DNA of 64,000 bases, taken from Turneriella parva DSM 21527. GTDB lineage: Bacteria > Spirochaetota > Leptospiria > Turneriellales > Turneriellaceae. Location of the stretch: assembly GCF_000266885.1 (NCBI RefSeq), contig NC_018020.1:1302001-1366000 (forward strand), written 5' to 3'. The notes beneath the pieces were generated by a model. It searched no databases and was not told the DNA's origin. It saw only the letters and a list, made by a program, of their open reading frames with translations. Of the stretch, positions 1 to 64,000 are shown piece after piece; position 1 is the first letter of the stretch; every line of letters starts with the position of its first letter. The translations under genes were made by a program, and so were the position numbers.

Positions 1-213
1 CAAGACATTTGTATATAAGGCTAGGCAGCGCAAATTCTGCTGCTCTGCCAGACGAAAGACGCAATACCGTGTTATCGTCGAATAGGAGCATCGCCGCAAT
101 TTCGCGAGGCTTGCCAGACTTTGCCACAACTTCTGAGAAAGGTGCACCTCCCAAAGATTTGAAATCTTGGCCGGTTTATTTGTCAAGAAAGCAGGTTGTT
201 TCGAACATTTCAT
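1..213 (-). CDS. Partial unknown protein (N-terminal part, runs off the window start)
   Basis: An open frame on the minus strand starts with ATG at 213 and continues without a stop to base 1. A good ribosome-binding sequence (AGAGGA) lies about five bases before the ATG, which favours this strand over the plus-strand frame in the same place. The visible 71 residues are basic and include a stretch near residues 28-50 (LWQSLASLAKLRRCSYSTI) that looks like a small DNA-binding helix pair, but I do not recognise the family. The gene would be divergent from purM. Function unknown; coding status is moderately likely. Confidence 0.4.
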   Translation of the reverse strand, partial: MKCSKQPAFLTNKPAKISNLWEVHLSQKLWQSLASLAKLRRCSYSTITRYCVFRLAEQQNLRCLALYTNVL

Positions 214-342
214 AGATCCTCTAATAGATAAATACCAGAAAACCCCGAGATTTTCTCATCCGAATGCAATTTTTTCCTAGCTATGGAAATCCGCAGCCAT
301 AAAATTGCATTTTCGCCCTGTCTCGATTGCTCATGCGAATCC

Positions 343-1359
343 ATGGATTACAAAGCCGCCGGCGTCGACACCCAATACGCGCACAAACTAATCCACAACC
401 TCAAAGACCGCATCAGCGCCACGCACAAGGTTCCCAATGTCGGCGAAGTCGTCGGCCAATACGGCGGTTTCGCGGGCCGTTTCACCATGCCGCAGATTCC
501 AGGTTTCGACGTCGTCGCCACCACCGACGGTGTCGGCACCAAAACCCAGCTTCTGCGCCGCTTTGACTACCTCGATGGCATCGGCCAAGACCTTGTCGGC
601 ATGTGCGTCAACGACCTCTATTGCGCAGGCGCAACCCCCGCATTTTTTCTCGACTACATTGCCTGTGGCAAGCTCAGTGAATCATGGTATGACCGAGTAC
701 TGGGCAGCATCACCGCAGCCTGCGCTGCAACGCCGATGGCGCTGATGGGTGGCGAAACGGCTGAGCACCCAGGTGTTATGCCCGATGATGATTTTGACTT
801 AGCCGGCTTCGCAGTGGGATTTATCCCGAAAGACCGCCGGCTCCCCGTTCCAGAGCTGCAACGAGAGGGTGACATGCTCATTGGTCTGCCATCCAGTGGC
901 CTGCACTCCAATGGATATTCTCTCGTGCGCAAGATATTTGCAGCTATGGAAAAACAGAGCCCGGCAGAATTTCAAGCCATAACTGCCAATCGTAAAGAGC
1001 TGATCGCCTCCTGGCTCACCCCAACCCGCATCTACAGAGAAATTCCGGCGCTCTTGCAGTCTGCCACGATCAAAGGCATCGCCCACATCACGGGTGGCGG
1101 CATTCATGAGAACCTGCCACGGGCGATCGTCGCGGGCCTGGCTGCGGAAATCCATAGCCCAGAGCCGTTCAGGCTCGCTGCGGCGCCTGTGCTCGAGAAA
1201 TACGTCGAGCGTGAGAAACTCTTTCACACGTTCAACATGGGCACGGGGTTAATCCTCATCGCTGAAGAAAACCAGTTACCGGCGATAAAACAGCACTACC
1301 CCGACGCAGCGGTTATGGGCCATCTCGTTAAAGGCAGCGGCGTCGCGTTGAAGCTGTAA
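343..1359 (+). CDS. purM: Phosphoribosylformylglycinamidine cyclo-ligase (AIR synthetase)
   Basis: PurM closes the imidazole ring in de novo purine synthesis, converting FGAM to AIR with ATP in the cytoplasm. The protein has the family signature TDGVGTK (about residues 61-67), then GQDLVGMCVNDL and LDYIACGKL, and a C-terminal HITGGGIHENLPR stretch. I chose ATG 343 (MDYKAAGVD) because PurM proteins start at this point; an in-frame ATG at 283 would add 20 residues with no family counterpart, and that extension overlaps a degenerate copy of a short palindrome seen elsewhere in the window. From 343 the length is 338 residues, normal for the family. The stop codon sits inside a hairpin at 1356-1383. 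Confidence 0.93.
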   Translation: MDYKAAGVDTQYAHKLIHNLKDRISATHKVPNVGEVVGQYGGFAGRFTMPQIPGFDVVATTDGVGTKTQLLRRFDYLDGIGQDLVGMCVNDLYCAGATPAFFLDYIACGKLSESWYDRVLGSITAACAATPMALMGGETAEHPGVMPDDDFDLAGFAVGFIPKDRRLPVPELQREGDMLIGLPSSGLHSNGYSLVRKIFAAMEKQSPAEFQAITANRKELIASWLTPTRIYREIPALLQSATIKGIAHITGGGIHENLPRAIVAGLAAEIHSPEPFRLAAAPVLEKYVEREKLFHTFNMGTGLILIAEENQLPAIKQHYPDAAVMGHLVKGSGVALKL

Positions 1360-1383
1360 GCCACGTCTTGAATCGTGGTTTAC
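1356..1383. terminator. Hairpin containing the purM stop codon
   Basis: GTAAGCCACG (1356-1365) pairs with CGTGGTTTAC (1374-1383), with one G-T pair. The TAA stop of purM lies in the left arm. No T-run follows, so it is not a classical intrinsic terminator. Confidence 0.45.
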
Positions 1384-1414
1384 ACCCGCCGCGTTCGCCC
1401 CGCTTACGCGTAAG

Positions 1415-2092
1415 ATGAAACAAACTCAAACTCTCTTTTTGGGGGCGACCGTTGCCCTGTTGGCGCTTGTCGCATGCGGCAAACCCGACGTCACCTCACC
1501 CAAAGGCAAGGCCAGCTACGCGATTGGCTATCAGGTCGGCCGCGCGATGAAGGCGCAGGGTATAGAAATTGATGTAGCAACGCTTTCTGCGGCGATCACC
1601 GAAACGATGGCCGGCAAAGAGCTGCGCATGAACGAAGCTGAAATGCGAGAAGCAATACAGGCGCTTTCGGCGCAAAAGGGTGCGGGCGGCGACCCGGCAG
1701 CAGCGGCGCAGAATACGGCAAAAGGCAAAGAGTATCTCGATGCAAACAAGGCAAAACCCGGCGTTCAGGTTACGGCTTCTGGCCTGCAATACAAAGTCAT
1801 CAACGCGGGCAGCGGCCCGTCGCCCAAGGCAAGCAGCACGGTTAAGGTACACTACCGCGGTACATTGATCGACGGTACTGAATTTGACAGCTCTTACAAG
1901 CGCGGTCAGCCTGCGGAATTCGGTGTGGGCCAGGTCATCAAAGGTTGGACAGAAGCATTGCAGCTGATGAAAAAAGGGGCCAAGTACCAGCTGACAATCC
2001 CGAGCGAGCTTGCCTATGGCCCGCGTGACAGCGGCACGATTCCGGCGAACTCGGTGCTGAACTTCGAAGTCGAATTGTTGGATTTTAAGTAG
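1415..2092 (+). CDS. FKBP-type peptidyl-prolyl isomerase, lipoprotein
   Basis: This is a predicted envelope-anchored proline isomerase that helps fold secreted proteins. The N-terminus has a lipoprotein signal with lipobox LVAC (Cys at about residue 21). It is followed by an FKBP_N-like helical dimerisation segment (about residues 27-85, YAIGYQVGRAM), an Ala-rich linker, and an FKBP catalytic domain (about 125-225) with VKVHYRGTLIDGTEFDSS and VIKGWTEALQLM. The length of 225 residues and the domain order match the Mip/FkpA group. It is read in the same direction as purM after a 55-base gap and is probably transcribed separately. It ends six bases before a strong hairpin shared with the convergent gene. 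Confidence 0.88.
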   Translation: MKQTQTLFLGATVALLALVACGKPDVTSPKGKASYAIGYQVGRAMKAQGIEIDVATLSAAITETMAGKELRMNEAEMREAIQALSAQKGAGGDPAAAAQNTAKGKEYLDANKAKPGVQVTASGLQYKVINAGSGPSPKASSTVKVHYRGTLIDGTEFDSSYKRGQPAEFGVGQVIKGWTEALQLMKKGAKYQLTIPSELAYGPRDSGTIPANSVLNFEVELLDFK

Positions 2093-2097
2093 TCATT

Positions 2098-2126
2098 GCC
2101 ATAGGTGCGCTTCGCGCACCTATGGC
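2098..2126. terminator. Bidirectional hairpin between convergent genes
   Basis: A perfect 13-base-pair stem (2098-2110 with 2114-2126) has loop TTC. It follows the FKBP stop on the plus strand and contains the TAG stop of the minus-strand FGE-like gene at 2120-2122. No long T-run is present on either side. Confidence 0.6.
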
Positions 2127-3150
2127 CTTCTTACCACGCGAAACCCGCGATAGGCTGAGGGTTGGTGCGGGCCGGTAGTACCGCGCGCGGCGGTACCAAA
2201 TTCACCAGTGTAACCACCACCCCGCACATCTTTGATGTCAGTACCACTGGTCGGTGACCCGAGACTATCTGCATCCGTGTAAGGTGATGCAGTCGTATAC
2301 GCACCGTTATTCCAATCCCAAACCAATTCAAAGACGTTGCCACTCATGTCATGTATGCCCAGGGCATTGGCTGGTTTGAGCCCTACCGGTTGTGTGGCAG
2401 TCGTTACCCAACCAACCAAGGCTCTCTCTGCCGCATCGACAATCGTGTCGGCATTCGTATCTTGCCAACCGCTGGGTGCATTTCCTGGCATGAAAGTCGT
2501 GCCATCGATATATCTGGCAGCATACTCCCATTCTGCAGCTGTGGCCAGCCGATAGCCATTAGCCGACCATCTGACATAAGGATTATCTATCCCACCGGCG
2601 GTCTTCGAGGCGCCATCAGGCGCCAGATTTCCTGCGGGTGATATCTTGATGGGCGTCGTGAAGGCGGCATCTGAATAATAGATCGGCGTCAATCCACCTT
2701 TCTCCGAGGCGGCGTTGCACCAGACGATCATATCACGCCATGTCATATTTGAGGCAGGGTGCGTATTCGGGTGCCGCCCGCAGAACCTGGCTGACCATTA
2801 TTGGCAAAACTATAGGTATTTGCGATTGCCCAAAGACGAACAGTTTCCCAATCAGAGTAAATGACTTCGTACTTGCCGATGGCGAATGATGAAATCGAGG
2901 CCACGGTATGCACGAGAGTTGCCAGCCCCGCCCACCCCCGACTAAACCCAGTCGTATTCGCTGGCACGCAGATCATCGAAAACGCATCGCCTGCAACGGC
3001 CGATCGACACACGGCTAAAGGGTCGACGGCTGCGGCGCTGACATCCCAGAATTTTCCCCAACTGTTGTTCTGGCAGTTCAGGGTTAGTAAGAGCGACAGG
3101 TAGGTAAATACGATCGGCCGGACAAATCTTGCGTGCGGCATGGGCTGCAT
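2120..3150 (-). pseudogene. Formylglycine-generating-enzyme-like (SUMF1) lipoprotein, frameshifted
   Basis: Two minus-strand frames together make one SUMF1/PvdO-type protein. The first (start 3150, or ATG 3141) has a lipoprotein signal with lipobox LTLNC and the N-terminal FGE motif SFAIGKYEVIYSDWETV. The second carries NTHPASNMTWRDMIVWCNA, YRLATAAEWEYAAR, DMSGNVFELVWDW and the C-terminal RGFRVVR. The phase changes close to 2775-2782: adding one base there would join GSAGG directly to NTHPASNMTW. Proteins of this fold are often lipoproteins in Leptospira; most are not sulfatase-modifying enzymes and their role is unclear. It is either a real single-base lesion or a sequence error. The stop codon lies in the hairpin at 2098-2126. 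Confidence 0.75.
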
Positions 3151-3253
3151 TTCTTTGGGCCCGCTGCCTGTCGAGAGCATCGTTACCATACCCTGTTTGG
3201 CAATGAGGGGCTGCGCCGCAGGTCGCCATTTTAGACATTTCAGGGCCAAGCTG

Positions 3254-3346
3254 AAACAACGAAATTCAGGAAGAGCGGGCTTAAGCCCGTTCATGGAGCG
3301 ATTTTCGCTTAGAAAATCGCGGAACTTGTCCTGAATTTTGTTGTTT
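3254..3346. repeat. Clover-leaf palindromic element A
   Basis: The outer arms (3254-3271 and 3329-3346) pair over 18 bases with one G-T pair. Inside are two separate hairpins, 3273-3292 (GCGGGC/GCCCG, loop TTAA) and 3298-3320 (GCGATTTTC/GAAAATCGC, loop GCTTA). The element fills most of the gap between the divergent FGE-like gene and the recombinase gene. Confidence 0.7.
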
Positions 3347-3377
3347 TACGAGCTGCCACGCAGCCCCATGTATTAGC

Positions 3378-4304
3378 ATGCGACATAATATGACCAAAGC
3401 AGAATTTCTGGCAAGAGATAGCGGCAGAGCTTACAGCGCCATGATGCGGCTCACGGGCTTGAGACCCGTAACGATCAACAACTATGCGCGCCGCGTGAGC
3501 GTCGTCGCATCAGCGCTGCGCAAATTACCCGAAGACCTCACGAGCGATGATGCCGAAGAATTCATCAGGCGCGCAGCGGCGACTGGCGTTTCAAATATCA
3601 ACGCCGCGACGACCTGCGTCGCGCTCAAATTTTACATTTCGCGAACGCTCAAGAAGCCATGGCACCTCACGCTGTTTCCCCGCGTGCACCGGCACCGTAA
3701 ACGCCGGTCGAGACCGTTGACGCGTGACGAGATTCGGCAGCTGCTCGACCGCACGCGCCCGGGCCGGTTTCGAATTCTGTTCGCGCTGATCTATGGCAGC
3801 GGCCTCAGGCTCGGTGAGGCCTGTCGGCTCAAGACCGCAGATGTGGATTTCCATAGCTATAAAGTCTATATCCGCGACGGCAAGGGTGGTCGCCACCGCG
3901 AGACGGTTCTTTCCCGTACTCTGGCCCCTGACCTCAAGAACTATATTGCTGACCGCCGGCCCGGCCCATGGCTATTTCCCTCGAGCCGCACCACCTATGA
4001 AGCGGGCACACTTTTTCCTGTTCCGAAATGCACACAGGCCATTTCAACGCGCTCGGTGCATCGCGAATTCGACATCGCGCGCGGCAGACTCAACCTCGCC
4101 GGCCTCGTGACCGTGCATTCACTGCGCCACTCATTCGCAACGCACCTCGTTGAACTCAGCATGCCGGTGTTTTCGGTGCAGCGCCTGCTCGGTCACCAGT
4201 ACTTGAGTACAACATTAGGTTACCTTTCGTCAATGGAAGCGCCGGTTATTCGCGACTTTAGCCCTCTTGACCGTCTGCGCGGCGAGCATCGCGCACCTGA
4301 ATAA
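3378..4304 (+). CDS. Tyrosine recombinase / phage-type integrase
   Basis: This is a site-specific DNA recombinase of the tyrosine family. The N-terminal SAM-like core-binding domain covers about residues 15-90. The catalytic domain shows R144 (SGLRLGE), the H247-x-x-R250 box (HSLRH), H273 (LLGHQ) and the nucleophile Y282 (TLGYLS), so the catalytic set is complete. At 308 residues it is the length of XerC/XerD and of solitary integrases, and it lacks the extra helix insert of integron integrases. No att site or prophage is visible beside it. Its last 47 bases overlap the convergent xdhC gene. A later in-frame ATG (3390) is a possible alternative start. Confidence 0.85.
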   Translation: MRHNMTKAEFLARDSGRAYSAMMRLTGLRPVTINNYARRVSVVASALRKLPEDLTSDDAEEFIRRAAATGVSNINAATTCVALKFYISRTLKKPWHLTLFPRVHRHRKRRSRPLTRDEIRQLLDRTRPGRFRILFALIYGSGLRLGEACRLKTADVDFHSYKVYIRDGKGGRHRETVLSRTLAPDLKNYIADRRPGPWLFPSSRTTYEAGTLFPVPKCTQAISTRSVHREFDIARGRLNLAGLVTVHSLRHSFATHLVELSMPVFSVQRLLGHQYLSTTLGYLSSMEAPVIRDFSPLDRLRGEHRAPE

Positions 4305-5043
4305 GCTGCGCGACCACACTCACTGCGATTTCAGCAGGTTCGCTTTTGCCCAACGGCAGACCGATCGGGCAGGTGAATAGATCCGCCTGATGAGCATCTA
4401 CCCCCGCGGCGATCAGTTCTTTCACAAGCACAGCCCGTTTGCTTTTGCTGCCGATGGCACCGACGTAAGGGAACTTCTGTTCACGCTTCATGCACTCGAG
4501 CAGCACCGGAAAGTCGGTTGCATGGCCTTGCGTCATCATGAGCACAAATGTCTCCGGGGCAAGGCTATGGATTTCCATAGCTGGCGCCTCACGCAGCCTG
4601 CGCTCAAGCTGCGGTGACTCAGGCAAAGATTCGAGCCAATCTTGCCTCGAATCGATACAAACTATGCGGCACGTGAGCGGCAACAGAGCCGCAACCACTG
4701 CCTGCGCTACATGGCCTGCCCCGAATATGGCAATCTGCCAGTCAGCCGCTCTGTAGGTTTCAAAATACAGCTTCACGCGGCCCCCGCAGGTCATGCCCAC
4801 ATCTCTTTCCAGGTGCCAGTCAACAAACACAGTTGTGGATTTATTAGTTAATAAATCCGCCGCTGTCTTGAGGGCCAGAGCCTCAACTTTGCCGCCGCCA
4901 ATCGTGCCGTAGATTAGCCCATTTGCGTCACACAGCATTTTGGCGCCCGATTCTTGCGGTGCCGAACCGAGAGCCTCGGTGAGAATGACGAGCACGAAAG
5001 GCCGGCCCGATTCGAGAAGTTCATGATGTTTTTGCCAGAACAT
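4258..5043 (-). CDS. xdhC: XdhC/CoxI-family molybdenum-cofactor maturation protein
   Basis: XdhC proteins bind molybdenum cofactor, promote its sulfuration, and insert it into xanthine dehydrogenase. The protein has the XdhC N-terminal motif TEALGSAPQESGAKML and GTIGGGKVEA, then a Rossmann-type C-terminal half beginning at IAIFGAGHVAQAV, with VGAIGSKSKRAVL near the end. At 261 residues it is a normal two-domain XdhC. It follows xdhB in the same direction after 33 bases, giving the operon order xdhA-xdhB-xdhC. Its 3' end overlaps the recombinase gene by 47 bases. A perfect-arm palindrome GCTATGGATTTCCATAGC (4564-4581) lies inside the coding frame and encodes AMEIHS. Confidence 0.9.
   Translation of the reverse strand: MFWQKHHELLESGRPFVLVILTEALGSAPQESGAKMLCDANGLIYGTIGGGKVEALALKTAADLLTNKSTTVFVDWHLERDVGMTCGGRVKLYFETYRAADWQIAIFGAGHVAQAVVAALLPLTCRIVCIDSRQDWLESLPESPQLERRLREAPAMEIHSLAPETFVLMMTQGHATDFPVLLECMKREQKFPYVGAIGSKSKRAVLVKELIAAGVDAHQADLFTCPIGLPLGKSEPAEIAVSVVAQLIQVRDARRADGQEG
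4564..4581. repeat. 18-base palindrome, copy 1 (inside xdhC)
   Basis: GCTATGGATTTCCATAGC has eight-base perfect arms around a two-base centre. The same palindrome, differing only in its centre, occurs inside the allantoinase gene (12805-12822) and the allC-like gene (15213-15230). Confidence 0.7.
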
Positions 5044-5053
5044 GAGGGGTTAT

Positions 5054-5087
5054 TTACCCATTGAGGGCTTGCGCCCTCAATGGGTAA
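5054..5087. terminator. Hairpin containing the xdhB stop codon
   Basis: A perfect 15-base-pair stem (5054-5068 with 5073-5087) has loop TTGC. The TGA stop of xdhB (5077-5079) is inside one arm. In the direction of xdhB transcription no U-run follows; on the plus strand a run of six T follows. Confidence 0.55.
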
Positions 5088-7482
5088 TTTTTTCCATGCA
5101 CATCAAAATCTCTTCATTGGTCGCTGGCAGTTTCAAATCTGCGGCCTCACGCGGTGACAAATACGAAAGCGCATTCTTCACCGCGCAGAAAACCGCCAGC
5201 CCCAGCATCAGCGGTGGTTCAGCCACGGCCTTCGATGAGCGAATGTTAAAGTTATGCAACTTGTTATCGAAAAACTCTAGCCGCAGGTCGTCAGGTATGT
5301 CTTGTATGCTTGGTATTTTGTATGTCGTGGGGGAGTGAGATAGCAGCGCGCCTTTTTCGCTGTATTTGAGCTCCTCAGCTGTCACCCAGCCGATACCCTG
5401 CACAAGCCCGCCGATGAGTTGCCCGCGGTCGATACCCGGATTGATCGATTTGCCGATGTCCATCAGAATATCGAGCCGATCAATGGTGAGCGCGCCGGTG
5501 AAACGATCGATCGTCACCTCGGCAACGCAGGCACCATTGGTGAAATAATAGAATGGGCTGCCTTTGCCCGTCGCGTAGTCGAAGTCGAGACCGGGCGTTG
5601 CGTAGAAGCCACGCTCGCCCATCGAGATACGCTCACGCCAAGCGCGCTGCGTCAGTTCGGCGAAGGGCATTGTCTGTCCCCCCTCCCCCCGCATGCGGGG
5701 GGAGGTTGGGAGGGGGGACACAAATACGTGACCCTCCCGAAACTCCACAACCTCAGGCGCCACACCCCACAACCTCGCAACATATTCCGTGAGCCGACCG
5801 CGAATCTTGCGGCATGCGACCGCTGCTGCATTACCGTTGAGGTCTGTACCCGCCGATGCAGCGGTCGGCGCGGTGTTGTTTGACTTCTCGCTCGAAGTCG
5901 GCATCACTTTCACGTCTTCGAAACGCACCCCGAGTTCATCGGCGACGATCTGTTGTATTTTGGTGTAGAGGCCCTGGCCCATCTCGGTGCCACCCGTCGA
6001 AACCTGCACCGTACCGTCTGTGTAGACGTTCACCAACGCATTACCCTGGTTTAAGAATTTGGTGGTGAATGAAATGCCAAACTTGACGCCAGTCATCGCG
6101 AGGCCTTTGAGTTTGCCGTGTTGTCCCCCCTCCCAACCTCCCCCCGCATGCGGGGGGAGGTGCCCGTCAGGGCGGAGGGGGGACATAGGCGAAGCCGGGA
6201 GGGGGTTGGGGGCGAGGGCAGCCGCATTCTTCTTAACCACCGCCTTCCGCCTCTCCGCATAATCAGAACTTTCATACAGCTGCGCGAAAAGCTCTGGCAG
6301 TACATTGTTCTTCACGCTCTGCCCGTAATGCGTCACGCCGGTTTCGCCCTGGTACAGATTGCGGCGCCGCACCTCGTATGCGTCGAGTCCGAGTTTCGTG
6401 GCGACATTCTCCAGAATATTTTCAATCGCAGCCACTCCCTGCGGCCCGCCGAAACCGCGAAACGCAGTGTTCGACGGCAGATTGGTTTTGCAGATCGTAC
6501 CGGTCGCGCGCAGGTTAGGTATGTCATAGCAGTTGTCGGTGTGAAATAGTGTGCGTGACAGAATCGAGGTTGAGAGGTCGGCAGTGCAGCCACCGTCAGA
6601 AAAATAATCGATCTTGAGCGCCGTTACACGGCCATCGGATGAAAAGCCGACATCATAAATTGCCTTGTACGGGTGACGCTTGCCCGTCACCATCATGTCG
6701 AGGTCTTTGCTGAACTGGCAGCGTGCAGGCCGTTTCGTCTTTTGCGCGACAATCGCCGCCATGAGCGCAGGCATCACCGCCTGCGTTTCTTTGCCGCCGA
6801 AGCCGCCGCCCATGCGCTTGCAGATACACACAACCTCGCTGTGCTTAAGGCCCAGCACTTCAGCGACAACCTTCTGCACTTCGGTCGTGTTCTGCGTCGA
6901 CGAATAGACGGTGAGGTCATTGCCCTCGCCGGGCACGGCAAACGCCGCCTGTGATTCGAGATAGAACTGTTCTTGGCCACCGATGATGAATGTGCCATCA
7001 AGGCGGTGTGAGGATTTCTCGAGTGCTGCATCCACATCGCCCTGTTCCATCTTGATCGGTGTGGTTAAGAATTTCTTTTTCTCAATCGCCGCATCGATCG
7101 AAAGTATCGCGGGCAATTCGCGTAGTTCAATTTTAACCGCCTGCTTTGCCTGCGCAATTCGCTCATGCGTTGCTGCCGCTACGACCACGATCGGCTCGCC
7201 GATGAAGTGAACATGCGTCTCGGCCAGAAACACCTCGTCTTGAATAATCGGCCCAAAAAGATTCACGCCACCGATGTCTTTGTAAGTGAAAACGCAAACG
7301 CCCGGTATCTTTGCCGCAGCCGAGACATCGACGCTCAGAATCTCAGCGTGCGCGAAGCTGCTGCCTACAAAATCGACAATGAGTTCGCCCGCCATGCGCG
7401 GCATATCGTCGATGTAATGCGCCTGCCCGGTGACATGACCTACCGCCGATTCGTGTGGGTGAGAGGTGCCGACTGCGCTCAT
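5077..7482 (-). CDS. xdhB: Xanthine dehydrogenase, molybdopterin-binding subunit
   Basis: This catalytic subunit hydroxylates hypoxanthine and xanthine to urate at the molybdenum centre. Family motifs are present in order: GGQEQFYLES (substrate Glu), KRMGGGFGGKE, FRGFGGPQG with the conserved Arg, and GTEMGQGLYTKI, ending with AEPPLMLGLAVF. The length of 801 residues exceeds the usual 760-790 because two low-complexity segments, roughly PASPMSPLRPDGHLPP plus AGGGWEGGQH and VSPLPTSPRMRGEGGQ, are encoded by palindromic DNA inserts at 6121-6217 and 5675-5720. Both inserts keep the frame and fall between conserved blocks, so the enzyme may still be active. It overlaps xdhA by four bases (ATGA), indicating translational coupling. 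Confidence 0.93.
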   Translation of the reverse strand: MSAVGTSHPHESAVGHVTGQAHYIDDMPRMAGELIVDFVGSSFAHAEILSVDVSAAAKIPGVCVFTYKDIGGVNLFGPIIQDEVFLAETHVHFIGEPIVVVAAATHERIAQAKQAVKIELRELPAILSIDAAIEKKKFLTTPIKMEQGDVDAALEKSSHRLDGTFIIGGQEQFYLESQAAFAVPGEGNDLTVYSSTQNTTEVQKVVAEVLGLKHSEVVCICKRMGGGFGGKETQAVMPALMAAIVAQKTKRPARCQFSKDLDMMVTGKRHPYKAIYDVGFSSDGRVTALKIDYFSDGGCTADLSTSILSRTLFHTDNCYDIPNLRATGTICKTNLPSNTAFRGFGGPQGVAAIENILENVATKLGLDAYEVRRRNLYQGETGVTHYGQSVKNNVLPELFAQLYESSDYAERRKAVVKKNAAALAPNPLPASPMSPLRPDGHLPPHAGGGWEGGQHGKLKGLAMTGVKFGISFTTKFLNQGNALVNVYTDGTVQVSTGGTEMGQGLYTKIQQIVADELGVRFEDVKVMPTSSEKSNNTAPTAASAGTDLNGNAAAVACRKIRGRLTEYVARLWGVAPEVVEFREGHVFVSPLPTSPRMRGEGGQTMPFAELTQRAWRERISMGERGFYATPGLDFDYATGKGSPFYYFTNGACVAEVTIDRFTGALTIDRLDILMDIGKSINPGIDRGQLIGGLVQGIGWVTAEELKYSEKGALLSHSPTTYKIPSIQDIPDDLRLEFFDNKLHNFNIRSSKAVAEPPLMLGLAVFCAVKNALSYLSPREAADLKLPATNEEILMCMEKITH
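5675..5720. repeat. In-frame palindromic insert in xdhB, copy 2
   Basis: TGTCCCCCCTCC (5675-5686) pairs with GGAGGGGGGACA (5709-5720), around a 24-base perfect palindrome centred on GCATGC (5682-5705). The arms and core are the same as in the copy at 6122-6185, but the spacer is shorter. Confidence 0.85.
6122..6185. repeat. In-frame palindromic insert in xdhB, copy 1
   Basis: Outer arms TGTCCCCCCTCC (6122-6133) and GGAGGGGGGACA (6174-6185) enclose a 24-base perfect palindrome (6137-6160). The related G-rich sequence continues to about 6217. The whole stretch is translated without a stop and adds about 30 residues between two conserved XdhB blocks. Confidence 0.85.
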
Positions 7483-9026
7483 GTCCCCCTCCCAACCTTC
7501 CCCGCAGGCGGGCCGCTCGGGCGGGCAGAGCCTGCGCGTGCTGAAAGCGCAGAGGGTGACTCATGGTAGAACTTCAAAAACAAATTCTTCACCAATGCCT
7601 TACGAAACTCGGCAGAACCGCGCACATCGCTGAGCGGCGAGATTTCGGCTGTCGCAACCTGCCCCGCCTGCGCGAACGTAGCTGCTGTCCACTCGCTGCC
7701 GACGAGCGCCTTCTCGGCTGAGCGCAGGCGCACAATTGTTGCGGCGACGCCCCCGGCAGCGAGGTGCGCCTCGGTGATTTTGCCTGCCCGGGTTTTCATG
7801 TGCAGACCGAGGGTAACCGTTGAAATATCGAGGTCGCGCCGCTTCGAGACTTTGTACAGCCCGACGGCTGCATCGGCTGCGGGCAGCGGTAGAATTATTT
7901 TCGTGAGAATTTCATTGGGCTGAAGGTCAAACCGTTTGTAGCCGGTATAAAACGCATGGATCTCCACCTCGCGCGAGCCGGTAATCGATGTCAGCTCTAG
8001 CTTTGCACCGAGTACATAGAGGCAAGGCAGCGAATCGGCAATGGGTGACGCGTTGATAATATTGCCGCCGATTGTCGCGGCATTGCGAATCTGCTCGGCA
8101 GCGAAAATTTTGAGTATTGCATAAAGTTCGGGCAGACGCTGCTCTGTTGCGGCCAGCACATCTGACCAATTTGCCGCGGCGCCGATTTCGAGAGCCTGCC
8201 CAACCTGCTTCACGCCTGCTATTTCATGCAGGTGCGCGATGAACATGACTTGTGTCAGCAGAGATTTGCCTTTGTTGTGTTGCACACCGAGGTCAGTGCC
8301 CCCGGCGACAATCTTCAGTTGCGGCATCGCCGCGCGCAGCTTCAGAGCCTCAGCGAGGCTCTGCGGTTTGAAAAACAATTCACCGCCCGCGCCCGTAACC
8401 TTGACTGAATGCGAGGCGAGCACGTTAAATTCCCTTTCGATGCCCGTGCGATCGAACCGTTCAAGCAACTTTGGTGACGACCCGCCATTGAGTGCAAGAC
8501 CCGCTTTCACAATAGCTTCATAGCCAGTGCAACGGCAGAGGTTACCGGCTAGCTTGTCTTTGATACACGAGGCATCTATCGCCCTCTGCCCTTCGACGGG
8601 GCTCAGGGCGCGCTCTTCTGTCAGGTGGGCGAGTGCCATGACAAAACCCGGCGTGCAGAAGCCACACTGCGAGCCGAAGCATTCGACCATCGCCTTTTGC
8701 GCAGGGTGCAGTTCGCCCTGCGAAGAGATGCCTTCAACGGTGATCACGTGGCAAAGATCGAGCTGAAAGAGAAATTGTATGCACGAGTCGATAATACGGT
8801 ATTCGAGTTTGCGGTCGGCATGCATGGTTCGACCGGGCTCACCAACCAGCCAGCCGAGCATGACTGTGCACGCCCCGCAATCCCCCTCGCTGCACACTAC
8901 CTTGGTACCGGTCATGCCCTTGCGGTAACGCAGCCACGTTGAAAGCGGCTGAAATACCTGGCTTCCCGAAACTTCGATGCGTTCGTTGTTCAGGTAGAAG
9001 ATAACGTTTTCGCGCGTCGTTGCCAT
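7479..9026 (-). CDS. xdhA: Xanthine dehydrogenase, fused [2Fe-2S] and FAD subunit
   Basis: This subunit carries electrons from the molybdenum centre through two [2Fe-2S] clusters to FAD. The N-terminal plant-type ferredoxin domain has C45, C50 and C53 with a fourth Cys near residue 82. The second cluster domain has C121/C124 (CGFCTPG) and C164/C166 (CRCTGY). The FAD domain follows (about residues 205-485), with VAGGTDLGV and ATIGGNIINASPIADSLP. The last 25 or so residues (from SPSALSARAG) are Ala/Gly/Pro-rich and coded by a G+C-rich repeat at 7487-7558, so the original C-terminus has probably been replaced or extended. It is first in the xdhABC operon and divergent from the gene at 9141. Confidence 0.93.
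   Translation of the reverse strand: MATTRENVIFYLNNERIEVSGSQVFQPLSTWLRYRKGMTGTKVVCSEGDCGACTVMLGWLVGEPGRTMHADRKLEYRIIDSCIQFLFQLDLCHVITVEGISSQGELHPAQKAMVECFGSQCGFCTPGFVMALAHLTEERALSPVEGQRAIDASCIKDKLAGNLCRCTGYEAIVKAGLALNGGSSPKLLERFDRTGIEREFNVLASHSVKVTGAGGELFFKPQSLAEALKLRAAMPQLKIVAGGTDLGVQHNKGKSLLTQVMFIAHLHEIAGVKQVGQALEIGAAANWSDVLAATEQRLPELYAILKIFAAEQIRNAATIGGNIINASPIADSLPCLYVLGAKLELTSITGSREVEIHAFYTGYKRFDLQPNEILTKIILPLPAADAAVGLYKVSKRRDLDISTVTLGLHMKTRAGKITEAHLAAGGVAATIVRLRSAEKALVGSEWTAATFAQAGQVATAEISPLSDVRGSAEFRKALVKNLFLKFYHESPSALSARAGSARPSGPPAGKVGRGT
7487..7558. repeat. GC-rich repeat at the xdhA/xdhB junction
   Basis: The stretch begins TCCCCCTCCCAACCTTCCCC, resembling the arms of the xdhB inserts, and contains smaller inverted repeats (GCGGGC/GCCCGC, CTGCGCGT/ACGCGCAG-like). 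It encodes the unusual tail of XdhA and lies next to the ATGA overlap with xdhB. Confidence 0.5.
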
Positions 9027-9140
9027 AGGGCGTTCAGGTTACACTATGATTCGGCAATCACAGCGGGCAATTGAATTTCAGCAGGTTTGATGCCAAAGAA
9101 AAGTACTACAGCAATTCTGCAAATCTGCCGATCGACAAGC

Positions 9141-9833
9141 ATGCTGCCCCGTTTTAATACCCTAATACTGCTCGCCGCCTCATTACTGGCGTTTGGCGCA
9201 GGTATCGCTGCAATCGACAGCGCGTACAAAAATGCGCCCGATACCGATCTGAACCTTGAAGACCAGGCGCTCGATGCACAGATTCGAGAAGAAGTGAAGA
9301 AGATCGAGAAACTCGACGCACTGCGCAAGCTAAACTCTCTGCAATTCTCGCCACAGAACACCAAGATCAGCGTGTCAGCCAACGGCGAATGCCTCGAAAT
9401 CAACGGCCACGCCGAAAACCAAGAAATGCCGCGCGCAAAGTCGGCACCCGTTGACTACAAGGTGCAGAGCATGCAGGTGTGCTTTACGGGCGGCAAACTG
9501 GCACGCATCGAGTCGGCCTTTACCACTGTTTCTCTGCGCACACGCGAAACCAATGCGAATCGGCTGGTGCATATAAACCCGGCAGCGGCAACGCCCAATG
9601 ACATCATCATTTCACGGGTGCTGAATGAGCGGGCGGCACCACCGCTGAAGGTGGGCGATCTTGAAAACAGCAAAGTAAATCCGCTTCGACTGTCGTTCAA
9701 GCGCGATTATTATTTACCACACCTGAGAAACACTCTCTACAATCTGCAGCTCACCTATGACTGGCACCGCCGCGCCGGCATCAAGGCGAACGGCAAGGTT
9801 GTGCAACAGTACATCAACCGCGCTGAAAACTAA
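9141..9833 (+). CDS. Secreted or membrane-anchored protein of unknown function
   Basis: I do not recognise a named family. From ATG 9141 there is an N-terminal hydrophobic signal (FNTLILLAASLLAFGAGIAA), then a charged, probably coiled-coil stretch (about residues 40-75, QIREEVKKIEKLDALRKLN) and a mixed domain ending PLRLSFKRDYYLPHL. That last block and the overall layout match the minus-strand gene at 38807-39535 (RIKFKRDFYIENL), so the two are paralogues and probably both periplasmic. An upstream in-frame ATG at 9087 would put 18 residues before the signal. It is divergent from xdhA and not obviously linked to purine breakdown. Confidence 0.7.
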   Translation: MLPRFNTLILLAASLLAFGAGIAAIDSAYKNAPDTDLNLEDQALDAQIREEVKKIEKLDALRKLNSLQFSPQNTKISVSANGECLEINGHAENQEMPRAKSAPVDYKVQSMQVCFTGGKLARIESAFTTVSLRTRETNANRLVHINPAAATPNDIIISRVLNERAAPPLKVGDLENSKVNPLRLSFKRDYYLPHLRNTLYNLQLTYDWHRRAGIKANGKVVQQYINRAEN

Positions 9834-9891
9834 TCGATTTCACCAAGATTAGCCTCTTCGACCAAACTTCTTGACCGGCCATGAGCCGGCG

Positions 9892-11157
9892 ATGACTGCT
9901 GCGCTCATGGAATCTTACGTGCTCGAATGGCTACAGCTCGGCGTGCGCTGGCTGCACATGATCGCCGGCATTGCCTGGATAGGCGCGTCGTTCTATTTCG
10001 TTTGGTTAAATAATAATGTCAAAAACCCATCGCCTGCCGGCGATGGGAAATCGGAGCCTGAGGGAGTGGCTAACGCCACTCCCTCAGGCTCCGAAAGCTT
10101 TGACGGAGAATTGCATGCAATCCATGGTGGCGGGTTCTACCGCGTGCAGCGTTACGCACTCGCCCCCAAAGAACTGCCGCACGACCTGCACTGGTTTAAA
10201 TGGGAGGCCTACACCACCTGGCTTTCGGGCATCTCGCTGCTCGTGCTTGTCTATTACCTGAACCCGCAGGTTTATCTGATCGACGCGAATGTGGCAAAGC
10301 TCGAAAGCTGGGTCGCCATCAGCATCGGTGTAGGATTTCTCATCGCAGGCTGGCTGGTTTACGATTTGCTGCAACGCTCGCCATTGGGTAAAAGCCAGCT
10401 CGCCTTCGGTGCGGTCTTTTTCTCTCTCGTGATCGCCGCGAGCTATTACCTCTGCCACACGTTCGGCGGCCGCGCGGCGTATCTGCACATCGGCGCCATG
10501 CTCGGCACGATCATGGTCGGCAATGTGTTCTTTACGATAATACCCTCGCAGCGTGAACTCGTGAACGCCAAAACAGAGGGACGCCTGCCGAACAAGAAAT
10601 TCGCCGAAGCCGCTAAGAACCGTTCGCTGCATAATAACTACATCACACTGCCCGTGCTTTTTATCATGATCAGCAACCACTACCCGATGACGTTCTCGCA
10701 CGAGTACAATTGGGCGATTCTCGGTGCCATCTCATTAGGCGGCGCGCTGATTCGGCACTGGTTCAATCTTCGGGGACAGGGTAGAGCCGCGCCTTGGCTT
10801 TGGGTGATGAGTGTTGTTGTCTTTATTGCGGTTATCGTTCTGACCGCGCCCAAGCGCAGCGTCGCCCTTCGAGCGCCTCAGGGCGACGCGACGACCGTCG
10901 CCTTCGCCGAAGTCGACACTATCATCGGCAAGCACTGCCGCGGCTGCCACGCCGAGAAGCCAACCGATGCGGTCTTCAAGATTGCCCCCAATGGCGTCAA
11001 ATACGACACCCCGCAGCAGATCAGCGCAATGGCCGTTAAGATCAGGCAAAGGGCCGTTGAAACCAACTCAATGCCGTTCGGAAACAAAACGAACATGACG
11101 CAGGCCGAACGCGAGCTGCTCGGCAGGTGGATTGACCAAGGGGCGAAAGTCGAATGA
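9892..11157 (+). CDS. puuD: Membrane urate oxidase PuuD with C-terminal cytochrome c domain
   Basis: PuuD oxidises urate to 5-hydroxyisourate using a membrane domain and passes electrons to cytochrome c instead of making hydrogen peroxide. The N-terminal part has about eight membrane segments with the PuuD signatures RWLHMIAGIAWIG, GELHAIHGGGFY and GNVFFTIIPSQREL. The C-terminal domain has the haem motif CRGCH (10936-10950) and a downstream Met-containing loop (SMPFGNKTNMT). Between the first membrane segment and GELHAIHGGG there is an added stretch encoded by two perfect hairpins (10026-10092). ATG 9892 or 9907 could be the start. It lies between xdh and allantoinase genes, which supports the role. 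Confidence 0.9.
   Translation: MTAALMESYVLEWLQLGVRWLHMIAGIAWIGASFYFVWLNNNVKNPSPAGDGKSEPEGVANATPSGSESFDGELHAIHGGGFYRVQRYALAPKELPHDLHWFKWEAYTTWLSGISLLVLVYYLNPQVYLIDANVAKLESWVAISIGVGFLIAGWLVYDLLQRSPLGKSQLAFGAVFFSLVIAASYYLCHTFGGRAAYLHIGAMLGTIMVGNVFFTIIPSQRELVNAKTEGRLPNKKFAEAAKNRSLHNNYITLPVLFIMISNHYPMTFSHEYNWAILGAISLGGALIRHWFNLRGQGRAAPWLWVMSVVVFIAVIVLTAPKRSVALRAPQGDATTVAFAEVDTIIGKHCRGCHAEKPTDAVFKIAPNGVKYDTPQQISAMAVKIRQRAVETNSMPFGNKTNMTQAERELLGRWIDQGAKVE
10026..10092. repeat. Two in-frame hairpins inside puuD
   Basis: Hairpin one is CCCATCGCC (10026-10034) with GGCGATGGG (10039-10047). Hairpin two is a perfect 18-base-pair stem, 10053-10070 with 10075-10092, loop TAAC. Together they encode PSPAGDGKSEPEGVANATPS in the loop after the first membrane segment. 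Confidence 0.85.
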
Positions 11158-11163
11158 AGTTGC

Positions 11164-11202
11164 CCTCACCCCCGACCCCTCTCCCACGGGGAGAGGGGAG
11201 TG
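11164..11202. repeat. GC-rich hairpin after puuD
   Basis: CCCCTCTCCC pairs with GGGGAGAGGGG just after the puuD stop. It resembles a repeat class common in many bacterial genomes and may act as a transcript end or be a small palindromic repeat. Confidence 0.45.
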
Positions 11203-11249
11203 AATTAGTTCTAATTGACAGCACGAAAATCGTGCGCTAGAATGGTATT

Positions 11250-11465
11250 ATGGTGAATGTGACATTTAAGGCTGATGAGCCACTCGTGCGCAAAGCCAGA
11301 ATTCGTGCTAAAACAGAAAACCGATCGCTCAACGATGTTTTCATTGATTGGCTAAAGGTTTATGCCGGGCAGAATCAGGCAACAGATTATTATGAGATTA
11401 AGAAGAAATTAAGTCACATAAAAGCAGGTAGAAAATTTACCAGAGATGAAATGAATGAGGGATAG
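11250..11465 (+). CDS. VapB-type antitoxin (module 1)
   Basis: A 71-residue protein with an N-terminal ribbon-helix-helix-like start (VNVTFKADEPLVRKARIRAKTENRSLNDVF) and a charged C-terminal tail, the usual layout of small VapB-like antitoxins that bind DNA and block a PIN toxin. Its 3' end overlaps the toxin gene by 11 bases, which implies coupled translation. The pair sits between puuD and allantoinase and has lower GC than its neighbours, suggesting separate acquisition. Confidence 0.7.
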   Translation: MVNVTFKADEPLVRKARIRAKTENRSLNDVFIDWLKVYAGQNQATDYYEIKKKLSHIKAGRKFTRDEMNEG

Positions 11466-11919
11466 TGTTTTTCTCGATACCAATGTACTTGTTTACTCTT
11501 TCGACAACGATCCAGTAAAAGAAAGAATTTCAGATGGAATCATAGCCCTAGCGCTCAAGGCCCCCGTGGCACTGATTAGTTTTCAGGTATTGCAAGAATT
11601 TTGCCATTTAGCACTCCGTAAATTCAAGGGCAAATTTTCTGCACCAGAACTCCGCGATTTTTGCCATACCACCCTGTACCCAATCTGCAAGATTTATCCT
11701 TCTTTTGAGTTGCTCGATCAGGCCCTCATGATTCACGGACGGCATAGAATAAGTTATTTTGACTCACTCATCGTAAGTGCCGCTATCGAAGGCAGATGCA
11801 AGTACCTCTTGACCGAAGATTTGAACGACGGCCAGGTGATCGAAGGAGTGACTGTGCTAAACCCCTTCACAGACGAAAAGAAATTGCTGGCGGTTTTACC
11901 AGGATTGCAGCTTCGATAA
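11455..11919 (+). CDS. PIN-domain toxin, VapC-type (module 1)
   Basis: A predicted magnesium-dependent ribonuclease of the PIN family. The acidic active-site residues appear in order: D in VFLDTNVLVYSFD, E in QVLQEFCHLAL, D in ISYFDSLIVSAA, and D in LLTEDLNDGQ. At 154 residues it fits the family. The ending LTEDLNDGQVIEGVTVLNPF is close to that of the PIN toxin at 57880-58332, so modules 1 and 3 belong to the same subfamily. The gene ends one base before the allantoinase start codon, so it may be co-transcribed with it. Confidence 0.82.
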   Translation: MRDSVFLDTNVLVYSFDNDPVKERISDGIIALALKAPVALISFQVLQEFCHLALRKFKGKFSAPELRDFCHTTLYPICKIYPSFELLDQALMIHGRHRISYFDSLIVSAAIEGRCKYLLTEDLNDGQVIEGVTVLNPFTDEKKLLAVLPGLQLR

Positions 11920-11920
11920 T

Positions 11921-13273
11921 ATGCGCACCTTGTTGAAAAGTCGCCGGGCTATCATCGACAACGAGGTCCGCCCCGCAGCGGTTCTTGTCGAAGGTGAAAA
12001 GATTCGTGAGATTCTCCCTTACGATGCAGACATTGGTTCGTCTAACATCCGCATTGTCGACTACGGTGACCTGGCGCTCATGCCCGGCGTCGTCGACACG
12101 CACGTGCACATCAACGAACCTGGCCGCACCGAATGGGAAGGCTTTTCGACCGCGACCGCAGCCGCTGCCAAGGGCGGCATCACGACGCTTGTCGACATGC
12201 CGCTCAACTGCGACCCGGTGACGACCACGGTAGCGGCGCTGCAAAGCAAGGTCAAAGCCTGTTCAAACCTGCTGCATGTCGACTGCGGATTTTATGGCGG
12301 CGTGATTCCGGGTAACGTCGCTGACCTTGAACCCCTCATCGACGCCGGTGTATTGGGATTCAAAAGTTTTCTGATCCATTCGGGCATACATGAGTTTCCG
12401 CATGTCACCGAGGCCGACATTCGGGCCGCAATACCGATTCTGAAGAAGGGGGGAGTTCCGTATCTCATGCATGCGGAGCTGGAATCTCCTGTGATCAACG
12501 GCAGCAAAGCTGCCGTTGATCACAGGAGATATTCAACCTACCTCGCATCGCGCCCCCGCAAATGGGAAAACGACGCCGTCGAACTAATGGCGCGCCTCGC
12601 GGGTGAGACGAATGCGCACCTGCATGTCGTGCATCTGTCATCGTCTGACGCGCTCTCAACCCTTGCTGCCACCCGCCAACGCGGAGTGCCGATCACCGTC
12701 GAAACCTGCCATCACTATCTGACATACTGCGCCGAAGAGATTCCCGACGGCCATACCGAATACAAGTGCGCGCCACCGATTCGGGAGCGTGAGAACCGCG
12801 AGCAGCTATGGAAATCCATAGCAGACGGCACGATCGACTTTGCGGTGTCTGACCATTCGCCCTGCACACCGAACCTGAAAGAGCGCCACTCGGGTGACTT
12901 TATGAAGGCCTGGGGTGGCATCGCAGGCCTGCAGTTCAGCCTGTCGGTTTTTTATAACGGGGCGAAAGCGCGGGGTTTTGACCTCGCACAGGTGAGTCGT
13001 GCACTTTCTGCATCCCCCGCTGCATTTGTTGGCCTCAAAGATAAGGGTAGCATCGCGGTCGGCAAAGATGCCGACTTTGCCGTGTTCGACACCGAAGTAA
13101 TGTTTCGCGTCGAGCCCGGCATGATCGCGCACCGCCATGACGTTTCGCCGTACATCGGCATGCAGCTCACGGGGCTCGTCAAAGAGACCTGGCTCAGAGG
13201 GCAGCGTGTTTTCGGTGGGGATGCCCCAATCGCGCCCGCCGGTCGGCCGATCTTGCGCTCTAGCACCGGTTAA
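11921..13273 (+). CDS. allB: Allantoinase
   Basis: Allantoinase is a binuclear metal amidohydrolase that opens allantoin to allantoate. The metal-binding motif DTHVHINEPGR is followed by the lysine that is normally carboxylated (GFKSFL), then HAEL, VVHLSSSDA and VSDHSPC, all in the expected order. At 450 residues the length is normal. An added segment between HAELE and STYLASRP (PVINGSKAAVDHRRY) is encoded by a perfect 22-base-pair hairpin at 12484-12530, and an 18-base palindrome lies at 12805-12822; both keep the frame. It starts two bases after the PIN toxin gene and is followed by a metallopeptidase gene and allC. Confidence 0.92.
   Translation: MRTLLKSRRAIIDNEVRPAAVLVEGEKIREILPYDADIGSSNIRIVDYGDLALMPGVVDTHVHINEPGRTEWEGFSTATAAAAKGGITTLVDMPLNCDPVTTTVAALQSKVKACSNLLHVDCGFYGGVIPGNVADLEPLIDAGVLGFKSFLIHSGIHEFPHVTEADIRAAIPILKKGGVPYLMHAELESPVINGSKAAVDHRRYSTYLASRPRKWENDAVELMARLAGETNAHLHVVHLSSSDALSTLAATRQRGVPITVETCHHYLTYCAEEIPDGHTEYKCAPPIRERENREQLWKSIADGTIDFAVSDHSPCTPNLKERHSGDFMKAWGGIAGLQFSLSVFYNGAKARGFDLAQVSRALSASPAAFVGLKDKGSIAVGKDADFAVFDTEVMFRVEPGMIAHRHDVSPYIGMQLTGLVKETWLRGQRVFGGDAPIAPAGRPILRSSTG
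12484..12530. repeat. Perfect in-frame hairpin inside allB
   Basis: A 22-base-pair perfect stem (12484-12505 with 12509-12530) closes a loop of AAA. The sequence is unrelated to the xdhB and puuD inserts, but it is likewise translated and falls between conserved blocks. Confidence 0.88.
12805..12822. repeat. 18-base palindrome, copy 2 (inside allB)
   Basis: GCTATGGAAATCCATAGC. It is read in a different frame from the copies in xdhC and the allC-like gene: here it encodes LWKSIA. Confidence 0.7.
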
Positions 13274-13315
13274 AACAATTGACGCATGATGTGATGCCGG
13301 TTGTTTCTGTGCCCT

Positions 13316-14197
13316 ATGCGTGATGATGGCAGAGAGAGCAGCAACGTCGAAGACCGGCGTGGTGGTAGTGGGGGCAGCAGCGGTGGTGGTGGAATCGGTG
13401 GCTTGCTTTTAGGCAGCCTGCGCGGCAAGGGCATCGTGGCGATCATTGTCGCTGCGGCGGCGGCTTACTTCTTCGATATCGATCCGGCTTTGATCATGCG
13501 CCTGCTAAATAGCGGTGAAAGCACCGTGACAGAATCTTCGGCACCCACGCAGCAGATACCGGCGAATGACAAGCTCGCGAAATTCGTATCGGTCGTGCTC
13601 GCAGACACTGAAGATGTGTGGCGCGAACGTTTCGCAGCGGTCGGTAAAGAATACCGCGACCCAAAACTCGTGCTGTTTCGCGGTTCAACGCCCACCCCCT
13701 GTGGAAAAGGCAAGTCGGCAATGGGGCCGTTCTATTGTCCCGCAGACCAAAAGGTCTATATCGACCTGTCGTTCTACCAAGAGCTGAAATCGTCATACCG
13801 CGCGCCGGGTGATTTTGCGCAGGCGTACGTCATCGGCCACGAGGTTGGGCACCATGTGCAGAACCTGCTCGGCACGATGCGCAAAGTGCGGCAGCAGCAA
13901 GAGGGCGCGGGCGAAAGCGCGGCGAATGCCCTGTCGGTAAAAATGGAACTGCAGGCCGACTGTTATGCCGGCGTCTGGGCGCACCATGCACACAAGGCGC
14001 GGCAGATTCTCGAAGAGGGCGACATCGAAGAAGCGATGACGGCTGCATCAGCAATCGGCGATGACACTCTGCAAAAGCGATCAGGCCAGAACATTCAACC
14101 CGAATCATTCACGCATGGCAGTTCGGCCGAACGCGTGCGCTGGTTCAAGACCGGCATGCAAAGCGGTGAACTGAAGGCTTGCGATACGTTTCTCTGA
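13316..14197 (+). CDS. Neutral zinc metallopeptidase (YpfJ family), membrane-anchored
   Basis: A member of the putative neutral zinc metallopeptidase family typified by YpfJ. From ATG 13316 the protein begins with a charged, Gly-rich segment (RRGGSGGSSGGGG), then a single membrane helix (GIVAIIVAAAAAYFF) and a large outer domain with the zincin motif HEVGHHVQNLLG. A second acidic/His block follows (ELQADCYAGVWAHHA), typical of the third zinc ligand in this family, and the ending is RVRWFKTGMQSG. The length of 294 residues is usual. Its substrate is unknown. It lies between allB and the allC-like gene but has no known role in purine breakdown. Confidence 0.87.
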   Translation: MRDDGRESSNVEDRRGGSGGSSGGGGIGGLLLGSLRGKGIVAIIVAAAAAYFFDIDPALIMRLLNSGESTVTESSAPTQQIPANDKLAKFVSVVLADTEDVWRERFAAVGKEYRDPKLVLFRGSTPTPCGKGKSAMGPFYCPADQKVYIDLSFYQELKSSYRAPGDFAQAYVIGHEVGHHVQNLLGTMRKVRQQQEGAGESAANALSVKMELQADCYAGVWAHHAHKARQILEEGDIEEAMTAASAIGDDTLQKRSGQNIQPESFTHGSSAERVRWFKTGMQSGELKACDTFL

Positions 14198-14204
14198 TTG
14201 ATTC

Positions 14205-15416
14205 ATGAACTACACCCAACTCGCCCACGAATGCCTCACGCGCGCCGACGAACTCGCTGCGTGCACTGAGAGTCCGGGTATTCTCAAGCGCACTTTTCTA
14301 TCAGAACCGATGCGGCGCGCGCATGCACTCGTGCGCGACTATATGCAGGGCGCCGGCATGCAAGTGCGTGTCGATGCTCTCGGCAACATCGTGGGTCGCC
14401 TTGAAGGCAAAGGCCCGAAGGCTTTTCTTACCGGCAGTCATCTCGACACCGTGCCCGATGCGGGCAAATACGATGGCATGCTCGGTGTACTCATCGGTAT
14501 TGCTGCGGCCAGTGCAATCGGCGCACAGAACCTCGCGTACCACTTCGATGTCATCGGCTTCAGCGACGAAGAGGGTGTGCGCTACAAAATGCCCTACCTC
14601 GGGTCGCTGGCGGTTGCAGGTCTATTCAAGGCTGAATATCTCGCGCGCGTCGATGAGAGAGGTGTCACCATGGCCGACGCGATCAAAAACTTTGGCCTCA
14701 ATGGTGAGGATTTCAAAAGTGCTGCCTACAATTTCGCCGACGTAGCCGGTTTCGCTGAAGTTCATATTGAACAAGGCCCCGTGCTTGAGGCAGAAGGCCT
14801 TGCTCTCGGCGCCGTCACCGGGCTCGTGGGGCAATCACGCGTGAAACTATTTTATCGCGGGCTGGCGAGCCACGCGGGCACGACGCCGATGCGTGGCCGG
14901 CGCGACGCATTCACAGCGCTGAGCGAGCTCAATGTCTTTGTCGAAAAATACGCGCTCTCGATACCGAATCTGGTCGCAACGGTCGGCATGGCGCAGGTGC
15001 GGCCGGGCGGCGCCAATGTCATACCCGGAGAGGTCTACTTCAGCCTAGATATTCGCCATGGTGATCAGCCGGTGCTCGATCGTGCCACCGAGGTGATTCT
15101 CGGTGAAGCGACAGCCATTGCCAGCCGGCGCAACATCGAAATGGTTATCGAAACGCAAGAGGCCCAGGCAGTCGTTAAATGCGAACCGTTGTTAGTAAAT
15201 AAGATGGCCTCAGCTATGGAATTCCATAGCCATAGGCCTTACAGGTTGGCAAGCGGCGCCGGCCACGACACGGCCATTCTGTCAAAGGTGACGCCAACGG
15301 CGATGCTGTTCATTCGCAGCCCTGGCGGTATCAGCCATAACCCGATTGAAACCGTGACGGTCGAAGACGTCGCAGCGGCAATCGAGGTGTTTGTCACGTT
15401 CTTGCGTTCACTGTAG
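14205..15416 (+). CDS. allC: Allantoate amidohydrolase (M20 family)
   Basis: This is a predicted manganese/zinc-dependent hydrolase that converts allantoate to ureidoglycine, ammonia and CO2. M20-family metal ligands are present: GSHLDTVPDAGKYDG, SDEEGVR, VHIEQGPVLE and the C-terminal SPGGISHNPIE. The GQSRVKLFYRGLASHAGTTPM block of the dimerisation domain is intact. At 403 residues the length is normal. A relative, N-carbamoyl amino acid hydrolase, is possible on sequence alone, but the neighbouring allantoinase makes allantoate the likely substrate. An 18-base palindrome lies in the frame at 15213-15230 (AMEFHS). The TAG stop is the first part of a hairpin repeat shared with the vapC gene downstream. 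Confidence 0.88.
   Translation: MNYTQLAHECLTRADELAACTESPGILKRTFLSEPMRRAHALVRDYMQGAGMQVRVDALGNIVGRLEGKGPKAFLTGSHLDTVPDAGKYDGMLGVLIGIAAASAIGAQNLAYHFDVIGFSDEEGVRYKMPYLGSLAVAGLFKAEYLARVDERGVTMADAIKNFGLNGEDFKSAAYNFADVAGFAEVHIEQGPVLEAEGLALGAVTGLVGQSRVKLFYRGLASHAGTTPMRGRRDAFTALSELNVFVEKYALSIPNLVATVGMAQVRPGGANVIPGEVYFSLDIRHGDQPVLDRATEVILGEATAIASRRNIEMVIETQEAQAVVKCEPLLVNKMASAMEFHSHRPYRLASGAGHDTAILSKVTPTAMLFIRSPGGISHNPIETVTVEDVAAAIEVFVTFLRSL
15213..15230. repeat. 18-base palindrome, copy 3 (inside allC)
   Basis: GCTATGGAATTCCATAGC is a perfect palindrome. It is flanked by GGCCT and AGGCC, making a longer imperfect one. Confidence 0.7.
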
Positions 15417-15442
15417 AGACGTCCGTAAAGGGCGTCTCTACG
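15413..15442. repeat. Stop-codon hairpin repeat, copy 1 (end of allC)
   Basis: GTAGAGACGTCC pairs with GGGCGTCTCTAC around GTAAA. The TAG of this repeat is the allC stop. A copy with 28 of 29 matching bases lies at 16096-16124, so the two flank the VapBC module as direct repeats. Confidence 0.8.
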
Positions 15443-15495
15443 AACGCATCAGAAATATGGGTTGACGTATGGGTGATTTTCCCGTACCCATGCTC

Positions 15496-15711
15496 ATGAA
15501 GACAACAATCGAAATAGACGATAAACGCCTCATGCACGTCATGCGATTGGCCAAACTGAAGACGCGCAAGGCGGCGTTAGATTTTGCCTTAATTGAAACC
15601 GAAAAGATGCTGAGCCTCAGAAATCTGGCGAGCCAAAGTTTTTACAGCGAAGACAAAGCGACGATCGACCCCCAATACAATCTGCAGAAATTGCGGCGAA
15701 AAGAAACCTGA
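15496..15711 (+). CDS. VapB-type antitoxin (module 2)
   Basis: From ATG 15496 the protein is 71 residues, starting KTTIEIDDKRLMHVMRL and continuing KTRKAALDFALIE, which matches the VapB/DUF2191 ribbon-helix-helix antitoxin type. The C-terminal half is charged and would occupy the toxin active site. The toxin gene follows after three bases. The in-frame ATG at 15469 would add nine residues and is less like the family. The whole module lies between two nearly identical hairpin repeats. Confidence 0.8.
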   Translation: MKTTIEIDDKRLMHVMRLAKLKTRKAALDFALIETEKMLSLRNLASQSFYSEDKATIDPQYNLQKLRRKET

Positions 15712-15714
15712 ATA

Positions 15715-16098
15715 ATGGCCTTGTTAGTCGACAGCAGCGTCTACATTGACTGGATGCGCCGCCGCCATGAATTTGTTCGCGACATCGCCCAGTTTCGGCA
15801 ACACACACCCATCTATATCTGCGGTATCATACAGGCAGAGGTTGCGAGGGGAATTCTACAAGAATCATTGCGGGAAAAGTTTCTAGAGTTCTCAAACCTG
15901 CTCGATTTGATTGATGTCGACGCTGCAATCTGGCTCGAAACAGCCCGGCTTGCCTGGCAGCTTGATCGCAAAGGTCTCACGCTGCCATTAACCGATCTTG
16001 CTATAGCCTGTTGTGCGAAGCGAGTGGGAGCCGAAATCGTCACCCTCGATACGGATTTTCAGAAGATACCGGGATTGAAGATTCGAAAGAATCTTTAG
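15715..16098 (+). CDS. VapC-type PIN toxin (module 2)
   Basis: A predicted PIN-domain ribonuclease of 127 residues. The acidic residues of the active site are visible at D6 (VDSSVYIDW), E in IIQAEVARGI, D in LPLTDLAIACCAK and D in IVTLDTDFQKI. The subfamily differs from modules 1 and 3 and is closer to chromosomal VapC proteins that pair with DUF2191 antitoxins. The TAG stop codon is supplied by the second copy of the flanking hairpin repeat (16096-16124). Confidence 0.88.
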   Translation: MALLVDSSVYIDWMRRRHEFVRDIAQFRQHTPIYICGIIQAEVARGILQESLREKFLEFSNLLDLIDVDAAIWLETARLAWQLDRKGLTLPLTDLAIACCAKRVGAEIVTLDTDFQKIPGLKIRKNL

Positions 16099-16124
16099 AG
16101 ACGCCCGTAAAGGGCGTCTCTACG
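16095..16124. repeat. Stop-codon hairpin repeat, copy 2 (end of vapC)
   Basis: TAGAGACGCCC pairs with GGGCGTCTCTA around GTAAA. It contains the vapC stop and is a direct copy of 15414-15442 (28/29). It is also close to the stop of the convergent reductase gene at 16128. Confidence 0.8.
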
Positions 16125-16127
16125 GGG

Positions 16128-17279
16128 CTATTCAACTTTGAATGTCAGGCCTGCAAATTTCTGCAGGCGCTCAACTAGCGGGGCGGCGATTAATCCCCCT
16201 GGGGTGAACACGCCGCCTGCAGATTTCGTTTCGAGCAGAGCAAGCGCCGCCTCTGAAATCATTTTGCTGGTCGAACCGTAACCGGGGTCACGGTCACCGT
16301 AGACCGACGTGACGATTTTGCGGCCATCGGGATAGATGCCGGTAAACATGACATCGTAAAATCCGGTTTCTCTTTCTTCTTTTGACGGGCCATCGCCAGG
16401 CTTAAGGCCTTTGCCGGTAAACGGGTTTGCTTTGGCAGCTGCGTCGACGAGCGCGCGGGCCGCTTCGCCGAGCGTGGTCAGCATCATCTCGTCGTAGACG
16501 AAGTCTCTGCCGTACGGGTGGCCGAGCAGCATATTCGTGCGGTGCACGTTCTTGGTGTTGATGGGTGCCATGACGAACGGCGCTGCCCAGACGCCGAGTT
16601 CTTTGTCGTATTCGGGCACCATGCCCGACGGTTGCGACGGGCCTTCGAAGCCGGGAGTCAGCGCGAACGGGTTATTGAGCAAACCGAGAATCGACGGGTC
16701 TTTGAATGAGGCCTTCAACGTCGCCTTCATGCTCGCCATCGTACCGCCCGAAGCGCCGCCCTGCATTTTGCGCACGCGCCCTTTCACACGTGGCGCAGGG
16801 CTGCCAAATTTCTTAATCGCCTCTTGCTGCAGGTACCAGACACCCAAGTCGAACGGAATCGAGTCGAAGCCCGCTGAAAGTATTATACGCGCGCCGCTCT
16901 TTTTTCCGGCGGCCTCGTGCGCATCGATCATCTGCCGCGCCCACGCGGGCTCGCCATTCAGGTCGAGATAATCAGTACCCGCTGCGGCGCAGGCTGCGAC
17001 GAGGTCAGAGCCATAGAGTTGGTAAGGCCCGACGGTCGTCAGCACGCAGCGCGTGCGCTCGCACATGGTCTTGAGTGAAGCTGGGTTCGCGGCGTCGGCC
17101 GCAACGAGCGGAGTGTCTTTCGGTGCACCAATGAGGTCGCGCACTTCTGCAAGTTTCGCCGTGTTGCGGCCCGCCATTGCCCAACCAGAGATGCCACGCT
17201 GCGCCAGGTATTCAGCCACAAGCCGGCCTGTGAAGCCGGTTGCACCGTATACTATGAGGTCGAATTCTTTCTTAGCCAT
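16128..17279 (-). CDS. Saccharopine-dehydrogenase-like / trans-acting enoyl reductase family protein
   Basis: An NAD(P)-binding protein whose N-terminus (FDLIVYGATGFTGRLVAEYL) is a clear Rossmann nucleotide-binding motif, followed by AGRNTAKL. The middle holds GPYQLYGSDLVAACAAAGTDYLDLNGE and a Gly-rich stretch (MQGGASGGTMASM), as in the membrane-associated trans-acting enoyl reductase family related to saccharopine dehydrogenases. The substrate cannot be told from sequence; lipid reduction is a guess from relatives. I chose ATG 17279 because the Rossmann strand begins seven residues later. It is convergent with vapC and divergent from the ureidoglycolate amidohydrolase gene. Confidence 0.78.
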   Translation of the reverse strand: MAKKEFDLIVYGATGFTGRLVAEYLAQRGISGWAMAGRNTAKLAEVRDLIGAPKDTPLVAADAANPASLKTMCERTRCVLTTVGPYQLYGSDLVAACAAAGTDYLDLNGEPAWARQMIDAHEAAGKKSGARIILSAGFDSIPFDLGVWYLQQEAIKKFGSPAPRVKGRVRKMQGGASGGTMASMKATLKASFKDPSILGLLNNPFALTPGFEGPSQPSGMVPEYDKELGVWAAPFVMAPINTKNVHRTNMLLGHPYGRDFVYDEMMLTTLGEAARALVDAAAKANPFTGKGLKPGDGPSKEERETGFYDVMFTGIYPDGRKIVTSVYGDRDPGYGSTSKMISEAALALLETKSAGGVFTPGGLIAAPLVERLQKFAGLTFKVE

Positions 17280-17322
17280 GGGGTTAATGGCCATGTCGAA
17301 ATGGCGCGTCAAAGAGTTTCAT

Positions 17323-17355
17323 CAGGCAGGGGGTTAAACCCCTGCCTAATGATAA
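17323..17355. repeat. Hairpin in the divergent gap before the ureidoglycolate amidohydrolase gene
   Basis: CAGGCAGGGG and CCCCTGCCTAATGA pair around GTTAAAC, with near-complementary ATCA/TGAT ends. It lies between two divergent start regions, so it could be an operator or another short palindromic repeat. Confidence 0.4.
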
Positions 17356-17415
17356 CGCAAGGCCGAATAATTCTTGCCGCGCCGATCGCGCATGGCATCG
17401 GGCGCAATGCCTTCG

Positions 17416-18657
17416 ATGCCCAAAATAACCGTCAACGCACAGCGCGTCAGCGACGAACTCGAAAAGCTCGCGCGCTTTTCTGACCACGATTACCCCGCGG
17501 TGACACGCATCATCTTCACTGAGAACGACATCAAGGCACGCGACTATTTCAAATCGCTCGCGCGCGAAGCCGGGCTACACGTGCGCGAAGATTCGATCGG
17601 GAATATTTTTGTGCGCCTGGGCGACGAGAGCGCGCTTGGCGCCATCGGTACAGGTTCGCACTGCGATGCGGTGCCGCATGCCGGCCGATTCGACGGCACA
17701 GTTGGAGTTTTCGGCGGACTCGAGGCTTTGCGGGCACTCAAAACTGCAGGCTTTCAACCGAAGCGGCCCATCGAAGTTGTGTTCTTCACGTCAGAAGAGC
17801 CCACACGATTCGGCATCGGCTGCATTGGCAGCCGCATCATGTCGAACACTATTGCGCTCGATAAGGTTGCGGCTTTGCGCGACAAAGACGGCCTGAGCTT
17901 CGATGAGGCGCGTGGTTCAGCAGGGTACAAAGGTACAGTAGAGAGTGCAATCCTACCTAAGGGTTATTACGACTACTTTGTCGAGCTGCATATAGAACAA
18001 GGCCCTGTGCTCGAGCGCGAGAAAAAACAGATCGGTATTGTGACGGGAATCGCGGCCCCGGCTTCGTTTCGCATTCATTTCACCGGTGAGGGCGGCCATG
18101 CCGGCGGTGTGCTGATGCCTGCGCGCAAAGATGCACTCGTGCCCTGTGCGATTCTGATTCAAGAAGCCGAGCGTCTTGCCAAGGCGAGCCCAAGCCCTGA
18201 CACGGTGGCGACGGTGGGTGTTGTCAAGGTTCACCCGGGTGCGATCAACAGCATACCCGCGAAGGCCACGGTGGAGTTCGATATTCGCGACATTCGTCTC
18301 GAGACGCGCGATGCAGTCGTCACGGCAGTGAAGACCCTCGCAAAACGGCTCGCCGACGAAAGAGGATTAAAAGTCGAAATCGAAGACATTAACTCTGACC
18401 CGCCGGCGGTTTCAGACGAAACAATTTTAAAGGTGGCCGAAGCGGCGACCGAAACTCGCGGCTATTCGCACATGCGCCTGCCGAGCCGTGCATACCATGA
18501 CTCGCTTTTTATTGCGCGCATTGCGCCGATGGGAATGATTTTCGTGCCGTCGAAGAGCGGCTACAGCCATCGCAGCGACGAGTACACTTCGCCCGAAGAG
18601 ATCGGCCGGGGCGTTGAAATTCTGGCGCAGACGATGGCTGAACTTTCCCTAAGGTAA
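17416..18657 (+). CDS. Ureidoglycolate amidohydrolase (M20 family)
   Basis: This is predicted to hydrolyse ureidoglycolate to glyoxylate, ammonia and CO2, the last step of the ureide route. M20 metal-binding motifs are present: GSHCDAVPHAGRFDG, TSEEPTRFG, HIEQGP and GYSHRSDEY. The C-terminal stretch SRAYHDSLFIARIAPMGMIF closely resembles what I recall of plant ureidoglycolate amidohydrolase, and this separates it from the allantoate enzyme at 14205. The start at 17416 fits the family; ATG 17407 is also possible. It is 414 residues long. N-carbamoyl amino acid hydrolase is the main alternative, but the pathway context and C-terminus favour the ureide enzyme. Confidence 0.82.
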   Translation: MPKITVNAQRVSDELEKLARFSDHDYPAVTRIIFTENDIKARDYFKSLAREAGLHVREDSIGNIFVRLGDESALGAIGTGSHCDAVPHAGRFDGTVGVFGGLEALRALKTAGFQPKRPIEVVFFTSEEPTRFGIGCIGSRIMSNTIALDKVAALRDKDGLSFDEARGSAGYKGTVESAILPKGYYDYFVELHIEQGPVLEREKKQIGIVTGIAAPASFRIHFTGEGGHAGGVLMPARKDALVPCAILIQEAERLAKASPSPDTVATVGVVKVHPGAINSIPAKATVEFDIRDIRLETRDAVVTAVKTLAKRLADERGLKVEIEDINSDPPAVSDETILKVAEAATETRGYSHMRLPSRAYHDSLFIARIAPMGMIFVPSKSGYSHRSDEYTSPEEIGRGVEILAQTMAELSLR

Positions 18658-18688
18658 ATAAGCAGAACTGGCGCAGATAAAGCAAGAT

Positions 18689-18762
18689 GGTCATTCCCGC
18701 GAAAGCGGGAATCTTGTTTGGTGCACACATGGCAATAGATTCCCGCATGCGCGGGAATGACC
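18689..18762. repeat. REPIN-like inverted pair (ATTCCCGC repeat)
   Basis: GGTCATTCCCGC (18689-18700) and GCGGGAATGACC (18751-18762) are inverted copies. Each is the start of its own hairpin (ATTCCCGC/GCGGGAAT), so the unit can fold as two hairpins or one long one. It lies between convergent genes. Confidence 0.75.
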
Positions 18763-18777
18763 GTGGTTGATCTTCTC

Positions 18778-19182
18778 TTAAAGAGCCGCCAACCCCGCCT
18801 TTGCCACCTGCGTATCCTGTGCCGAGAGCGCGCCTGAGACGCCAATCGCGCCGATGATCTCGTCGTTCTTCACGATCAGCTCGCCGCCTTCGACGGGAAT
18901 CACGTTCGACATGCTCAAGATCTTGAGGTTCATGCCACCTTTTTCTACCGCCTCTTCGAACGCTTTGGTGGCGCGCCGAAATTTGACGGAAGTCAGAGCC
19001 TTCTGTTGGCAGATCTCTATGGAACCCAGCTGCGTGTTATCCATTTTTTCAAGCAGCACGAGATTCGCACCTGAATCATAGATGGCAATCGCCATGTGCC
19101 AGCCATTTTTTATCGCTTCGGCCTGCGCGGCCGCGACAATTTTTTTCGCATCTGCGAGTGTTATGGGTTTACCGTACGTCAT
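18778..19182 (-). CDS. GlcG/HbpS-family protein
   Basis: A 134-residue protein of the GlcG/HbpS (DUF336) fold. It begins ITLADAKKIVAAAQAEA, then MAIAIYDSGANLVLLEKMD, and later SNVIPVEGGELIV and IGAIGVSGALSAQDTQVAKAG, which is the Gly-rich family core. Relatives bind haem or occur with glycolate and other small-acid catabolic genes, but their chemistry is unclear. It stands next to the ureidoglycolate gene, whose product releases glyoxylate, which makes a link plausible but unproven. Confidence 0.82.
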   Translation of the reverse strand: MTYGKPITLADAKKIVAAAQAEAIKNGWHMAIAIYDSGANLVLLEKMDNTQLGSIEICQQKALTSVKFRRATKAFEEAVEKGGMNLKILSMSNVIPVEGGELIVKNDEIIGAIGVSGALSAQDTQVAKAGLAAL

Positions 19183-19233
19183 GGTAAAGCATCAATGCCT
19201 TGATTGCTGTGGCAATCGTTAATTTTTTCGGTC

Positions 19234-19545
19234 ATGCCTCAGTCTCTGCCCCACGATAACCGCCGCTCTCACGAACGGTACAAGTTTGTGAAACCCATGC
19301 AGGCCATCGTGGCGAAGCGCGTGATTCGAGGTTTCACGGTCGATATCGGCGAGGGCGGCATTTCGTTTATCGTCGATACGATGATGAATAAAGGTATCGT
19401 GACGATTGAGATCCCCGATGTAAATCTGACGCTTGAAGGGCAGATTCTCGGTTACCAACCTGCGGCCGAGGCCGGCCTGTACCGTCACCACATGCAGTTT
19501 AAGAAGCCACTGACCACGATCGTGCTCGAGCAGATTCTAACGTAA
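19234..19545 (+). CDS. PilZ-domain protein (c-di-GMP receptor)
   Basis: A 103-residue stand-alone PilZ domain. The cyclic-di-GMP-binding RxxxR motif is seen in DNRRSHERYKF and the second motif in VDIGEGGISF (D/N-x-S/G-x-x-G). The rest has the expected beta-barrel pattern. It probably links c-di-GMP level to motility, adhesion or envelope behaviour by binding a partner. ATG 19234 is preferred because the domain starts ten residues later. It lies between the GlcG-like gene (divergent) and the aquaporin gene. Confidence 0.85.
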   Translation: MPQSLPHDNRRSHERYKFVKPMQAIVAKRVIRGFTVDIGEGGISFIVDTMMNKGIVTIEIPDVNLTLEGQILGYQPAAEAGLYRHHMQFKKPLTTIVLEQILT

Positions 19546-19597
19546 TCGCTCATCCCTTTCGCCTTGACGGCGCAAGACTATCTTCGTCTGACCGATC

Positions 19598-20317
19598 ATG
19601 CTTTCACCATTCTGGGGCGAATTTTTGGGCACGCTGGTGCTTATCACTCTCGGCACGGGGGTCGTCGCCGGCGCGCTGCTTGAAAAGTCGAAGGCGCAAA
19701 ACGCAGGGTGGATTGTCATCACAACGGGTTGGGCGTTTGCCGTGATGCTGGGTATTTTCACAGCGAAAACATTCGGTAGTCAAGACGCGCACCTTAACCC
19801 TGCGGTCACGCTGGCGTTCGCGATACAAAAGGGCGAATGGCAGAATGTGCTGCCTTTTTTCGGCGCGCAGTTTTCGGGCGCCTTCGTCGGGGCCACGATC
19901 ACGTGGTTGCACTACCTGCCGCACTGGCGCGAAACGCAGAGCAGCGAACTGAAGCTCGCCGTCTTTTCGACGAGCCCGGCAATTCGCCGGCCGTTTGCGA
20001 ACGGCATCAGTGAAATGCTGGGCACGACCATGCTCGTGGTCGGCGTCTACGTCATTTTCTCACGCGGCTCGGGCGGTGTCACTGCCGGCATTGGCCCGTT
20101 TCTTGTCGGCGTGCTCGTCTGGGCAATTGGCCTCTCGATGGGCGGCACGACCGGTTATGCCATCAACCCCGCCCGCGATTTGGGGCCACGGCTTGCACAC
20201 GCGATTCTGCCGATTGCAGGCAAAGGTTCGTCTGACTGGCAATACGCCTGGGTACCGGTGGTCGCACCGCTGGCGGGCGGCGCAATTGCGGGGTTCTTGT
20301 TGAAGAGTGTGTCGTAA
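19598..20317 (+). CDS. MIP-family channel (aquaporin/glycerol facilitator)
   Basis: A six-helix channel of the major intrinsic protein family. Both pore loops are present: HLNPAVTLAF in the first half and GYAINPARDLGPR in the second, with Asp after the second NPA as in glycerol facilitators. At 239 residues the size fits. The Asp after NPAR suggests a GlpF-like pore that may pass glycerol or other small neutral solutes; urea or ureide transport cannot be judged. It is read in the same direction as the next two genes but ends 24 bases before the next likely start. Confidence 0.9.
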   Translation: MLSPFWGEFLGTLVLITLGTGVVAGALLEKSKAQNAGWIVITTGWAFAVMLGIFTAKTFGSQDAHLNPAVTLAFAIQKGEWQNVLPFFGAQFSGAFVGATITWLHYLPHWRETQSSELKLAVFSTSPAIRRPFANGISEMLGTTMLVVGVYVIFSRGSGGVTAGIGPFLVGVLVWAIGLSMGGTTGYAINPARDLGPRLAHAILPIAGKGSSDWQYAWVPVVAPLAGGAIAGFLLKSVS

Positions 20318-20341
20318 GGTTTGCGCGCCGCGGGTTTTGGA

Positions 20342-21169
20342 ATGAGAAAACTTCAGTGCGCCTTGATTTTGACATTTGTGACTCTTCTCCCACTGGCTCT
20401 TTACGCTGACAAACTGGTCATGAACGATGAGACAATTCTAGAAGGTGTCATCATTAGCGATGCTTTCGGCAGGATTGAATTTCAGATGCAAGATCGAATT
20501 CGCTTCATTGATAAGAGCGAAATCCGGCAAATTATCTGGCGTAACCGCCAGATGCGAATATCCAAGTGGGGGGGTGGGTTTGATTTCGGAACGGGGTATG
20601 GCCATTTTACCGGCCGAATGAATGAATACTTTTCGGATCATATTCCATTATTAGTCGGATTCGACATAGGCTATGAAGCGTGGCGCCTGCAATTACGAAA
20701 CTATATTGGGTTAGGCATGAATACGAAGCAATCTTTTACATACGATGGGACTTGGCAGCAAGGCCTGGATACGCAGATAATTCACCCAGAGGCGTCGGTC
20801 GGATACGAATTTGCCATCGGAGCCAATTTTGCGGTTATTCCGTTCTTCGGAATCGCATCCATGCATATAGCACCTCCTGAGAAAGTCCGGGATACACCCG
20901 GCAATGACGTAGCCCTCCCTTTCTCGACCGCGATTCCCATGGGATTAAATTACGAATATCGTTTCCCAGACCATACTGACAGCGCAAACAAAGTCGACGG
21001 CACCTTGGCGGCATATTGGATTATCCGATTGCGCGTAGCCTATGTCATCGGCACGTTCGATGGATACGATCCGCGATTTGCTGGCAACATGGTCTATTTC
21101 ACGATTAGTTTCGGAGCATATATCCGCGCAAGAAGCTTTGAAGAAAAACCCATTCTTGAGGATATTTGA
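20342..21169 (+). CDS. Secreted protein of unknown function, probable outer-membrane barrel
   Basis: I do not recognise the family. From ATG 20342 there is a typical signal peptide (CALILTFVTLLPLALYA). A short strand-rich stretch (KLVMNDETILEGVIISD) resembles a small Sm-like or PRC-like barrel seen in spirochaete surface proteins. From residue 80 on, alternating aromatic/Gly strands (FDFGTGYGHF, LLVGFDIGYEAW, FAVIPFFGIA) suggest a membrane beta-barrel. Its last bases overlap the next gene's TTG start, implying co-translation. Confidence 0.65.
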   Translation: MRKLQCALILTFVTLLPLALYADKLVMNDETILEGVIISDAFGRIEFQMQDRIRFIDKSEIRQIIWRNRQMRISKWGGGFDFGTGYGHFTGRMNEYFSDHIPLLVGFDIGYEAWRLQLRNYIGLGMNTKQSFTYDGTWQQGLDTQIIHPEASVGYEFAIGANFAVIPFFGIASMHIAPPEKVRDTPGNDVALPFSTAIPMGLNYEYRFPDHTDSANKVDGTLAAYWIIRLRVAYVIGTFDGYDPRFAGNMVYFTISFGAYIRARSFEEKPILEDI

Positions 21170-21864
21170 AAATCGCCACCTGGAACTGCGGCGGCGCCCT
21201 GCGCAAGAAAGTAGAAATCCTCCAGACACTGAATGCAGATGTCTACATTATTCAGGAATGCGAAAGGCCCGGTGATTCTTACAGCGATTCTGCGTACGCA
21301 GAATTCTGCGCAAATTCACTCTGGGTTGGCGACCTGCACTACAAAGGTCTTGGCATTTTTGCCAAGCCAGGCATCTCATTGAGCAGAAAAGATTGGTCCG
21401 ATCATGGTCTGAAACACTTTCTCCCGGCGCGGATTAATGATAGCTTTGACCTGCTTGCTATGTGGGCGCACAAGGCGAATTCACCAACCTTTGGCTACAT
21501 CGGGCAGCTGTGGAAATACCTGCAGTTTCACATTGATAAAATGGAGAATATAATTCTTGCCGGAGATTTGAACAGCAACGTGCGGTGGGATAAATGGGAC
21601 AGGTGGTGGAACCATTCAGATGTTGTGCGCGAGCTCGATGAGGCAAATATCGTTAGTCTATATCACCTGACGCGCAAGATCGACCAAGGGAAAGAGCCTG
21701 AACCGACATTCTTTCTCCAGAGGAATCATGATAAGTCGTATCACATTGATTATGTTTTCGCCTCACGCAGGATTGCAGAGCGCCTGAACAAGTTAGATAT
21801 TGGCGACAAAGACTTGTGGCTTCAACACAGCGACCATCTACCTTTGTGCGTTGAAATAGACTAA
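21166..21864 (+). CDS. Endonuclease/exonuclease/phosphatase-fold protein
   Basis: A 232-residue protein of the DNase I-like fold. The family blocks are present: N in KIATWNCGG, E in YIIQECERP, the LAGDLNSN motif with catalytic Asp and Asn, and the closing HSDHLPL. It could cut DNA or remove phosphate from a small molecule; the sequence does not decide. Translation probably starts at TTG 21166, four bases inside the end of the previous gene. It is convergent with the PAP2 gene. Confidence 0.85.
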   Translation: MKIATWNCGGALRKKVEILQTLNADVYIIQECERPGDSYSDSAYAEFCANSLWVGDLHYKGLGIFAKPGISLSRKDWSDHGLKHFLPARINDSFDLLAMWAHKANSPTFGYIGQLWKYLQFHIDKMENIILAGDLNSNVRWDKWDRWWNHSDVVRELDEANIVSLYHLTRKIDQGKEPEPTFFLQRNHDKSYHIDYVFASRRIAERLNKLDIGDKDLWLQHSDHLPLCVEID

Positions 21865-21876
21865 CGCCCCGAGGGT

Positions 21877-22743
21877 TCAGAATACACCCACTACTCTTGC
21901 CTCAATGCGGTCAGGCAGTGGCAGCACCGAAAAATACGTCTCCATATTTTTCGCGCCAGTGCTCTCGCCCGGCGACGAACCTGCGCGTGCAAGGCGAAAA
22001 TTGCGGCCGACTGTGTAGCCGATCGCGTGCCCGATCAGAGCTCCGGCGATGACATCTGATGTCCAGTGCGCGTCGTAGTCGACCATCGAAAGCGCCATCA
22101 AAAGCGAAGCAGGGTAGCCCACGAGTTTAATCCACAATTTATCTGGGTAATAGGCCGCCATCGCCGACACGAACGCCACCGTCGAACTCGTGTGACCCGA
22201 AGGCCAGGCGAAGCGCAGGCTCTCGTTGCGAATATTATTGTTGAACGCCATGAAATCCGCCGGGTCATCAGAGCGTTTATGGCCCGATGGCCCGTAAAAA
22301 TCATAGATGCCGTCTTTGAGCGGCTGGCGCCGACCCGTCATGAATTTCAGCGTCACGGTCACGGTCGTCACCATGGCGACCGCCTGCAAACCCGCTGCGC
22401 CCGCACCCATGAGCTCGTGGTCTTTGGCGCGCCAGCCATAGAGGTACATGACGCCCGCGGGCGCGAGATGCCAGAACCAGCCCGCCACGACCATGCCATA
22501 GCCGATGTCATCGCCGATCGGGTTCTCTTTTTGAAACCAGCGCTGCGCATTTTTATCCCAGGGTGTTGCAACCATGACGCCGGTGGCGGCGACGGCCCCG
22601 CCATAGTACAAGAGATTCGTGCCGCTGTGAGCGTCGACGAAGTTGCCCCAGAGGTTTTGCCACGGGTGCAGAGATTCAGCGCGCAGCGCGCTAGGATTCA
22701 GCGCTGTTATGAATAAGAAGGCTATGCAAATCGATCGCCGCAT
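21877..22743 (-). CDS. PAP2-family membrane phosphatase
   Basis: An integral-membrane acid phosphatase of the PAP2 superfamily, likely acting on lipid phosphates. The three catalytic motifs are present: KFMTGRRQPLKDG, PSGHTSS and an SMVDYDAHWTSDVIAGALIGH block with the final His-Asp pair. A signal-like N-terminus and about five membrane helices fit a periplasmic active site. At 288 residues it is typical. The partner substrate cannot be inferred from neighbours. Confidence 0.87.
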   Translation of the reverse strand: MRRSICIAFLFITALNPSALRAESLHPWQNLWGNFVDAHSGTNLLYYGGAVAATGVMVATPWDKNAQRWFQKENPIGDDIGYGMVVAGWFWHLAPAGVMYLYGWRAKDHELMGAGAAGLQAVAMVTTVTVTLKFMTGRRQPLKDGIYDFYGPSGHKRSDDPADFMAFNNNIRNESLRFAWPSGHTSSTVAFVSAMAAYYPDKLWIKLVGYPASLLMALSMVDYDAHWTSDVIAGALIGHAIGYTVGRNFRLARAGSSPGESTGAKNMETYFSVLPLPDRIEARVVGVF

Positions 22744-22891
22744 GGTTATGCGGCAACTAGTGCCATCAGTATTTTTTTCATTTGCGTATACACCCTAGCG
22801 GCGCGTAGGCCCGTAAAGACCGATGGGGGCTAAAGGGTAGACAGGTCCCACGGCCGGCGCCGCGGGTTGGCATTACCTGCCCCGCACACTC

Positions 22892-25177
22892 TCACTCGAA
22901 CACAGGATTACCCACCGCAACCGCTCCCTTTGCTTTCGCTGTGACGTTAGTGTGTAACGTGTTGCTGATGGTTGCGTCGACATAGTTCGCGCCGTTCAGA
23001 GTCTTGAGTTTCTTTCCCGCGCGCAGTGAGCCGCTGACTTTTGTATAGATAACAATGTCGCCGTTGGGCTTGATCTGAAAAACTTTACCGACAAGGCGTT
23101 TAGAGACGGAGATTTCGGGTTTTTTTAGTACCGTAGCTTGCTTGACCCCAAGAAATTCACTCAACAGACCAGGTGTGTAGTACTTTTCTTTAAACTGGGC
23201 CACAGGCACGGCCTCATTTCCGACCACCCAGTGCATTAGCGATTCACCCGTACCGGAATAGTCATAGCGGCCGTCAGCGCTACCGAAGACAAATTCACCG
23301 TTCTCGTTGCTAATCAGCCTTGCAGCCTCGGCATACGTCTTGGTGTCATAAAAGACGATGCCTGAAAAATCAGAAGCCGCAAGTAGGTACTTACCGTTTA
23401 CAGAAGCAACCAGCTGGCTGGTGGTGCTGCCAAATGGATAGAGCTTCTTATGAGCCTTACCGTTAATGTCGTAAATGAAGAGGCTGCCGTCCATATAGCC
23501 GACTGCGAGGTCTTTACCGCTATTCGAAAAAAATGTGGCAACACCGGGACCAAAGCGCTGTGAACGGGCGGTGCCAGAGCTGGTTTCCCAGATTTGTGTG
23601 GCTTCAGAATGAGATGCCACCGCAATCAAATTGCCATCTGGACTAAATGCGATATCAGCTGGGTGTGATCCTCTGCCGACAGCAGCCCATATTTCTTTGC
23701 CGGCCAGCGAGTATAGTTTGAAATTCCCGGAATCTGTTGCCATCACAATTTGGTCGCCGTTTGATGGCGCAGCAACGCTTGTGATGTTACCAGAGATATG
23801 CGCCTGCCACCGCGCCATCTCTAAGCAGTCGTGACTCCAAAAAATGACCGTGCCACTTTGGCCAATCGAAGCAAACTGCGATTTTTCGGGCAGGTAGAGA
23901 ATTTTGGCTATCTTCGAAGTGTGCCCGCGCATTTCGCAGATTAGATTTCCCTGAGCATCTGCTACTTGAGTTCCATAACCGATGGTTGCCGCTGCAATGC
24001 GCGTGCCATCTGAAGAAATGGCCAAAGGCCCCTGCGATATGTGATGAACGTTGGCCCTTTTGGTTTGCGACATATTTTCTGTAAACAGCGCGAGGTTCTT
24101 GCCCGCGCCAAAGACGAAGAGTTTGCCTTGATTGTCGACTGCCGCAGTCGCCGTGCCATAATAATTTGGCCTGTTGACAAACAAGGGTCGCAGCCTAATG
24201 TCGTAACCACGCAGCGCATGGTCCCATCCGGTTGTGACTATTTGACCTGTACCGTTGTCGACGGCTATCGCGCGAATACCGCGTGAAGTGTGCTCGCTGC
24301 CCCCGGGTTGCGTGTTAAGTTCAGAAGTTTTCTTTCCTTTGAAATTCCAGAATTCGAGATATCCTGAATCGCTACCCGAAATAAAGCCCCCACCATGGTG
24401 GTTTATACTGAGCGATAACCCTGCATCATGCGCCGAGACTGAATCAACTTCTTTTCCCGACAGGTTCCAGAATCCTATTTTGCGGATCTTTTTGGTGAAA
24501 AAGAGCATCGACGAGGTATTGCCCGTGTGCGCGGTAATGTAACCTGTGCTGTCGGGCGTAAAAAGGATATAGCTAATATTGCCCTCATCGTTACGCTTGA
24601 AGATCTCGGCCCCATCGTAAACCCGATATAGGCAGATTTGGCCGTTGCTGCCACCCGCAGCGATCCACTGACCATCGGGGCTTACTGAGAGAAGATTGAA
24701 CCCGGTGCACCCCGCCTGCAGGCCGCGAATCTGCGTTGCGGTCGCGACATCCCAAATGAAGACACTGGCTCCGTTGTAGGCTGCGAACGATTGGCCGTCG
24801 GGCAGGTAAGCAATGGACGAAACGCGTTCGGTTTCTTTGGGAAATTTTCGTAGCTGGTTACCCAAAAAATCATATAGTACAACCGGGCCGTTTTTTTGAC
24901 CGATGGCAAGAGTATCTTCAACTGGGCTTAATGCCATTACCCCTATGCCTTCGGCAATCGCAAACTTACGCACCAAACGACCTGCGCTATCCCAGATAAG
25001 CACCGCATGATTACCGTGCGTAATGATCAACCGATGATCATGACTATAACTCAGACCATAACCCTGCTCGCGATCGGCTGCCTGCACCATCAGCCGCGTG
25101 TCTTCTGCGGCGACGGGCGAGAAGAAGGAGGCACTCGCTGTGATAACGGAGAATATGTATTTGATTCTTGATCGCAC
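22892..25177 (-). CDS. Secreted WD40-repeat protein
   Basis: A large protein (about 761 residues) with an N-terminal signal (IKYIFSVITASASFFSPVAA) and many WD40-type blades, for example VFIWDVATATQI, LYRVYDGAEIF and IWETSSGTA. The blades extend to about residue 640 and probably form one or two propellers. The C-terminal part has a small SH3-like region (GKVFQIKPNGDIVIY, AGKKLKTL). It probably binds other envelope proteins. No ATG is well placed, so a GTG at 25177 or 25183 with a G-rich sequence upstream is likely. Its function is unknown. Confidence 0.8.
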   Translation of the reverse strand: MRSRIKYIFSVITASASFFSPVAAEDTRLMVQAADREQGYGLSYSHDHRLIITHGNHAVLIWDSAGRLVRKFAIAEGIGVMALSPVEDTLAIGQKNGPVVLYDFLGNQLRKFPKETERVSSIAYLPDGQSFAAYNGASVFIWDVATATQIRGLQAGCTGFNLLSVSPDGQWIAAGGSNGQICLYRVYDGAEIFKRNDEGNISYILFTPDSTGYITAHTGNTSSMLFFTKKIRKIGFWNLSGKEVDSVSAHDAGLSLSINHHGGGFISGSDSGYLEFWNFKGKKTSELNTQPGGSEHTSRGIRAIAVDNGTGQIVTTGWDHALRGYDIRLRPLFVNRPNYYGTATAAVDNQGKLFVFGAGKNLALFTENMSQTKRANVHHISQGPLAISSDGTRIAAATIGYGTQVADAQGNLICEMRGHTSKIAKILYLPEKSQFASIGQSGTVIFWSHDCLEMARWQAHISGNITSVAAPSNGDQIVMATDSGNFKLYSLAGKEIWAAVGRGSHPADIAFSPDGNLIAVASHSEATQIWETSSGTARSQRFGPGVATFFSNSGKDLAVGYMDGSLFIYDINGKAHKKLYPFGSTTSQLVASVNGKYLLAASDFSGIVFYDTKTYAEAARLISNENGEFVFGSADGRYDYSGTGESLMHWVVGNEAVPVAQFKEKYYTPGLLSEFLGVKQATVLKKPEISVSKRLVGKVFQIKPNGDIVIYTKVSGSLRAGKKLKTLNGANYVDATISNTLHTNVTAKAKGAVAVGNPVFE

Positions 25178-25428
25178 GGTCACTTCGCCCCCCGCTGCCT
25201 TGCGCAGGTCAGGTTGGCAAGGCAAATAGCCAGATTCCCCAGAATGGGACTAACTACCGGGTTGAACAACAAGTCTAAGGGTAGTGCCTGACTCTCGCGC
25301 TTCTTGGTCTGGCGCTATTTATGGAAGGCCTTTTTCTGGGGCTCATGGCACTCGGCGAGAACGTGGGGTCAAATTACCCCTAAAGTCGCCGCTGCTTTTC
25401 ATTTTTTCTCTCACCGAAACCAAGAGCC

Positions 25429-26394
25429 TTACATTCCAAAACGAAGTGCGATAGGGCTGCGAAAGTAGACCTCGGCCGGGGTTCGGTAATTCAGCCGCTT
25501 GCGTGGTCGGTTATTTAGTAATTTAAGCGCTGCGTCAACCTGTTCCTGGTCGATGCGCCGAAAATCTGTGCCTTTGGGAAAAGACTCGCGCAGCAGGCCG
25601 TTCGTGTTTTCGTTCGTACCTCTCTGCCATGGCGAGCCGGGGTCACAAAAGTAGATGCCGCAGTTCAGCACTTGCTGCAGGTCGCGGTAGCCACTCATCT
25701 CGGTGCCCCGATCGTAAATGATACCCCGCAGCCGTTCGTTATCGATGTCGGCGAATAGGTCGCGCGCTGCAGCGTTAAACTGTGTCACCAATTTGCGCTC
25801 CAGTTTCGCCGCGAGCAAGTAACGCGAATGCCTTTCGACGAAAGTTGCAATCTGCCCGGTGCCCATTTTACCCTCGACCAAATCGCCCTCCCAGTAGCCG
25901 GGTTTGCGTCGCGTCAAAGCTTCGGCTGGCAGGTCGTGAATGCGAAAAAACCCTTTGTTTTCAGCCTCAATCCTCACTTTGCGCTTGTATGGTTTGCCTT
26001 TGCGGCGCAGGCACAGGCGATAAAAATTCGATGTGCCGGATTTCTTGCGCACATGATTGTAAATCGTCTGCATGCAGACACCGTCGAAACGTTCTAGGCG
26101 CATGCGGCCTGCGATCTGTTCTGGTGACAGCGTCGACTTGAGCGATGCTCCGATCTCTGACCAAAGCTCTGGTGTAACCTTCGCGGCGTTGGTATTAGTC
26201 TGGCGCTTTCGCGCCTCGTCTCTGGCGCACCGCGCGCTGTAATGTCGTGGCATTGAATTACGCCGAATCTCTCGAAAAATAGTGCTCGGGTGTCGCTTAA
26301 GATTTCTGGCGATTTGGCTGGCCTTGAGGCCCTCAGCAAGGCTTTCTTCTATACGCAGTCTTTCATCATTTGATAGTTGAACGTAGGGTCGCAT
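25429..26394 (-). CDS. IS30-family transposase
   Basis: DDE transposase that moves the element. The N-terminal helix-turn-helix reads LSNDERLRIEESLAEGLKAS and RHPSTIFREIRRN. The catalytic domain has the first Asp in GYWEGDLVEGK, the second in IIYDRGTEMSGY, and the Glu in GTNENTNGLLRE, followed by NNRPRKRLNYRTP, the typical IS30 end. The length is 321 residues from ATG 26394, which has a GGAG about ten bases upstream; an in-frame start at 26427 is less likely. It appears intact, so the element may be active. Confidence 0.93.
   Translation of the reverse strand: MRPYVQLSNDERLRIEESLAEGLKASQIARNLKRHPSTIFREIRRNSMPRHYSARCARDEARKRQTNTNAAKVTPELWSEIGASLKSTLSPEQIAGRMRLERFDGVCMQTIYNHVRKKSGTSNFYRLCLRRKGKPYKRKVRIEAENKGFFRIHDLPAEALTRRKPGYWEGDLVEGKMGTGQIATFVERHSRYLLAAKLERKLVTQFNAAARDLFADIDNERLRGIIYDRGTEMSGYRDLQQVLNCGIYFCDPGSPWQRGTNENTNGLLRESFPKGTDFRRIDQEQVDAALKLLNNRPRKRLNYRTPAEVYFRSPIALRFGM
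25433..25456. repeat. IS30 left inverted repeat
   Basis: It overlaps the last codons of the transposase and pairs with 26463-26486 at 23 of 24 positions. Confidence 0.88.
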
Positions 26395-26462
26395 CCGGGG
26401 GCTCCGTGGTCGTTTTTCGCAAATCAACCTCGAAACCCGGGAGCGGCCTTACATTACTTTAT

Positions 26463-26486
26463 CCCTTTCGCACTTCGTTTTGGAAT
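26463..26486. repeat. IS30 right inverted repeat
   Basis: The complement of the left repeat with one mismatch. It lies about 70 bases upstream of the transposase start. Confidence 0.88.
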
Positions 26487-26746
26487 CTGCCAGCATCGTT
26501 GACGCAGCGACGAGTGCAGAGAGAATCCTTTACATTGGCCGGTCTAGTTCACAACCATGCGAAGCTGTCACGACCGATGGAAGTGGTGCACTTCATACGC
26601 CATGAGTTCTTCATTGCAAATACAAGAATCACTGGTTATCGAGATTTTCCTTCGAGCATGCCGAACACAATTGGCACTGGTCTAAGAGACCGAAATGCCT
26701 TTACGGAGCCGCTGCGGCCCCACCCAGTGTCCAAGGTCGAATTGCA

Positions 26747-28234
26747 ATGCAGATATTTGATTTTCACGGCTATTCGCTCGAAGCCATTCTCTTCGCGGCA
26801 GCGCTACTCGTAACGATTTCAGTCATCGCAAGCCGCATATCATCGCGTTTTGGTATACCATTGTTGCTTGTTTTTCTCGGCATAGGAATGCTCGCAGGGT
26901 CAGACGGTGTCGGCGGCATTGTCTTTGACAACTACCGCATGGCATTCGCAGTAGGCTCGGCCTGCCTGGCCCTGATTGTATTCGACGGCGGCATGAGTAC
27001 CTCATGGAGCAGTGTGCGGCCAGTCTTGCGGCGAGGCATTAGTCTTTCGGTGCTAGGGACTTTGTTCACCGGCGCAGCGACGGCAACCTTTGCAAATTTA
27101 GTCTTGCGCATGCATTGGTCAGATTCAATACTACTGGGTGCAATTGTTTCGTCTACCGATGCTGCGGCCGTTTTCAGCCTCTTGCGAGCACGCAGCGTTA
27201 GCCTGCAAGGCACCGTAAAACAAACGCTTGAATTTGAAGCAGCGAGCAACGACCCGATCGCGATCTTCTTAACGGTGGGAGTGCTCCTATTTATCAGCAA
27301 TCCGGCTGCGGGCGTTGTGGAATTTTCGAAACTTCTGGTAATGCAGGCCGGCATCGGACTCGCGTTCGGATATCTGGGCGGTCTGGGCCTCCGCTGGGTG
27401 ATTAATAACGCAGGTATCGAGTACGAAGGCCTTTACGGCGTTCTGGCTCTCGGCCTCGTCGTGGGCCTATTCGCTTTGACCGGACTTCTCGGAGGCAGTG
27501 GCTTTCTCGCAATCTACGTTGCGGGCATTGTTCTCGGCAACAACGAAATGCTACACAAAGCAAGTATCTCGCGCTTTCTCGACGGTATCGCCTGGATTGC
27601 GCAGATAATCGTATTTCTCATGCTGGGACTGTTGTCTTTTCCTACGCGAGTTTTCCCTGTCTGGAAAGAAGGTTTGTTGCTCGCGGTATTCATGATGTTC
27701 ATTGCGCGTCCGCTCGCGGTTTTTCTTGCGGTACCTGGTCGGAACATTTTGTGGCGAGAGCGAGTTTTTATTTCCTGGGTGGGCTTGCGTGGAGCAGCCC
27801 CGGTTATTCTCGCGACATATCCGTGGAGTATCCATTTTCCCCGGGCAGAGTACATCTTTGACCTCGTGTTCTTTGTCGTCATATCTTCGGTTATTGCTCA
27901 GGGCATCAGCATTCCATGGCTGGCCAAAACTCTTCAGATAACAGTACCCCTTGTCAAACCGCGAAGCATTGACTTCGCTGCGGGTATTTTACCCGCAGGC
28001 TTTCTAAATATAGAAATACATGTGAGTGAAGACGCGGCCGCCGCTGGTCAAAAAGTAGTCGACCTCGAACTGCCGGCTGGCGTGATATTAACCAGCGTCG
28101 AACGGGGTGACCGCTTTCTGATTCCGCGTGGCGACACCCTGATCGAAACTGGGGATCGAATTTTTGGGCTTGCGCGACAGACCAACCTTGATACCCTGCG
28201 GGATATTTTCGGTAAGACCGAAGTCTTGACTTAA
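26747..28234 (+). CDS. K+/H+ antiporter, NhaP2/CvrA type
   Basis: A cation/proton antiporter of the CPA1 family, 495 residues. About 12 membrane helices are visible. The core has SSTDAAAVFSLLRARS and LEFEAASNDPIAIFL, which carry the Asp-Asp/Asn-Asp transport residues. The cytoplasmic end (from about residue 410) is a TrkA-C-like regulatory domain, VVDLELPAGVILTSVERGDR followed by PRGDTLIETGDRI. It probably controls internal K+ and pH. The IS30 right end lies 260 bases upstream, and no gene is seen in that gap, so its promoter may have been changed by the insertion. Confidence 0.9.
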   Translation: MQIFDFHGYSLEAILFAAALLVTISVIASRISSRFGIPLLLVFLGIGMLAGSDGVGGIVFDNYRMAFAVGSACLALIVFDGGMSTSWSSVRPVLRRGISLSVLGTLFTGAATATFANLVLRMHWSDSILLGAIVSSTDAAAVFSLLRARSVSLQGTVKQTLEFEAASNDPIAIFLTVGVLLFISNPAAGVVEFSKLLVMQAGIGLAFGYLGGLGLRWVINNAGIEYEGLYGVLALGLVVGLFALTGLLGGSGFLAIYVAGIVLGNNEMLHKASISRFLDGIAWIAQIIVFLMLGLLSFPTRVFPVWKEGLLLAVFMMFIARPLAVFLAVPGRNILWRERVFISWVGLRGAAPVILATYPWSIHFPRAEYIFDLVFFVVISSVIAQGISIPWLAKTLQITVPLVKPRSIDFAAGILPAGFLNIEIHVSEDAAAAGQKVVDLELPAGVILTSVERGDRFLIPRGDTLIETGDRIFGLARQTNLDTLRDIFGKTEVLT

Positions 28235-28353
28235 ACACAATACCATGCGGCTCGCCAGCGTGGGTAACGGCCGGCGGACGCCCGCAGGCGCCTCAGTGCG
28301 TACGCATCGACTATTTGTATTGACCGGTCGCTTGAATCGCCGCAGGGTGATGC

Positions 28354-28968
28354 ATGTCTGACGTACTCGGCGAATCACGGCGATACTTTGAAGCAAGGCT
28401 GGCAGATTGCCGCCACGCACCCCACCTGCACACTGAACAAATCAAAACCTACGAGCAATATCTCAGTATCATAGGCCAAAGCAGCGACGCAGGCGATTAC
28501 GCCCAGAAACTTGGGCCACTCGCGAGCATGTTTGCCGTTGCGCGCGCCGAGCAAATGGACAAATATGGTAACCTGGTGCGCCTCTACCAGAAATTGGGAA
28601 ATCCTGATAAATTGAAGGCTGCGCTCGACCGCTACGAAACAGCGAAGAAGGCGCAGAACCATGGCGACCTTGTGGGGCTCATGACAACCGCACAAGATGC
28701 AGCCGCGGTCACCGAAAGCAAGGGCAATGAGAAACTCAACCTGGCGATGACGCTGCTGCAGTGCGTCGTGGCGTACGCCGCGTACCCGGCAGAGCAAGAC
28801 CGCTCGGGCAAAGTCGCCGGCATTCTTGAAACCTATACGGCGCTTAAAAATCTCGACCCATTATTCACCTGGCAATCTTATGCCGAGACGCCTTATGTGT
28901 ATGTTGTTTTTTTCGATACCGCGCGCATGCAGCGCCTTGGGCAGATTTTTGAACAGGTGAAAGCATAA
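28354..28968 (+). CDS. Helical protein of unknown function
   Basis: A 204-residue soluble protein with no signal peptide. I do not recognise it. It is rich in helices and Ala/Gln/Tyr, with repeated patterns such as YEQYLSIIGQS and LVRLYQKLGNPDKLKAALDRYETAKKA that resemble helical-hairpin repeats. It is followed after 33 bases by a second helical protein in the same direction (29002-30048); the two share composition and layout but no obvious sequence identity, so they may form one complex. Confidence 0.65.
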   Translation: MSDVLGESRRYFEARLADCRHAPHLHTEQIKTYEQYLSIIGQSSDAGDYAQKLGPLASMFAVARAEQMDKYGNLVRLYQKLGNPDKLKAALDRYETAKKAQNHGDLVGLMTTAQDAAAVTESKGNEKLNLAMTLLQCVVAYAAYPAEQDRSGKVAGILETYTALKNLDPLFTWQSYAETPYVYVVFFDTARMQRLGQIFEQVKA

Positions 28969-29001
28969 CACAATGATCATATCAACAAGGGGGATATAGC
29001 A

Positions 29002-30048
29002 ATGGACGAAGGCAGCCGCGGTATGCTTGACAGCTACAAATCAGGTATCGACAACTATGTGAAACGGCTCGGCAACGATCACCCAAAGATTGTGCCGTTG
29101 CTCGCGCTCTTTGCCGAGTTTGAAGCGCTTGGCGAAAAATGCAGCGACTATGGAGCGTTTCATGAAGCTGCCAGCGCACAGAATTTCTACGGACGCCTGA
29201 CGAACCTCATGACCGAAGCGGCGATGGCTCAACCCGCAAGCGGTGCCTCGAACGAGCCCACGGTCGCGCAGGCGGCGCAGGGTTACCATGCCGCGTATAA
29301 CTCGCTCTCTGCAGAGATGAAGGCCGGCCCCACGGGTAAGGCATATGAACGCATTTTCGCAATCGAAAAAGAAGCGGCGACGGCCTTGCAGTTTACGCGC
29401 CGCCTTGCTGAAGAGCACTTGCTCGTCGACATTTCACGCGTGCAGCTCATTGCAGAATTTCAGCGGGCGCAACAAGTAATCAGAGATGCGGCGAAGCACA
29501 CCGGCGGTGGCGGCATCTCAGTACCCGCCACCGAAGCGTACCTTAGGGCGACGATCGAGGCGATGCAGCAGGCAAAGAGCATCACCGAGATCGAATACCT
29601 GGCGCAGGCACGCGCCGATATTGCGCAGCTCGCGACACTATGGGATTCAGGCTTCATGAACGCGCTCTACCACATGTTCGGTAACGCGCTCTCGGGTTAC
29701 ATGATGGCCGAGACAGAAGAGAACCGCCAAGAGGTCGAAAGCAGCGCGCGCTTTCTGGGTGATTATTTCGGTGTCGACTGGCAGGCCCTGCACGGGGTCA
29801 GCCGCGTGTGGAGTTTCTTTTCAGTGACATTGTGGCCGACGGTCAGCAAAGACTATGCGTCAAAGAATATTACGACTGCAGAAGGTTTTCGCGACTATAT
29901 GAAAGGTTACTTCGACAAGGCTATGAAAGATAAGCCGCCTGTTGCGGTAAACGCCGCAAACAGAACGGCCTTCTTCTGGGGCAAAACTTTGCCACTTGCA
30001 GAGATACACAGAACGCTGTTGAATCCGCCTGATTTGTTGGCGGGTTGA
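29002..30048 (+). CDS. Helical protein of unknown function, partner of the preceding gene
   Basis: A 348-residue, mainly helical soluble protein. A good ribosome site (AAGGGGG, 28985-28991) precedes the ATG. Segments such as LLALFAEFEALGEKCSDYGAF, YERIFAIEKEAATALQF and FQRAQQVIRDAAKHTGGG suggest long helices; the C-terminal part (LGDYFGVDWQALHGVSRVW) is more aromatic. No known domain is seen. The next gene (START-like) begins one base after the stop, so the three are probably an operon with an unknown shared task. Confidence 0.65.
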   Translation: MDEGSRGMLDSYKSGIDNYVKRLGNDHPKIVPLLALFAEFEALGEKCSDYGAFHEAASAQNFYGRLTNLMTEAAMAQPASGASNEPTVAQAAQGYHAAYNSLSAEMKAGPTGKAYERIFAIEKEAATALQFTRRLAEEHLLVDISRVQLIAEFQRAQQVIRDAAKHTGGGGISVPATEAYLRATIEAMQQAKSITEIEYLAQARADIAQLATLWDSGFMNALYHMFGNALSGYMMAETEENRQEVESSARFLGDYFGVDWQALHGVSRVWSFFSVTLWPTVSKDYASKNITTAEGFRDYMKGYFDKAMKDKPPVAVNAANRTAFFWGKTLPLAEIHRTLLNPPDLLAG

Positions 30049-30049
30049 T

Positions 30050-30784
30050 ATGACTGTGGGCCAGCTCAGAGAGCGCTTTGGACGCGTGTCGTTTGCAATC
30101 CTCATTTTTTTCACGACCCTCGCCGCGACACCCGCAACCTTCGAAAAAGATGATAGCCCACCTCAAGCTACCGGGGGTGCGTGGCAGGTCATTAAACAAG
30201 ACCAGGGCATCACTGTTGAGCGGCGAAAGATAGAGGGTAGCCCATTGGTTGAATTCAAGGGACATGGTGTCGTCGATGCGTCGGTGATGCAGATTCTCGC
30301 CGTGATTTCAGATACGAAGAACCATCCGAAATGGGTGGCGAATTCGATAGAGACTCGTATTCTTCACTCGATCAATGACAAGAACTACGTCTATTATAGC
30401 GCCATCAAAGCGCCATGGCCGATCGCCGACCGCGATTTCGTGAGCCGGGCGAAGATAACGGTGAACGAGTCTCAGAAGAGCGTCACGATTCAGACATACG
30501 AGGTGAACCACGCGAATGCACCGACAAACACAGGGCGTGTGCGCATGCCTTTCATACGGGTAACCTGGCATCTGCAGGTGATCAAGGGCACGCAGGGTAA
30601 GAAAACTTACCTCACTTTTCAGGTGCATGCAAACCCCGGTGGCATGTTGCCGAACTGGGTGATCAACCTCGCGAGCAAAGGGGTGCCGTACAAATCGATT
30701 CAGAACCTGCGCCGGCGCTTAACCGAAACACAAATGTCGCCAGAGTTTGCCGAGAAGTTTAAGCGGTATAAAGATTGGCATTAG
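30050..30784 (+). CDS. START-domain lipid-binding protein, secreted
   Basis: A 244-residue protein with an N-terminal signal or anchor (VSFAILIFFTTLAATPA) and one START-like domain (about residues 45-235). Family features include GITVERRKIEGSPLVEFKGHGVV, the HPKWVANSIETRIL segment and APWPIADRDFVSRAKI. START domains bind a single lipid or hydrophobic molecule in a deep pocket. The gene starts one base after the preceding helical protein's stop, so they are probably co-transcribed. Confidence 0.82.
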   Translation: MTVGQLRERFGRVSFAILIFFTTLAATPATFEKDDSPPQATGGAWQVIKQDQGITVERRKIEGSPLVEFKGHGVVDASVMQILAVISDTKNHPKWVANSIETRILHSINDKNYVYYSAIKAPWPIADRDFVSRAKITVNESQKSVTIQTYEVNHANAPTNTGRVRMPFIRVTWHLQVIKGTQGKKTYLTFQVHANPGGMLPNWVINLASKGVPYKSIQNLRRRLTETQMSPEFAEKFKRYKDWH

Positions 30785-30836
30785 TGTGACGAAAACACTG
30801 AATGCGTTCTCGTCACGTTTCGAAAAATTTCGGTGT

Positions 30837-31643
30837 CTATTTCAGCTTTTGCAGAAGTCCTTCGTCCATTTTTTTGATGGCTTCATCAATAGCCTCATTG
30901 TATAGCTTTTCGGTGCCGTCGGTAAAGGGTATGTTACCGCCGACCAAAGCTGTTGAACCGTCAGAATCGCCGCTGAAATATTCGGTTTGAGCAGCTGGCT
31001 GCATTCTTATGATCCATTCGCCCTGTTGATCTTGTACATTCAGTGAAAGTGAGGCCTTTGCTTTGGCCACCCCGGTACCACCAATTGCAAAACTAGCGCC
31101 GTAATATATGTCGAGATCGACAAAAGCGATCGCATCGACGCCGAGGTCTTTCGCAAGCTTGTTCAGGGCTGCCTTGACTTTTTCGTTCGTGCCATGAGAC
31201 CTTGAGTTGTAATTCGGAAACCCCGTCGGCACCTGCTGACCAGAATTCGCCAGTTTTCTGAGCAGTTCGTTATCGATCTCAGCCTCTTTAAGCGCTTTCT
31301 TGAATTCTTCGTACGCCGGTTTTTTCAGGACTTCTTTCTCGGCAATTACCTGCCAGCCCCAACCGGGAATTCTGGATGAAATGCCTTTGTAAGCTCGTGT
31401 AACGAGACGGTTTCCACCGAAATCACCCAGCGCATCAGAGCCAGTCGCGTTTGACACCACTGCAGCCATCTGCGTGAGGCTTGAGCCGCCACCGCGCTGA
31501 TAGGGACCGCTATTTGCCGTGGCCGTTACAATCGCGATTTTCTTGACCTGTTTCGCGCGCTCTTTGTTCACCATGCTTGCACAATTGCCCGCTACAGCAA
31601 TTGAGAAAAGCAAACCCAACATTCTCATAGTTTTTGTGTTCAT
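30837..31643 (-). CDS. Lipoprotein of unknown function
   Basis: A predicted lipoprotein of 268 residues from ATG 31643, with lipobox VAGNC. The mature protein shows VKKIAIVTATANSGPYQ and LAKDLGVDAIAFVDLDIYYG, which resembles envelope proteins with an alternating alpha/beta fold found in several Gram-negatives. The middle is lysine/glutamate-rich. No catalytic motif is seen. It is convergent with the START gene. Confidence 0.7.
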   Translation of the reverse strand: MNTKTMRMLGLLFSIAVAGNCASMVNKERAKQVKKIAIVTATANSGPYQRGGGSSLTQMAAVVSNATGSDALGDFGGNRLVTRAYKGISSRIPGWGWQVIAEKEVLKKPAYEEFKKALKEAEIDNELLRKLANSGQQVPTGFPNYNSRSHGTNEKVKAALNKLAKDLGVDAIAFVDLDIYYGASFAIGGTGVAKAKASLSLNVQDQQGEWIIRMQPAAQTEYFSGDSDGSTALVGGNIPFTDGTEKLYNEAIDEAIKKMDEGLLQKLK

Positions 31644-31733
31644 TGTTGTCTCCATTTTTTGTTTGTTCCCTGTCAGTGGGGCAACAACCTATACCGGTAT
31701 GAGCTGCGCGTAAAGCTGTAATTCGTCCTATTC

Positions 31734-32786
31734 TCAGAATAGGGCGGCTGACTCGGTCGCTTGTGACAGCGACTGCGAGACGGCCTTTGACCGGCGCCAA
31801 ATGATCGCATCGACGATGTAATGGTGAAACGTGAGCGTGAGGCTGAGCACCACGGCGATCGGCACTGCGTTATTCTTGAGCAAGGCATCGAGCGTAACGC
31901 CCAGAAGCGGCAAAAGATAATAGAACGGTAGCGCAAGCCCAATCGTCACAACGGCATAGAGTAAAACTCGTGACATACCGGGCTGTGAAAGCCATGAGAG
32001 CCAGCGCGCATGGTTATCGACACCCTGCGCAAACCGGCGCTGGTTGAAGAGCCACACATAGACTATGTATTGAACATTGTGCCAGACGTTGACGAGCAGC
32101 CAGCCCGAGCAGATTTCGTCGATTAGAACGTAACCACAGAAAAATATCGCGAAATGCGTTAGCATATAGAGTGTATGGCCCAATGCGAGTTCTCCGCGGC
32201 GAAAGGCTTTGATTCGCGTATAGATCCACATGAACGAGAGCGTGAGGCTGAGCGCTGCGGCCGTGTTGACGGCGGCAACAGGCACAGGGGGAAGCCAAAA
32301 GTCCTGGAACAGAAATTCGGTGGGTCTTTGGCTGCAGCGGTGCAGCAAACCCCAGACGGGCACCGACCAGAGCGTTAGCTCTGACAGGCGAACGTTATCC
32401 CACGGCAATCCGCCCGCCGCCCGGCGGTAGCGCTGCGCAAGGCCCCAGCTCTGCCGCACTGTGTGGTGAAACTGGCCGATGAAGTAGACGAAGTAGATTC
32501 CCGTGAGGCCGAAGTAGTGTGCGACAACCCAAAGACCAAGAAGCACAAACGGCGGTACGAAAAAGATGAGGCGTCTGTGACGGCGCCGGTCATCGCGATG
32601 GATCAGCAGATTGCTGTAGGTTGCCCAAAGGTGCTCATAGCCGAAGAGCCAGCTGTGGGCAGCGAGCATCGTGAGAAAAAGCAGCGGCCAAACGACAGTG
32701 ACACCGGCCATTGCGCCCGCGAGCAGCGCAATGCCGAAAATGAAACTCAGGTCAAAGCGCGAGTCTTTGAGCCACGCGCTGGTCAT
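31734..32786 (-). CDS. Polytopic membrane protein, unknown, with conserved-looking His motifs
   Basis: A 350-residue protein with about eight membrane helices. I do not recognise a named family. Histidine-containing motifs stand out: LAAHSWLFGYEHLWATY, IGQFHHTVRQSWGLAQRYR, NVWHNVQYIVYVWLFNQRR and LTFHHYIVDAIIWR. Clustered His residues on membrane helices suggest metal binding, as in di-iron desaturases or hydroxylases, but the exact box spacing does not match those families by eye. It stands alone between a lipoprotein gene and a Cys-rich peptide gene. Confidence 0.65.
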   Translation of the reverse strand: MTSAWLKDSRFDLSFIFGIALLAGAMAGVTVVWPLLFLTMLAAHSWLFGYEHLWATYSNLLIHRDDRRRHRRLIFFVPPFVLLGLWVVAHYFGLTGIYFVYFIGQFHHTVRQSWGLAQRYRRAAGGLPWDNVRLSELTLWSVPVWGLLHRCSQRPTEFLFQDFWLPPVPVAAVNTAAALSLTLSFMWIYTRIKAFRRGELALGHTLYMLTHFAIFFCGYVLIDEICSGWLLVNVWHNVQYIVYVWLFNQRRFAQGVDNHARWLSWLSQPGMSRVLLYAVVTIGLALPFYYLLPLLGVTLDALLKNNAVPIAVVLSLTLTFHHYIVDAIIWRRSKAVSQSLSQATESAALF

Positions 32787-32795
32787 GGCCCGCGG

Positions 32796-33047
32796 TTAGG
32801 TGACAACGCCTGGGGGCAGCTGTGGGCGCGGGGGTGCAGTACAAAAACTTTTTTCGCCGCGCTTTTTGCATGCATGGTGCTTCTGGCATTCGTCGTTTGC
32901 CGTGCACTCATCGCCGGGTTTCTTTTTTTTAGGGTCGAACGGCTCGTACGCCTCATCGGCCATTTTCGCCGCGGGTGCAGCCGAGCTGGCGCAGGTCAGC
33001 GTGAGGCAGGCCAGCAATATAACAACAGTACTGAATATTTTTTTCAT
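32796..33047 (-). CDS. Small secreted Cys-rich protein 1
   Basis: An 83-residue protein with a signal peptide (FSTVVILLACLTLTCASSA; lipoprotein processing at the Cys is possible). The mature end holds four closely spaced cysteines in CTANDECQKHHACKKRGEKS plus FC, flanked by a Lys-rich and a Pro-rich stretch. It resembles the small Cys-rich protein at 52128-52382 in the spacing C-x5-C-x5-C, so the two probably share a disulfide fold. Its function is unknown. It begins 250 bases downstream of a divergent region with no gene. Confidence 0.65.
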   Translation of the reverse strand: MKKIFSTVVILLACLTLTCASSAAPAAKMADEAYEPFDPKKKKPGDECTANDECQKHHACKKRGEKSFCTAPPRPQLPPGVVT

Positions 33048-33153
33048 ATGTTAGTCTCCTGTTTAGTTTCAGGGGGATATACCCCCCACACGAAACCCTA
33101 CGACAATTGGACGCTGCAGCCAGCGTTTCGGGTCATTTATTTAGTAAACTGTC

Positions 33154-33181
33154 AGCAGGTTCCTTTGTCAGAAACCTGTTA
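33154..33181. terminator. Hairpin at the end of the 33179 gene
   Basis: On the minus strand CAGGTTTC pairs with GGAACCTG directly after the TAA stop. The stem is eight base pairs with a G-T pair. Confidence 0.4.
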
Positions 33182-33538
33182 GCGAAACCAAATGGTGTCG
33201 GCAAACCACTGGCCATTCACCTCCATCAGTGTCGTGAGTGTGCGGCCATTTTTCATTTTGATCTTGATCGTCTTTTGGCCCTGGTATTCGCCTTCTTCTA
33301 CCGATTCAACGAGGTCATCGAGCGTGTAGCTGGCGAGTTCTTTTTTTGCCTTCTTGAGCACAGCTGCTGTCACGCGGGCACGCTGGCGTTCGGTCAGCCT
33401 TGCCTTGAGGCCCTTGACATCACCTTTTTTGATCAATTTCGACTGGCGGTCAATTTCGGCGCGAGCCGTTTCGAGCGCATCAGCGAAGAGCGAGCCGACG
33501 AACAAAAGCGAAAGCGTTATAAGGGTTATTCTTTTCAT
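33179..33538 (-). CDS. Small secreted protein of unknown function
   Basis: From ATG 33538 the protein is 119 residues, with a signal peptide (ITLITLSLLFVGSLFADA) and a lysine-rich helical middle (RAEIDRQSKLIKKGDVKGLKARLTERQRARV). The end (KIKMKNGRTLTTLMEVNGQWFADTIWF) looks like a small beta sheet, similar to lumazine-binding-like or DUF4878-type folds, in which a stress-exposed helix is followed by strands. That similarity is only by pattern. No neighbours suggest a task. Confidence 0.6.
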   Translation of the reverse strand: MKRITLITLSLLFVGSLFADALETARAEIDRQSKLIKKGDVKGLKARLTERQRARVTAAVLKKAKKELASYTLDDLVESVEEGEYQGQKTIKIKMKNGRTLTTLMEVNGQWFADTIWFR

Positions 33539-33620
33539 GGGCGACGTAAGCACTGCCGGCACATCGGGTCAATATCTTCTCGCTTACCATACCATCCCCC
33601 ACCGGCGGGCGCACAATATG

Positions 33621-34112
33621 CTAAACCAACTTTGCACAGGCTTTGAGAATAATCTGGTGGTCTTTCACCAGTGCCTCGCGGTGCGAATCGACAATCGCCT
33701 TCGCAACGGTTCGGCCCACCAGCGGAATATTCACGTGTACATGCACTTCGTATTCGCGCACCGTCAGATTGTCATTGATCGCAGTGTATGGGCAGGTCGC
33801 CACGATCTTCACCTTATCGGGAGCGTATTCTGACTGCATCGTGAACTGGCTGAGGTATGTCTCGGTATTAAAGGTATTCACGTCGACCATTTCGAGAAGG
33901 CCGGCAGGTACCATCTTTTTCACAATTTCGGGTATCGCATTGCCAAATTTGAAAAGCCGGCGCGTGATCACAAGCGGCCCGTTATGCTCAACACCGAGCA
34001 GTTGTTGCGATTTTAGACCTGGCTGCTCGTCTATCGCATCGTAGCGCAGCTCTCGTGCTGCGATGACGGTCTTGATGGGGTAGGGAAACTCTTGCCTGAG
34101 GGTGAAACGCAT
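33621..34112 (-). CDS. DUF2505-like (START/SRPBCC fold) protein A
   Basis: From ATG 34112 the protein is 164 residues: FTLRQEFPYPIKTVIAARELRYD begins it and VHVHVNIPLVGRTVAKAIVD ends it. This layout (N-terminal strand, helix with charged residues, long sheet and C-terminal helix) fits the DUF2505 group of SRPBCC-like proteins that bind hydrophobic molecules. A longer frame from 34217 is possible but adds 35 residues without family resemblance. Its neighbour in the opposite direction (34194-34700) is a paralogue: both have xPYPI/PFSFEK starts and NIPLVG/KIPAIG ends. Confidence 0.65.
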   Translation of the reverse strand: MRFTLRQEFPYPIKTVIAARELRYDAIDEQPGLKSQQLLGVEHNGPLVITRRLFKFGNAIPEIVKKMVPAGLLEMVDVNTFNTETYLSQFTMQSEYAPDKVKIVATCPYTAINDNLTVREYEVHVHVNIPLVGRTVAKAIVDSHREALVKDHQIILKACAKLV

Positions 34113-34193
34113 ATGAATTTCTCCCGTTCGGTTTCGCGCTACAAGTTGACGAATTGTTTTTGACCCATCGGCCGAGTTTCGCAAAGAAACCGC

Positions 34194-34700
34194 GTGCAGC
34201 GCGCGACCCTCGAACACCGGTTTCCGTTTTCATTTGAAAAGCTGGTACAGATTCGCGAAGAACGCTACCAAAACCTGCACATCTGGGATATGTTCTCCGC
34301 GGCTATCTTGCTGAAAGAAGAGAACAATGGGCCGATCAGAACGCGTGAATACAAGCTATTGATTCGCACCGCGCTGCCCCTATTTGCGCAAAAGCTGCTC
34401 GCGAACGGCGAACCGCTCGCCTGTTATGAAATCACCACGCTCGACTCAGAAAAGCAAGAATACCGTTCAGACACGCAGCTGCGCATCGTCAACTCGGCTG
34501 TGAATTTCAAAGAACTTTCGCTCTACAGCGCCGATGGGCTTGAGCGCAGCAAGCGCCAGATCGACATCGAGGCGAATGTGAAGATTCCCGCGATTGGCAA
34601 GGCAATCGAAAAGCTGATCGTACACGAATTTCGCGAACAGAGCGGTGTGGATTGCGAACGTATCTTGAAGTTTTTCGCCGATAATCACGCGAAAAACTGA
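34194..34700 (+). CDS. DUF2505-like (START/SRPBCC fold) protein B
   Basis: A 168-residue protein with the same plan as its divergent neighbour: TLEHRFPFSFEKLVQIREERYQN at the start, and IDIEANVKIPAIGKAIEKLIVHEFREQ near the end. The two probably arose by duplication with inversion. The likely role is binding of a lipid or another hydrophobic ligand. The short space between the two starts (about 80 bases) would hold both promoters. It is followed by a multi-branched palindromic element. Confidence 0.65.
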   Translation: MQRATLEHRFPFSFEKLVQIREERYQNLHIWDMFSAAILLKEENNGPIRTREYKLLIRTALPLFAQKLLANGEPLACYEITTLDSEKQEYRSDTQLRIVNSAVNFKELSLYSADGLERSKRQIDIEANVKIPAIGKAIEKLIVHEFREQSGVDCERILKFFADNHAKN

Positions 34701-34720
34701 CAGATATCCCGAGCAAGCTC

Positions 34721-34895
34721 GCGAAAAATTTTCCGAAAAAGCGAAAAGCCTCATCGTTTGTAATGCGGTTTCTTTGAAACCGCTCTACAAACGACCGCTA
34801 AAGCGCGGCGTCGCTTGTCTGACAAGCGACTCTGCTGCTTCTCGCTTTTTCGGTTTCGCGCGCCTGCTAGCAGTTTCCTCTCCGAGGAAACTGCT
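34721..34895. repeat. Clover-leaf palindromic element B
   Basis: Outer arms CCGAAAAAGCGA (34733-34744) and TCGCTTTTTCGG (34842-34853) enclose two branches: one with stem TCGTTTGTA/TACAAACGA (34754-34762, 34786-34794) closed by the inner hairpin GCGGTTTC/GAAACCGC (34765-34783), and one GTCGCTTGT/ACAAGCGAC (34810-34830). A separate hairpin AGCAGTTTCCTC/GAGGAAACTGCT (34869-34895) follows and overlaps the stop of the ABC permease gene. Confidence 0.75.
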
Positions 34896-36261
34896 AATCT
34901 TTTTTCACCAGCGCGAGAGTTTTTCTGCCCAGTACAATGGCACCAGGTACCAAAGAAGCGAGCGCACTGATGCCGATCGATGTGGCGTAGATGAAAGCAT
35001 GCTGCGCACTTGTCAGCTCGAACTGTATCACCGAGAGGTCGGTACCTGAAAGTTTCGTGAGCCACGGCAGGTCGGCAATATGTTGCTGCAATAGCTGCAG
35101 AGCCGGCTGCGACAGCGCCAAGGCAAGCGCTGAATGAATGAATCCCCATAAAGCACCTTCGATTGCCAGCAAAAACCATAAGAAAAACATCGAAGAGCCG
35201 AATACCAGATAGAGGCCGAACTCATATCGGTTTTGCACCGCAAGCAGCGCAAATGAATTCGCGAGCGCAATGGCGGCAAGGCCGCCGAGCACGACCGCGA
35301 CAATCATAAAGATCATGTCGATCTTCTCGATGGATTTTAGAATCGAATCAAACTTCTTACTCTGTTCAGGTACCCTCAGCCGCTCTGCACGCGCCGCTTT
35401 CAGCACACCCGGCAAAACTTTTTCATTGGCCACTTCAACGAAAATCTGATCGAAGCTCATGGCGGCGTTCTTCTGGTTGCGTTCACGGTGCTTACGCTGC
35501 ACCCAGTCGAGCGGTACGCCAAGAGCAGAGATTACTCCGGGTGGTGCGAAGCCGCAGACGATCAGCACAGCCTCTTCAGTGCGCGACCATTTGGTGCCGA
35601 CGATACTTTGTCCGAGTAGTGCCCGCAAGCGCATGCCGATTACCGTGTTTGCCGAAATGTTTGGCAGACCATTGATCATTGTATAGGCATACATGATTTC
35701 AAGATAACTCTCAGGTACAATCACGGGAATCTCATCAATCGTCTTGTCTTTGTCTTGGATTTTGTTTCCGGAATAAGGCGCCTTGCAGCGCATCATGGGC
35801 CTGAACTGCGCCTGCGGCACACCCTGCAGCACGAGGTCGAAACTAAAGCCGAGCTGCGACAGAATCGGATCTTCAAAACGCCCGATCGCGGGCTGCTGCA
35901 GAAGCTGCGTAGCACTCACCGATTTGACATCGCCCTTGTTTCCCCAGTTGCGAGCGCGCTCGAGTGTGCGCGACGTGATATGCATTAGATTGTCTTGCTC
36001 TTTGCGAAACTGGCTCCAGTTTGAGCCGCCCTTGTTCATAGCGCTGAGGTCGGGTACCAAACGCAGTGTCTGCGGCGGCAGGCTCGATTCCATTTTTTCC
36101 CGAATGAGCTTTTTAATCGGTTCGAGCACGCCGAGAATTGTGATCACAACCAAAAGCGATAAGAACAACCCAAGCGAAGAGAGGGCGTTGCGAACAAAAT
36201 GTTTGCGCGCGATGAACAGAATCAGGTAAAGTCGGCGCGCAATGAATCTGAGTATTTCCAT
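34894..36261 (-). CDS. FtsX/MacB-like ABC transporter permease
   Basis: A 455-residue membrane protein. It has an N-terminal membrane segment (LGLFLSLLVVITILGVL), a large outer domain of about 240 residues (from EPIKKLIREKMES), and three C-terminal helices (FMIVAVVLGGLAAIALANSF onward), the arrangement of FtsX-type permeases. The start lies two bases from the ATPase stop, so the two genes are translated together. The pair probably moves a lipid or protein or drives a periplasmic partner. It is last in a kinase-regulator-transporter operon. Its stop is inside the hairpin at 34869-34895. Confidence 0.82.
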   Translation of the reverse strand: MEILRFIARRLYLILFIARKHFVRNALSSLGLFLSLLVVITILGVLEPIKKLIREKMESSLPPQTLRLVPDLSAMNKGGSNWSQFRKEQDNLMHITSRTLERARNWGNKGDVKSVSATQLLQQPAIGRFEDPILSQLGFSFDLVLQGVPQAQFRPMMRCKAPYSGNKIQDKDKTIDEIPVIVPESYLEIMYAYTMINGLPNISANTVIGMRLRALLGQSIVGTKWSRTEEAVLIVCGFAPPGVISALGVPLDWVQRKHRERNQKNAAMSFDQIFVEVANEKVLPGVLKAARAERLRVPEQSKKFDSILKSIEKIDMIFMIVAVVLGGLAAIALANSFALLAVQNRYEFGLYLVFGSSMFFLWFLLAIEGALWGFIHSALALALSQPALQLLQQHIADLPWLTKLSGTDLSVIQFELTSAQHAFIYATSIGISALASLVPGAIVLGRKTLALVKKD

Positions 36262-36262
36262 T

Positions 36263-36985
36263 TCAGCTCTTCTTGCGCGGGCGGCGCACCGGCTTTGCAG
36301 TCACGGCCACTTGTTCGTGCAGCTTGCCGTCGATTAAGCGCAGCACCCGGTCTGCGTGTTGCATGATGAAGTTGCTGTGCGAGACGCAAACAAGCGTGAG
36401 GCCCTGCGCCTTGAGCCTCACAAGCTCGGCAACGATCGCTGCCTCGGTCGCGCTGTCGAGATTGCCGGTCGGCTCATCGAGCAATAACAAAGGGGGATTC
36501 ATCAAGAGCGCGCGAGCGAGCGCTGTTCGCTGCGCCTCGCCGCCCGACACGGTATTCGGGTATGCTTTCGAGCGGTGCGCAATGCCCAGATTCTGCATCT
36601 GGTTTTGCAACTGTTCTTTAGCGAGCTTCTTGCCCGAGAACAGCGCCGGAAACCGTATGTTCTGCTCGACGGTCAAGAAGGGCAGAAGCCGAAAGTCTTG
36701 AAAGAGAAATCCCACATACTTTTTACGAAAGCGGCCGAGACCGAACTCACCAAACCTGCCATAAACTCTTTTGCCCTCAAAGAGGTAAATACCCCTGTCG
36801 GGGCGCAGAAAGCCACCCAGAATATAGAGTAGTGTGCTCTTGCCGCTACCCGATTCGCCGGCGATGACCGTAAACGAACCCGGCGCGATCTCGAGGTCGA
36901 TGGCATCGAGAATCTTGCGCTTGCCATAGCTCAGGGAAATTTCGCTGAGAGACAGAAGTGAGCCTGGTGCCGCAGCTTCAGTCAT
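36263..36985 (-). CDS. ABC transporter ATP-binding protein (LolD/FtsE-like)
   Basis: From ATG 36985 the protein is 240 residues. Walker A is GESGSGKST, the signature is VSGGEAQRTALARAL, Walker B is LLLLDEPTGNLD, and the switch His is in VCVSHSNF. These fit the LolD/MacB/FtsE branch that pairs with FtsX-like permeases, as found in the next gene. The start overlaps the regulator's 3' end by eight bases. A longer frame from 37099 has no family counterpart. Confidence 0.9.
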   Translation of the reverse strand: MTEAAAPGSLLSLSEISLSYGKRKILDAIDLEIAPGSFTVIAGESGSGKSTLLYILGGFLRPDRGIYLFEGKRVYGRFGEFGLGRFRKKYVGFLFQDFRLLPFLTVEQNIRFPALFSGKKLAKEQLQNQMQNLGIAHRSKAYPNTVSGGEAQRTALARALLMNPPLLLLDEPTGNLDSATEAAIVAELVRLKAQGLTLVCVSHSNFIMQHADRVLRLIDGKLHEQVAVTAKPVRRPRKKS

Positions 36986-38051
36986 GTTTTTCAGAACCTG
37001 AAATCTCGTAGACCGAGATATTCTTGTACGCCTGCGCGGCGACGGTATTGTAGAAGCAGATGACCTCGGTGCGCCGGTCGCGCTCGATATTGAACACAAG
37101 CGACGACAGCTGCTCGCGCAGCAGAAAAATACCGCGGCCGTGAGAATCGTGCAGGCCTGCCGGCAGGCCCGTTTCGCTGTCCATCGCCAGGTGGCGGTGC
37201 AGGCGATAGAGAATTTCTTTCTGCGTGAGGCGGCCGTGCGGGTCGAGACAGCTCATAATTATCCAGTCATCACAGATGCCAAATTGCAGAGTGAATCGGT
37301 CTTCTTCATCGAGCACGATATCCTGGTGGGTCAATAAAATATCGTGCTCTGAGTGCTTTGTCTGGTACTTGAACTCACCGTGATCATTCGTCGGCGCCCT
37401 GAACATTGCGTTCGAGGTAATTTCATCGAGCACGAGCTTTGTAGTGGCTTCGGGCGCGCGTTTCTGCGACTTAAACTGCGCCGCGATGCGATCGGTAAGC
37501 TCGCCTCGCTCGTGAAGGGAGCCGACCCTGGTCGAATAGAGCACCCCGTCGACAAAAGGTTTGGGAAAAGTGCGCAGGGTAACTTCACTGAGGCGCATTT
37601 GGGGAAAATATTTCTGCACCCCAAAGATATCACCGGTTAACATCTTCTCGATGGTCACCTCTATTTCTTTGAGGCTCATGCGGCCGTGTTTGGTGATGAC
37701 CTGGGTGAAACCGTGCTCTTTGATGACGTCGATGAATTCATTCACGTCATATGAAGTAATCACGATAATCTTGATGTTCGGCCTGAGCTTTCGCGCCAGG
37801 CGGCCGAGCTCGAAACCGTTCATCTCGGGTAGCTTGATGTCGGTAATCAGCAGGTCAATGTCGGGTGACATCGCCAGCGTCATGAGCGCCTGTTCTGCCG
37901 TGCCCGAAACCTGAATGTCATAGCGCGAGAACAAGAAATCCCGAATGGCGAGCTGAATCGAGTCGACGTCTTCGACAAGCAATATCTTGCGCGTGCTTTT
38001 CTTACCGTCAATTTCAAGATCGAGAAATGGTGAAGTGGTCGCGTTGCTCAT
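36978..38051 (-). CDS. Response regulator with C-terminal ATPase-like domain
   Basis: A 357-residue two-domain protein. The receiver domain (about residues 20-140) has E27/D28 (LLVEDVD), the phosphorylated D71 (LLITDIKLPEMNGF) and the conserved Lys in ITKHGR. After a linker the C-terminal half looks like a GHKL ATPase of the anti-sigma/SpoIIAB group: N-box-like TKLVLDEITSNAMFRAP and Gly box SHGRGIFLLREQL. Such proteins switch a partner by phosphorylation or binding. It overlaps the kinase by four bases (ATGA) and the ABC ATPase by eight, so all are one operon. Confidence 0.82.
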   Translation of the reverse strand: MSNATTSPFLDLEIDGKKSTRKILLVEDVDSIQLAIRDFLFSRYDIQVSGTAEQALMTLAMSPDIDLLITDIKLPEMNGFELGRLARKLRPNIKIIVITSYDVNEFIDVIKEHGFTQVITKHGRMSLKEIEVTIEKMLTGDIFGVQKYFPQMRLSEVTLRTFPKPFVDGVLYSTRVGSLHERGELTDRIAAQFKSQKRAPEATTKLVLDEITSNAMFRAPTNDHGEFKYQTKHSEHDILLTHQDIVLDEEDRFTLQFGICDDWIIMSCLDPHGRLTQKEILYRLHRHLAMDSETGLPAGLHDSHGRGIFLLREQLSSLVFNIERDRRTEVICFYNTVAAQAYKNISVYEISGSEKHD

Positions 38052-38689
38052 GGCATCAGAGGCAGGTCGATCGTCACGCGCGTCATCGGCTTCTTCGAAA
38101 CAACGCGAATTTTTCCATTATGCTCAATCGCAATCTTGCGGGCAATAAAGAGCCCCAGGCCACGGTTCTTCTCACCTTTCGTCGTATAAAAAGGCTCGAA
38201 CAGGCGCGCAATTCTGCGCCGGTCTATACCTCCGCCGTTGTCTGAGAAGCGGATGCGCGCCGAACCGCCAGAACGCTTCAGCGAAATCTGCAGCGAGGTG
38301 CGATCGCCGCCCTTGCGAGCTTCGGCAGCGTCGATCGTATTGCGAATAATATTTTGCCAGGCGCGACGCAAACGGGAAATATCTCCGGCGATGGTCAGCT
38401 TCTCTTTCGAATCGGCGAGATCAATGATTATCGGCACACGCGGATTCGACTGCACCTGGTCGATGAGCGACCTCATCTCGGCGACAAGATCAATCTTCTG
38501 CATACGAAAGGTGTCGCGGCGGTTGAGTGATTTGAGTTCTTCGAGCAGGTCTGTGGCAGAAGTGAGGTCGTTACCCAGCGCATCGAGCAGCTTGCGCATC
38601 GAATCATTCGTCGCCAGTTTACGGCACGCCTGAAGTGTCAGATTCATGCCCGTCAGCGGGCCATTGAGATCATGCGCAATGACTCGCAC
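38048..38689 (-). CDS. Histidine kinase core (no sensor domain visible)
   Basis: From GTG 38689 the protein is 213 residues and starts directly at the phospho-acceptor box IAHDLNGPLTG (His at about residue 6), followed by the ATPase motifs NIIRNTIDAAEA, FSDNGGGID and RGLGLFIARKIA. The kinase core is complete but it has no sensor. The frame stays open upstream to a stop near 38806 and encodes a plausible coiled-coil lead-in (QFQNKFQSLELFVRVIAHD), but I see no ATG, GTG or TTG there. It may be truncated from a longer sensor kinase; an inverted repeat (CCGGCTCG/CGAGCCGG) lies in the lead-in. Confidence 0.75.
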   Translation of the reverse strand: MRVIAHDLNGPLTGMNLTLQACRKLATNDSMRKLLDALGNDLTSATDLLEELKSLNRRDTFRMQKIDLVAEMRSLIDQVQSNPRVPIIIDLADSKEKLTIAGDISRLRRAWQNIIRNTIDAAEARKGGDRTSLQISLKRSGGSARIRFSDNGGGIDRRRIARLFEPFYTTKGEKNRGLGLFIARKIAIEHNGKIRVVSKKPMTRVTIDLPLMP

Positions 38690-38730
38690 AAAAAGTTCGA
38701 GGGATTGAAATTTGTTCTGAAATTGGCGGT

Positions 38731-38757
38731 CTTGCCGGCTCGTCTGGCGAGCCGGTT
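38731..38757. repeat. Inverted repeat upstream of the kinase core
   Basis: CCGGCTCG and CGAGCCGG-like arms around CCAGA lie in the open frame before the kinase start and may mark an insertion that removed the sensor domain. Confidence 0.4.
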
Positions 38758-38806
38758 TTCGACCTTGGGTTGATTCGGTGGCCGTAGAGCCTGCCCGGTT
38801 CTAACC

Positions 38807-39535
38807 TCAGTAACGCAGAGAATGTTTCAGGCGCTGTATTGTTTCGACGTCGCCGTTCGACGCGCCGCGCTTCTGAAACTCAAAGGTAAAGCGAAACAGT
38901 TTTTCGAAGTAAATGAGATTCTCGATGTAAAAGTCACGCTTGAACTTGATGCGGTTAGGGTTGGTTGGATCGTTTTCAACGTCGGCGAGTTTCACCTGGT
39001 AGTCGGGTGATTTCTCAGCAACTTCTGTCGGCTTATTGAACGAGGTCGCGAGTTGAATGTCGTTGGGGTTACCTTTTACGGGACCTGGATGCAGCGCTTT
39101 TGTGTAATACTTATACTGTTCGTAAAAGTTCTGGTCGTCGACGATGGTTTTGATTTTTGACAGGTCTTTACCTGCGAAATAGAGGCGCATGGTTTTCGCC
39201 GCAGTGCCTACGGGTCGACCATAGTTGTAAGACTGTGGATTGAACGTGTAAGCGACGAGCTCAATGTATTCACCGTCTTCGTCTTTGCCCATGGAGAAGA
39301 TCGTTTGCGTTGGGCTCTGTTTTACCTTTGGCCCGATATCGCGCAGCGTATACATCGCCTGAAGGCGCTCGCTGATCTGGCGAATCTGATCGTCGAGACG
39401 CTTTTCTGTTTCGGCGAGGTCAGCCGCTTTCTGGCTGTCTTTGCCTGCCTTGAAGGCCTCTTCAATCGCTGAAGCCGATGTGGTGATCGCTACCATGGCA
39501 AGTGTGGCCAGCGCTATGTTTATTTTCTTAAGCAT
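38807..39535 (-). CDS. Secreted protein, paralogue of the 9141-9833 protein
   Basis: A 242-residue protein with a clear signal peptide (NIALATLAMVAITTSASA). It then has a charged helical stretch (LAETEKRLDDQIRQISERLQAMYTL) and a domain ending NRIKFKRDFYIENLIYFEKLF. The protein at 9141-9833 shares that end (LSFKRDYYLPHLRNTLYN) and the layout of signal, helix and domain, so the two form a small paralogous family, probably periplasmic. Its function is unknown. It is separated from the kinase lead-in by only a few bases and could be the leader gene of that operon. Confidence 0.75.
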   Translation of the reverse strand: MLKKINIALATLAMVAITTSASAIEEAFKAGKDSQKAADLAETEKRLDDQIRQISERLQAMYTLRDIGPKVKQSPTQTIFSMGKDEDGEYIELVAYTFNPQSYNYGRPVGTAAKTMRLYFAGKDLSKIKTIVDDQNFYEQYKYYTKALHPGPVKGNPNDIQLATSFNKPTEVAEKSPDYQVKLADVENDPTNPNRIKFKRDFYIENLIYFEKLFRFTFEFQKRGASNGDVETIQRLKHSLRY

Positions 39536-39688
39536 TTCCGTATGCTCCCCTTTGAGTGAGAATGTTCCCCTCTCTCTATCGACGTCTGAACGCGTAAACT
39601 GAAATTAGACTGAACTATATTCGCACTGATTTTTTTATGTCGTATTTAATCGCGCGCATTCGTCGCGCGCATACCTCAGTCTGTATGC

Positions 39689-40639
39689 TCAGCCCTCGGC
39701 TTCGGTGAGATACAGGTTTCGTTTCGAGCCTGCAGGCACCGGCAGCGTATCGCCTTTGCGAATCGGTTGTTGCTCCGCCTTTATCATTTCGCGAACATAA
39801 TTCGGCAGGGCAAAGAGTGAGTGGTGTGTGTCTTCGTTATAGAACTGAAGCTGCGGCAGGTTGTGTTTCGCGATGCGCTCCGCCAGAGTCTTTTTGTCGA
39901 CCGATGTTGGGTCTTGTGTTTTGCTCGCGAGCGCAAAACCCCACAGCGTGCCATACAAGGGGACATAATTCGTCATCGGCTTCACAATCGGGAAAACTGA
40001 TTTTAATGTCCAGAAAAGCTTGCTGAAGAGCTCAGGGCGCGTGATCGGTGATTCGATATGCAGGCTGAGAATGCCGCGGTCGGTCATGATCTTCGAAATC
40101 TGTGCGTAGAACTCGTGCGTATAGAGCTCAATCGACGGACCAAACGGGTCTGTCAGGTCGAGCAGCACCTGATCAAACTTTTCTGTCGTTTCGAACACGT
40201 ATTTAATGCCGTCTTCGATGCGCAGGTCGAGCTTGGGGCTCTTGAATGCGTCACCGCAAATACCGGGGATGTATTCTTTACACGCGTCAACCACTCCACC
40301 GTCGAGTTCAACCATGACAACCTTCTCGATTGTCTTGTACTTGAGAAACTCTTCAGCCGCACCGCCGTCGCCGCCACCGATCACAAGCGCAGTCTTGGGG
40401 CCGTCGATTGTCATGCCGCCGACGTGCGCCAACGGTTCGTGATACAAAAACTCATCACGGTCTGAAGTCTGAAAAACACCGTCGAGGCGCAGCATACGAC
40501 CATGGCGCGGCAGTTCATGAATTTCGAGATCTTGAAATTTCGTCCGGGTTTCGTAGAGCTTCTTGCTCGTGCGAAAGAAATAGCCCATGTCGGGATTGAG
40601 GGTTTCGACCAAAAGATCGTCGCGTTTTTTGTCTGCCAT
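39689..40639 (-). CDS. speE: Spermidine synthase
   Basis: Spermidine synthase transfers the aminopropyl group of decarboxylated S-adenosylmethionine to putrescine. From ATG 40639 the protein is 316 residues. Motifs are present: DGVFQTSDRDEFLYHEPLAH, the nucleotide-binding VIGGGDGGAAEEFLK, VELDGGVVDACKEYIP and LLDLTDPFGPSIELYTHEFY, where the Asp residues position the substrates. The ending with a Lys/Pro-rich tail is usual for longer family members. A longer frame from 40813 runs through the Tudor-like gene's start region and is unlikely. It is divergent from that gene. Confidence 0.93.
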   Translation of the reverse strand: MADKKRDDLLVETLNPDMGYFFRTSKKLYETRTKFQDLEIHELPRHGRMLRLDGVFQTSDRDEFLYHEPLAHVGGMTIDGPKTALVIGGGDGGAAEEFLKYKTIEKVVMVELDGGVVDACKEYIPGICGDAFKSPKLDLRIEDGIKYVFETTEKFDQVLLDLTDPFGPSIELYTHEFYAQISKIMTDRGILSLHIESPITRPELFSKLFWTLKSVFPIVKPMTNYVPLYGTLWGFALASKTQDPTSVDKKTLAERIAKHNLPQLQFYNEDTHHSLFALPNYVREMIKAEQQPIRKGDTLPVPAGSKRNLYLTEAEG

Positions 40640-40736
40640 GCGCCACCATTCCCGGTCGAGATACGGCGCAAATCGCAATGTGTATTGACACTCGCCGGCG
40701 CGAACCTGTGCTTGGTATAAACTGACCGAGGAGAAA

Positions 40737-41369
40737 ATGCACATGTTTAGAAAAAAGTTTTCAGCAATTGTTGTTTTTCTGATTTTTAGCCTGGCGATCG
40801 GGGCACAAGACATGACAGAGAATGAAAATGGTACGCCGGTAGACCCGCCGCGACCGGTTTCGGCGATGTGGTCAAACGGAGTGTATTACGAAGGCAAGGT
40901 CGTTGCCGAGAAAGAGGGCCAGAGTCTCGTAAAATGGGCCGATGGTTCAGGTGAAATGTGGGTAGCGAACGACAAGATTAAAGAAAGCGTAGCAGGCAAG
41001 AGAGCGCCCGCGAACGCCCGTAAAGTCTATGCGCAATGGCAAAACGGATACTACTACAAGGGGCTCGTCATTGAAACCAAAGACGGCATGACGCTCGTTC
41101 AGTGGGAAACGCAGGGTGACCCAACGTGGATAGAGAACAAACATATTCATCCGCGCAATGGCCATAAGCTGGCGGCGAAGCTCATCGGTGACCGGGAGCT
41201 TTCGGCAGCAGAAAAGAAGGCAGAAGCCAAACGCAAGCAAGCCTCAAAGCAAGAAGATCTGATTAAATACACGGCCAGCTGCGCGCAGCTGCGGACAAAT
41301 CTTGATTGTATGCGAACCTATGACCCTTGCACATGGCGCAATAACCGGTGCCAGTACCGGGGACACTAA
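40737..41369 (+). CDS. Secreted protein with two Tudor/agenet-like repeats
   Basis: A 210-residue protein. GAGGAG lies five bases before the ATG. The signal peptide (FSAIVVFLIFSLAIGAQ) is followed by two similar repeats, residues about 43-82 (AMWSNGVYYEGKVVAEKEGQ) and 95-135 (YAQWQNGYYYKGLVIETKDG), with the W-x-N-G-x-Y-Y pattern of Tudor/agenet or bacterial SH3 modules. The C-terminal part has a Lys/Ala-rich helix and then four cysteines in CAQLRTNLDCMRTYDPC and NRC. It could bind a surface ligand or peptidoglycan. The repeat pair is visible in the sequence; the domain identity is an inference. Confidence 0.75.
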   Translation: MHMFRKKFSAIVVFLIFSLAIGAQDMTENENGTPVDPPRPVSAMWSNGVYYEGKVVAEKEGQSLVKWADGSGEMWVANDKIKESVAGKRAPANARKVYAQWQNGYYYKGLVIETKDGMTLVQWETQGDPTWIENKHIHPRNGHKLAAKLIGDRELSAAEKKAEAKRKQASKQEDLIKYTASCAQLRTNLDCMRTYDPCTWRNNRCQYRGH

Positions 41370-41382
41370 GACGGTCGAAACC

Positions 41383-42975
41383 TTAGATACGTTCGTATAG
41401 CGGCAGGGTCAGAAACTCCGCAAAGTCTGCCGAGGTCGACATATCGACGAAGATACGCGCTGCCTGGTCGTAAGTGGGCCCGCCGCCGGTTACCTCTTTA
41501 ACCTTCTCGAGCTCGTCGGGTATCAGTGCGCGCACAAGGTCTTCGCTGATCTTGCGGCCGTCGTCGAGCACACCCTTGGCAGAGCGAATCCACTGCCAGA
41601 CCTGCGAGCGTGAAATCTCGGCGGTCGCCGCGTCTTCCATGAGGTTGTGAATCGGCACACAGCCATTACCCGCAAGCCATGAGCCGAGGTAGTGAATGCC
41701 GACGTTGATATTATACCGAAGGCCCTGTTCAGTGATCGGCGCTTCGGGTTGAAAATTCAAGAGGTCTGCCGCCACAACATTCACATCATCACGCTGTTTG
41801 TCGATCTGGTTGGGTTTCGTGCCCAATACCTTTTTCCATTCTTGCATCGCGAGGTCGACGAGGCCCGGGTGCGCAACCCAGCCGCCGTCATAGCCATCGC
41901 CAGCATCTCGCGCTTTATCGGCTTTGACCCCGGCCAGTGCTTTTTCATTCGCCGCCGCATCGTTCTTGATCGGTATCAGCGCGCTCATGCCGCCAATCGC
42001 CGGCGCCCCGCGTTTATGGCAGGTCTTGAGCAGCAGCAGCGCATAGCTGCGCATAAAGGGGGATGTCATCGTCACCAGAGAACGGTTCGCCAGGCAAAAG
42101 TTCTTGTCGTTCTTGAATTTCTTGATGCACGAAAAAATATAATCCCATCTGCCGGCATTGAGGCCGGCGCTGTGGTCTTTGAGTTCGTACAGAATTTCAT
42201 CCATCTCGAACGCGGCGAGAATTGTTTCGATGAGCACGGTCGCGCGAATTGTGCCGTTCGGTATGCCGAGTTCTTTCTGCGCCATCACGAAAACGTCGTT
42301 CCACAGGCGTGCTTCGAGGTGCGACTCCATTTTCGGCAGATAGAAGTATGGCCCGCTGCCCCGCGCGATCAGCTCTTTCGCGTTGTGAAAAAAGAACAGG
42401 CCAAAATCGAAAATGCCGCCCGAAATTCTTTTGCCGTCGATCTGAATGTGCTTCTCATCGAGGTGCCAGCCGCGCGGGCGCACGAGCAGAGTCGCTGTCT
42501 TTTGGTTGAGCTTGTATTGCTTGCCGCCCGATTCAAAATCGATTTGCCGGCGAATCGCATCGCGCAGGTTGATCTGTCCGTTGATCTGGTTTTGCCAGTT
42601 GGGCGTGTTCGAATCTTCGAAGTCGGTCATGTAGCTGTCAGCGCCTGAGTTGAGCGCGTTGATGACCATTTTGCGATCAACCGGACCCGTGATCTCGACG
42701 CGCCGGCATTCGAGGTCTTTCGGCAGGGGCGCAACCTTCCAGTCGCCGCCGCGAATTTTGGCGGTGCTCTTGAGAAAATCTGGCTTTTCACCTGCCTCGA
42801 GTGCCTTCGCTCTTTTCACTCGCGCGGCGAGCAGTTCTTGGCGGCGTGCTTCGAACTGGCGGCTAAGTTTCGCGACAAACTCTAGCGCTTCTGTCGTGAG
42901 AATTTCACTGAATTTTGCATCGGTCTTTTGCAGGGCATCGGTGGCAATGGTCACACCGGCAGGTAATTTCAACAT
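41383..42975 (-). CDS. aceB: Malate synthase A
   Basis: Malate synthase condenses glyoxylate with acetyl-CoA to malate. All family signatures are visible: TDFEDSNTPNW, RPRGWHLDEKH, FYLPKMESHLEARLWNDVF, IRATVLIETILAAFEMDEILYELK and DHSAGLNAGRWDYIFSCIKKF. At 530 residues the size matches the plant/bacterial A isoform. No isocitrate lyase lies in this window, so glyoxylate from ureidoglycolate breakdown is an obvious source, linking purine catabolism to the TCA cycle. It is convergent with the Tudor-like gene and downstream of the DTW gene. Confidence 0.94.
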   Translation of the reverse strand: MLKLPAGVTIATDALQKTDAKFSEILTTEALEFVAKLSRQFEARRQELLAARVKRAKALEAGEKPDFLKSTAKIRGGDWKVAPLPKDLECRRVEITGPVDRKMVINALNSGADSYMTDFEDSNTPNWQNQINGQINLRDAIRRQIDFESGGKQYKLNQKTATLLVRPRGWHLDEKHIQIDGKRISGGIFDFGLFFFHNAKELIARGSGPYFYLPKMESHLEARLWNDVFVMAQKELGIPNGTIRATVLIETILAAFEMDEILYELKDHSAGLNAGRWDYIFSCIKKFKNDKNFCLANRSLVTMTSPFMRSYALLLLKTCHKRGAPAIGGMSALIPIKNDAAANEKALAGVKADKARDAGDGYDGGWVAHPGLVDLAMQEWKKVLGTKPNQIDKQRDDVNVVAADLLNFQPEAPITEQGLRYNINVGIHYLGSWLAGNGCVPIHNLMEDAATAEISRSQVWQWIRSAKGVLDDGRKISEDLVRALIPDELEKVKEVTGGGPTYDQAARIFVDMSTSADFAEFLTLPLYERI

Positions 42976-43023
42976 AGCGGATTTAGATGCGCAGGCAAAG
43001 TCACCCGCAAGCGTTTTTTAAGA

Positions 43024-43076
43024 TTTCACATCGTATTTGATTTGGCGCTTCGCGACAAATCAAATACGATGTGAAA
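43024..43076. terminator. Perfect 20-base-pair hairpin containing the DTW stop codon
   Basis: Arms 43024-43043 and 43057-43076 pair perfectly, with loop GGCGCTTCGCGAC. The TGA stop of the DTW gene (43060-43062) and its last codons are in one arm. It lies just upstream of malate synthase and has no clear T-run. Confidence 0.65.
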
Positions 43077-43710
43077 CTAAATTCGGGTCGGCGGTACAGC
43101 GCAGCTGAAATTCGACGATCTGGTCGAGCGTCTGCATGAGCGCGCTGTGCCTGCCCCGAAGGTCTTCAACCCCCGACGAATCGAGCGCGTCGAGCGTGCG
43201 GTATGCGGCCTCAATAGTCGACAGGCAGAAATCACGGGGTTGGCGCTTGATGACGAAGCGAGATGCATTGTCTGCGGTAAAGCTCAACCTGGGCAGAGTC
43301 TGCAGGTTTGCGCTCGACCGCAGCATCTTGCGGGCGCTCGACCAGGTTGCATCAAGAATGATCACCAGCGGCGTTCGGCCTAAAGCCGCCGCGCGAAACT
43401 GCGGTGAAGCAGCGTCAAGAGACTCTGCAACAGGAAAAAGCAGCGCGGGAAAATAGTCTGCCGACTGCAATATCTGATTCAGCCTTTCGTGTTGTGAGAA
43501 ATCCACACCCACGAGAATTTCTGAATTCAAGAGCGAGAGGTGCGTGACACGGCCAGTACCCGTGCGCTGGCGCTTAAACTCGCGGGGGTGCATTAAGATG
43601 AGAAAGCGCGTGCGCGTTTCAAACGGCTGCGTGTATTTGCAGAAACATGTAGCACGCGAACGGTTGCAGGTGAGGCAGAGATCGCGCTGCTTTTCTGGCA
43701 ACGTCGTCAT
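43060..43710 (-). CDS. DTW-domain tRNA-uridine aminocarboxypropyltransferase
   Basis: A DTW-domain protein, the family that adds a 3-amino-3-carboxypropyl group to uridine in tRNA using S-adenosylmethionine. From ATG 43710 the protein is 216 residues. It has a zinc-ribbon-like start (LCLTCNRSRATCFC), then the MHPREFKRQRTGTGR helix and the DxTW motif ILDATWSSARKML, and ends with RPRDF-type basic residues (VIKRQPRDFCLST). It overlaps the molybdate transporter gene by four bases, so the two are co-translated, although no functional link is known. Its stop is embedded in a 20-base-pair hairpin. Confidence 0.88.
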   Translation of the reverse strand: MTTLPEKQRDLCLTCNRSRATCFCKYTQPFETRTRFLILMHPREFKRQRTGTGRVTHLSLLNSEILVGVDFSQHERLNQILQSADYFPALLFPVAESLDAASPQFRAAALGRTPLVIILDATWSSARKMLRSSANLQTLPRLSFTADNASRFVIKRQPRDFCLSTIEAAYRTLDALDSSGVEDLRGRHSALMQTLDQIVEFQLRCTADPNLVSHRI

Positions 43711-44831
43711 GGCCGAACCTTGCGCCACAAATTCGGCGCATGGTACAAAGTAATACCCGTAACGCTGCCAACCAGAAAACCATGAGGAGCCATCGCACAC
43801 ACGAGACCTGTGGCGAGAGTGACAAACTGCGCCCATTTTGCCGGTTCTGTCAGCCGTGCCAGACGCATGAGCCCAAAGGCTTCGAAGGTAAGTATCACTC
43901 CGAGAACCGACAAGGGAAAAAGCGCGAGCACGTCTTTTGCCCTGTGCCCAAAAAGCAATGCCGCGGTCACAAAGATCGCTCCATAGATGACAACAGAAGC
44001 GCCCGTGCGTGCGCCGAAATTATGGTGCCCGACAAGGCCTCCGCTACCGTGGCATACCGGAACTCCGCCGAAACTCGCTGAAACAAGATTCGCGACACCA
44101 TACGTGACACCAATTTTGCGTATGCTGACATCGCGATCGGGAAAAAGATCAGCACAGGTCTGCCGCGTTGCGACAACTGAATTGGCGAGCGACAATGGCA
44201 ACTGCGGCAGCGCCAGCAAAAGAAATCCCGTGGCAATGTCGGTTGCAGAGGGTAGCTGAAATGTAAGCCAGTCGGCGCGCCAGCTGGTTGCGAGGGCTGT
44301 GGGCGTGTTTTGAGTCAGCGCGCCATAGAGAACCGCTGCGGCGACGAGTACGAGGCCAGCGGGCAGACGGCGATTCTGCCAGAGAATCAGCATGATGAAA
44401 AATCCCCCTGCTGCTGCGTACCAACCCATCACGCCAGAAGGCCAAATATAGCTGCGCACTGCAAGCAACGCCAGAGAAAGACCGAGACCGAATTGAATAC
44501 CCCGCACCACCGCCAGCGGAAACAGCGCCGCCACCCTCGCGAGCAGACCGGTCGCCGTGAGCGCAAGCATCGTGACACCGATCGCAACACCACCGCCGTA
44601 AATAATGCCGGGGGATAGCTTGCCCGCAATCACGATAACCGCCATCGCCTTCAGAGGCTGCATCGGCATCGGCAGACGGTAATAGATGCCCGAAAGAATC
44701 TGTAGCGAGCCAAATACAAGAAACACGTGGCCCGCGTCGAGACCGCCAGCGGCGATCATGCCGATGAGCAACGGCAGATCAGTGCCGATGTCGCCGAAGC
44801 TGCCGGCTAGTTCGTGTCGGTCAAATCGCAT
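43707..44831 (-). CDS. MOT1-family molybdate transporter
   Basis: A sulfate-transporter-like protein of the MOT1 branch, which imports molybdate. The MOT1 signatures ELAGSFGDIGTDLPLLIGM and VCHGSGGLVGHHNFGART are present, with about ten membrane helices. From ATG 44831 it is 374 residues; an in-frame start at 44909 would add 26. The cell needs molybdenum for xanthine dehydrogenase in this same window, so supply to that enzyme is a likely role. The gene overlaps the DTW gene by four bases. Confidence 0.88.
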   Translation of the reverse strand: MRFDRHELAGSFGDIGTDLPLLIGMIAAGGLDAGHVFLVFGSLQILSGIYYRLPMPMQPLKAMAVIVIAGKLSPGIIYGGGVAIGVTMLALTATGLLARVAALFPLAVVRGIQFGLGLSLALLAVRSYIWPSGVMGWYAAAGGFFIMLILWQNRRLPAGLVLVAAAVLYGALTQNTPTALATSWRADWLTFQLPSATDIATGFLLLALPQLPLSLANSVVATRQTCADLFPDRDVSIRKIGVTYGVANLVSASFGGVPVCHGSGGLVGHHNFGARTGASVVIYGAIFVTAALLFGHRAKDVLALFPLSVLGVILTFEAFGLMRLARLTEPAKWAQFVTLATGLVCAMAPHGFLVGSVTGITLYHAPNLWRKVRP

Positions 44832-44936
44832 GAACACTGTGAACCTGCCTTGCGGCGCCCTGGCAGCGACAAACCAAAATTGAACTGATCGAATCGTTGT
44901 CGACGCCACAGTCGCTTGGCATGGTTCTTACCGCCG

Positions 44937-46982
44937 ATGCTCACGCGAAGATACCTGACGACTGTGGTGGCAGTTTTTTACGCCGGGTACCCGCTCACCG
45001 CCGCCGCACCCGTTCAGTGGGATTCCCCATCACAGAAGATTGAAATTGGCAGAAATTTTTCGTATTACGAAGATACCGCGAAAAACAAAACAATAGCGCA
45101 GGTTTCTGCCGGCGAGTTTGCCGGCAATTTCGTCGATTCGACGACTGACACGCTTAACTTCGGGCAAACCAACAACGACTATTGGCTGAAGGTGACTTTC
45201 GAGCGAAAAAGCGATGCCCCGCGCTCGCGCGTGCTCGAAATCGACCAGAGCAATATCGACATTGTCGAGTTTTACGCGCCCGTCGCCGTGGGAAAATTCG
45301 AGGTACAGGCAGCAGGTATGCTCTACCCGTTTGGCGCGCGCCAAATCAAGAACCGCAACTTTGTGTTCGCGATTGAACTCGCGCCGGGCGAACAGAAAAC
45401 CTTTTATATTCGCGCGCGAACCTGCGGCGGCCTGATTCTGCCATTCGTTTTTTGGGATAAAGAAACGTTCACCGACTACAACGCCAACGTGCAGCACGGG
45501 CTGGGGTTCTATTACGGTATTATGCTGGTGATGATTCTCTATAACCTGTTCATTTATTTTTCGGTGAGAGACGTCAGCTATTTCTATTACGTGTGTTATA
45601 TCACCGGGCTCTTGTGGCTGCAGCTCGTGCTCACCGGCCACGGATTTCAGTACATCTGGCCGAATGGCACCTGGCTGCAGCGCAATTCGTATATCTTGTC
45701 GTCGAACTTTATGCTGGCTTCGGTGCTGATGTTCTCAAAACGCTTTCTGAATACCAAAGAACTGGTTCCCCGACTCGATAAGGCGTTCAAAATAACAATA
45801 GGATTTCTCACGTTCTTATTCTTCACGCCGCTCGTTTTATCTCCCGAAATCACAACCAAAGCCACGCTCGCAGTGACGATACCACCCGTTGTCATGGTTT
45901 TGGCAGCCGCAATCATTGCATTCGTAAAGAAATACCGCCCCGCCCGTTTTTTCTTGCTCGCTTTCACGGTGCTGCAACTCGCCGGTATCATTGTTGTACT
46001 CAAGTTCACCAACGTGCTCGGCTCAAATGTTTTTACCGACTATGGCCTGTACTTCGGTTCTGCGCTCGAGGTTGTGCTGCTGTCGATCGCGCTGGCCGAC
46101 CGCATCAACATCATGAAGACCGAAAAAGAAGAGGCACAGCGTAAGACTCTCGAGATGCAAAAGATACTGACCGAATCTTACGCCCGGTTTGTACCCCGCG
46201 ACTTTCTCGCAAACCTCGGCAAAGATTCGATTCTTGACGTGAAGCTCGGCGACCAGATTCAGAAGAACATGGCGATTCTTTTCAGCGACATCAGGTCTTT
46301 CACGACACTCTCAGAAAACATGACACCCGAAGAAAATTTTAACTTTATCAATTCATACCTCGGACGCATGAGCCCGATTATCCAGAGGCATGGTGGGTTC
46401 ATCGATAAGTTTATCGGCGATGCGATCATGGCCTTGTTTCAGAAATCGGTGGTCGATGCAGTCGGCGCGGGTGTCGAAATGCAGCTCTACCTCAAAGAAT
46501 ACAATGCGTACAGAACTGGCAAAGGTTACAAACCCATCGAAATCGGCATCGGAGTCCATACGGGTTCTCTGATGCTCGGCACGATTGGCGCCGAAGACCG
46601 CCTCGAAGGCACTGTCATCTCTGACACTGTCAACCTCGCCTCACGCATTGAGACGCTGACAAAGGTCTATGGCTCGCGCATTGCGGTGAGCGAAACAACG
46701 ATTCTGGAGATCAAACCGCTGCAAAAGTTTCACTTTCGTTTTCTCGACCGCGTGACCGTAAAGGGAAAGACCAAGCCGGTGGGTGTCTACGAAATTATCG
46801 ACGGTGATGAAGAAAAAACACGCGAGCTAAAACTCAAGACGATGGATGACTATATGCAGGCGGTAAAGGCGTTTCATGAGCGGCGGTTCGCCGATGCCAG
46901 GGCGGCCTTTGCGCGCGTGCTGAGGGTAAACCCCGGCGACCGGCCCTCGCTGATTTATGAAAGCCGTTTGGCAGCCTCGTAG
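44937..46982 (+). CDS. 7TMR-DISM adenylate cyclase
   Basis: A 681-residue receptor-like class III nucleotide cyclase. After a signal peptide comes a periplasmic 7TMR-DISM extracellular domain (about residues 30-180, DYWLKVTFERKSDAPRSRVLE), then seven membrane helices (about 185-385, GLGFYYGIMLVMILYNLFIYF onward) and a cytoplasmic coiled-coil lead into a cyclase catalytic domain (about 430-610). The two metal-binding Asp residues are in LFSDIRSFT and GGFIDKFIGDAIMALF. The final 50 residues (AVKAFHERRFADARAAFARVL) look like a single TPR. The receptor probably senses a carbohydrate-type ligand and makes cAMP. Confidence 0.88.
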   Translation: MLTRRYLTTVVAVFYAGYPLTAAAPVQWDSPSQKIEIGRNFSYYEDTAKNKTIAQVSAGEFAGNFVDSTTDTLNFGQTNNDYWLKVTFERKSDAPRSRVLEIDQSNIDIVEFYAPVAVGKFEVQAAGMLYPFGARQIKNRNFVFAIELAPGEQKTFYIRARTCGGLILPFVFWDKETFTDYNANVQHGLGFYYGIMLVMILYNLFIYFSVRDVSYFYYVCYITGLLWLQLVLTGHGFQYIWPNGTWLQRNSYILSSNFMLASVLMFSKRFLNTKELVPRLDKAFKITIGFLTFLFFTPLVLSPEITTKATLAVTIPPVVMVLAAAIIAFVKKYRPARFFLLAFTVLQLAGIIVVLKFTNVLGSNVFTDYGLYFGSALEVVLLSIALADRINIMKTEKEEAQRKTLEMQKILTESYARFVPRDFLANLGKDSILDVKLGDQIQKNMAILFSDIRSFTTLSENMTPEENFNFINSYLGRMSPIIQRHGGFIDKFIGDAIMALFQKSVVDAVGAGVEMQLYLKEYNAYRTGKGYKPIEIGIGVHTGSLMLGTIGAEDRLEGTVISDTVNLASRIETLTKVYGSRIAVSETTILEIKPLQKFHFRFLDRVTVKGKTKPVGVYEIIDGDEEKTRELKLKTMDDYMQAVKAFHERRFADARAAFARVLRVNPGDRPSLIYESRLAAS

Positions 46983-46992
46983 CTCGTATGCA

Positions 46993-47325
46993 TCAGCTGC
47001 CCCGGTAGGTCGAAAAACCGTAAGCACTGAGCAGCAATGGCACGTGGTAGTGCTGGCTCGCATCGTGCACATCAAAAACAATTTCGACGTACGGGTAAAA
47101 GTACGGCTCTTTCAGATTTTCAAAGTAGGCCGCGGTCTCAAAACGAATGCGCCAGGTACCTGCGACGAGCGTAAACTGCCAGTCTCTGATGCGGCCATCT
47201 GCGTCAGTCACGCCCACTGCAGCACGCTTGAAATCCCCCTGTGACAGATGGTCAAGTTTGACGTGCACCCCCGCTGCAGGTCTGCCGCGCGAGACATCGA
47301 GAATGTGCGTGCTGATTGATTTCAT
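46993..47325 (-). CDS. 5-hydroxyisourate hydrolase (transthyretin-like)
   Basis: HIU hydrolase opens 5-hydroxyisourate to OHCU, directly after PuuD in the pathway. From ATG 47325 the protein is 110 residues and begins SISTHILDVSRGRPAAGVHV with the first catalytic His, has HYHVPLLLSAYGFSTY, and ends with the diagnostic C-terminal YRGS. There is no signal peptide, so it is cytoplasmic. It is convergent with the adenylate cyclase gene and divergent from a small Cys-rich gene; the next pathway gene (OHCU decarboxylase) lies 500 bases further on. Confidence 0.93.
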   Translation of the reverse strand: MKSISTHILDVSRGRPAAGVHVKLDHLSQGDFKRAAVGVTDADGRIRDWQFTLVAGTWRIRFETAAYFENLKEPYFYPYVEIVFDVHDASQHYHVPLLLSAYGFSTYRGS

Positions 47326-47437
47326 GGCCTTCAGTATTTGCGCGCCATAGCCTGCCAAATAGAAAAGAACCGGCGTAAAGCTTGACAGAGCCGACGTACG
47401 GGTAACCGTATGCCAATTTCACACACAGGAGACCAAC

Positions 47438-47680
47438 ATGAAAAAACTCGCTTTGACATTCATTCTCGCCACGGGCCTCGCCGGCGCGATTCACGCAGGC
47501 GATGCGCTGATCTGCACATCGAGCAGCACCGGCGCCTGCGCGGGAAAACAATACTGCTGCTATTCGGGCAGCAACTCAGACGGTGACAAGTTCTGCAAGC
47601 AACTCGGTTGCGTTCGCGGAGGCACGTCGTCTTGCCCGACTGCAGCGAACGTGAAGAGCTGCGGAACAAGAAATAAGTAA
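47438..47680 (+). CDS. Small secreted Cys-rich protein 2
   Basis: An 80-residue protein with a good ribosome site (AGGAGA) and a signal peptide (LALTFILATGLAGAIHAG). The mature part has eight Cys residues, including CAGKQYCC, KFCKQLGC and SCPTAANVKSC, with many Gly and Ser. It is likely disulfide-bonded and periplasmic or surface exposed. It has no recognisable family. It is followed by a REPIN-like repeat pair, then the OHCU decarboxylase gene in the opposite direction. Confidence 0.65.
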   Translation: MKKLALTFILATGLAGAIHAGDALICTSSSTGACAGKQYCCYSGSNSDGDKFCKQLGCVRGGTSSCPTAANVKSCGTRNK

Positions 47681-47692
47681 CATTTTGAATTC

Positions 47693-47815
47693 TCTTGTCA
47701 CCCTTCGACGAGCTCAGGGTGACAAGAAACGGCCGCTGATCTCTGCGGTGTTTTCGAAGATATGGGTAGCAACCCGATGGCTGGTATTGTCACGCTGAGC
47801 TTGTCGAAGCGTGAA
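47693..47815. repeat. REPIN-like inverted pair (TTCGAC-CTCAG repeat), locus 1
   Basis: One hairpin (47693-47704 with 47716-47727, 12 bases) and an inverted second copy (GTCACGCTGAGCTTGTCGAA, 47789-47808) lie about 60 bases apart. The same repeat type is found at 62409-62549. Confidence 0.78.
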
Positions 47816-47822
47816 TCTCTGG

Positions 47823-48326
47823 TTAATTGAATAGCTTATCGATTCTGAGCAACGTGATCTTCAATTGCTCAGCTGCCGCATTTCTGATTTCTTCTTCTCG
47901 CGAATTGCCTATGCGTGCCTTTAGCAGCGCCAGCATTTCAGCGGCCGATTTGCCCGTCGCGAACACGATAAAGATAAACCCGAATTTCTGCAAATAGCTT
48001 TTGTTGAGTGTGGCAAGTTCGCCGAGAGTCTGCTCGTCGGCAGCTGCAGCACCCGACTGCTCACCCGAAGCCATCGCTTTGGTCGAGGCGTATTTTTTGC
48101 GCAGAGAATCGACATCGCCGATCATCGGGTGTGCCTCGAATGCCTGCAAATAATCTGATTCGCTCAGGTTCTGCCAGCTCAATGAGGCGTGAGATTTTAG
48201 CTGGGTGACATCTTTGAATGGCCGCGCCGATACCACGCGTTCAAACCAGGTTTCACAGGCGTTGCAGTCTGCAAGCAGCTGTCTTGCTTCAGCTTCAGAA
48301 AGAGAATTGAAAGTTTCGATGACCAT
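47823..48326 (-). CDS. OHCU decarboxylase
   Basis: OHCU decarboxylase converts OHCU to S-allantoin. The 167-residue protein has the family blocks HPMIGD, ASGEQSGA and YLQKFGFIFIVFATGKSAAE, with the catalytic His in EAHPMIGD. The final part has the usual AAEQLKITLLRIDKL. It is read away from the following small secreted gene and lies beside HIU hydrolase and ureidoglycine aminohydrolase genes, so it is a natural part of the same pathway. Confidence 0.93.
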   Translation of the reverse strand: MVIETFNSLSEAEARQLLADCNACETWFERVVSARPFKDVTQLKSHASLSWQNLSESDYLQAFEAHPMIGDVDSLRKKYASTKAMASGEQSGAAAADEQTLGELATLNKSYLQKFGFIFIVFATGKSAAEMLALLKARIGNSREEEIRNAAAEQLKITLLRIDKLFN

Positions 48327-48390
48327 GCGCCCGCACAGGCGGCGAGACGGCGAAGGTTAGGTAAAGTCAAAAAAAGGCAGGCCAAAAGTC

Positions 48391-48472
48391 GCTCAGCAGG
48401 CCAAAACGCTGCAATTGCCTGCGGCAATTACACGCGAACGGCCACAAGTGGCCGGTTTCGGCCTGCTGACCG
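48391..48472. repeat. Clover-leaf palindromic element C
   Basis: Outer arms TCAGCAGGCC (48393-48402) and GGCCTGCTGA (48460-48469) enclose two hairpins: AATTGCC/GGCAATT (48413-48429) and CGGCCAC/GTGGCCG (48439-48454). The gap between the OHCU decarboxylase start (48326) and the next gene's stop (48507) holds this element and nothing else that I recognise. Confidence 0.72.
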
Positions 48473-48506
48473 CGCCGGTGCGCGGTTCGCAACTTTCGAG
48501 CCCCGC

Positions 48507-48794
48507 CTACTTATCGCACTTCCAGGCAACGGCAGTCGCTGTGTACTGGGTACCCAGCTTGCCGTGTGGGTGAGCAACAATGTTCAGAAAGACCTTGTCG
48601 GCTTTCATTTCTTTCGCCTGCGCTTTCACTGCTTTCTCAGCAGTCTCGCGGTCCATCTGTGCGAATTTGTCGCCCGCAGCAACTTCGCCAAGGCGCTCGC
48701 AGCCTTTCAGTGTTGACTCTTCTTTTACGACCTGTACAGCACCGAGTGCTGCCACGAACGCGAGTGAAGTGATTGTCAGAATTATCTTTTTCAT
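48507..48794 (-). CDS. Small secreted protein (DUF4156-like)
   Basis: From ATG 48794 a 95-residue protein with a signal peptide (IILTITSLAFVAALGAV) and the block LKGCERLGEVAAGDKFAQMD, later EMKADKVFLNIVAHPHG and AVAWKCDK. The Cys-E-R-L-G-E-V motif and the final Cys resemble small DUF4156-type lipoproteins, but the Cys comes after the cleavage region. It probably acts in the periplasm. The region from 48843 to 49062 holds a clover-leaf palindromic element and no gene. Confidence 0.6.
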   Translation of the reverse strand: MKKIILTITSLAFVAALGAVQVVKEESTLKGCERLGEVAAGDKFAQMDRETAEKAVKAQAKEMKADKVFLNIVAHPHGKLGTQYTATAVAWKCDK

Positions 48795-48937
48795 GTTATC
48801 CCCCATTTTCTCCGCTCGGGGGCTACCTTGCGGCGACCCCAACCGGCTGTTTTGTTACTGTGAATATCGCACATATCTGTGCAAAAGTCATCAGCGCGCA
48901 CACGGGAGAAACTAGGTGTTACTACTGAATTTAGACC

Positions 48938-49079
48938 GGCAGCCCCCGGGGTGAGCTCCGCTTAAGCAGAAAGCCTCGTCGTTTGCAGGGCCAAACGACT
49001 GCTAAAGCGCTTCGCTGCTTTCTGCTTATGCGGCCCCGGCGGGCTGCCCTGACACGTTCCTTTCAGGAACCTGTCAGGG
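48938..49079. repeat. Clover-leaf palindromic element D
   Basis: Outer arms GGCAGCCC (48938-48945) and GGGCTGCC (49041-49048) extend through a CGGGG/CCCCGG step to a 16-base stem, 48959-48974 with 49017-49032 (15/16), which encloses GTCGTTTG/CAAACGAC (48978-48999). A hairpin (49047-49079, CCCTGACA/TGTCAGGG and GTTCCT/AGGAAC) follows and contains the stop of the next gene. Confidence 0.72.
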
Positions 49080-49812
49080 GCGGCCGATTCATATCCTTAT
49101 AATAGATATATTTCGTGCTCTGTTTGCCCGAGGCGACGAACCATTGCAGGCAATAGGGCGCCATCCAGATCGCGTCGTCTTTGTGCACGGGGTACCAGCT
49201 CTCTGACAGCCGATAGACGCCCTGGCCCTGCAGAACGTAGAGCCCATGTTCCATGTAGTGGTTTTCGACATTCGGCAGCGTGCCTCCCGGAGCGAACTCG
49301 AAAATATTCACCCCCATGTCGAAATCCGCACTCATCGGCATCAAGACCTGCAACAGCGCGCCCGGGTCGCCCAGAAAAGGTTCTTTGGTGATTTTGCTCT
49401 CGTGCGATATGATTGCCAAAGGGGGATTTACCCCTGCGAGAGGTTCATACATCTTTTCAAAAAACAGCACGCGGCTCTGCTGCTTCGCCTTGACTGTAAA
49501 TTCGGTAGCCGGTGGCAGAAAAAAGAATGAGCCCTCTTTCAGAGAGGAGTTTTGGCTAGTTGCTAAATCCCCCTCGCCTTCGAGCACATAACCCAGAATC
49601 TCGTTATCGCCTAGGTTTCGCTTCACCGAACCACCCGCTTCGAATGTTCCCATGAACATGGTGAAGTTCGCACCCATCTGCGGTGAAATAAAATAGACAA
49701 CGCTTGCCTTTTCCCAGCCCGGCGGCGAAAGCTGCACATGGCTTTCGGGGGTAATGAGCGCGTGGTCGCTGGTGATGCGGCTGCGCGTGAGTGCTGTATG
49801 CAGTGGTGTCAT
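49063..49812 (-). CDS. allE: (S)-ureidoglycine aminohydrolase
   Basis: This bicupin hydrolyses ureidoglycine to S-ureidoglycolate, releasing ammonia. Each half has a cupin motif: GTFEAGGSVKRN and EILGYVLEGEGDLA in the first, VNIFEFAPGGTLPNVENHYMEHG and YVLQGQGVYRL in the second, with Glu/His ligands for a manganese ion. The ending YYKDMNRPPL is the family end. The 249-residue size is normal. Its stop (TGA) lies in the hairpin at 49047-49079. It is separated from the other ureide genes by unrelated genes and read on the minus strand like uraD-type and HIUase genes. Confidence 0.92.
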   Translation of the reverse strand: MTPLHTALTRSRITSDHALITPESHVQLSPPGWEKASVVYFISPQMGANFTMFMGTFEAGGSVKRNLGDNEILGYVLEGEGDLATSQNSSLKEGSFFFLPPATEFTVKAKQQSRVLFFEKMYEPLAGVNPPLAIISHESKITKEPFLGDPGALLQVLMPMSADFDMGVNIFEFAPGGTLPNVENHYMEHGLYVLQGQGVYRLSESWYPVHKDDAIWMAPYCLQWFVASGKQSTKYIYYKDMNRPPLTGS

Positions 49813-49878
49813 TGGGATACCCCACGCAGCGAGAGCGGGCCGTCAATGAAGGTTAAGCCCGGTGGATTATTGCGACCG

Positions 49879-50568
49879 TTATCTTGAAAGACCACCCGGA
49901 TATTCTGCGTCAAAATTCTCGAGAAATATTCGATGTTCAGCGCTGGGAAATTCTTCTGCAAGTATCAGATGCTGTTTAAACAAGGCATATCGTATTTTCT
50001 GAAAAGTCTTTGATTCAATCAGAATAAGTTGATTGTTTTCAATTCGCCAGGTACCTTCGAGAGATTTCGTGCCAAAACCGCCGCCGTCACCGCCCGCGAA
50101 AATCGTAAACTGAAACTGCCTGTTCGGCTTCAGATTCAATTGGGTAACAGGTTTCTTTGTGTAGTCTACGAATTTTTGATTCTGCCAAACGCCGTACAGC
50201 CGGCCTTCGTCAAGACTTTCGACGCTGGCGGCTATTTCAGCAAATCGCCGCACGTACGCTGAAAAAATGAATCCATTTGAGCCGGAATAATGTGTCTCTA
50301 GCCACTCGCCACTGATACCGTCGACGGTTTCTGAAATCGGCTTTTTCTGCGGCTGAATTTCGACTGACTGCGCAAATTCAATAAGCTCGAGTTTCTGCGA
50401 CGATTTCTGCGGTTTTTCTCGCAAGATGAGACCGTCTTTGCTTGTGACGATGGCCATGAATCTGGGTGCTGCCTCAGAGCTGGTAAATTGTCGCTGACTT
50501 AGAACCTCATGATCTTTGCATGTAGCCACCACAAACGCAAAAGCAACGAGTATTTTCTGTAGCCTCAT
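49879..50568 (-). CDS. Lipoprotein with SH3-like domain, unknown
   Basis: A 229-residue protein with a lipoprotein-type signal (VAFAFVVATC). Residues 38-105 look like a bacterial SH3 domain (MAIVTSKDGLILREKP, GEWLETHYSGSNGFIFSAYV). The C-terminal half contains RLYGVWQNQKFVDYTKKPVTQ and LEGTWRIENNQLILIE, which resembles a lipocalin-like or META-like strand-rich domain. It probably acts at the cell envelope. It begins the accessory stretch of the window. Confidence 0.65.
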   Translation of the reverse strand: MRLQKILVAFAFVVATCKDHEVLSQRQFTSSEAAPRFMAIVTSKDGLILREKPQKSSQKLELIEFAQSVEIQPQKKPISETVDGISGEWLETHYSGSNGFIFSAYVRRFAEIAASVESLDEGRLYGVWQNQKFVDYTKKPVTQLNLKPNRQFQFTIFAGGDGGGFGTKSLEGTWRIENNQLILIESKTFQKIRYALFKQHLILAEEFPSAEHRIFLENFDAEYPGGLSR

Positions 50569-50729
50569 AGATATTTCACCATCACCGTGAAGTATAATGC
50601 ATCACTGAGACAGGTTATTGGCCTGGTATCACTTCGCGGCAAGCCTAATTCTGATCACAGCAGCTCAAAAAGCAAGTGTTGCTGTCGCCGGCCATGGCAC
50701 TCTTGAAGCCCGCCGCGAATCGCCTTGGA

Positions 50730-51521
50730 CTATATTTTGAAGTGGTCTACGGTCAGAACGTGATTTAAGCCCACGCTTTCAGCCAATGCACGCGAACCCT
50801 GGTTGGCGGCTTCAAACTGGTATCTCGGCAGCCTATTCCGAAGACGCAAATAGCGTATGGCTGCATTCACGACTTTTTTGGCATACCCCTTTCGCCGCAG
50901 TGCGGGCGGCGTAAAGACGCCGCCGATCTCCCAGACGAGATTGAAATTCTGAAATACGAGGCATTGCGAGACGCAAGCACCACCGACATCGAGGCGCAAC
51001 CACCGCGCTCCGTTTTGAAAGTGATATTGCAACTCTTCTTGGGTGTAGGCGTTCTGTTCAAAGCCGTCAATTGCCTCTGCAGTCAGTTCGGCACATACCT
51101 GAACTCGCGAGACTGATTGTAGCGATTTTTTGGGGATAGCTGATGTGCTATACGATAGAAACGAGTATGTCTGCTCTATTCCCGGCAGTTGGGCTACTTG
51201 CGATCTGCTAAAAGAATCGTGCACTTTAAATATGACGTTTTTTTTGGGTGCATTCTCGAATGCGATTTTGAGAAATTGCTCGTTGTTGCCGTCGAGAAAA
51301 ACGACACTTTCTTGATTCGGATATTTCTGGCTATCCCAACCCGATGCGCTGATGTCAAGCAGGGTCAGACATGACCAACTGTCGCCTTCGCGATAGGTGG
51401 TTGTGACACATGCCTGCGGAAAAAGCGTGAGCATTTTCAGTGTCATCAAGTGGGCAAAAACGTCAGACGAGAGGCAGTGAATCGCTGTGGCCCGATCAGT
51501 GGATAGCGCATATTTGTTCAT
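50730..51521 (-). CDS. GNAT-family acetyltransferase
   Basis: From ATG 51521 a 263-residue protein. The C-terminal half is a GNAT acetyltransferase: VWEIGGVFTPPALRRKGYAKKVVNAAIRYL has the acetyl-CoA-binding pattern R/Q-x-x-G-x-G/A in RRKGYAK, followed by PRYQFEAANQGSRALAESVGL. The first half lacks a known motif and may be a second, decayed GNAT fold. The acceptor is unknown. GNAT genes are common in accessory cassettes. An in-frame start at 51536 would add five residues. Confidence 0.75.
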   Translation of the reverse strand: MNKYALSTDRATAIHCLSSDVFAHLMTLKMLTLFPQACVTTTYREGDSWSCLTLLDISASGWDSQKYPNQESVVFLDGNNEQFLKIAFENAPKKNVIFKVHDSFSRSQVAQLPGIEQTYSFLSYSTSAIPKKSLQSVSRVQVCAELTAEAIDGFEQNAYTQEELQYHFQNGARWLRLDVGGACVSQCLVFQNFNLVWEIGGVFTPPALRRKGYAKKVVNAAIRYLRLRNRLPRYQFEAANQGSRALAESVGLNHVLTVDHFKI

Positions 51522-51586
51522 GCAGACTCTAGTCAACAGCGATGCGAGTGCCGCAAAACAATGAACTCACCGATTCGCTTTTTACG

Positions 51587-51919
51587 CTACTGGTGTTCAT
51601 TGACTGTAGCAACTTGAAATGCACATTTTGAAAAAGCAAAAAGCTTAATCGTAAAATGTTGATTATTGAGCAAGATGCATAAATTCCAGATAGCTGTCCC
51701 CAATATTCCAAGGGAAAAGAGAATGCCGATAGGCAAAAAATACCGCTTAGATAGCTGCATTGTTCTTTCTATGCCAAACTTTTTTACCCACAAGCTCGCC
51801 TTCGGACTATTCTGCAGATAGGCCTTAAGCTTATCCTCGTTTCGCAAATGGATTAAGTTTCGTATTAAGAAATAGCTGCTCACCAGTATCAGCGCGGTTG
51901 GTAGAATTGAATGTTCCAT
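51587..51919 (-). CDS. Small two-helix membrane protein, unknown
   Basis: A 110-residue protein with two membrane segments (ILPTALILVSSYFLIRNLI and YFLPIGILFSLGILGTAIW) separated by a charged, amphipathic loop (EDKLKAYLQNSPKASLWVKKFG). No family is recognised. It has lower GC than the core genome, as do its neighbours. The gap to the Cys-rich gene at 52128 shows no gene. Confidence 0.5.
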   Translation of the reverse strand: MEHSILPTALILVSSYFLIRNLIHLRNEDKLKAYLQNSPKASLWVKKFGIERTMQLSKRYFLPIGILFSLGILGTAIWNLCILLNNQHFTIKLFAFSKCAFQVATVNEHQ

Positions 51920-52127
51920 TGGTTGCTCTTTTTCGTAAAATAGCGATTATTCCACTCAACGCTTTGTGAATTTCGGACTCCGTCAAGAGCTATTCTGGGC
52001 AGATCGTCGTTGTTAATTGCGTCGAAACCGCTCCCAGGCCTGAGGTTGGCTACGGGTTCTCAGGGCTTTGTGGTGTAACAGCTTTCTGTTTGACACGGCT
52101 GCGTTCTTCAAACGGGTTCGTTATACT

Positions 52128-52382
52128 ATGAAAAAATTAATCCTTATCATCACGCTGGTCACGGCCGTCGGGCTTTTCGCGAAACAAAAGGGTGACAAAT
52201 GCTTTCATGATGCTGAATGTGGTGGCATGCTTGAATGCAAGAGCAATGTTTGCGTCAAGAAAGAGGCATTCGATCATGGCTCCCGGCAAAGCGGAAAGTC
52301 CTGCTCGGTAGACAGCCAATGCATCGGTGCCGGCAAATGCCAGAAGAATATTCACGGCCAAGGCGTCTGCACGGGCAACTAG
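52128..52382 (+). CDS. Small secreted Cys-rich protein 3
   Basis: From ATG 52128 an 84-residue protein with a signal peptide (LILIITLVTAVGLFA). The mature part has two similar Cys repeats: KGDKCFHDAECGGMLECKSN plus VC, and GKSCSVDSQCIGAGKCQKN plus VC, each with the C-x5-C-x5-C-x3-C type of spacing. The repeats suggest a tandem duplication of a small disulfide module related to that in the protein at 32796. The upstream stretch 51920-52127 has no gene that I can support. Confidence 0.65.
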   Translation: MKKLILIITLVTAVGLFAKQKGDKCFHDAECGGMLECKSNVCVKKEAFDHGSRQSGKSCSVDSQCIGAGKCQKNIHGQGVCTGN

Positions 52383-52506
52383 TTCTTTCTAATTCTGGCC
52401 TGCTGAGTGCAGGCCAGAAGCATATTTCCATGAGCTAAGGGCACAAGAAAACTGCGCGCGAGGCATACACGAAGCGTTTGAATTTTGTTGCCTGCTGTTC
52501 TGCCTG

Positions 52507-53157
52507 CTATAGCCAGAGCTTTAGGCATCTATTTACTTCATCGGCCGTTTCGTAAATCGCAAAGTGTCCCCCGTGAACGAACGACGTTTCTGGCGCCGCA
52601 TTCACATTTGGAAAAATTCGGTCTCCTTCGCCGTGAATTCGGTAAATATGCTTAACGGTCGATAAATTCGGCTTCTGCCATTGCTGTAGATATGCTATGG
52701 CCCACCGAATAAAAGTAGGGTCAGTGTCTCTAATGATATCGCCTAAAGTTTTTTGGCCATCATTCGTCTGTACTGAGAACATGTGGTTTATGAGAAAATT
52801 GGGCTTGTTCAATAATCGGTTGGGCATCATTCGCAGAACGAATTTCGCTAATGAACCTTTGTAGAATCTTGGAATCTCGGCCTGCTCAGTTGCAGACGAA
52901 ATTACTATGAGTGTTTCTGCCGAAACAGCGCTGGCAATATCTTGCGCAACCAGCGCACCAAACGAAACGCCCAGCAGAACGTTTTTCTTCTTGGTGATTA
53001 TTTGAGCCTTTATCTCTGATAGAAATAATTCTTTGCTTGTTCCATTTGTCACCCTGGGCCACTTTATATGACGTATGTTGCACCTCGGAAATTTTAGGCG
53101 CGCAAAGACTCTTTCGTCGGCACCTAAGCCGCTAAACAGGTAAAGATTATGTTTCAC
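52507..53157 (-). CDS. Alpha/beta hydrolase, cassette gene
   Basis: A 216-residue single-domain alpha/beta hydrolase. The nucleophile elbow is GVSFGA (Ser), with an Asp in RIHGEGDRIFP and the His in FVHGGHFAIYE, so the triad is complete. It starts LYLFSGLGADERVF, where the G-L-G-A-D loop gives the oxyanion hole. Thioesterase- or esterase-type substrates are possible. Its stop is three bases from the cassette edge at 52504, and the cassette ends 52487-52504 and 53168-53185 are complementary in 13 of 18 positions. Confidence 0.8.
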   Translation of the reverse strand: MKHNLYLFSGLGADERVFARLKFPRCNIRHIKWPRVTNGTSKELFLSEIKAQIITKKKNVLLGVSFGALVAQDIASAVSAETLIVISSATEQAEIPRFYKGSLAKFVLRMMPNRLLNKPNFLINHMFSVQTNDGQKTLGDIIRDTDPTFIRWAIAYLQQWQKPNLSTVKHIYRIHGEGDRIFPNVNAAPETSFVHGGHFAIYETADEVNRCLKLWL

Positions 53158-53178
53158 GATTTCTCTTCGCAGAACGGC

Positions 53179-53336
53179 AGAAAATATAGATTCTACCTGA
53201 CATTACCTGAGGCCTGTGTCAACATTTCGATCTGTAAAGCCGATTTGCGTCACCCAGTGTTGCGAGGCGACTGCCGGCAAGAATGCGAAAACGCCGGCCC
53301 CGCCTTTCGGAGCGCAAAACGTAGCCTTCGTTGTGC
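53179..53336 (-). repeat. attC-like element A (after the RDD gene)
   Basis: On the minus strand it begins GCACAAC, then AACGAAGGCTACGTTTTGCG, and ends CAGGTAGAATCTATATTTTC. Its inner part TGACGCAAATCGGCTTTACA is nearly identical to that of the element at 58689. It lies between the RDD gene and the hydrolase gene. Confidence 0.65.
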
Positions 53337-53348
53337 GAAGTGCACGAT

Positions 53349-54303
53349 TCACGGAATATTAGCCTCGCCGAAACGATTTATTTTTTTCTGCATCAGTCCC
53401 GTATTTTTCATAAGTTCAAGTTTTTCCGGACTGAATCGCGAAGCAATATGGCCTGGCGAATCGCCGAAAAAATCAGATGTATTAATCAGCTCTGGGTATG
53501 CGTGCAGGAATACGCCGAAGGTTCGCGTATCTGTAGTTTTCGCCGCAACGTGAAGTATATTCTGACCGAAAGCATTTACGTTGGTCGGGGCAATGTCATG
53601 CTCTGTGAGCATTGATCTTATTTCTTGTGGCGATTTTGCGCTCCAAAGCGGGCTTTGAAATGGAATTTTCCCGACTGTGTCATCGCTTGCGCTCATCGAC
53701 AAGCCAGCAAAGAAAGTGAGGAAAAGAAGCCCGATGACCCACATCAGGGCCTTAGGGCCTTTGGTACGCCGAAATTCTGTAAGCACAATTGTGCCAGCGA
53801 TAAAGTCATGCAACGCCCGTTTCTTTTCGTTGAATTGCATGCTAATAAATTCGGAAAACAACCAGGCTATTTCCACATAAAACATACTATCAGTCAGAAT
53901 ATTTTTTTGGTCGTACATTGAAGCCCGCATTGCACTCAATGAAACGTCTGGCAGAATGTCGATCTGCCCTTGCTTTATGAGTGCATGAAACTGCATAACC
54001 TGTATCATTTGAAATATAAAGTCCACTGAGCTACGCCGAAGTGCTTGATTGAGCTTTATGGCAGAACCGTCGATTGACTTTACCCTTAGGCCAACCAAGA
54101 TTTTGCCAATAGTGCCGCCGAATTTCCAATTTAGAATTAGGGAATAACTTACGTACAGCACAGAGTAGATGAGTATGCCGATTATAAATTGCGTGCCTGA
54201 TTTGGCGGGCATGAATCGCAGAATAATCTCTGAAATCGGGACGAGAATCGCTGCATCTAAAAGATGCCGCTAAAATCCTTTCAAATGTGGTGGATAGATT
54301 CAT
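53349..54303 (-). pseudogene. RDD-family membrane protein with ankyrin-like tail, frameshifted, cassette gene
   Basis: Starting at ATG 54303, the frame reads NLSTTFERILAASF and then is broken; one added T in the minus-strand TTTT (54259-54262) would restore FLDAAILVPISEIILRF and the rest. The RDD domain has two or three membrane segments with KFGGTIGKILVGLRVKSIDG and KKRALHDFIAGTIVL. The C-terminal portion (ILTEH-type, FGQNILHVAAKTTDTRT, GDSPGHIASRF) resembles two ankyrin repeats. The frameshift is in a short homopolymer, so it may be a sequencing error or a phase-type switch. The gene ends next to an attC-like element. Confidence 0.7.
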
Positions 54304-54353
54304 TTAGACTAACCTCATGTTGAATTTCACACAACTTGGATTCATTGTTGCAA

Positions 54354-54387
54354 TTTTGACTTGCTGGGTAAACCCAGCAAGTCAAAA
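54354..54387. repeat. Perfect 16-base-pair hairpin upstream of the RDD gene
   Basis: TTTTGACTTGCTGGGT (54354-54369) pairs with ACCCAGCAAGTCAAAA (54372-54387). It may be the inner stem of an attC-like site with outer ends TCACAC (near 54392) and GTGTGA (near 54326). Confidence 0.6.
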
Positions 54388-54700
54388 TATCGTGTGAGCG
54401 GTTTGCGGCTGCGCGCGAGAACATACCACCCAGTCTGTGCGTCTGCCGGTGAATGTGCCTGAAATCTTTTGATGAGATCTGGGTCTTTACCATTTGGAAA
54501 ATGAATACAGATATCCAAATCCAAAAATATCATTCGAACCTGGCGTTAAAGCGGTCTATTTTGAAATCGAGCTCCCTAGGCCTCTTGAATGTAGCGTCTT
54601 TAATGGAACCAAAAGAGCAAATTTGCCAAATTCTTTTGTAAAAAGGCCCGAACGGTTCGAGAGACTCATATTGTGTGGCTTCCATTGACGACCCAGCCAT
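54388..54700. other. Gap with no supportable gene
   Basis: Short frames on both strands (for example one on the minus strand from 54533 to 54342 with DLDICIHFPNGKDPDLIKRF) overlap palindromes and lack family features. Read as decayed cassette sequence. Confidence 0.4.
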
Positions 54701-54702
54701 AA

Positions 54703-55089
54703 ATGCGATTCTGCGGCATGCACGGCATTCAGAAATCAGCAATAACCGAACTAGAAGAACGGTTGGTTGACTATATCAAAACAAGCGATACAGATCAGTT
54801 AGATAAAGTACTACATGACGATCTGCTATTCATAGCACCGAATGGTACTGTGGTCACGAAGGCAATGGACATGGCCTCACATAAAGCAGGTGATATGATC
54901 GTGCACTCGTTGGTCTTAAAGATTGAGCAAATAAGTACAATTGGTGATACGGCGATTTCTATAACGGTCTATGAAACTAACGGAGTCATGCTGGGCCAAT
55001 CGATACAAGGCAAATTCAGGTATATTCGAGTATGGCAAGAGTTTCCTGATGGTTTCAAGGTAATTGGTGGCAGCTGCTGCAAAATCTGA
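54703..55089 (+). CDS. NTF2-like (DUF4440/SnoaL) protein
   Basis: A 128-residue protein with an NTF2-like cone fold: AITELEERLVDYIKTSDTDQ as the N-terminal helix, VLHDDLLFIAPNGTVVTK, then VYETNGVMLGQ and FRYIRVWQEFPDGFKVIGGS, the usual DUF4440 strand pattern. Such domains act as small-molecule isomerases, enzymes or immunity-like binding modules. A later ATG (54718) is also possible. It is on the plus strand, opposite to the cassette direction, so its place in the array is uncertain. Confidence 0.75.
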   Translation: MRFCGMHGIQKSAITELEERLVDYIKTSDTDQLDKVLHDDLLFIAPNGTVVTKAMDMASHKAGDMIVHSLVLKIEQISTIGDTAISITVYETNGVMLGQSIQGKFRYIRVWQEFPDGFKVIGGSCCKI

Positions 55090-55191
55090 AACAAAGCCGC
55101 TCGTGTGAGGGCGAGGCCATATTCACACCCCGTTGAGTAGATAATTAAAGGTTAGCGCTTGCGGTCTCAGCCCGGTAGCATATGCTGCCGC

Positions 55192-55464
55192 ATGAAAAGA
55201 ATATTTTTTGCACTGTGCGCAACTGCGGCTTTGGCGGCCATAAACCCCGAAGGCCGCAAAATTACGAAAGACCAGTACAAACTTCTGAAGAAAAAGGGCG
55301 AAATGTATATACTCGAAACAAATTCAGCAAAAACATATATTGGCGCTCTGGTAAAACACCGTGGTGAAGGCATTAAAGTAGTGCACGTACTCGGAACAAA
55401 TATCATTCCCCTTTCAGATAAAAAGAAAACCACACCTTGCACCAAAGAGCTGTGCGTAAAGTAG
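55192..55464 (+). CDS. Small secreted protein of unknown function
   Basis: From ATG 55192 the protein is 90 residues, with a signal peptide (IFFALCATAALAAINPEG) and a lysine-rich mature part (KITKDQYKLLKKKGEMYILE and KTYIGALVKHRGEGIK). Two cysteines lie at the very end (CTKELC) and could form a disulfide. The family is not recognised. It is read opposite to the flanking minus-strand genes and lies next to an attC-like element at 55474-55607. Confidence 0.55.
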   Translation: MKRIFFALCATAALAAINPEGRKITKDQYKLLKKKGEMYILETNSAKTYIGALVKHRGEGIKVVHVLGTNIIPLSDKKKTTPCTKELCVK

Positions 55465-55473
55465 CAGTTATCA

Positions 55474-55607
55474 ATTCACGATAAATGTAACCGTTTTGGA
55501 GACAGTCATGCCCCACGGCGCGCGATCTTCGCCGTGGTTAGGCGGGCCACGCGTCTTCGGTGAAGCTACGGCATCGTAGGGAGCGCAGCAGGTACATTTC
55601 GTTTTCT
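55474..55607 (-). repeat. attC-like element C (after brnA)
   Basis: Minus strand: AGAAAACGAAATGTACCTGC, then TGCGCTCC and an inner hairpin CACGGCG/CGCCGTG, ending GGTTACATTTATCG. The first 24 bases match the elements at 57885 and 58960 except for a few changes. Confidence 0.65.
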
Positions 55608-55619
55608 GCAGTGGCGTGC

Positions 55620-55895
55620 TCAATTCGATCTACGCGCTCTTTTGACCGATTCGGCCAAATAGACTTTTATCAATGATTGGTAGGGCACGTCGTTACGGTT
55701 TGCCAATACTTTAATATCTTCAATCAAACTTTCTGGTAATCTGATTGAAATAAGTTTTGTACTTGGTTTCAAGTTGGGAAATTTGACTCTCTTACCCTTA
55801 GACAGGTCAAAGTAATCGGTCAAATCATGTTTCGACCAAAACTCTGATTCTTCAGTTTCGGACTTGAACTTAGGAACCTTTTTTAATGTCTTCAT
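55620..55895 (-). CDS. BrnA-type (CopG-like) antitoxin
   Basis: A 91-residue protein. The N-terminal half is charged (KFKSETEESEFWSKHDLTDYF), as in BrnA antitoxins; the C-terminal half is a ribbon-helix-helix DNA-binding domain, STKLISIRLPESLIEDIKVLANRNDVPYQSLIKVYL. It overlaps the toxin gene by 26 bases and is read after it, the BrnT-BrnA order. It would neutralise the toxin and repress the operon. Its stop lies just after an attC-like element's edge, so the pair is a cassette. Confidence 0.88.
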   Translation of the reverse strand: MKTLKKVPKFKSETEESEFWSKHDLTDYFDLSKGKRVKFPNLKPSTKLISIRLPESLIEDIKVLANRNDVPYQSLIKVYLAESVKRARRSN

Positions 55896-56181
55896 AGTAT
55901 TTTACCTCGCTTTTTGTCATTGGTCGGGCTGATAGTGGTCTGATCTTGCGGCCCCGCATTGTGAAGATGATAGTCAAGTGACGATATTCATTTGTAACAC
56001 CGAGGGAATAATATCGGTCTTCTTTGATCGAATGCTCTGGGTCATCATACACGATGAAGGGTTCATTGAAGAAAGCCTGCTCACACTCAGCCGTGGTAAC
56101 ACGGTGCCGTTTCAGCAGCTTATGTACATTGTCGAAATTCCAGTCGAAGCCCCCAATTTCCGTGAAATCCGGAACAGTCAC
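55870..56181 (-). CDS. BrnT-type ribonuclease toxin
   Basis: BrnT is a RelE-like ribonuclease toxin. The protein shows FDWNFDNVHKLLKRHRVTTAECEQAFFNEP, the typical BrnT start, and LTIIFTMRGRKIRPLSARPMT, which contains the conserved Arg-Arg catalytic strand. I favour the GTG at 56181 (MTVPDFTEIGGFDW), giving 104 residues; a longer frame from TTG 56205 would run through an AT-rich palindrome that is better read as the operator. The toxin gene precedes and overlaps its antitoxin gene. Confidence 0.85.
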   Translation of the reverse strand: MTVPDFTEIGGFDWNFDNVHKLLKRHRVTTAECEQAFFNEPFIVYDDPEHSIKEDRYYSLGVTNEYRHLTIIFTMRGRKIRPLSARPMTKSEVKYYEDIKKGS

Positions 56182-56200
56182 GTATATACTGTATATATAC
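56182..56200. promoter_or_regulatory. AT-rich palindrome upstream of brnT, possible BrnA operator
   Basis: GTATATACTGTATATATAC is a near-perfect inverted repeat touching the predicted GTG start. BrnT-BrnA operons are known to be repressed by binding to inverted repeats at the promoter, so this is a fitting site; the exact fit is an inference. Confidence 0.5.
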
Positions 56201-56328
56201 AACAAAGCGCCTTGTCAATCTTTTCTGTGTAAAATCTCTCGTCTCTCCCTTGCAGACAACGTTGGTTTCGCAAGACGTAAGGCGATGAAAAATTATAGAC
56301 CGCCCCGTGGAGAGCGGAACAACTGCTA

Positions 56329-57075
56329 ATGCGCTTAATTTCTTGTCTGTTTTGTGCCACGTCCGCTTTTTCAATAAATCCCAAGGTAGTTCCAATCATG
56401 GAAGAAGCCAATCAATTCTTCGAGATCGGAGAGTTCGATCAAGCGTTGGCGAAATACGAACAAGTACTTAAGCTTGAGCCCAAACATTCTGACGCACTCT
56501 ACAACGGAGGGATGGCATCTCACCTTGGCGGCAAACCAGCCAGGGCCGCGGAGCTTTGGGAAATACTCAAATTAGAGCGACCAACGGATTTTCAACTTCA
56601 TGCGAAGCTGGTACAGGCTTACGCGGCCGTTGGAGACGCTGCAAAAACTGATAGCGCCCGCAACGAAATTTTCGCGCTCTACGGAAAATTGGGTGCGAAA
56701 GAACGTGCAGGGCGGGAATCATACTGTCGCGAACAGTTTGTGCGAAAAGGCTTCCGTGTGCTCGCTTTAGAATTTTTCGAGCTTACAGGCGAACGAGCCG
56801 TACGCTATGCGTTCGTTGTATTAACGGCAGACGGCAAAGAAGATTATCGCATCTCATTAGGGTCATATGATGCAACGACCAAAATATCTCGGGAATTGGG
56901 CGAAATAGGACCGAAAGAAAGAGTCTTTCATCTTGATGGATATTATAAAGGTGGAAGAGAGCACCGCACCTTTGAGATGTATCTTGGCGAACCAAAATAT
57001 GAAGAGATTAAGCGTACCGTAATAGAAATTCTCGATGGCAAAAAGAAAGCCTCGTCCAGTACCAAATCAAAATAA
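56329..57075 (+). CDS. TPR-repeat protein with C-terminal strand-rich domain
   Basis: A 248-residue protein. The N-terminus is hydrophobic and short (LISCLFCATSAFSIN), possibly a lipoprotein or weak signal. Two to three TPRs follow: NQFFEIGEFDQALAKYEQVL, LYNGGMASHLGGKPARAAEL and LVQAYAAVGDAAKTDSA. The C-terminal part (FVRKGFRVLALEFFELTGE, TTKISRELGEIGPKERVFHL) is mixed and not recognised. It is read on the plus strand, opposite to the cassette direction, and may be a separate insertion. Confidence 0.7.
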   Translation: MRLISCLFCATSAFSINPKVVPIMEEANQFFEIGEFDQALAKYEQVLKLEPKHSDALYNGGMASHLGGKPARAAELWEILKLERPTDFQLHAKLVQAYAAVGDAAKTDSARNEIFALYGKLGAKERAGRESYCREQFVRKGFRVLALEFFELTGERAVRYAFVVLTADGKEDYRISLGSYDATTKISRELGEIGPKERVFHLDGYYKGGREHRTFEMYLGEPKYEEIKRTVIEILDGKKKASSSTKSK

Positions 57076-57212
57076 AATTAGCTTACGAAAAAGCGTCGCC
57101 AAGAATGGCGACGGATAACCAGGGTGCAACTTCTTCAGACCATATGGATTTTACGCTGTGACGTTGCTGCTTGGCTAGCGGTAGCCATGAAGGGCTACCG
57201 CGTCGCTATCGT

Positions 57213-57710
57213 TTACGGTATCCAGAAGCTTCTTAGATAGGTGCTGAGCTCTAAGAACTCTTGTTGCTCTGACTGAATTGAGTACATTTCGGTCTTTCCC
57301 ATGGTTTTTAGTATCATAAAACCTGGCTTTAAGTCGGAGACGGATATCTTTTTTGCTTTCTTTACTGCATTTAGAAGCAGTGATTCAATCCGAGAACAAT
57401 CCTTCTTGCTGACGGCTCGAACATCATCCGGAGAACTCTGGTAATTAACCTCATTATTTTCACTTTTCCTTGGAAATACAAAATGGATGGCGCAGAATTT
57501 CTGAGGGTTTCCAGAAATATAGTATCGGACGCCTTTCGCATCGATCATTTCATATCGGCCACTGAGCTCTTGCTGAGGATAATTCTGAATAGGCGCCAAG
57601 AACGACCAAATCAGAATCATACGAAAGCCCGTGGTAAATGGCAATGTCTGCATTTTCTTTGCACGAGGCTGCATGATCTTTTGCAGAAAGTGGCCTTTGC
57701 TATTTTGCAT
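57213..57710 (-). CDS. Secreted protein of unknown function
   Basis: A 165-residue protein with a hydrophobic segment at residues 24-45 (TTGFRMILIWSFLAPIQNY) and a mature part that includes ELSGRYEMIDAKGVRYYISG and DCSRIESLLLNAVKKAKKI. No family is recognised. Its TAA stop is at the left end of a GTTTACG core (57211-57217), and an attC-like element lies before its start, so it is a possible cassette gene. Confidence 0.5.
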   Translation of the reverse strand: MQNSKGHFLQKIMQPRAKKMQTLPFTTGFRMILIWSFLAPIQNYPQQELSGRYEMIDAKGVRYYISGNPQKFCAIHFVFPRKSENNEVNYQSSPDDVRAVSKKDCSRIESLLLNAVKKAKKISVSDLKPGFMILKTMGKTEMYSIQSEQQEFLELSTYLRSFWIP

Positions 57711-57721
57711 ATTCTGGTAAT

Positions 57722-57888
57722 GCGTCTGAAGCGCCTGCCTGCGACGAGGCGAAGCCGAGCCTCCGTCCTAGGTGAAGTCCGGGTTTTGCGCCGCAAAACC
57801 CGGAGCACCGCAGCGCGACCAAGGATTCGCGAAGCGAATTCGCAGGTCTCCGCCTTCGGAGCGCAGCAGGTAAATTTTGTTAGGCGCC
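57722..57888 (-). repeat. attC-like element D (after vapC module 3)
   Basis: Minus strand: GGCGCCTAAC then AAAATTTACCTGCTGCGCTC, followed by large inner hairpins (GAATTCGC/GCGAATTC-like and CCGGGTTTTGCG/CGCAAAACCCGG). The left end is uncertain. The core GTTAGGC (plus strand, 57879-57885) is a canonical GTTRRRY site. Confidence 0.75.
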
Positions 57889-58332
57889 GTAACCACTGTG
57901 AAAAGGATTTATAACTGTGGTCTTACCGTACTTTTGTCCGTGATTTAAGTCTTCAGTAAGCACATAGGCGCAGTGGGATTGTTGGGCAGAGGCCAATACT
58001 AAAGAATCCCAAAAGGATAAAACGTAACGTTTCTGTATCTGGAAGGCTTCATCTATGATCTTGGTATCTGTGGGAACAACATTCCAAACATAATAGTCTT
58101 TTACGATTTTCTGAGCCTCGTCAATTTTAACTTTATTTCTGATTAAAGTGACGTAAAACTCTTGTAAGACTTGGGTGCTTATACTCGGAAGTGACGCCTT
58201 TTGCCAGAGGAGTTCTAATAAGGCGCCAGCCTGTGCATATTTCTCTGCATTAGCGATGTTAACACCATAAAATAGAATATTTGTATCAATGAACACCTCT
58301 GCATTTACGATGTCTCGTAATCGATCATTCAT
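57880..58332 (-). CDS. PIN-domain toxin, VapC-type (module 3), cassette gene
   Basis: A 150-residue PIN ribonuclease. Acidic active-site residues appear in VFIDTNILFYG, QVLQEFYVTLI, LSFWDSLVLASA and VLTEDLNHGQ, in the order of module 1, whose ending it shares (LTEDLN-x-GQ and NPF). Its TAA stop is formed by the first bases of the cassette core, so the reading frame ends exactly at the recombination site. It overlaps the antitoxin gene by eight bases. Confidence 0.85.
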   Translation of the reverse strand: MNDRLRDIVNAEVFIDTNILFYGVNIANAEKYAQAGALLELLWQKASLPSISTQVLQEFYVTLIRNKVKIDEAQKIVKDYYVWNVVPTDTKIIDEAFQIQKRYVLSFWDSLVLASAQQSHCAYVLTEDLNHGQKYGKTTVINPFHSGYGA

Positions 58333-58552
58333 ACGCGCTTTCTCTGGAGAAGTTGCCTTTACCTAGGTTAACTCCTTTTTTGATTATCTTCAGGGCATGC
58401 GACCTGGCTTTGTTTACTTCTGAAGCATTGTATGCGCTTTTCTCGATTAATTCAGTTACCCATCTGGAAAGAGATTTGCCTTGCTCAACGGCAATATGCT
58501 TCCCTTTCTTTAGAGTATTCTCGTCTATCCGCAGCGTAATATTCTTGAGCAT
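58325..58552 (-). CDS. VapB-type antitoxin (module 3), cassette gene
   Basis: A 75-residue ribbon-helix-helix protein: KNITLRIDENTLKKGKHIAVEQGKSLSRWVTELIEK is the DNA-binding part, and the charged tail would bind the PIN toxin. The gene comes first and overlaps the toxin by eight bases. Together the pair fills a cassette bounded by GGCGCCTAAC and its complement. Toxin-antitoxin genes are known to be frequent in large chromosomal integron arrays, where they may stabilise the array. Confidence 0.82.
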   Translation of the reverse strand: MLKNITLRIDENTLKKGKHIAVEQGKSLSRWVTELIEKSAYNASEVNKARSHALKIIKKGVNLGKGNFSRESAYE

Positions 58553-58688
58553 GAAGAATTAGTGCCCAGACCTTCGGTCACGTCAACAAATAAACACAAT
58601 AACACAGGATGCAGCTTTCAAATCGTTTATGCTCTGTTCGCTCGTCTTTCAGTTTGGAATTTTAGAACCAAAATTTTTTAGTTATGGC

Positions 58689-58960
58689 GCCTAACGTGGA
58701 ATTTACCTGACGTTTGGTGACGCTTGTGTCATTATTTTAATCTGTAAAGCCAATTTGCGTCGCCAAATGTGCCCGCAGCGCCTCGCGGCCAAGCACAAAA
58801 CAAGCGTCCCGCTTGTGCTTGGTCCGCGATCTTATGGCGCGTAGGGCCGCGACCTGTTTTCGGGTCTCTGCCTCCAGAGCACGTGCGACCGTTCTCAAGG
58901 TCTCCGTCTTCGGTGAAGCTACGGCACCGCAGCGAGCGCAGCAGGTAAATCTTGTTGTGT
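58689..58960 (-). repeat. attC-like element B (between vapBC module 3 and the barrel gene)
   Basis: Minus strand: ACACAAC then AAGATTTACCTGCTGCGCTC at one end, and CAGGTAAATTCCACGTTAGG at the other, so the L and R boxes pair. At about 272 bases it is longer than the known attC range (about 57-141), so it may contain an insertion or be a specialised type. Inner hairpin AAGCACAAG/CTTGTGCTT is visible. Confidence 0.72.
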
Positions 58961-58972
58961 GAAGTAGCATGC

Positions 58973-59674
58973 TTAGAAGGAAATCGTTTTAGAAATTCCG
59001 TAGAAGAGGCTCATGCCTAAATTGTCGATTGGAGTGCCTATCGAAATTTGCGAGGCGAACTTAGTGTGAAGACGATCTGTTTCGTAGAATAACACAAGAA
59101 ATAGATTCAAGTAAACGCTTTCGGTCAGTCGATATTTTGGCGCTATTCGCAGATTTATTCTAGATAGATCTGGCTCCCGGGCTTCATAGCCAGTTCTAGT
59201 TGATTTGTTAAATGAGTAATTTGTTAACTGGAAATCCAAAGAGGTAGATAGATACAACCTTTCACCAAGTTGAATGATGTACCCAAAGCCCAGGTAAGGC
59301 CTGAAAGTGGTTCTATAGTAAAAGGGCCATTCGGACAAAAACTCCTGGGTTGCTATGTTGTAAGTGCGACTCGCCGTACCAATTATACCGAATTCAGGTC
59401 CAAAATAGGCATACAGGTTATCTATCAAGAAGTAGCTTAATTGCGGGGCGAAATCAATGGAATATCTTTTGTAGAAAGTGTATGCGTTGTCGTACTTGTT
59501 AGGCGAACCTTCATATTCGTACGCATAAGTTTCTGTCCAGAATTTGAAACCAATTGAGCCGCCGATTTCAAACGTATGACGCTTAAAGGGAGATGAAATG
59601 GCTTTTTCCGACGGTTGCAGTGATGTTACGGTTAGGACAAAAATAATTAAATTTTGAAACAAATACTTTTTCAT
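58973..59674 (-). CDS. Secreted beta-barrel-like protein, cassette gene
   Basis: A 233-residue protein with a signal peptide (LFQNLIIFVLTVTSLQPSE) and many alternating aromatic/polar strands (FEIGGSIGFKFWTETYAYEY, FAPQLSYFLIDNLYAYFGPE, PYLGFGYIIQLGERLYLSTS), ending with an aromatic Phe (SKTISF), the usual end of outer-membrane barrels. The exact function is unknown. Its stop touches one cassette end (58954-58972) and the other end lies just before its start (59688-59706), so it fills a complete cassette. Confidence 0.72.
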   Translation of the reverse strand: MKKYLFQNLIIFVLTVTSLQPSEKAISSPFKRHTFEIGGSIGFKFWTETYAYEYEGSPNKYDNAYTFYKRYSIDFAPQLSYFLIDNLYAYFGPEFGIIGTASRTYNIATQEFLSEWPFYYRTTFRPYLGFGYIIQLGERLYLSTSLDFQLTNYSFNKSTRTGYEAREPDLSRINLRIAPKYRLTESVYLNLFLVLFYETDRLHTKFASQISIGTPIDNLGMSLFYGISKTISF

Positions 59675-59699
59675 AGAACAATCTCCCGCATGCTATTTC

Positions 59700-59764
59700 A
59701 CACAACTGCTATTACACGCAACAAACTAAACCGCTTTACCCATTCAGAAAAGCGGCTGTTAACA
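59700..59764 (-). repeat. attC-like element E (outer end of the array)
   Basis: ACACAAC (59700-59706) and GTTAACA (59758-59764) enclose CCGCTTT/AAAGCGG (59731-59754). It is short, about 65 bases, and it is the last site before the chromosomal lipoprotein gene. Its far core is poor, as expected for a border. Confidence 0.55.
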
Positions 59765-59819
59765 CGAAGTCACACACCCCCGCGCATGACAGCGCAGGCC
59801 GCCCAGTAGCCAGCCAACG

Positions 59820-60977
59820 CTACTTTGCGCTGGCGTCGAGGGCGTTGGGTTTGACGTCGCCGATCTTGAGCTTAATGCTGAGGCCAGAGGTGAGCAGGCG
59901 ATCGGCGAGGTCAAACGATGACCCCTCGAACTCCACCTCGAGTTTGGCCGCCTTGCCGGCAGAGCCTTTTGGGTTCACGGCTTTGACGCCACGCACCTTT
60001 TCGGTGAGTTCGCCGCGCAGCACCATGAGCTTTTCATAGTCGAGCCCGGTAATCAGCAGCGTGATCGTGTTGCCGCGGTTGATGTCCCACAGTTTGACGA
60101 TGTCGGTGACGAGCTTTTCTCTGAGCGGTGTGACGGCTTTTTTGACGGCGTTCACCGCACCGCTTTCGGCGTTGATATGCGGGTACGCGCCATGCTCTTG
60201 ACCGGCGGTCAGAATTTTGCCGGTGTTGATGTCAATCACGCGCAGGTTGAGGTCGGCCTGCACCGAGATCAGCTGCGACCCGGCGATTTTGCCCGCCTCT
60301 TTCACGCGGCTTGAACCCACGAGAATAATTTCTGCGCCGGCATCGACACCGATCGACTTCGCGGCAGAGTTATCGCCGCTGAGCGCCGAAGCGATTTTGC
60401 GGCGATTCTTCGCGACGATTTTTTCAACTGTGCTTTTGTCGACGAACGGAAACCCCTGCGCGATAAACTGCGCTTCGAGTTCGGTCTGCGCAATTTTGTT
60501 TGGGTCGCTCTTGCCGTTGAACGACTCGTCGACGAGCACCATCATGCGTGGTTTGCCCTGCGACGCAACGACCTCGGCGATCGTCTCGTTGATCATCGCT
60601 TCGCTCACCTTCGCTTTGATCTTCACATGGTATTCGACATCAGAAACCGCAGACGCCGAAAGAATTTCAAACGTCTCGATCATGCCCTCAGATTTGCTCG
60701 TCACCTTCTGGCTCACGAGCTGAAAGTTCTTCACATCGGTGCGCGCCGACACCAGGCTGCCAAGCACCTCTTGCACCGCAAGGCGCTTGGCGTCTTTCAG
60801 CGCCTCATCTTTTGCAAGACCAAGGTTGCCATTTTGAATCGCGGCGATGCCCGTGACGGTGATCCAGCCCCCCTGGGCTGGGCCTTCGGGCTTGTCACCC
60901 GTCGACTTGCAGCTGATGGCAAGTGTCGCCATAATGAGGATCAAGTAAGTTCTGGTTCTGTTAACGAATGCGTTCAT
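59820..60977 (-). CDS. FlgT/LPP20-like lipoprotein
   Basis: From ATG 60977 the protein is 385 residues, with lipobox LAISC. The first domain has WITVTGIAAIQNGNLGLAKD followed by KDAKRLAVQEVLGSLVSART, the pattern of the FlgT N-terminal/LPP20 domain. A second part (MVLVDESFNGKSDPNK, VDAGAEIILVGSSRVKEAG) resembles the CsgG/TolB-N type fold of FlgT middle domains, and the C-terminal part has GNTITLLITGLDYEKLMVL. It may be an outer-membrane protein related to flagellar or secretion assembly. It is immediately upstream of radA on the same strand. Confidence 0.75.
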   Translation of the reverse strand: MNAFVNRTRTYLILIMATLAISCKSTGDKPEGPAQGGWITVTGIAAIQNGNLGLAKDEALKDAKRLAVQEVLGSLVSARTDVKNFQLVSQKVTSKSEGMIETFEILSASAVSDVEYHVKIKAKVSEAMINETIAEVVASQGKPRMMVLVDESFNGKSDPNKIAQTELEAQFIAQGFPFVDKSTVEKIVAKNRRKIASALSGDNSAAKSIGVDAGAEIILVGSSRVKEAGKIAGSQLISVQADLNLRVIDINTGKILTAGQEHGAYPHINAESGAVNAVKKAVTPLREKLVTDIVKLWDINRGNTITLLITGLDYEKLMVLRGELTEKVRGVKAVNPKGSAGKAAKLEVEFEGSSFDLADRLLTSGLSIKLKIGDVKPNALDASAK

Positions 60978-61015
60978 GCGCGCAAGCTGCATAACAGTTT
61001 GCGTATGTAAAATCA

Positions 61016-61058
61016 TTTCTCTAACCTTAGTTTGCTTCGCAAACTCAGGTTAGAGAAA
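61016..61058. terminator. Hairpin containing the radA stop codon
   Basis: TTTCTCTAACCT-AGTTTG (61016-61034) pairs with CAAACT-AGGTTAGAGAAA (61040-61058), with one mismatch. The TAA of radA (61050-61052) is in one arm. No T-run is visible in the direction of radA. Confidence 0.6.
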
Positions 61059-62375
61059 CGGTAATTCGCGTTCGATCAGCTGCACGAATTTCTCGCCCCG
61101 GCGAATTTCTGACACTGCCGCAGCGCCGCCCCAGAGGGCATTGCTGACATTCCACGCGTCGAGCGCGCGGCGGCGCTCTTCAAGCCCGCCGGCGGCGCGA
61201 ATTTCACCCGTCAGCGACACCTGGCCTGCGACGGCGCGGCCTTTTTGCAGCGGCTTTTCGAGGTAGCTCGACGCCATTGCGCACAAGAGCGCGAGGTCGC
61301 CCGCGGGTTCGCTGAGCTGCGTGCCGCCATTCACGCGCACGAAAATGTCGCATTGCGAGAGTTTCAGCGAGCAGAACTTTTCCAGAATCGCCGCGATCAG
61401 GTGAATGCGCGAGAGCTCGATATTCTCACCAATGCGGCGGCCATTGGCAAAGCCCGTCGGGGTGACGAGCACCTGAATCTCGAGCGGCATCACGCGCGTG
61501 CCTTCAAGCTGCGGAAATAAACAGCTGCCGATGCCGCCGATTTCTTGCACGGGCAGCAGCGAATCGGCATTCTCGATTTCGCGAAAGCCCGTTGCGGTCA
61601 TTTCGAAAATCGCGACGTCGCCCGTGGCACCGAAGCGGTTTTTTACGGCGCGTAAGAACCGGTAACGGCTCGTCGGGTTCTGTTCAAAATAGATAACCGT
61701 GTCGACGGCATGCTCTAGCAGTTTCGGCCCGGCAATCTGGCCATCTTTGGTGATATGGCCGGCAATCAGAAACGCCACCTGATTTGATTTCGCGAATTCA
61801 ACGATGCGTTGTGTAACTTCGCGAATCTGCGCAGGCGAGCCGGCAAAGCCGGTGCGCTGGTCGGTATATGTCGTCTGAATCGAATCGATCAGCACGAGCT
61901 TCGATTTTTTCGCGTGAACGTATTCAAAGATCTGCGCGAGGCTGTTACCCTGCACGATGTCGAGATTGTCTTTGAGACCAAGCCTCGCCGCGCGCGCGTG
62001 AACCTGGGCGAGGCTCTCTTCGCCGGTGACATAAACGCCCGCGGCGCTGCGAAGCACCTCGAGCAACAGCGTCGACTTGCCAATGCCGGGTTCGCCGCCG
62101 ATCAGAATCACAGCGCCCGCCATGACGCCGCCGCCCAAGATCTGGTCGAATTGCCTGAGGCCGGTCTTCACGAGCGGCTCTGCGGTTGTTGTTGAGGTAA
62201 TGAGCTTCGCGCCCTCTGCAGGCCCCGCAGAAGACCCTGCTGGGCTCTCAGCAAAGCGGTTCTCGCTCAGGCTGTTCCAGGCCTTGCACGAAGGGCACTG
62301 CCCGTACCATTTGGCAAACGAATCACCGCACTCGGTGCAGAGGTAAGAGACTTTATCTTTTTTGGGTTTTTGCAT
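61050..62375 (-). CDS. radA: DNA repair protein RadA
   Basis: RadA is a hexameric, RecA-like ATPase with a Lon-like end that drives branch migration in recombinational repair. The N-terminal zinc finger is CTEC at residues 12-15 and CPSC at 27-30. Walker A is GGEPGIGKSTL, the RadA-specific KNRFG motif is present, and the C-terminal Lon-like part has RVNGGTQLSEPAGDLALLCA. At 441 residues it is normal length. It is upstream of the FlgT-like gene with a shared palindrome between them. Confidence 0.95.
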   Translation of the reverse strand: MQKPKKDKVSYLCTECGDSFAKWYGQCPSCKAWNSLSENRFAESPAGSSAGPAEGAKLITSTTTAEPLVKTGLRQFDQILGGGVMAGAVILIGGEPGIGKSTLLLEVLRSAAGVYVTGEESLAQVHARAARLGLKDNLDIVQGNSLAQIFEYVHAKKSKLVLIDSIQTTYTDQRTGFAGSPAQIREVTQRIVEFAKSNQVAFLIAGHITKDGQIAGPKLLEHAVDTVIYFEQNPTSRYRFLRAVKNRFGATGDVAIFEMTATGFREIENADSLLPVQEIGGIGSCLFPQLEGTRVMPLEIQVLVTPTGFANGRRIGENIELSRIHLIAAILEKFCSLKLSQCDIFVRVNGGTQLSEPAGDLALLCAMASSYLEKPLQKGRAVAGQVSLTGEIRAAGGLEERRRALDAWNVSNALWGGAAAVSEIRRGEKFVQLIERELPFL

Positions 62376-62408
62376 TTGTTGAAACAGCCGAGGCTACCTT
62401 TTTTTCAG

Positions 62409-62549
62409 GTCATGCTTCGACTGGCTCAGCATGACAATAAAATATTGGGAATGCTATTGTATTCAAGCCACGATTCAATCTGCAAGAAGACCAAGAGCCC
62501 GGCTAAAGAACCAAGCACCCTTGTCATGCTGAGCCTGTCGAAGCATGAC
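62409..62549. repeat. REPIN-like inverted pair (TTCGAC-CTCAG repeat), locus 2
   Basis: GTCATGCTTCGACTGGCTCA (62409-62428) and its inverted relative GTCATGCTGAGCCTGTCGAA (62523-62542), each a hairpin of 27 bases, are about 87 bases apart. The pair is the same type as at 47693-47815. Confidence 0.8.
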
Positions 62550-62592
62550 AAGAAAGGCGAACGCAGCCTGTTTGCTGCGCACCAAACGAAGA

Positions 62593-62916
62593 TTACTTTA
62601 CGTAGTTCAGCGCAGCTGTTTTTTCTGCGACGTCCCACACCATGGTGGCGACCATCAGAATCACAAACGGAATCGAAAGCGCAGCGAAAAAGACGATGAG
62701 CTTCTCTTCCCATTTGAGGTGCATGAAATACAGAGCCACAAGGCCGGCTTTGATCGATGCGATGAACATTGCGATGGAGATGTTCACCGCTACCGAGCCG
62801 AAGTCGAGCTTCGCGATTTTGACGGTGACGTATGTCAGAATAATCAGGCCCACGAAAGTGAGCGTGAGCTCTTTCATGTGCGAGTGCGGTGCGTGTCCGG
62901 TTTCTGAGTGTGCCAT
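62593..62916 (-). CDS. Cytochrome c oxidase subunit IV
   Basis: A 107-residue protein with three membrane helices and the prokaryotic subunit IV pattern: LTFVGLIILTYVTVKIAKLD, then SIAMFIASIKAGLVALYFMH and VFFAALSIPFVILMVATMVW, with the conserved HLKWE between helices 2 and 3. It is the small accessory subunit of an aa3/caa3-type oxidase. It follows subunit III by 12 bases. A REPIN-like pair lies downstream. Confidence 0.9.
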   Translation of the reverse strand: MAHSETGHAPHSHMKELTLTFVGLIILTYVTVKIAKLDFGSVAVNISIAMFIASIKAGLVALYFMHLKWEEKLIVFFAALSIPFVILMVATMVWDVAEKTAALNYVK

Positions 62917-62927
62917 GTTATCTCTCC

Positions 62928-63725
62928 TTATGCGACCAGATAGAGCAGCGGAAACAGGTAGATCCAGATAAGGTCGACAAGGTGCCAGTAAAGGCCCGAA
63001 ACCTCAACAGGAGTGTACCAGCCGGGGTGAAACTCACCTTTGATGCCCTTGTACATTACCCAACCGAGCAGTGAAAGCCCGATAACAATGTGCAGGCCGT
63101 GAATGCCTGTCATGATGAAGTAAAGAAAGAAGAACATGCTGGCAAACGCTGGCTTTGATTTGTCAGTGCTGCCGATGTTGGCGAGGTTGAAAGGCACAAC
63201 CTTGCACTTCTCAACCATCACGTCTTCACCGTGGTGTTTGTCGAACGTGTCTTCGCACTTGTTGTCGGCCTTGAGCGCCTGGTAGAGTTCAGGTGCAATC
63301 GCCGCTTTCGCGAGTTCAACTTCGTGCACCTTGTGGCCATATTCAAACTTCTTGTTAATCAAGAAGCCGATACCGCAAGCGATCGTGATGCCGAACAGAA
63401 TCAGCATCAGGCGGTTGTTGCCGCGCTTGACTGCTTCGATGCCCCAGGCAACGGTAAATGAGCTGAAGAGCAGAATGACTGTGTTCGCGGCGCCGAAGGC
63501 GACGCTCAGTTCTTTCGCCGAAGCATGAAACGCTTCGCCGTCACGGTAATAGGCAATCGCATACGCTGTGAAGAGAATCGCAAAGAGCAGAATCTCTGTG
63601 GCAAGAAAGAGCCACATGCCGAAACGCGACATCGAATAGACGAGCGGCGCTGGGTTGCCCCAGAGGCTGCCGTCGCGTACGGTGCGGCCTTCGTAGGTTG
63701 TGTAACCTGCCTGATTCGAGCCCAT
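62928..63725 (-). CDS. Cytochrome c oxidase subunit III
   Basis: A 265-residue membrane protein with seven helices. Subunit III marks are GMWLFLATEILLFAILFTAY near the N-terminus, with the Glu of the conserved pocket, and the C-terminal MTGIHGLHIVIGLSLLGWV and GLYWHLVDLIWIYLFPLLYL, which fit the HGxH and WHFVD-type motifs. A long loop of about 60 residues between helices 3 and 4 contains a Cys pair (NKCEDTFDKHHGEDVMVEKC) and is unusual. Its start overlaps the stop of subunit I (TAATG), so they are coupled. Confidence 0.93.
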   Translation of the reverse strand: MGSNQAGYTTYEGRTVRDGSLWGNPAPLVYSMSRFGMWLFLATEILLFAILFTAYAIAYYRDGEAFHASAKELSVAFGAANTVILLFSSFTVAWGIEAVKRGNNRLMLILFGITIACGIGFLINKKFEYGHKVHEVELAKAAIAPELYQALKADNKCEDTFDKHHGEDVMVEKCKVVPFNLANIGSTDKSKPAFASMFFFLYFIMTGIHGLHIVIGLSLLGWVMYKGIKGEFHPGWYTPVEVSGLYWHLVDLIWIYLFPLLYLVA

Positions 63726-64000
63726 TAGTGCGCCCCTTTCTTAGCCGAGTACTTTGTCGGCTCGCCGTCGCGGCCATATTCATATGGCCACTCGGTAATC
63801 GTTGGTATTTCGTGAAAGTTGTGTTCTGGCATCGGTGAAGGTATTTTCCACTCGAGCGTGTTGGCGTTCCACGGGTTATCTCCGCAGGGTTTGCCTTTGA
63901 AGCTTGAGATCACAATGTTCAGAATTGCGGTGAAGTATCCAATGCCGAGCGCATATGCGCCGATGGTCGAGAGCATGTGGTATGTCTGGAACATCGGCTC
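63725..64000 (-). CDS. Cytochrome c oxidase subunit I, C-terminal part (runs off the window)
   Basis: The last 92 residues or so of a haem-copper oxidase subunit I. The block CGDNPWNANTLEWKIPSPMP and the HNFHEIPTI end are typical of aa3-type subunit I after the last membrane helices. The rest is outside the window. The gene order I-III-IV on the minus strand matches a cox operon; subunit II would lie further to the right. This oxidase is a plausible final electron acceptor for cytochrome c reduced by PuuD. Confidence 0.92.
   Translation of the reverse strand, partial: EPMFQTYHMLSTIGAYALGIGYFTAILNIVISSFKGKPCGDNPWNANTLEWKIPSPMPEHNFHEIPTITEWPYEYGRDGEPTKYSAKKGAH

Follow-up and report, generated by a model that had tools for sequence, protein, structure and literature searches.

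The gene xdhB of Turneriella parva encodes the molybdopterin subunit of xanthine dehydrogenase and holds two palindromic repeats in its reading frame. This raises the question of how such sequences came to lie in a conserved enzyme, and whether other genes of this spirochaete carry them. The stretch of DNA analysed here (the window, 64,000 nucleotides) covers positions 1,302,001-1,366,000 of a contig of 4,384,015 bp, in a genome of two contigs totalling 4,409,302 bp. The neighbours of xdhB are xdhA and the genes for a PuuD-type urate oxidase and an allantoinase, which together make up a purine-degradation cluster. The features discussed are listed in Table 1.

Palindromic inserts in XdhB

The original prediction held that one palindromic repeat occurs twice inside xdhB and that both copies keep the frame, and this is what we find. 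The two copies have in common the arms TGTCCCCCCTCC/GGAGGGGGGACA and the 24-bp perfect palindrome CCTCCCCCCGCATGCGGGGGGAGG, as had been described; they are related and mutually inverted, and are not identical. Both lie inside a single intact ORF, in which they encode the peptides SPLPTSPRMRGEGG and SPLRPDGHLPPHAGGGWEGG between blocks conserved in the Pfam and PDB relatives. The range 5675-6217 originally given for the repeat does include both copies; its last portion (6186-6217) proved to be half of another palindromic element.

Four arm matches with at most one mismatch were seen, compared with 0.17 expected in shuffles. The DNA fold z-scores are -3.1 for copy 1 and -7.3 for copy 2, the latter folding into a three-branched structure composed of an outer stem (TGTCCCCCCTCC/GGAGGGGGGACA), an inner hairpin (CCTCCCCCCGCATGCGGGGGGAGG) and a small hairpin, GCCC-GTCA-GGGC. 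The absence of this second hairpin from copy 1 matches the expected product of an 18-bp deletion between GGAGG repeats. When XdhB is aligned with human xanthine dehydrogenase (2ckj), both insert sites coincide with gaps between aligned conserved blocks, the loop being 43 residues here versus 12 in the human enzyme at site 1, and 37 versus 5 at site 2.

Table 1. Palindromic elements and associated features; plain coordinates refer to the window, aa to the residue of the encoded protein.
Feature	Position	Strand	Remarks
xdhB CDS, host of both copies	5077..7482	-	801-aa ORF; Pfam MoCoBD_1/2 and Ald_Xan_dh_C; PDB relatives 2ckj, 1jro_B
Copy 1, class A	5675..5720	-	46 bp, second hairpin gone; in frame, VSPLPTSPRMRGEGGQ, aa 588-603
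Copy 2, class A	6122..6185	+	64 bp, no part missing (outer stem and both hairpins); reads in frame with XdhB (minus strand), aa 433-454
Half of older class-C-like palindrome	6186..6217	-	adjoins copy 2; coding strand CCTCGCCCCCAACCCCCTCCCGGCTTCGCC; peptide ALAPNPLPASP
Third, decayed class A copy	7482..7512	+	spans junction of xdhA 3' end and xdhB start
Perfect hairpin in PuuD-type urate oxidase	10051..10094	+	20-bp arms, in frame; SEPEGVANATPSGSE
Intergenic class C element	11164..11200	+	just past puuD stop codon
Perfect hairpin in allantoinase	12484..12530	+	22-bp arms, in frame; z -10.2
Insert in ValS	aa 509		in frame
Insert in QueA	aa 96		in frame
Insert in Fmt	aa 257		in frame
Insert in MnmA	aa 43		in frame
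Insert in FeoB	aa 192		in frame
Insert in RecQ	aa 521		in frame, between RQC and HRDC domains
Insert in acyl-CoA dehydrogenase	aa 590		in frame
Insert in DUF4007 protein	aa 88		in frame
Insert in flavin monooxygenase	aa 565		in frame
Insert in AAA protein	aa 582		in frame
Insert in SH3 protein	aa 246		in frame
GTAG copies with flanking inverted repeats	genome 118555, 163455, 408814, 1505988, 1846805, 3950098, 4205141, 4295856 and others		L034, L219-L228

Structure and distribution of the repeat family

The repeats fall into related classes with a common plan, for which we have coined the names A (TGTCCCCC..), B (TCCCCACCCC..) and C (CCTCACCCC..CCCCTCTCC..). A full element of about 57-64 bp has three parts, namely an outer stem of 10-12 bp, an inner hairpin of 9-13 bp and a small TGCC..GGC hairpin; the lengths observed range from 46 to 94 bp. 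Among 38 distinct copies 92% of the pair cells are standard, and several positions covary by compensatory changes; the third outer pair, for instance, is T-A in 22 copies and C-G in 16. Composite elements at five loci (L097, L100, L101, L078 and L061) combine a class A 5' half with a class B 3' half, or have a long extra hairpin within the second hairpin, which is consistent with nesting or recombination between classes.

Counting the repeat through the genome and in coding frames, as the original prediction had proposed, gave at least 33 distinct places with a covariance model built from six other copies (cut-off E <= 0.01); this is a lower bound, 150 of 710 candidates having been scored. BLAST with a 64-bp query returned 30 rows from the genome. 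An exact 21-mer search matched the two XdhB copies only and, compared with these two methods, understates the size of the family.

The same covariance model gave 19 rows in the closest congener (G011) and a few in G008, G009 and G012, and no matches in the congeners G007 and G010. A match at 1e-5 or better was present in 12 of 296 genomes of the phylum. In GTDB genomes an exact pattern was found in one Spirochaetota MAG, one Stenotrophomonas and one Armatimonadetes. With up to two mismatches allowed, class C has matches in each of the seven congeneric genomes; the reversed control of this search shows some background. Contigs L149, L161 and L040 of G011 end at or near sites that are filled in this genome, which suggests that these palindromes break short-read assemblies and hence are under-counted in MAGs.

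In-frame copies in other proteins

Of the 35 places examined, 13 are in-frame inserts in a total of 12 conserved proteins whose domains can be recognised, two of the inserts being those of XdhB. With class C included, the DUF4007 protein has a further insert and an Lhr-type helicase has one. The elements occur in either orientation and in each of the three codon phases. An element has on average 5.3 of its six frames free of stops, versus 4.6 in shuffled elements and 2.5 in random sequence at the genome's GC content, and because nearly all frames are open the elements should survive easily inside genes.

In an ORF of 827 aa (L093:1310-3793), one acyl-CoA dehydrogenase domain set follows another within a single protein; congeners have long ORFs of comparable size, which suggests that they share this fusion.

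Empty sites in relatives

Alignment with relatives, a check put forward for xdhB in the original prediction, revealed uninserted sites in ValS, MnmA, QueA, Fmt, RecQ and other proteins. Five congeners have no insert in ValS, where the net gain in this genome is 19 codons, or 57 bp, the element's own length. MnmA reads AAAGARCCCGARGCCTGC in G007 and G011, with no insert, and congeners without the insert also exist for QueA, Fmt and RecQ. Homologous non-palindromic sequence at the two XdhB sites had been named as an observation that would tell against insertion there; instead, the relative from another genus (G004) has short loops at both sites and the congeners have other palindromes, the class A element of site 1 being absent in G007 and G004. 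Because several sites are empty in congeners, we regard the copies as insertions and not as assembly artefacts. At the Fmt, FeoB and allantoinase sites the net gain is less than the element length, from which it follows that native loop sequence was partly lost or replaced.

Different palindromes at the same site

In congeners the same loop often holds a different palindrome, which may be of another class, a GTAG REP identical to one beside a RAYT transposase gene, or an apparently unique perfect hairpin. Site 2 of XdhB has the class-C-like half together with class A here, a whole class C hairpin in G007 and a remnant in G008. At site 1 this genome has a class A element, G008 one of opposite orientation, and G007 a hairpin with 14-bp arms outside the defined classes. 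In the acyl-CoA dehydrogenase (ACAD) this genome has class A, G009 class C, G012 a remnant and G007 a hairpin with a 13-bp stem. FeoB has class B here, a GTAG palindrome in G011 and class C in G007. In Fmt the element is of class B both here and in G008, where it has an extra hairpin.

Four species have four different palindromes at the allantoinase site: this genome has the 22-bp hairpin, G011 a class A element, G007 a class-C-like one and G008 one of the CTTCGACAGGCTCAGG type. The 22-bp hairpin was rejected as a repeat family since a search of the genome gave no further close copy and one distant match only, with three mismatches. At the PuuD site G011 has a 19-bp hairpin of different sequence, and G007, G008 and G004 have none; about 7 of 19 arm positions differ between the two hairpins, all of them compensated, and the flanks are 82-86% identical.

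In the congener stretches of eight proteins, seven of the eight perfect hairpins (arms of at least 9 bp) fall at element sites, and these sites cover 17% of the bases examined (Fisher p 3e-5); the test is fair in that the sites were picked by the element in this genome and not in the congeners, which do share ancestry. No recurrence of palindromes at the site was seen in congeners for ValS, QueA and RecQ. At the AAA-protein site G007 has what looks by sequence like a decayed class C, which folds no better than shuffles.

Two further repeats occur in the window. An inverted pair of TTGTCATGCTGAGCCTGTCGAAGCATGACAA-type repeats is found at 62403-62555, with a related palindrome in frame in the allantoinase of G008, and a dimer of GGTCATTCCCGCGAAAGCGGGAATCT-type repeats at 18689-18762 resembles the CGTC REP family.

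Transposases and mobility

The genome contains three Y1 transposase genes, each located between palindromes of another type than classes A, B and C. The RAYT genes were rejected as the source of class A, as their flanks carry these other palindromes, and none of the Y1 transposases searched has class A, B or C repeats at its ends. No target-site duplication is evident at ValS or MnmA, where the empty sites come from diverged species.

The RAYT-flanking GTAG palindrome, GTAGGGGTAGGTTTAAACCTACCCCTAC (28 bp), occurs in 13 places here, and G011 has an exact copy in frame in its FeoB, which establishes a tie to the RAYT/REP world for at least one of the in-frame palindromes. Almost every copy of this 28-bp palindrome sits between the arms of a perfect inverted repeat, about 4-11 bp long and particular to that copy, as though it had entered a pre-existing hairpin exactly at the tip. 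At genome position 3950098 the complementary flank is kept, with compensating changes, in G011 and G007, and the G011 core is different. These observations weaken inverted duplication at insertion as the source of the matching flanks. An inspection by eye revealed no unique flanking inverted repeats around class A and B copies.

The dispersal of the copies, and their presence or absence between congeners, support mobility, and from these sequence comparisons we infer transposition. The original prediction spoke of selfish DNA; the repeat is indeed dispersed, in frame and variably present, and the words "selfish" and "mobile" interpret this pattern.

Origin of the inserts

We consider it probable, and hold this with good confidence, that the two XdhB inserts belong to a dispersed family of three-branched palindromes of about 60 bp that behaves like mobile DNA and survives in permissive loops, the same loops being hit or rewritten repeatedly. 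Copies would arrive at many sites in the genome, presumably by transposition, with a single-strand transposase, RAYT-like or of another kind, supplied in trans. Those arriving in coding DNA would survive only if the frame was kept and the loop was permissive, for which a GC-rich and nearly stop-free sequence would be favourable, the host probably tolerating rather than benefiting from them. Loops struck or rewritten repeatedly as the genus radiated would then hold different palindromes at one site in different species.

A second process is suggested by the hairpins that belong to none of the defined families; these may be old elements that have drifted, inverted copies of local sequence or fresh insertions. 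Tentatively, some protein loops could be long-lived palindrome sites, at which a hairpin attracts new palindromes (inserted at its tip by a single-strand transposase) and stays perfect because template switching corrects one arm against the other. If so, unrelated or drifted palindromes would succeed each other at one codon position across species, and the loop would be a fast-evolving part, driven by DNA structure, of an otherwise conserved enzyme.

We think it rather unlikely that the palindromes for the most part arise and persist in situ, with replication template switching copying one arm from the other (quasipalindrome correction) and the repeat families being secondary. Perfect hairpins would then arise at permissive loops, and their sequence would drift yet stay palindromic. 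Template switching is documented as a means by which perfect hairpins can arise and persist (PMC8794818), and cases in coding sequence are on record (PMC8604942). Unclassed perfect hairpins do occur at element sites, including the ACAD and XdhB site 1 hairpins of G007, in both of which one arm is native coding sequence, and the 22-bp hairpin of the allantoinase in this genome; the fully compensated arm differences in PuuD point the same way. However, 33 dispersed copies with a common sequence and branch order, and the exact GTAG palindrome in FeoB of G011, are left unexplained by an origin in place.

We give a still lower probability to elements that are functional at their sites, through RNA structure, attenuation or a terminator-like role, and conserved for that reason. 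Hairpins persist at the same sites though their sequence changes, and intergenic hairpins elsewhere keep complementary flanks between species; against this, many congeners are hairpin-free at the ValS, MnmA, QueA and Fmt sites, the hosts are unrelated enzymes with inserts of varying orientation and frame, and Rfam yielded no family at its threshold and only chance matches below it. An artefact of assembly, a possibility raised in the original prediction, or of annotation can practically be dismissed, for although GC-rich palindromes break assemblies and several G011 contigs end at or near element sites, this genome is in two contigs, the ORFs are intact and independent congener genomes have elements at the same sites.

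Comparison with known systems

We return to a dispersed family behaving like mobile DNA as the preferred explanation. Among bacterial MITEs (ERIC, QMITE, RU elements) there are likewise short dispersed inverted repeats, sometimes in genes, and the outer stem of 10-12 bp corresponds to their terminal inverted repeats; for the present elements no target-site duplication is evident at ValS or MnmA, and no parent transposon was identified among the Y1 transposases searched. As in RAYT/REPtron systems, the three Y1 transposase genes are flanked by palindromes, one of which is in frame in a congener FeoB, but the class A, B and C repeats do not flank them.

REPs inside genes have been described in Opitutus, Thauera, Xanthomonas and others; the GTAG and CGTC REPs are small palindromes within ORFs of several phyla, including those of tRNA synthetases and repair genes, different REPs occupy about the same recB site in two Xanthomonas species, and CGTC repeats are reported in Spirochaetes (PMC3733652). 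A GTAG REP has a GTAG terminus, a single stem-loop and an association with RAYT; the insert in FeoB of G011 has GTAG ends and matches the RAYT-flanking palindrome, whereas classes A, B and C have no GTAG ends, are branched and do not flank the RAYT genes of this genome. CGTC REPs have a CGTC/TGTC tag outside an 8-9 bp stem that starts with A-T pairs, a loop of 4-5 and a CCA tail; here TGTC lies within the outer stem, where it pairs with GACA, the structure is branched, the stem is GC and there is no CCA tail. Compared with these in-gene REPs, the same-site turnover extends here to several proteins and up to four species.

The Rickettsia palindromic elements (RPE), put forward originally as the known precedent, are palindromic, comprise many families and lie nearly half in genes, in frame, in metabolic proteins (PMC10969869). 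They are similar; as the sole precedent they are too narrow, given the in-gene REPs already described (PMC3733652). The likeness consists in a palindromic repeat in frame in conserved protein genes, opposite gaps in the orthologues. RPE differ in being about 100-150 bp long, versus 46-94 bp and three branches here, and in encoding one conserved peptide, whereas the present elements use three phases and either strand; the host here is a free-living spirochaete. Compared by features and not by RPE sequences, our elements appear to work like RPE, and membership is not implied.

In-gene palindromes are thus known in other phyla, while this family and its same-site turnover look new; among the papers covered, a search for Turneriella and palindromic gave nothing relevant. 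With empty, filled and differently filled loops available in congeners, two questions become open to test: how selfish inserts are tolerated by proteins, and whether one palindrome attracts another. Palindromic repeats have entered flexible loops of twelve or more ordinary enzymes in this free-living spirochaete with the frame intact, and since related species often have a different palindrome there, selfish DNA seems to be reshaping the same loops repeatedly. A recent review of MITEs regards the frequency of in-frame fusion of RPE as unusual and a similar process in other prokaryotes as only "conceivable" (PMC10969869); on our reading, a process comparable to that of RPE has reached ValS, QueA, Fmt, MnmA and RecQ in this one.
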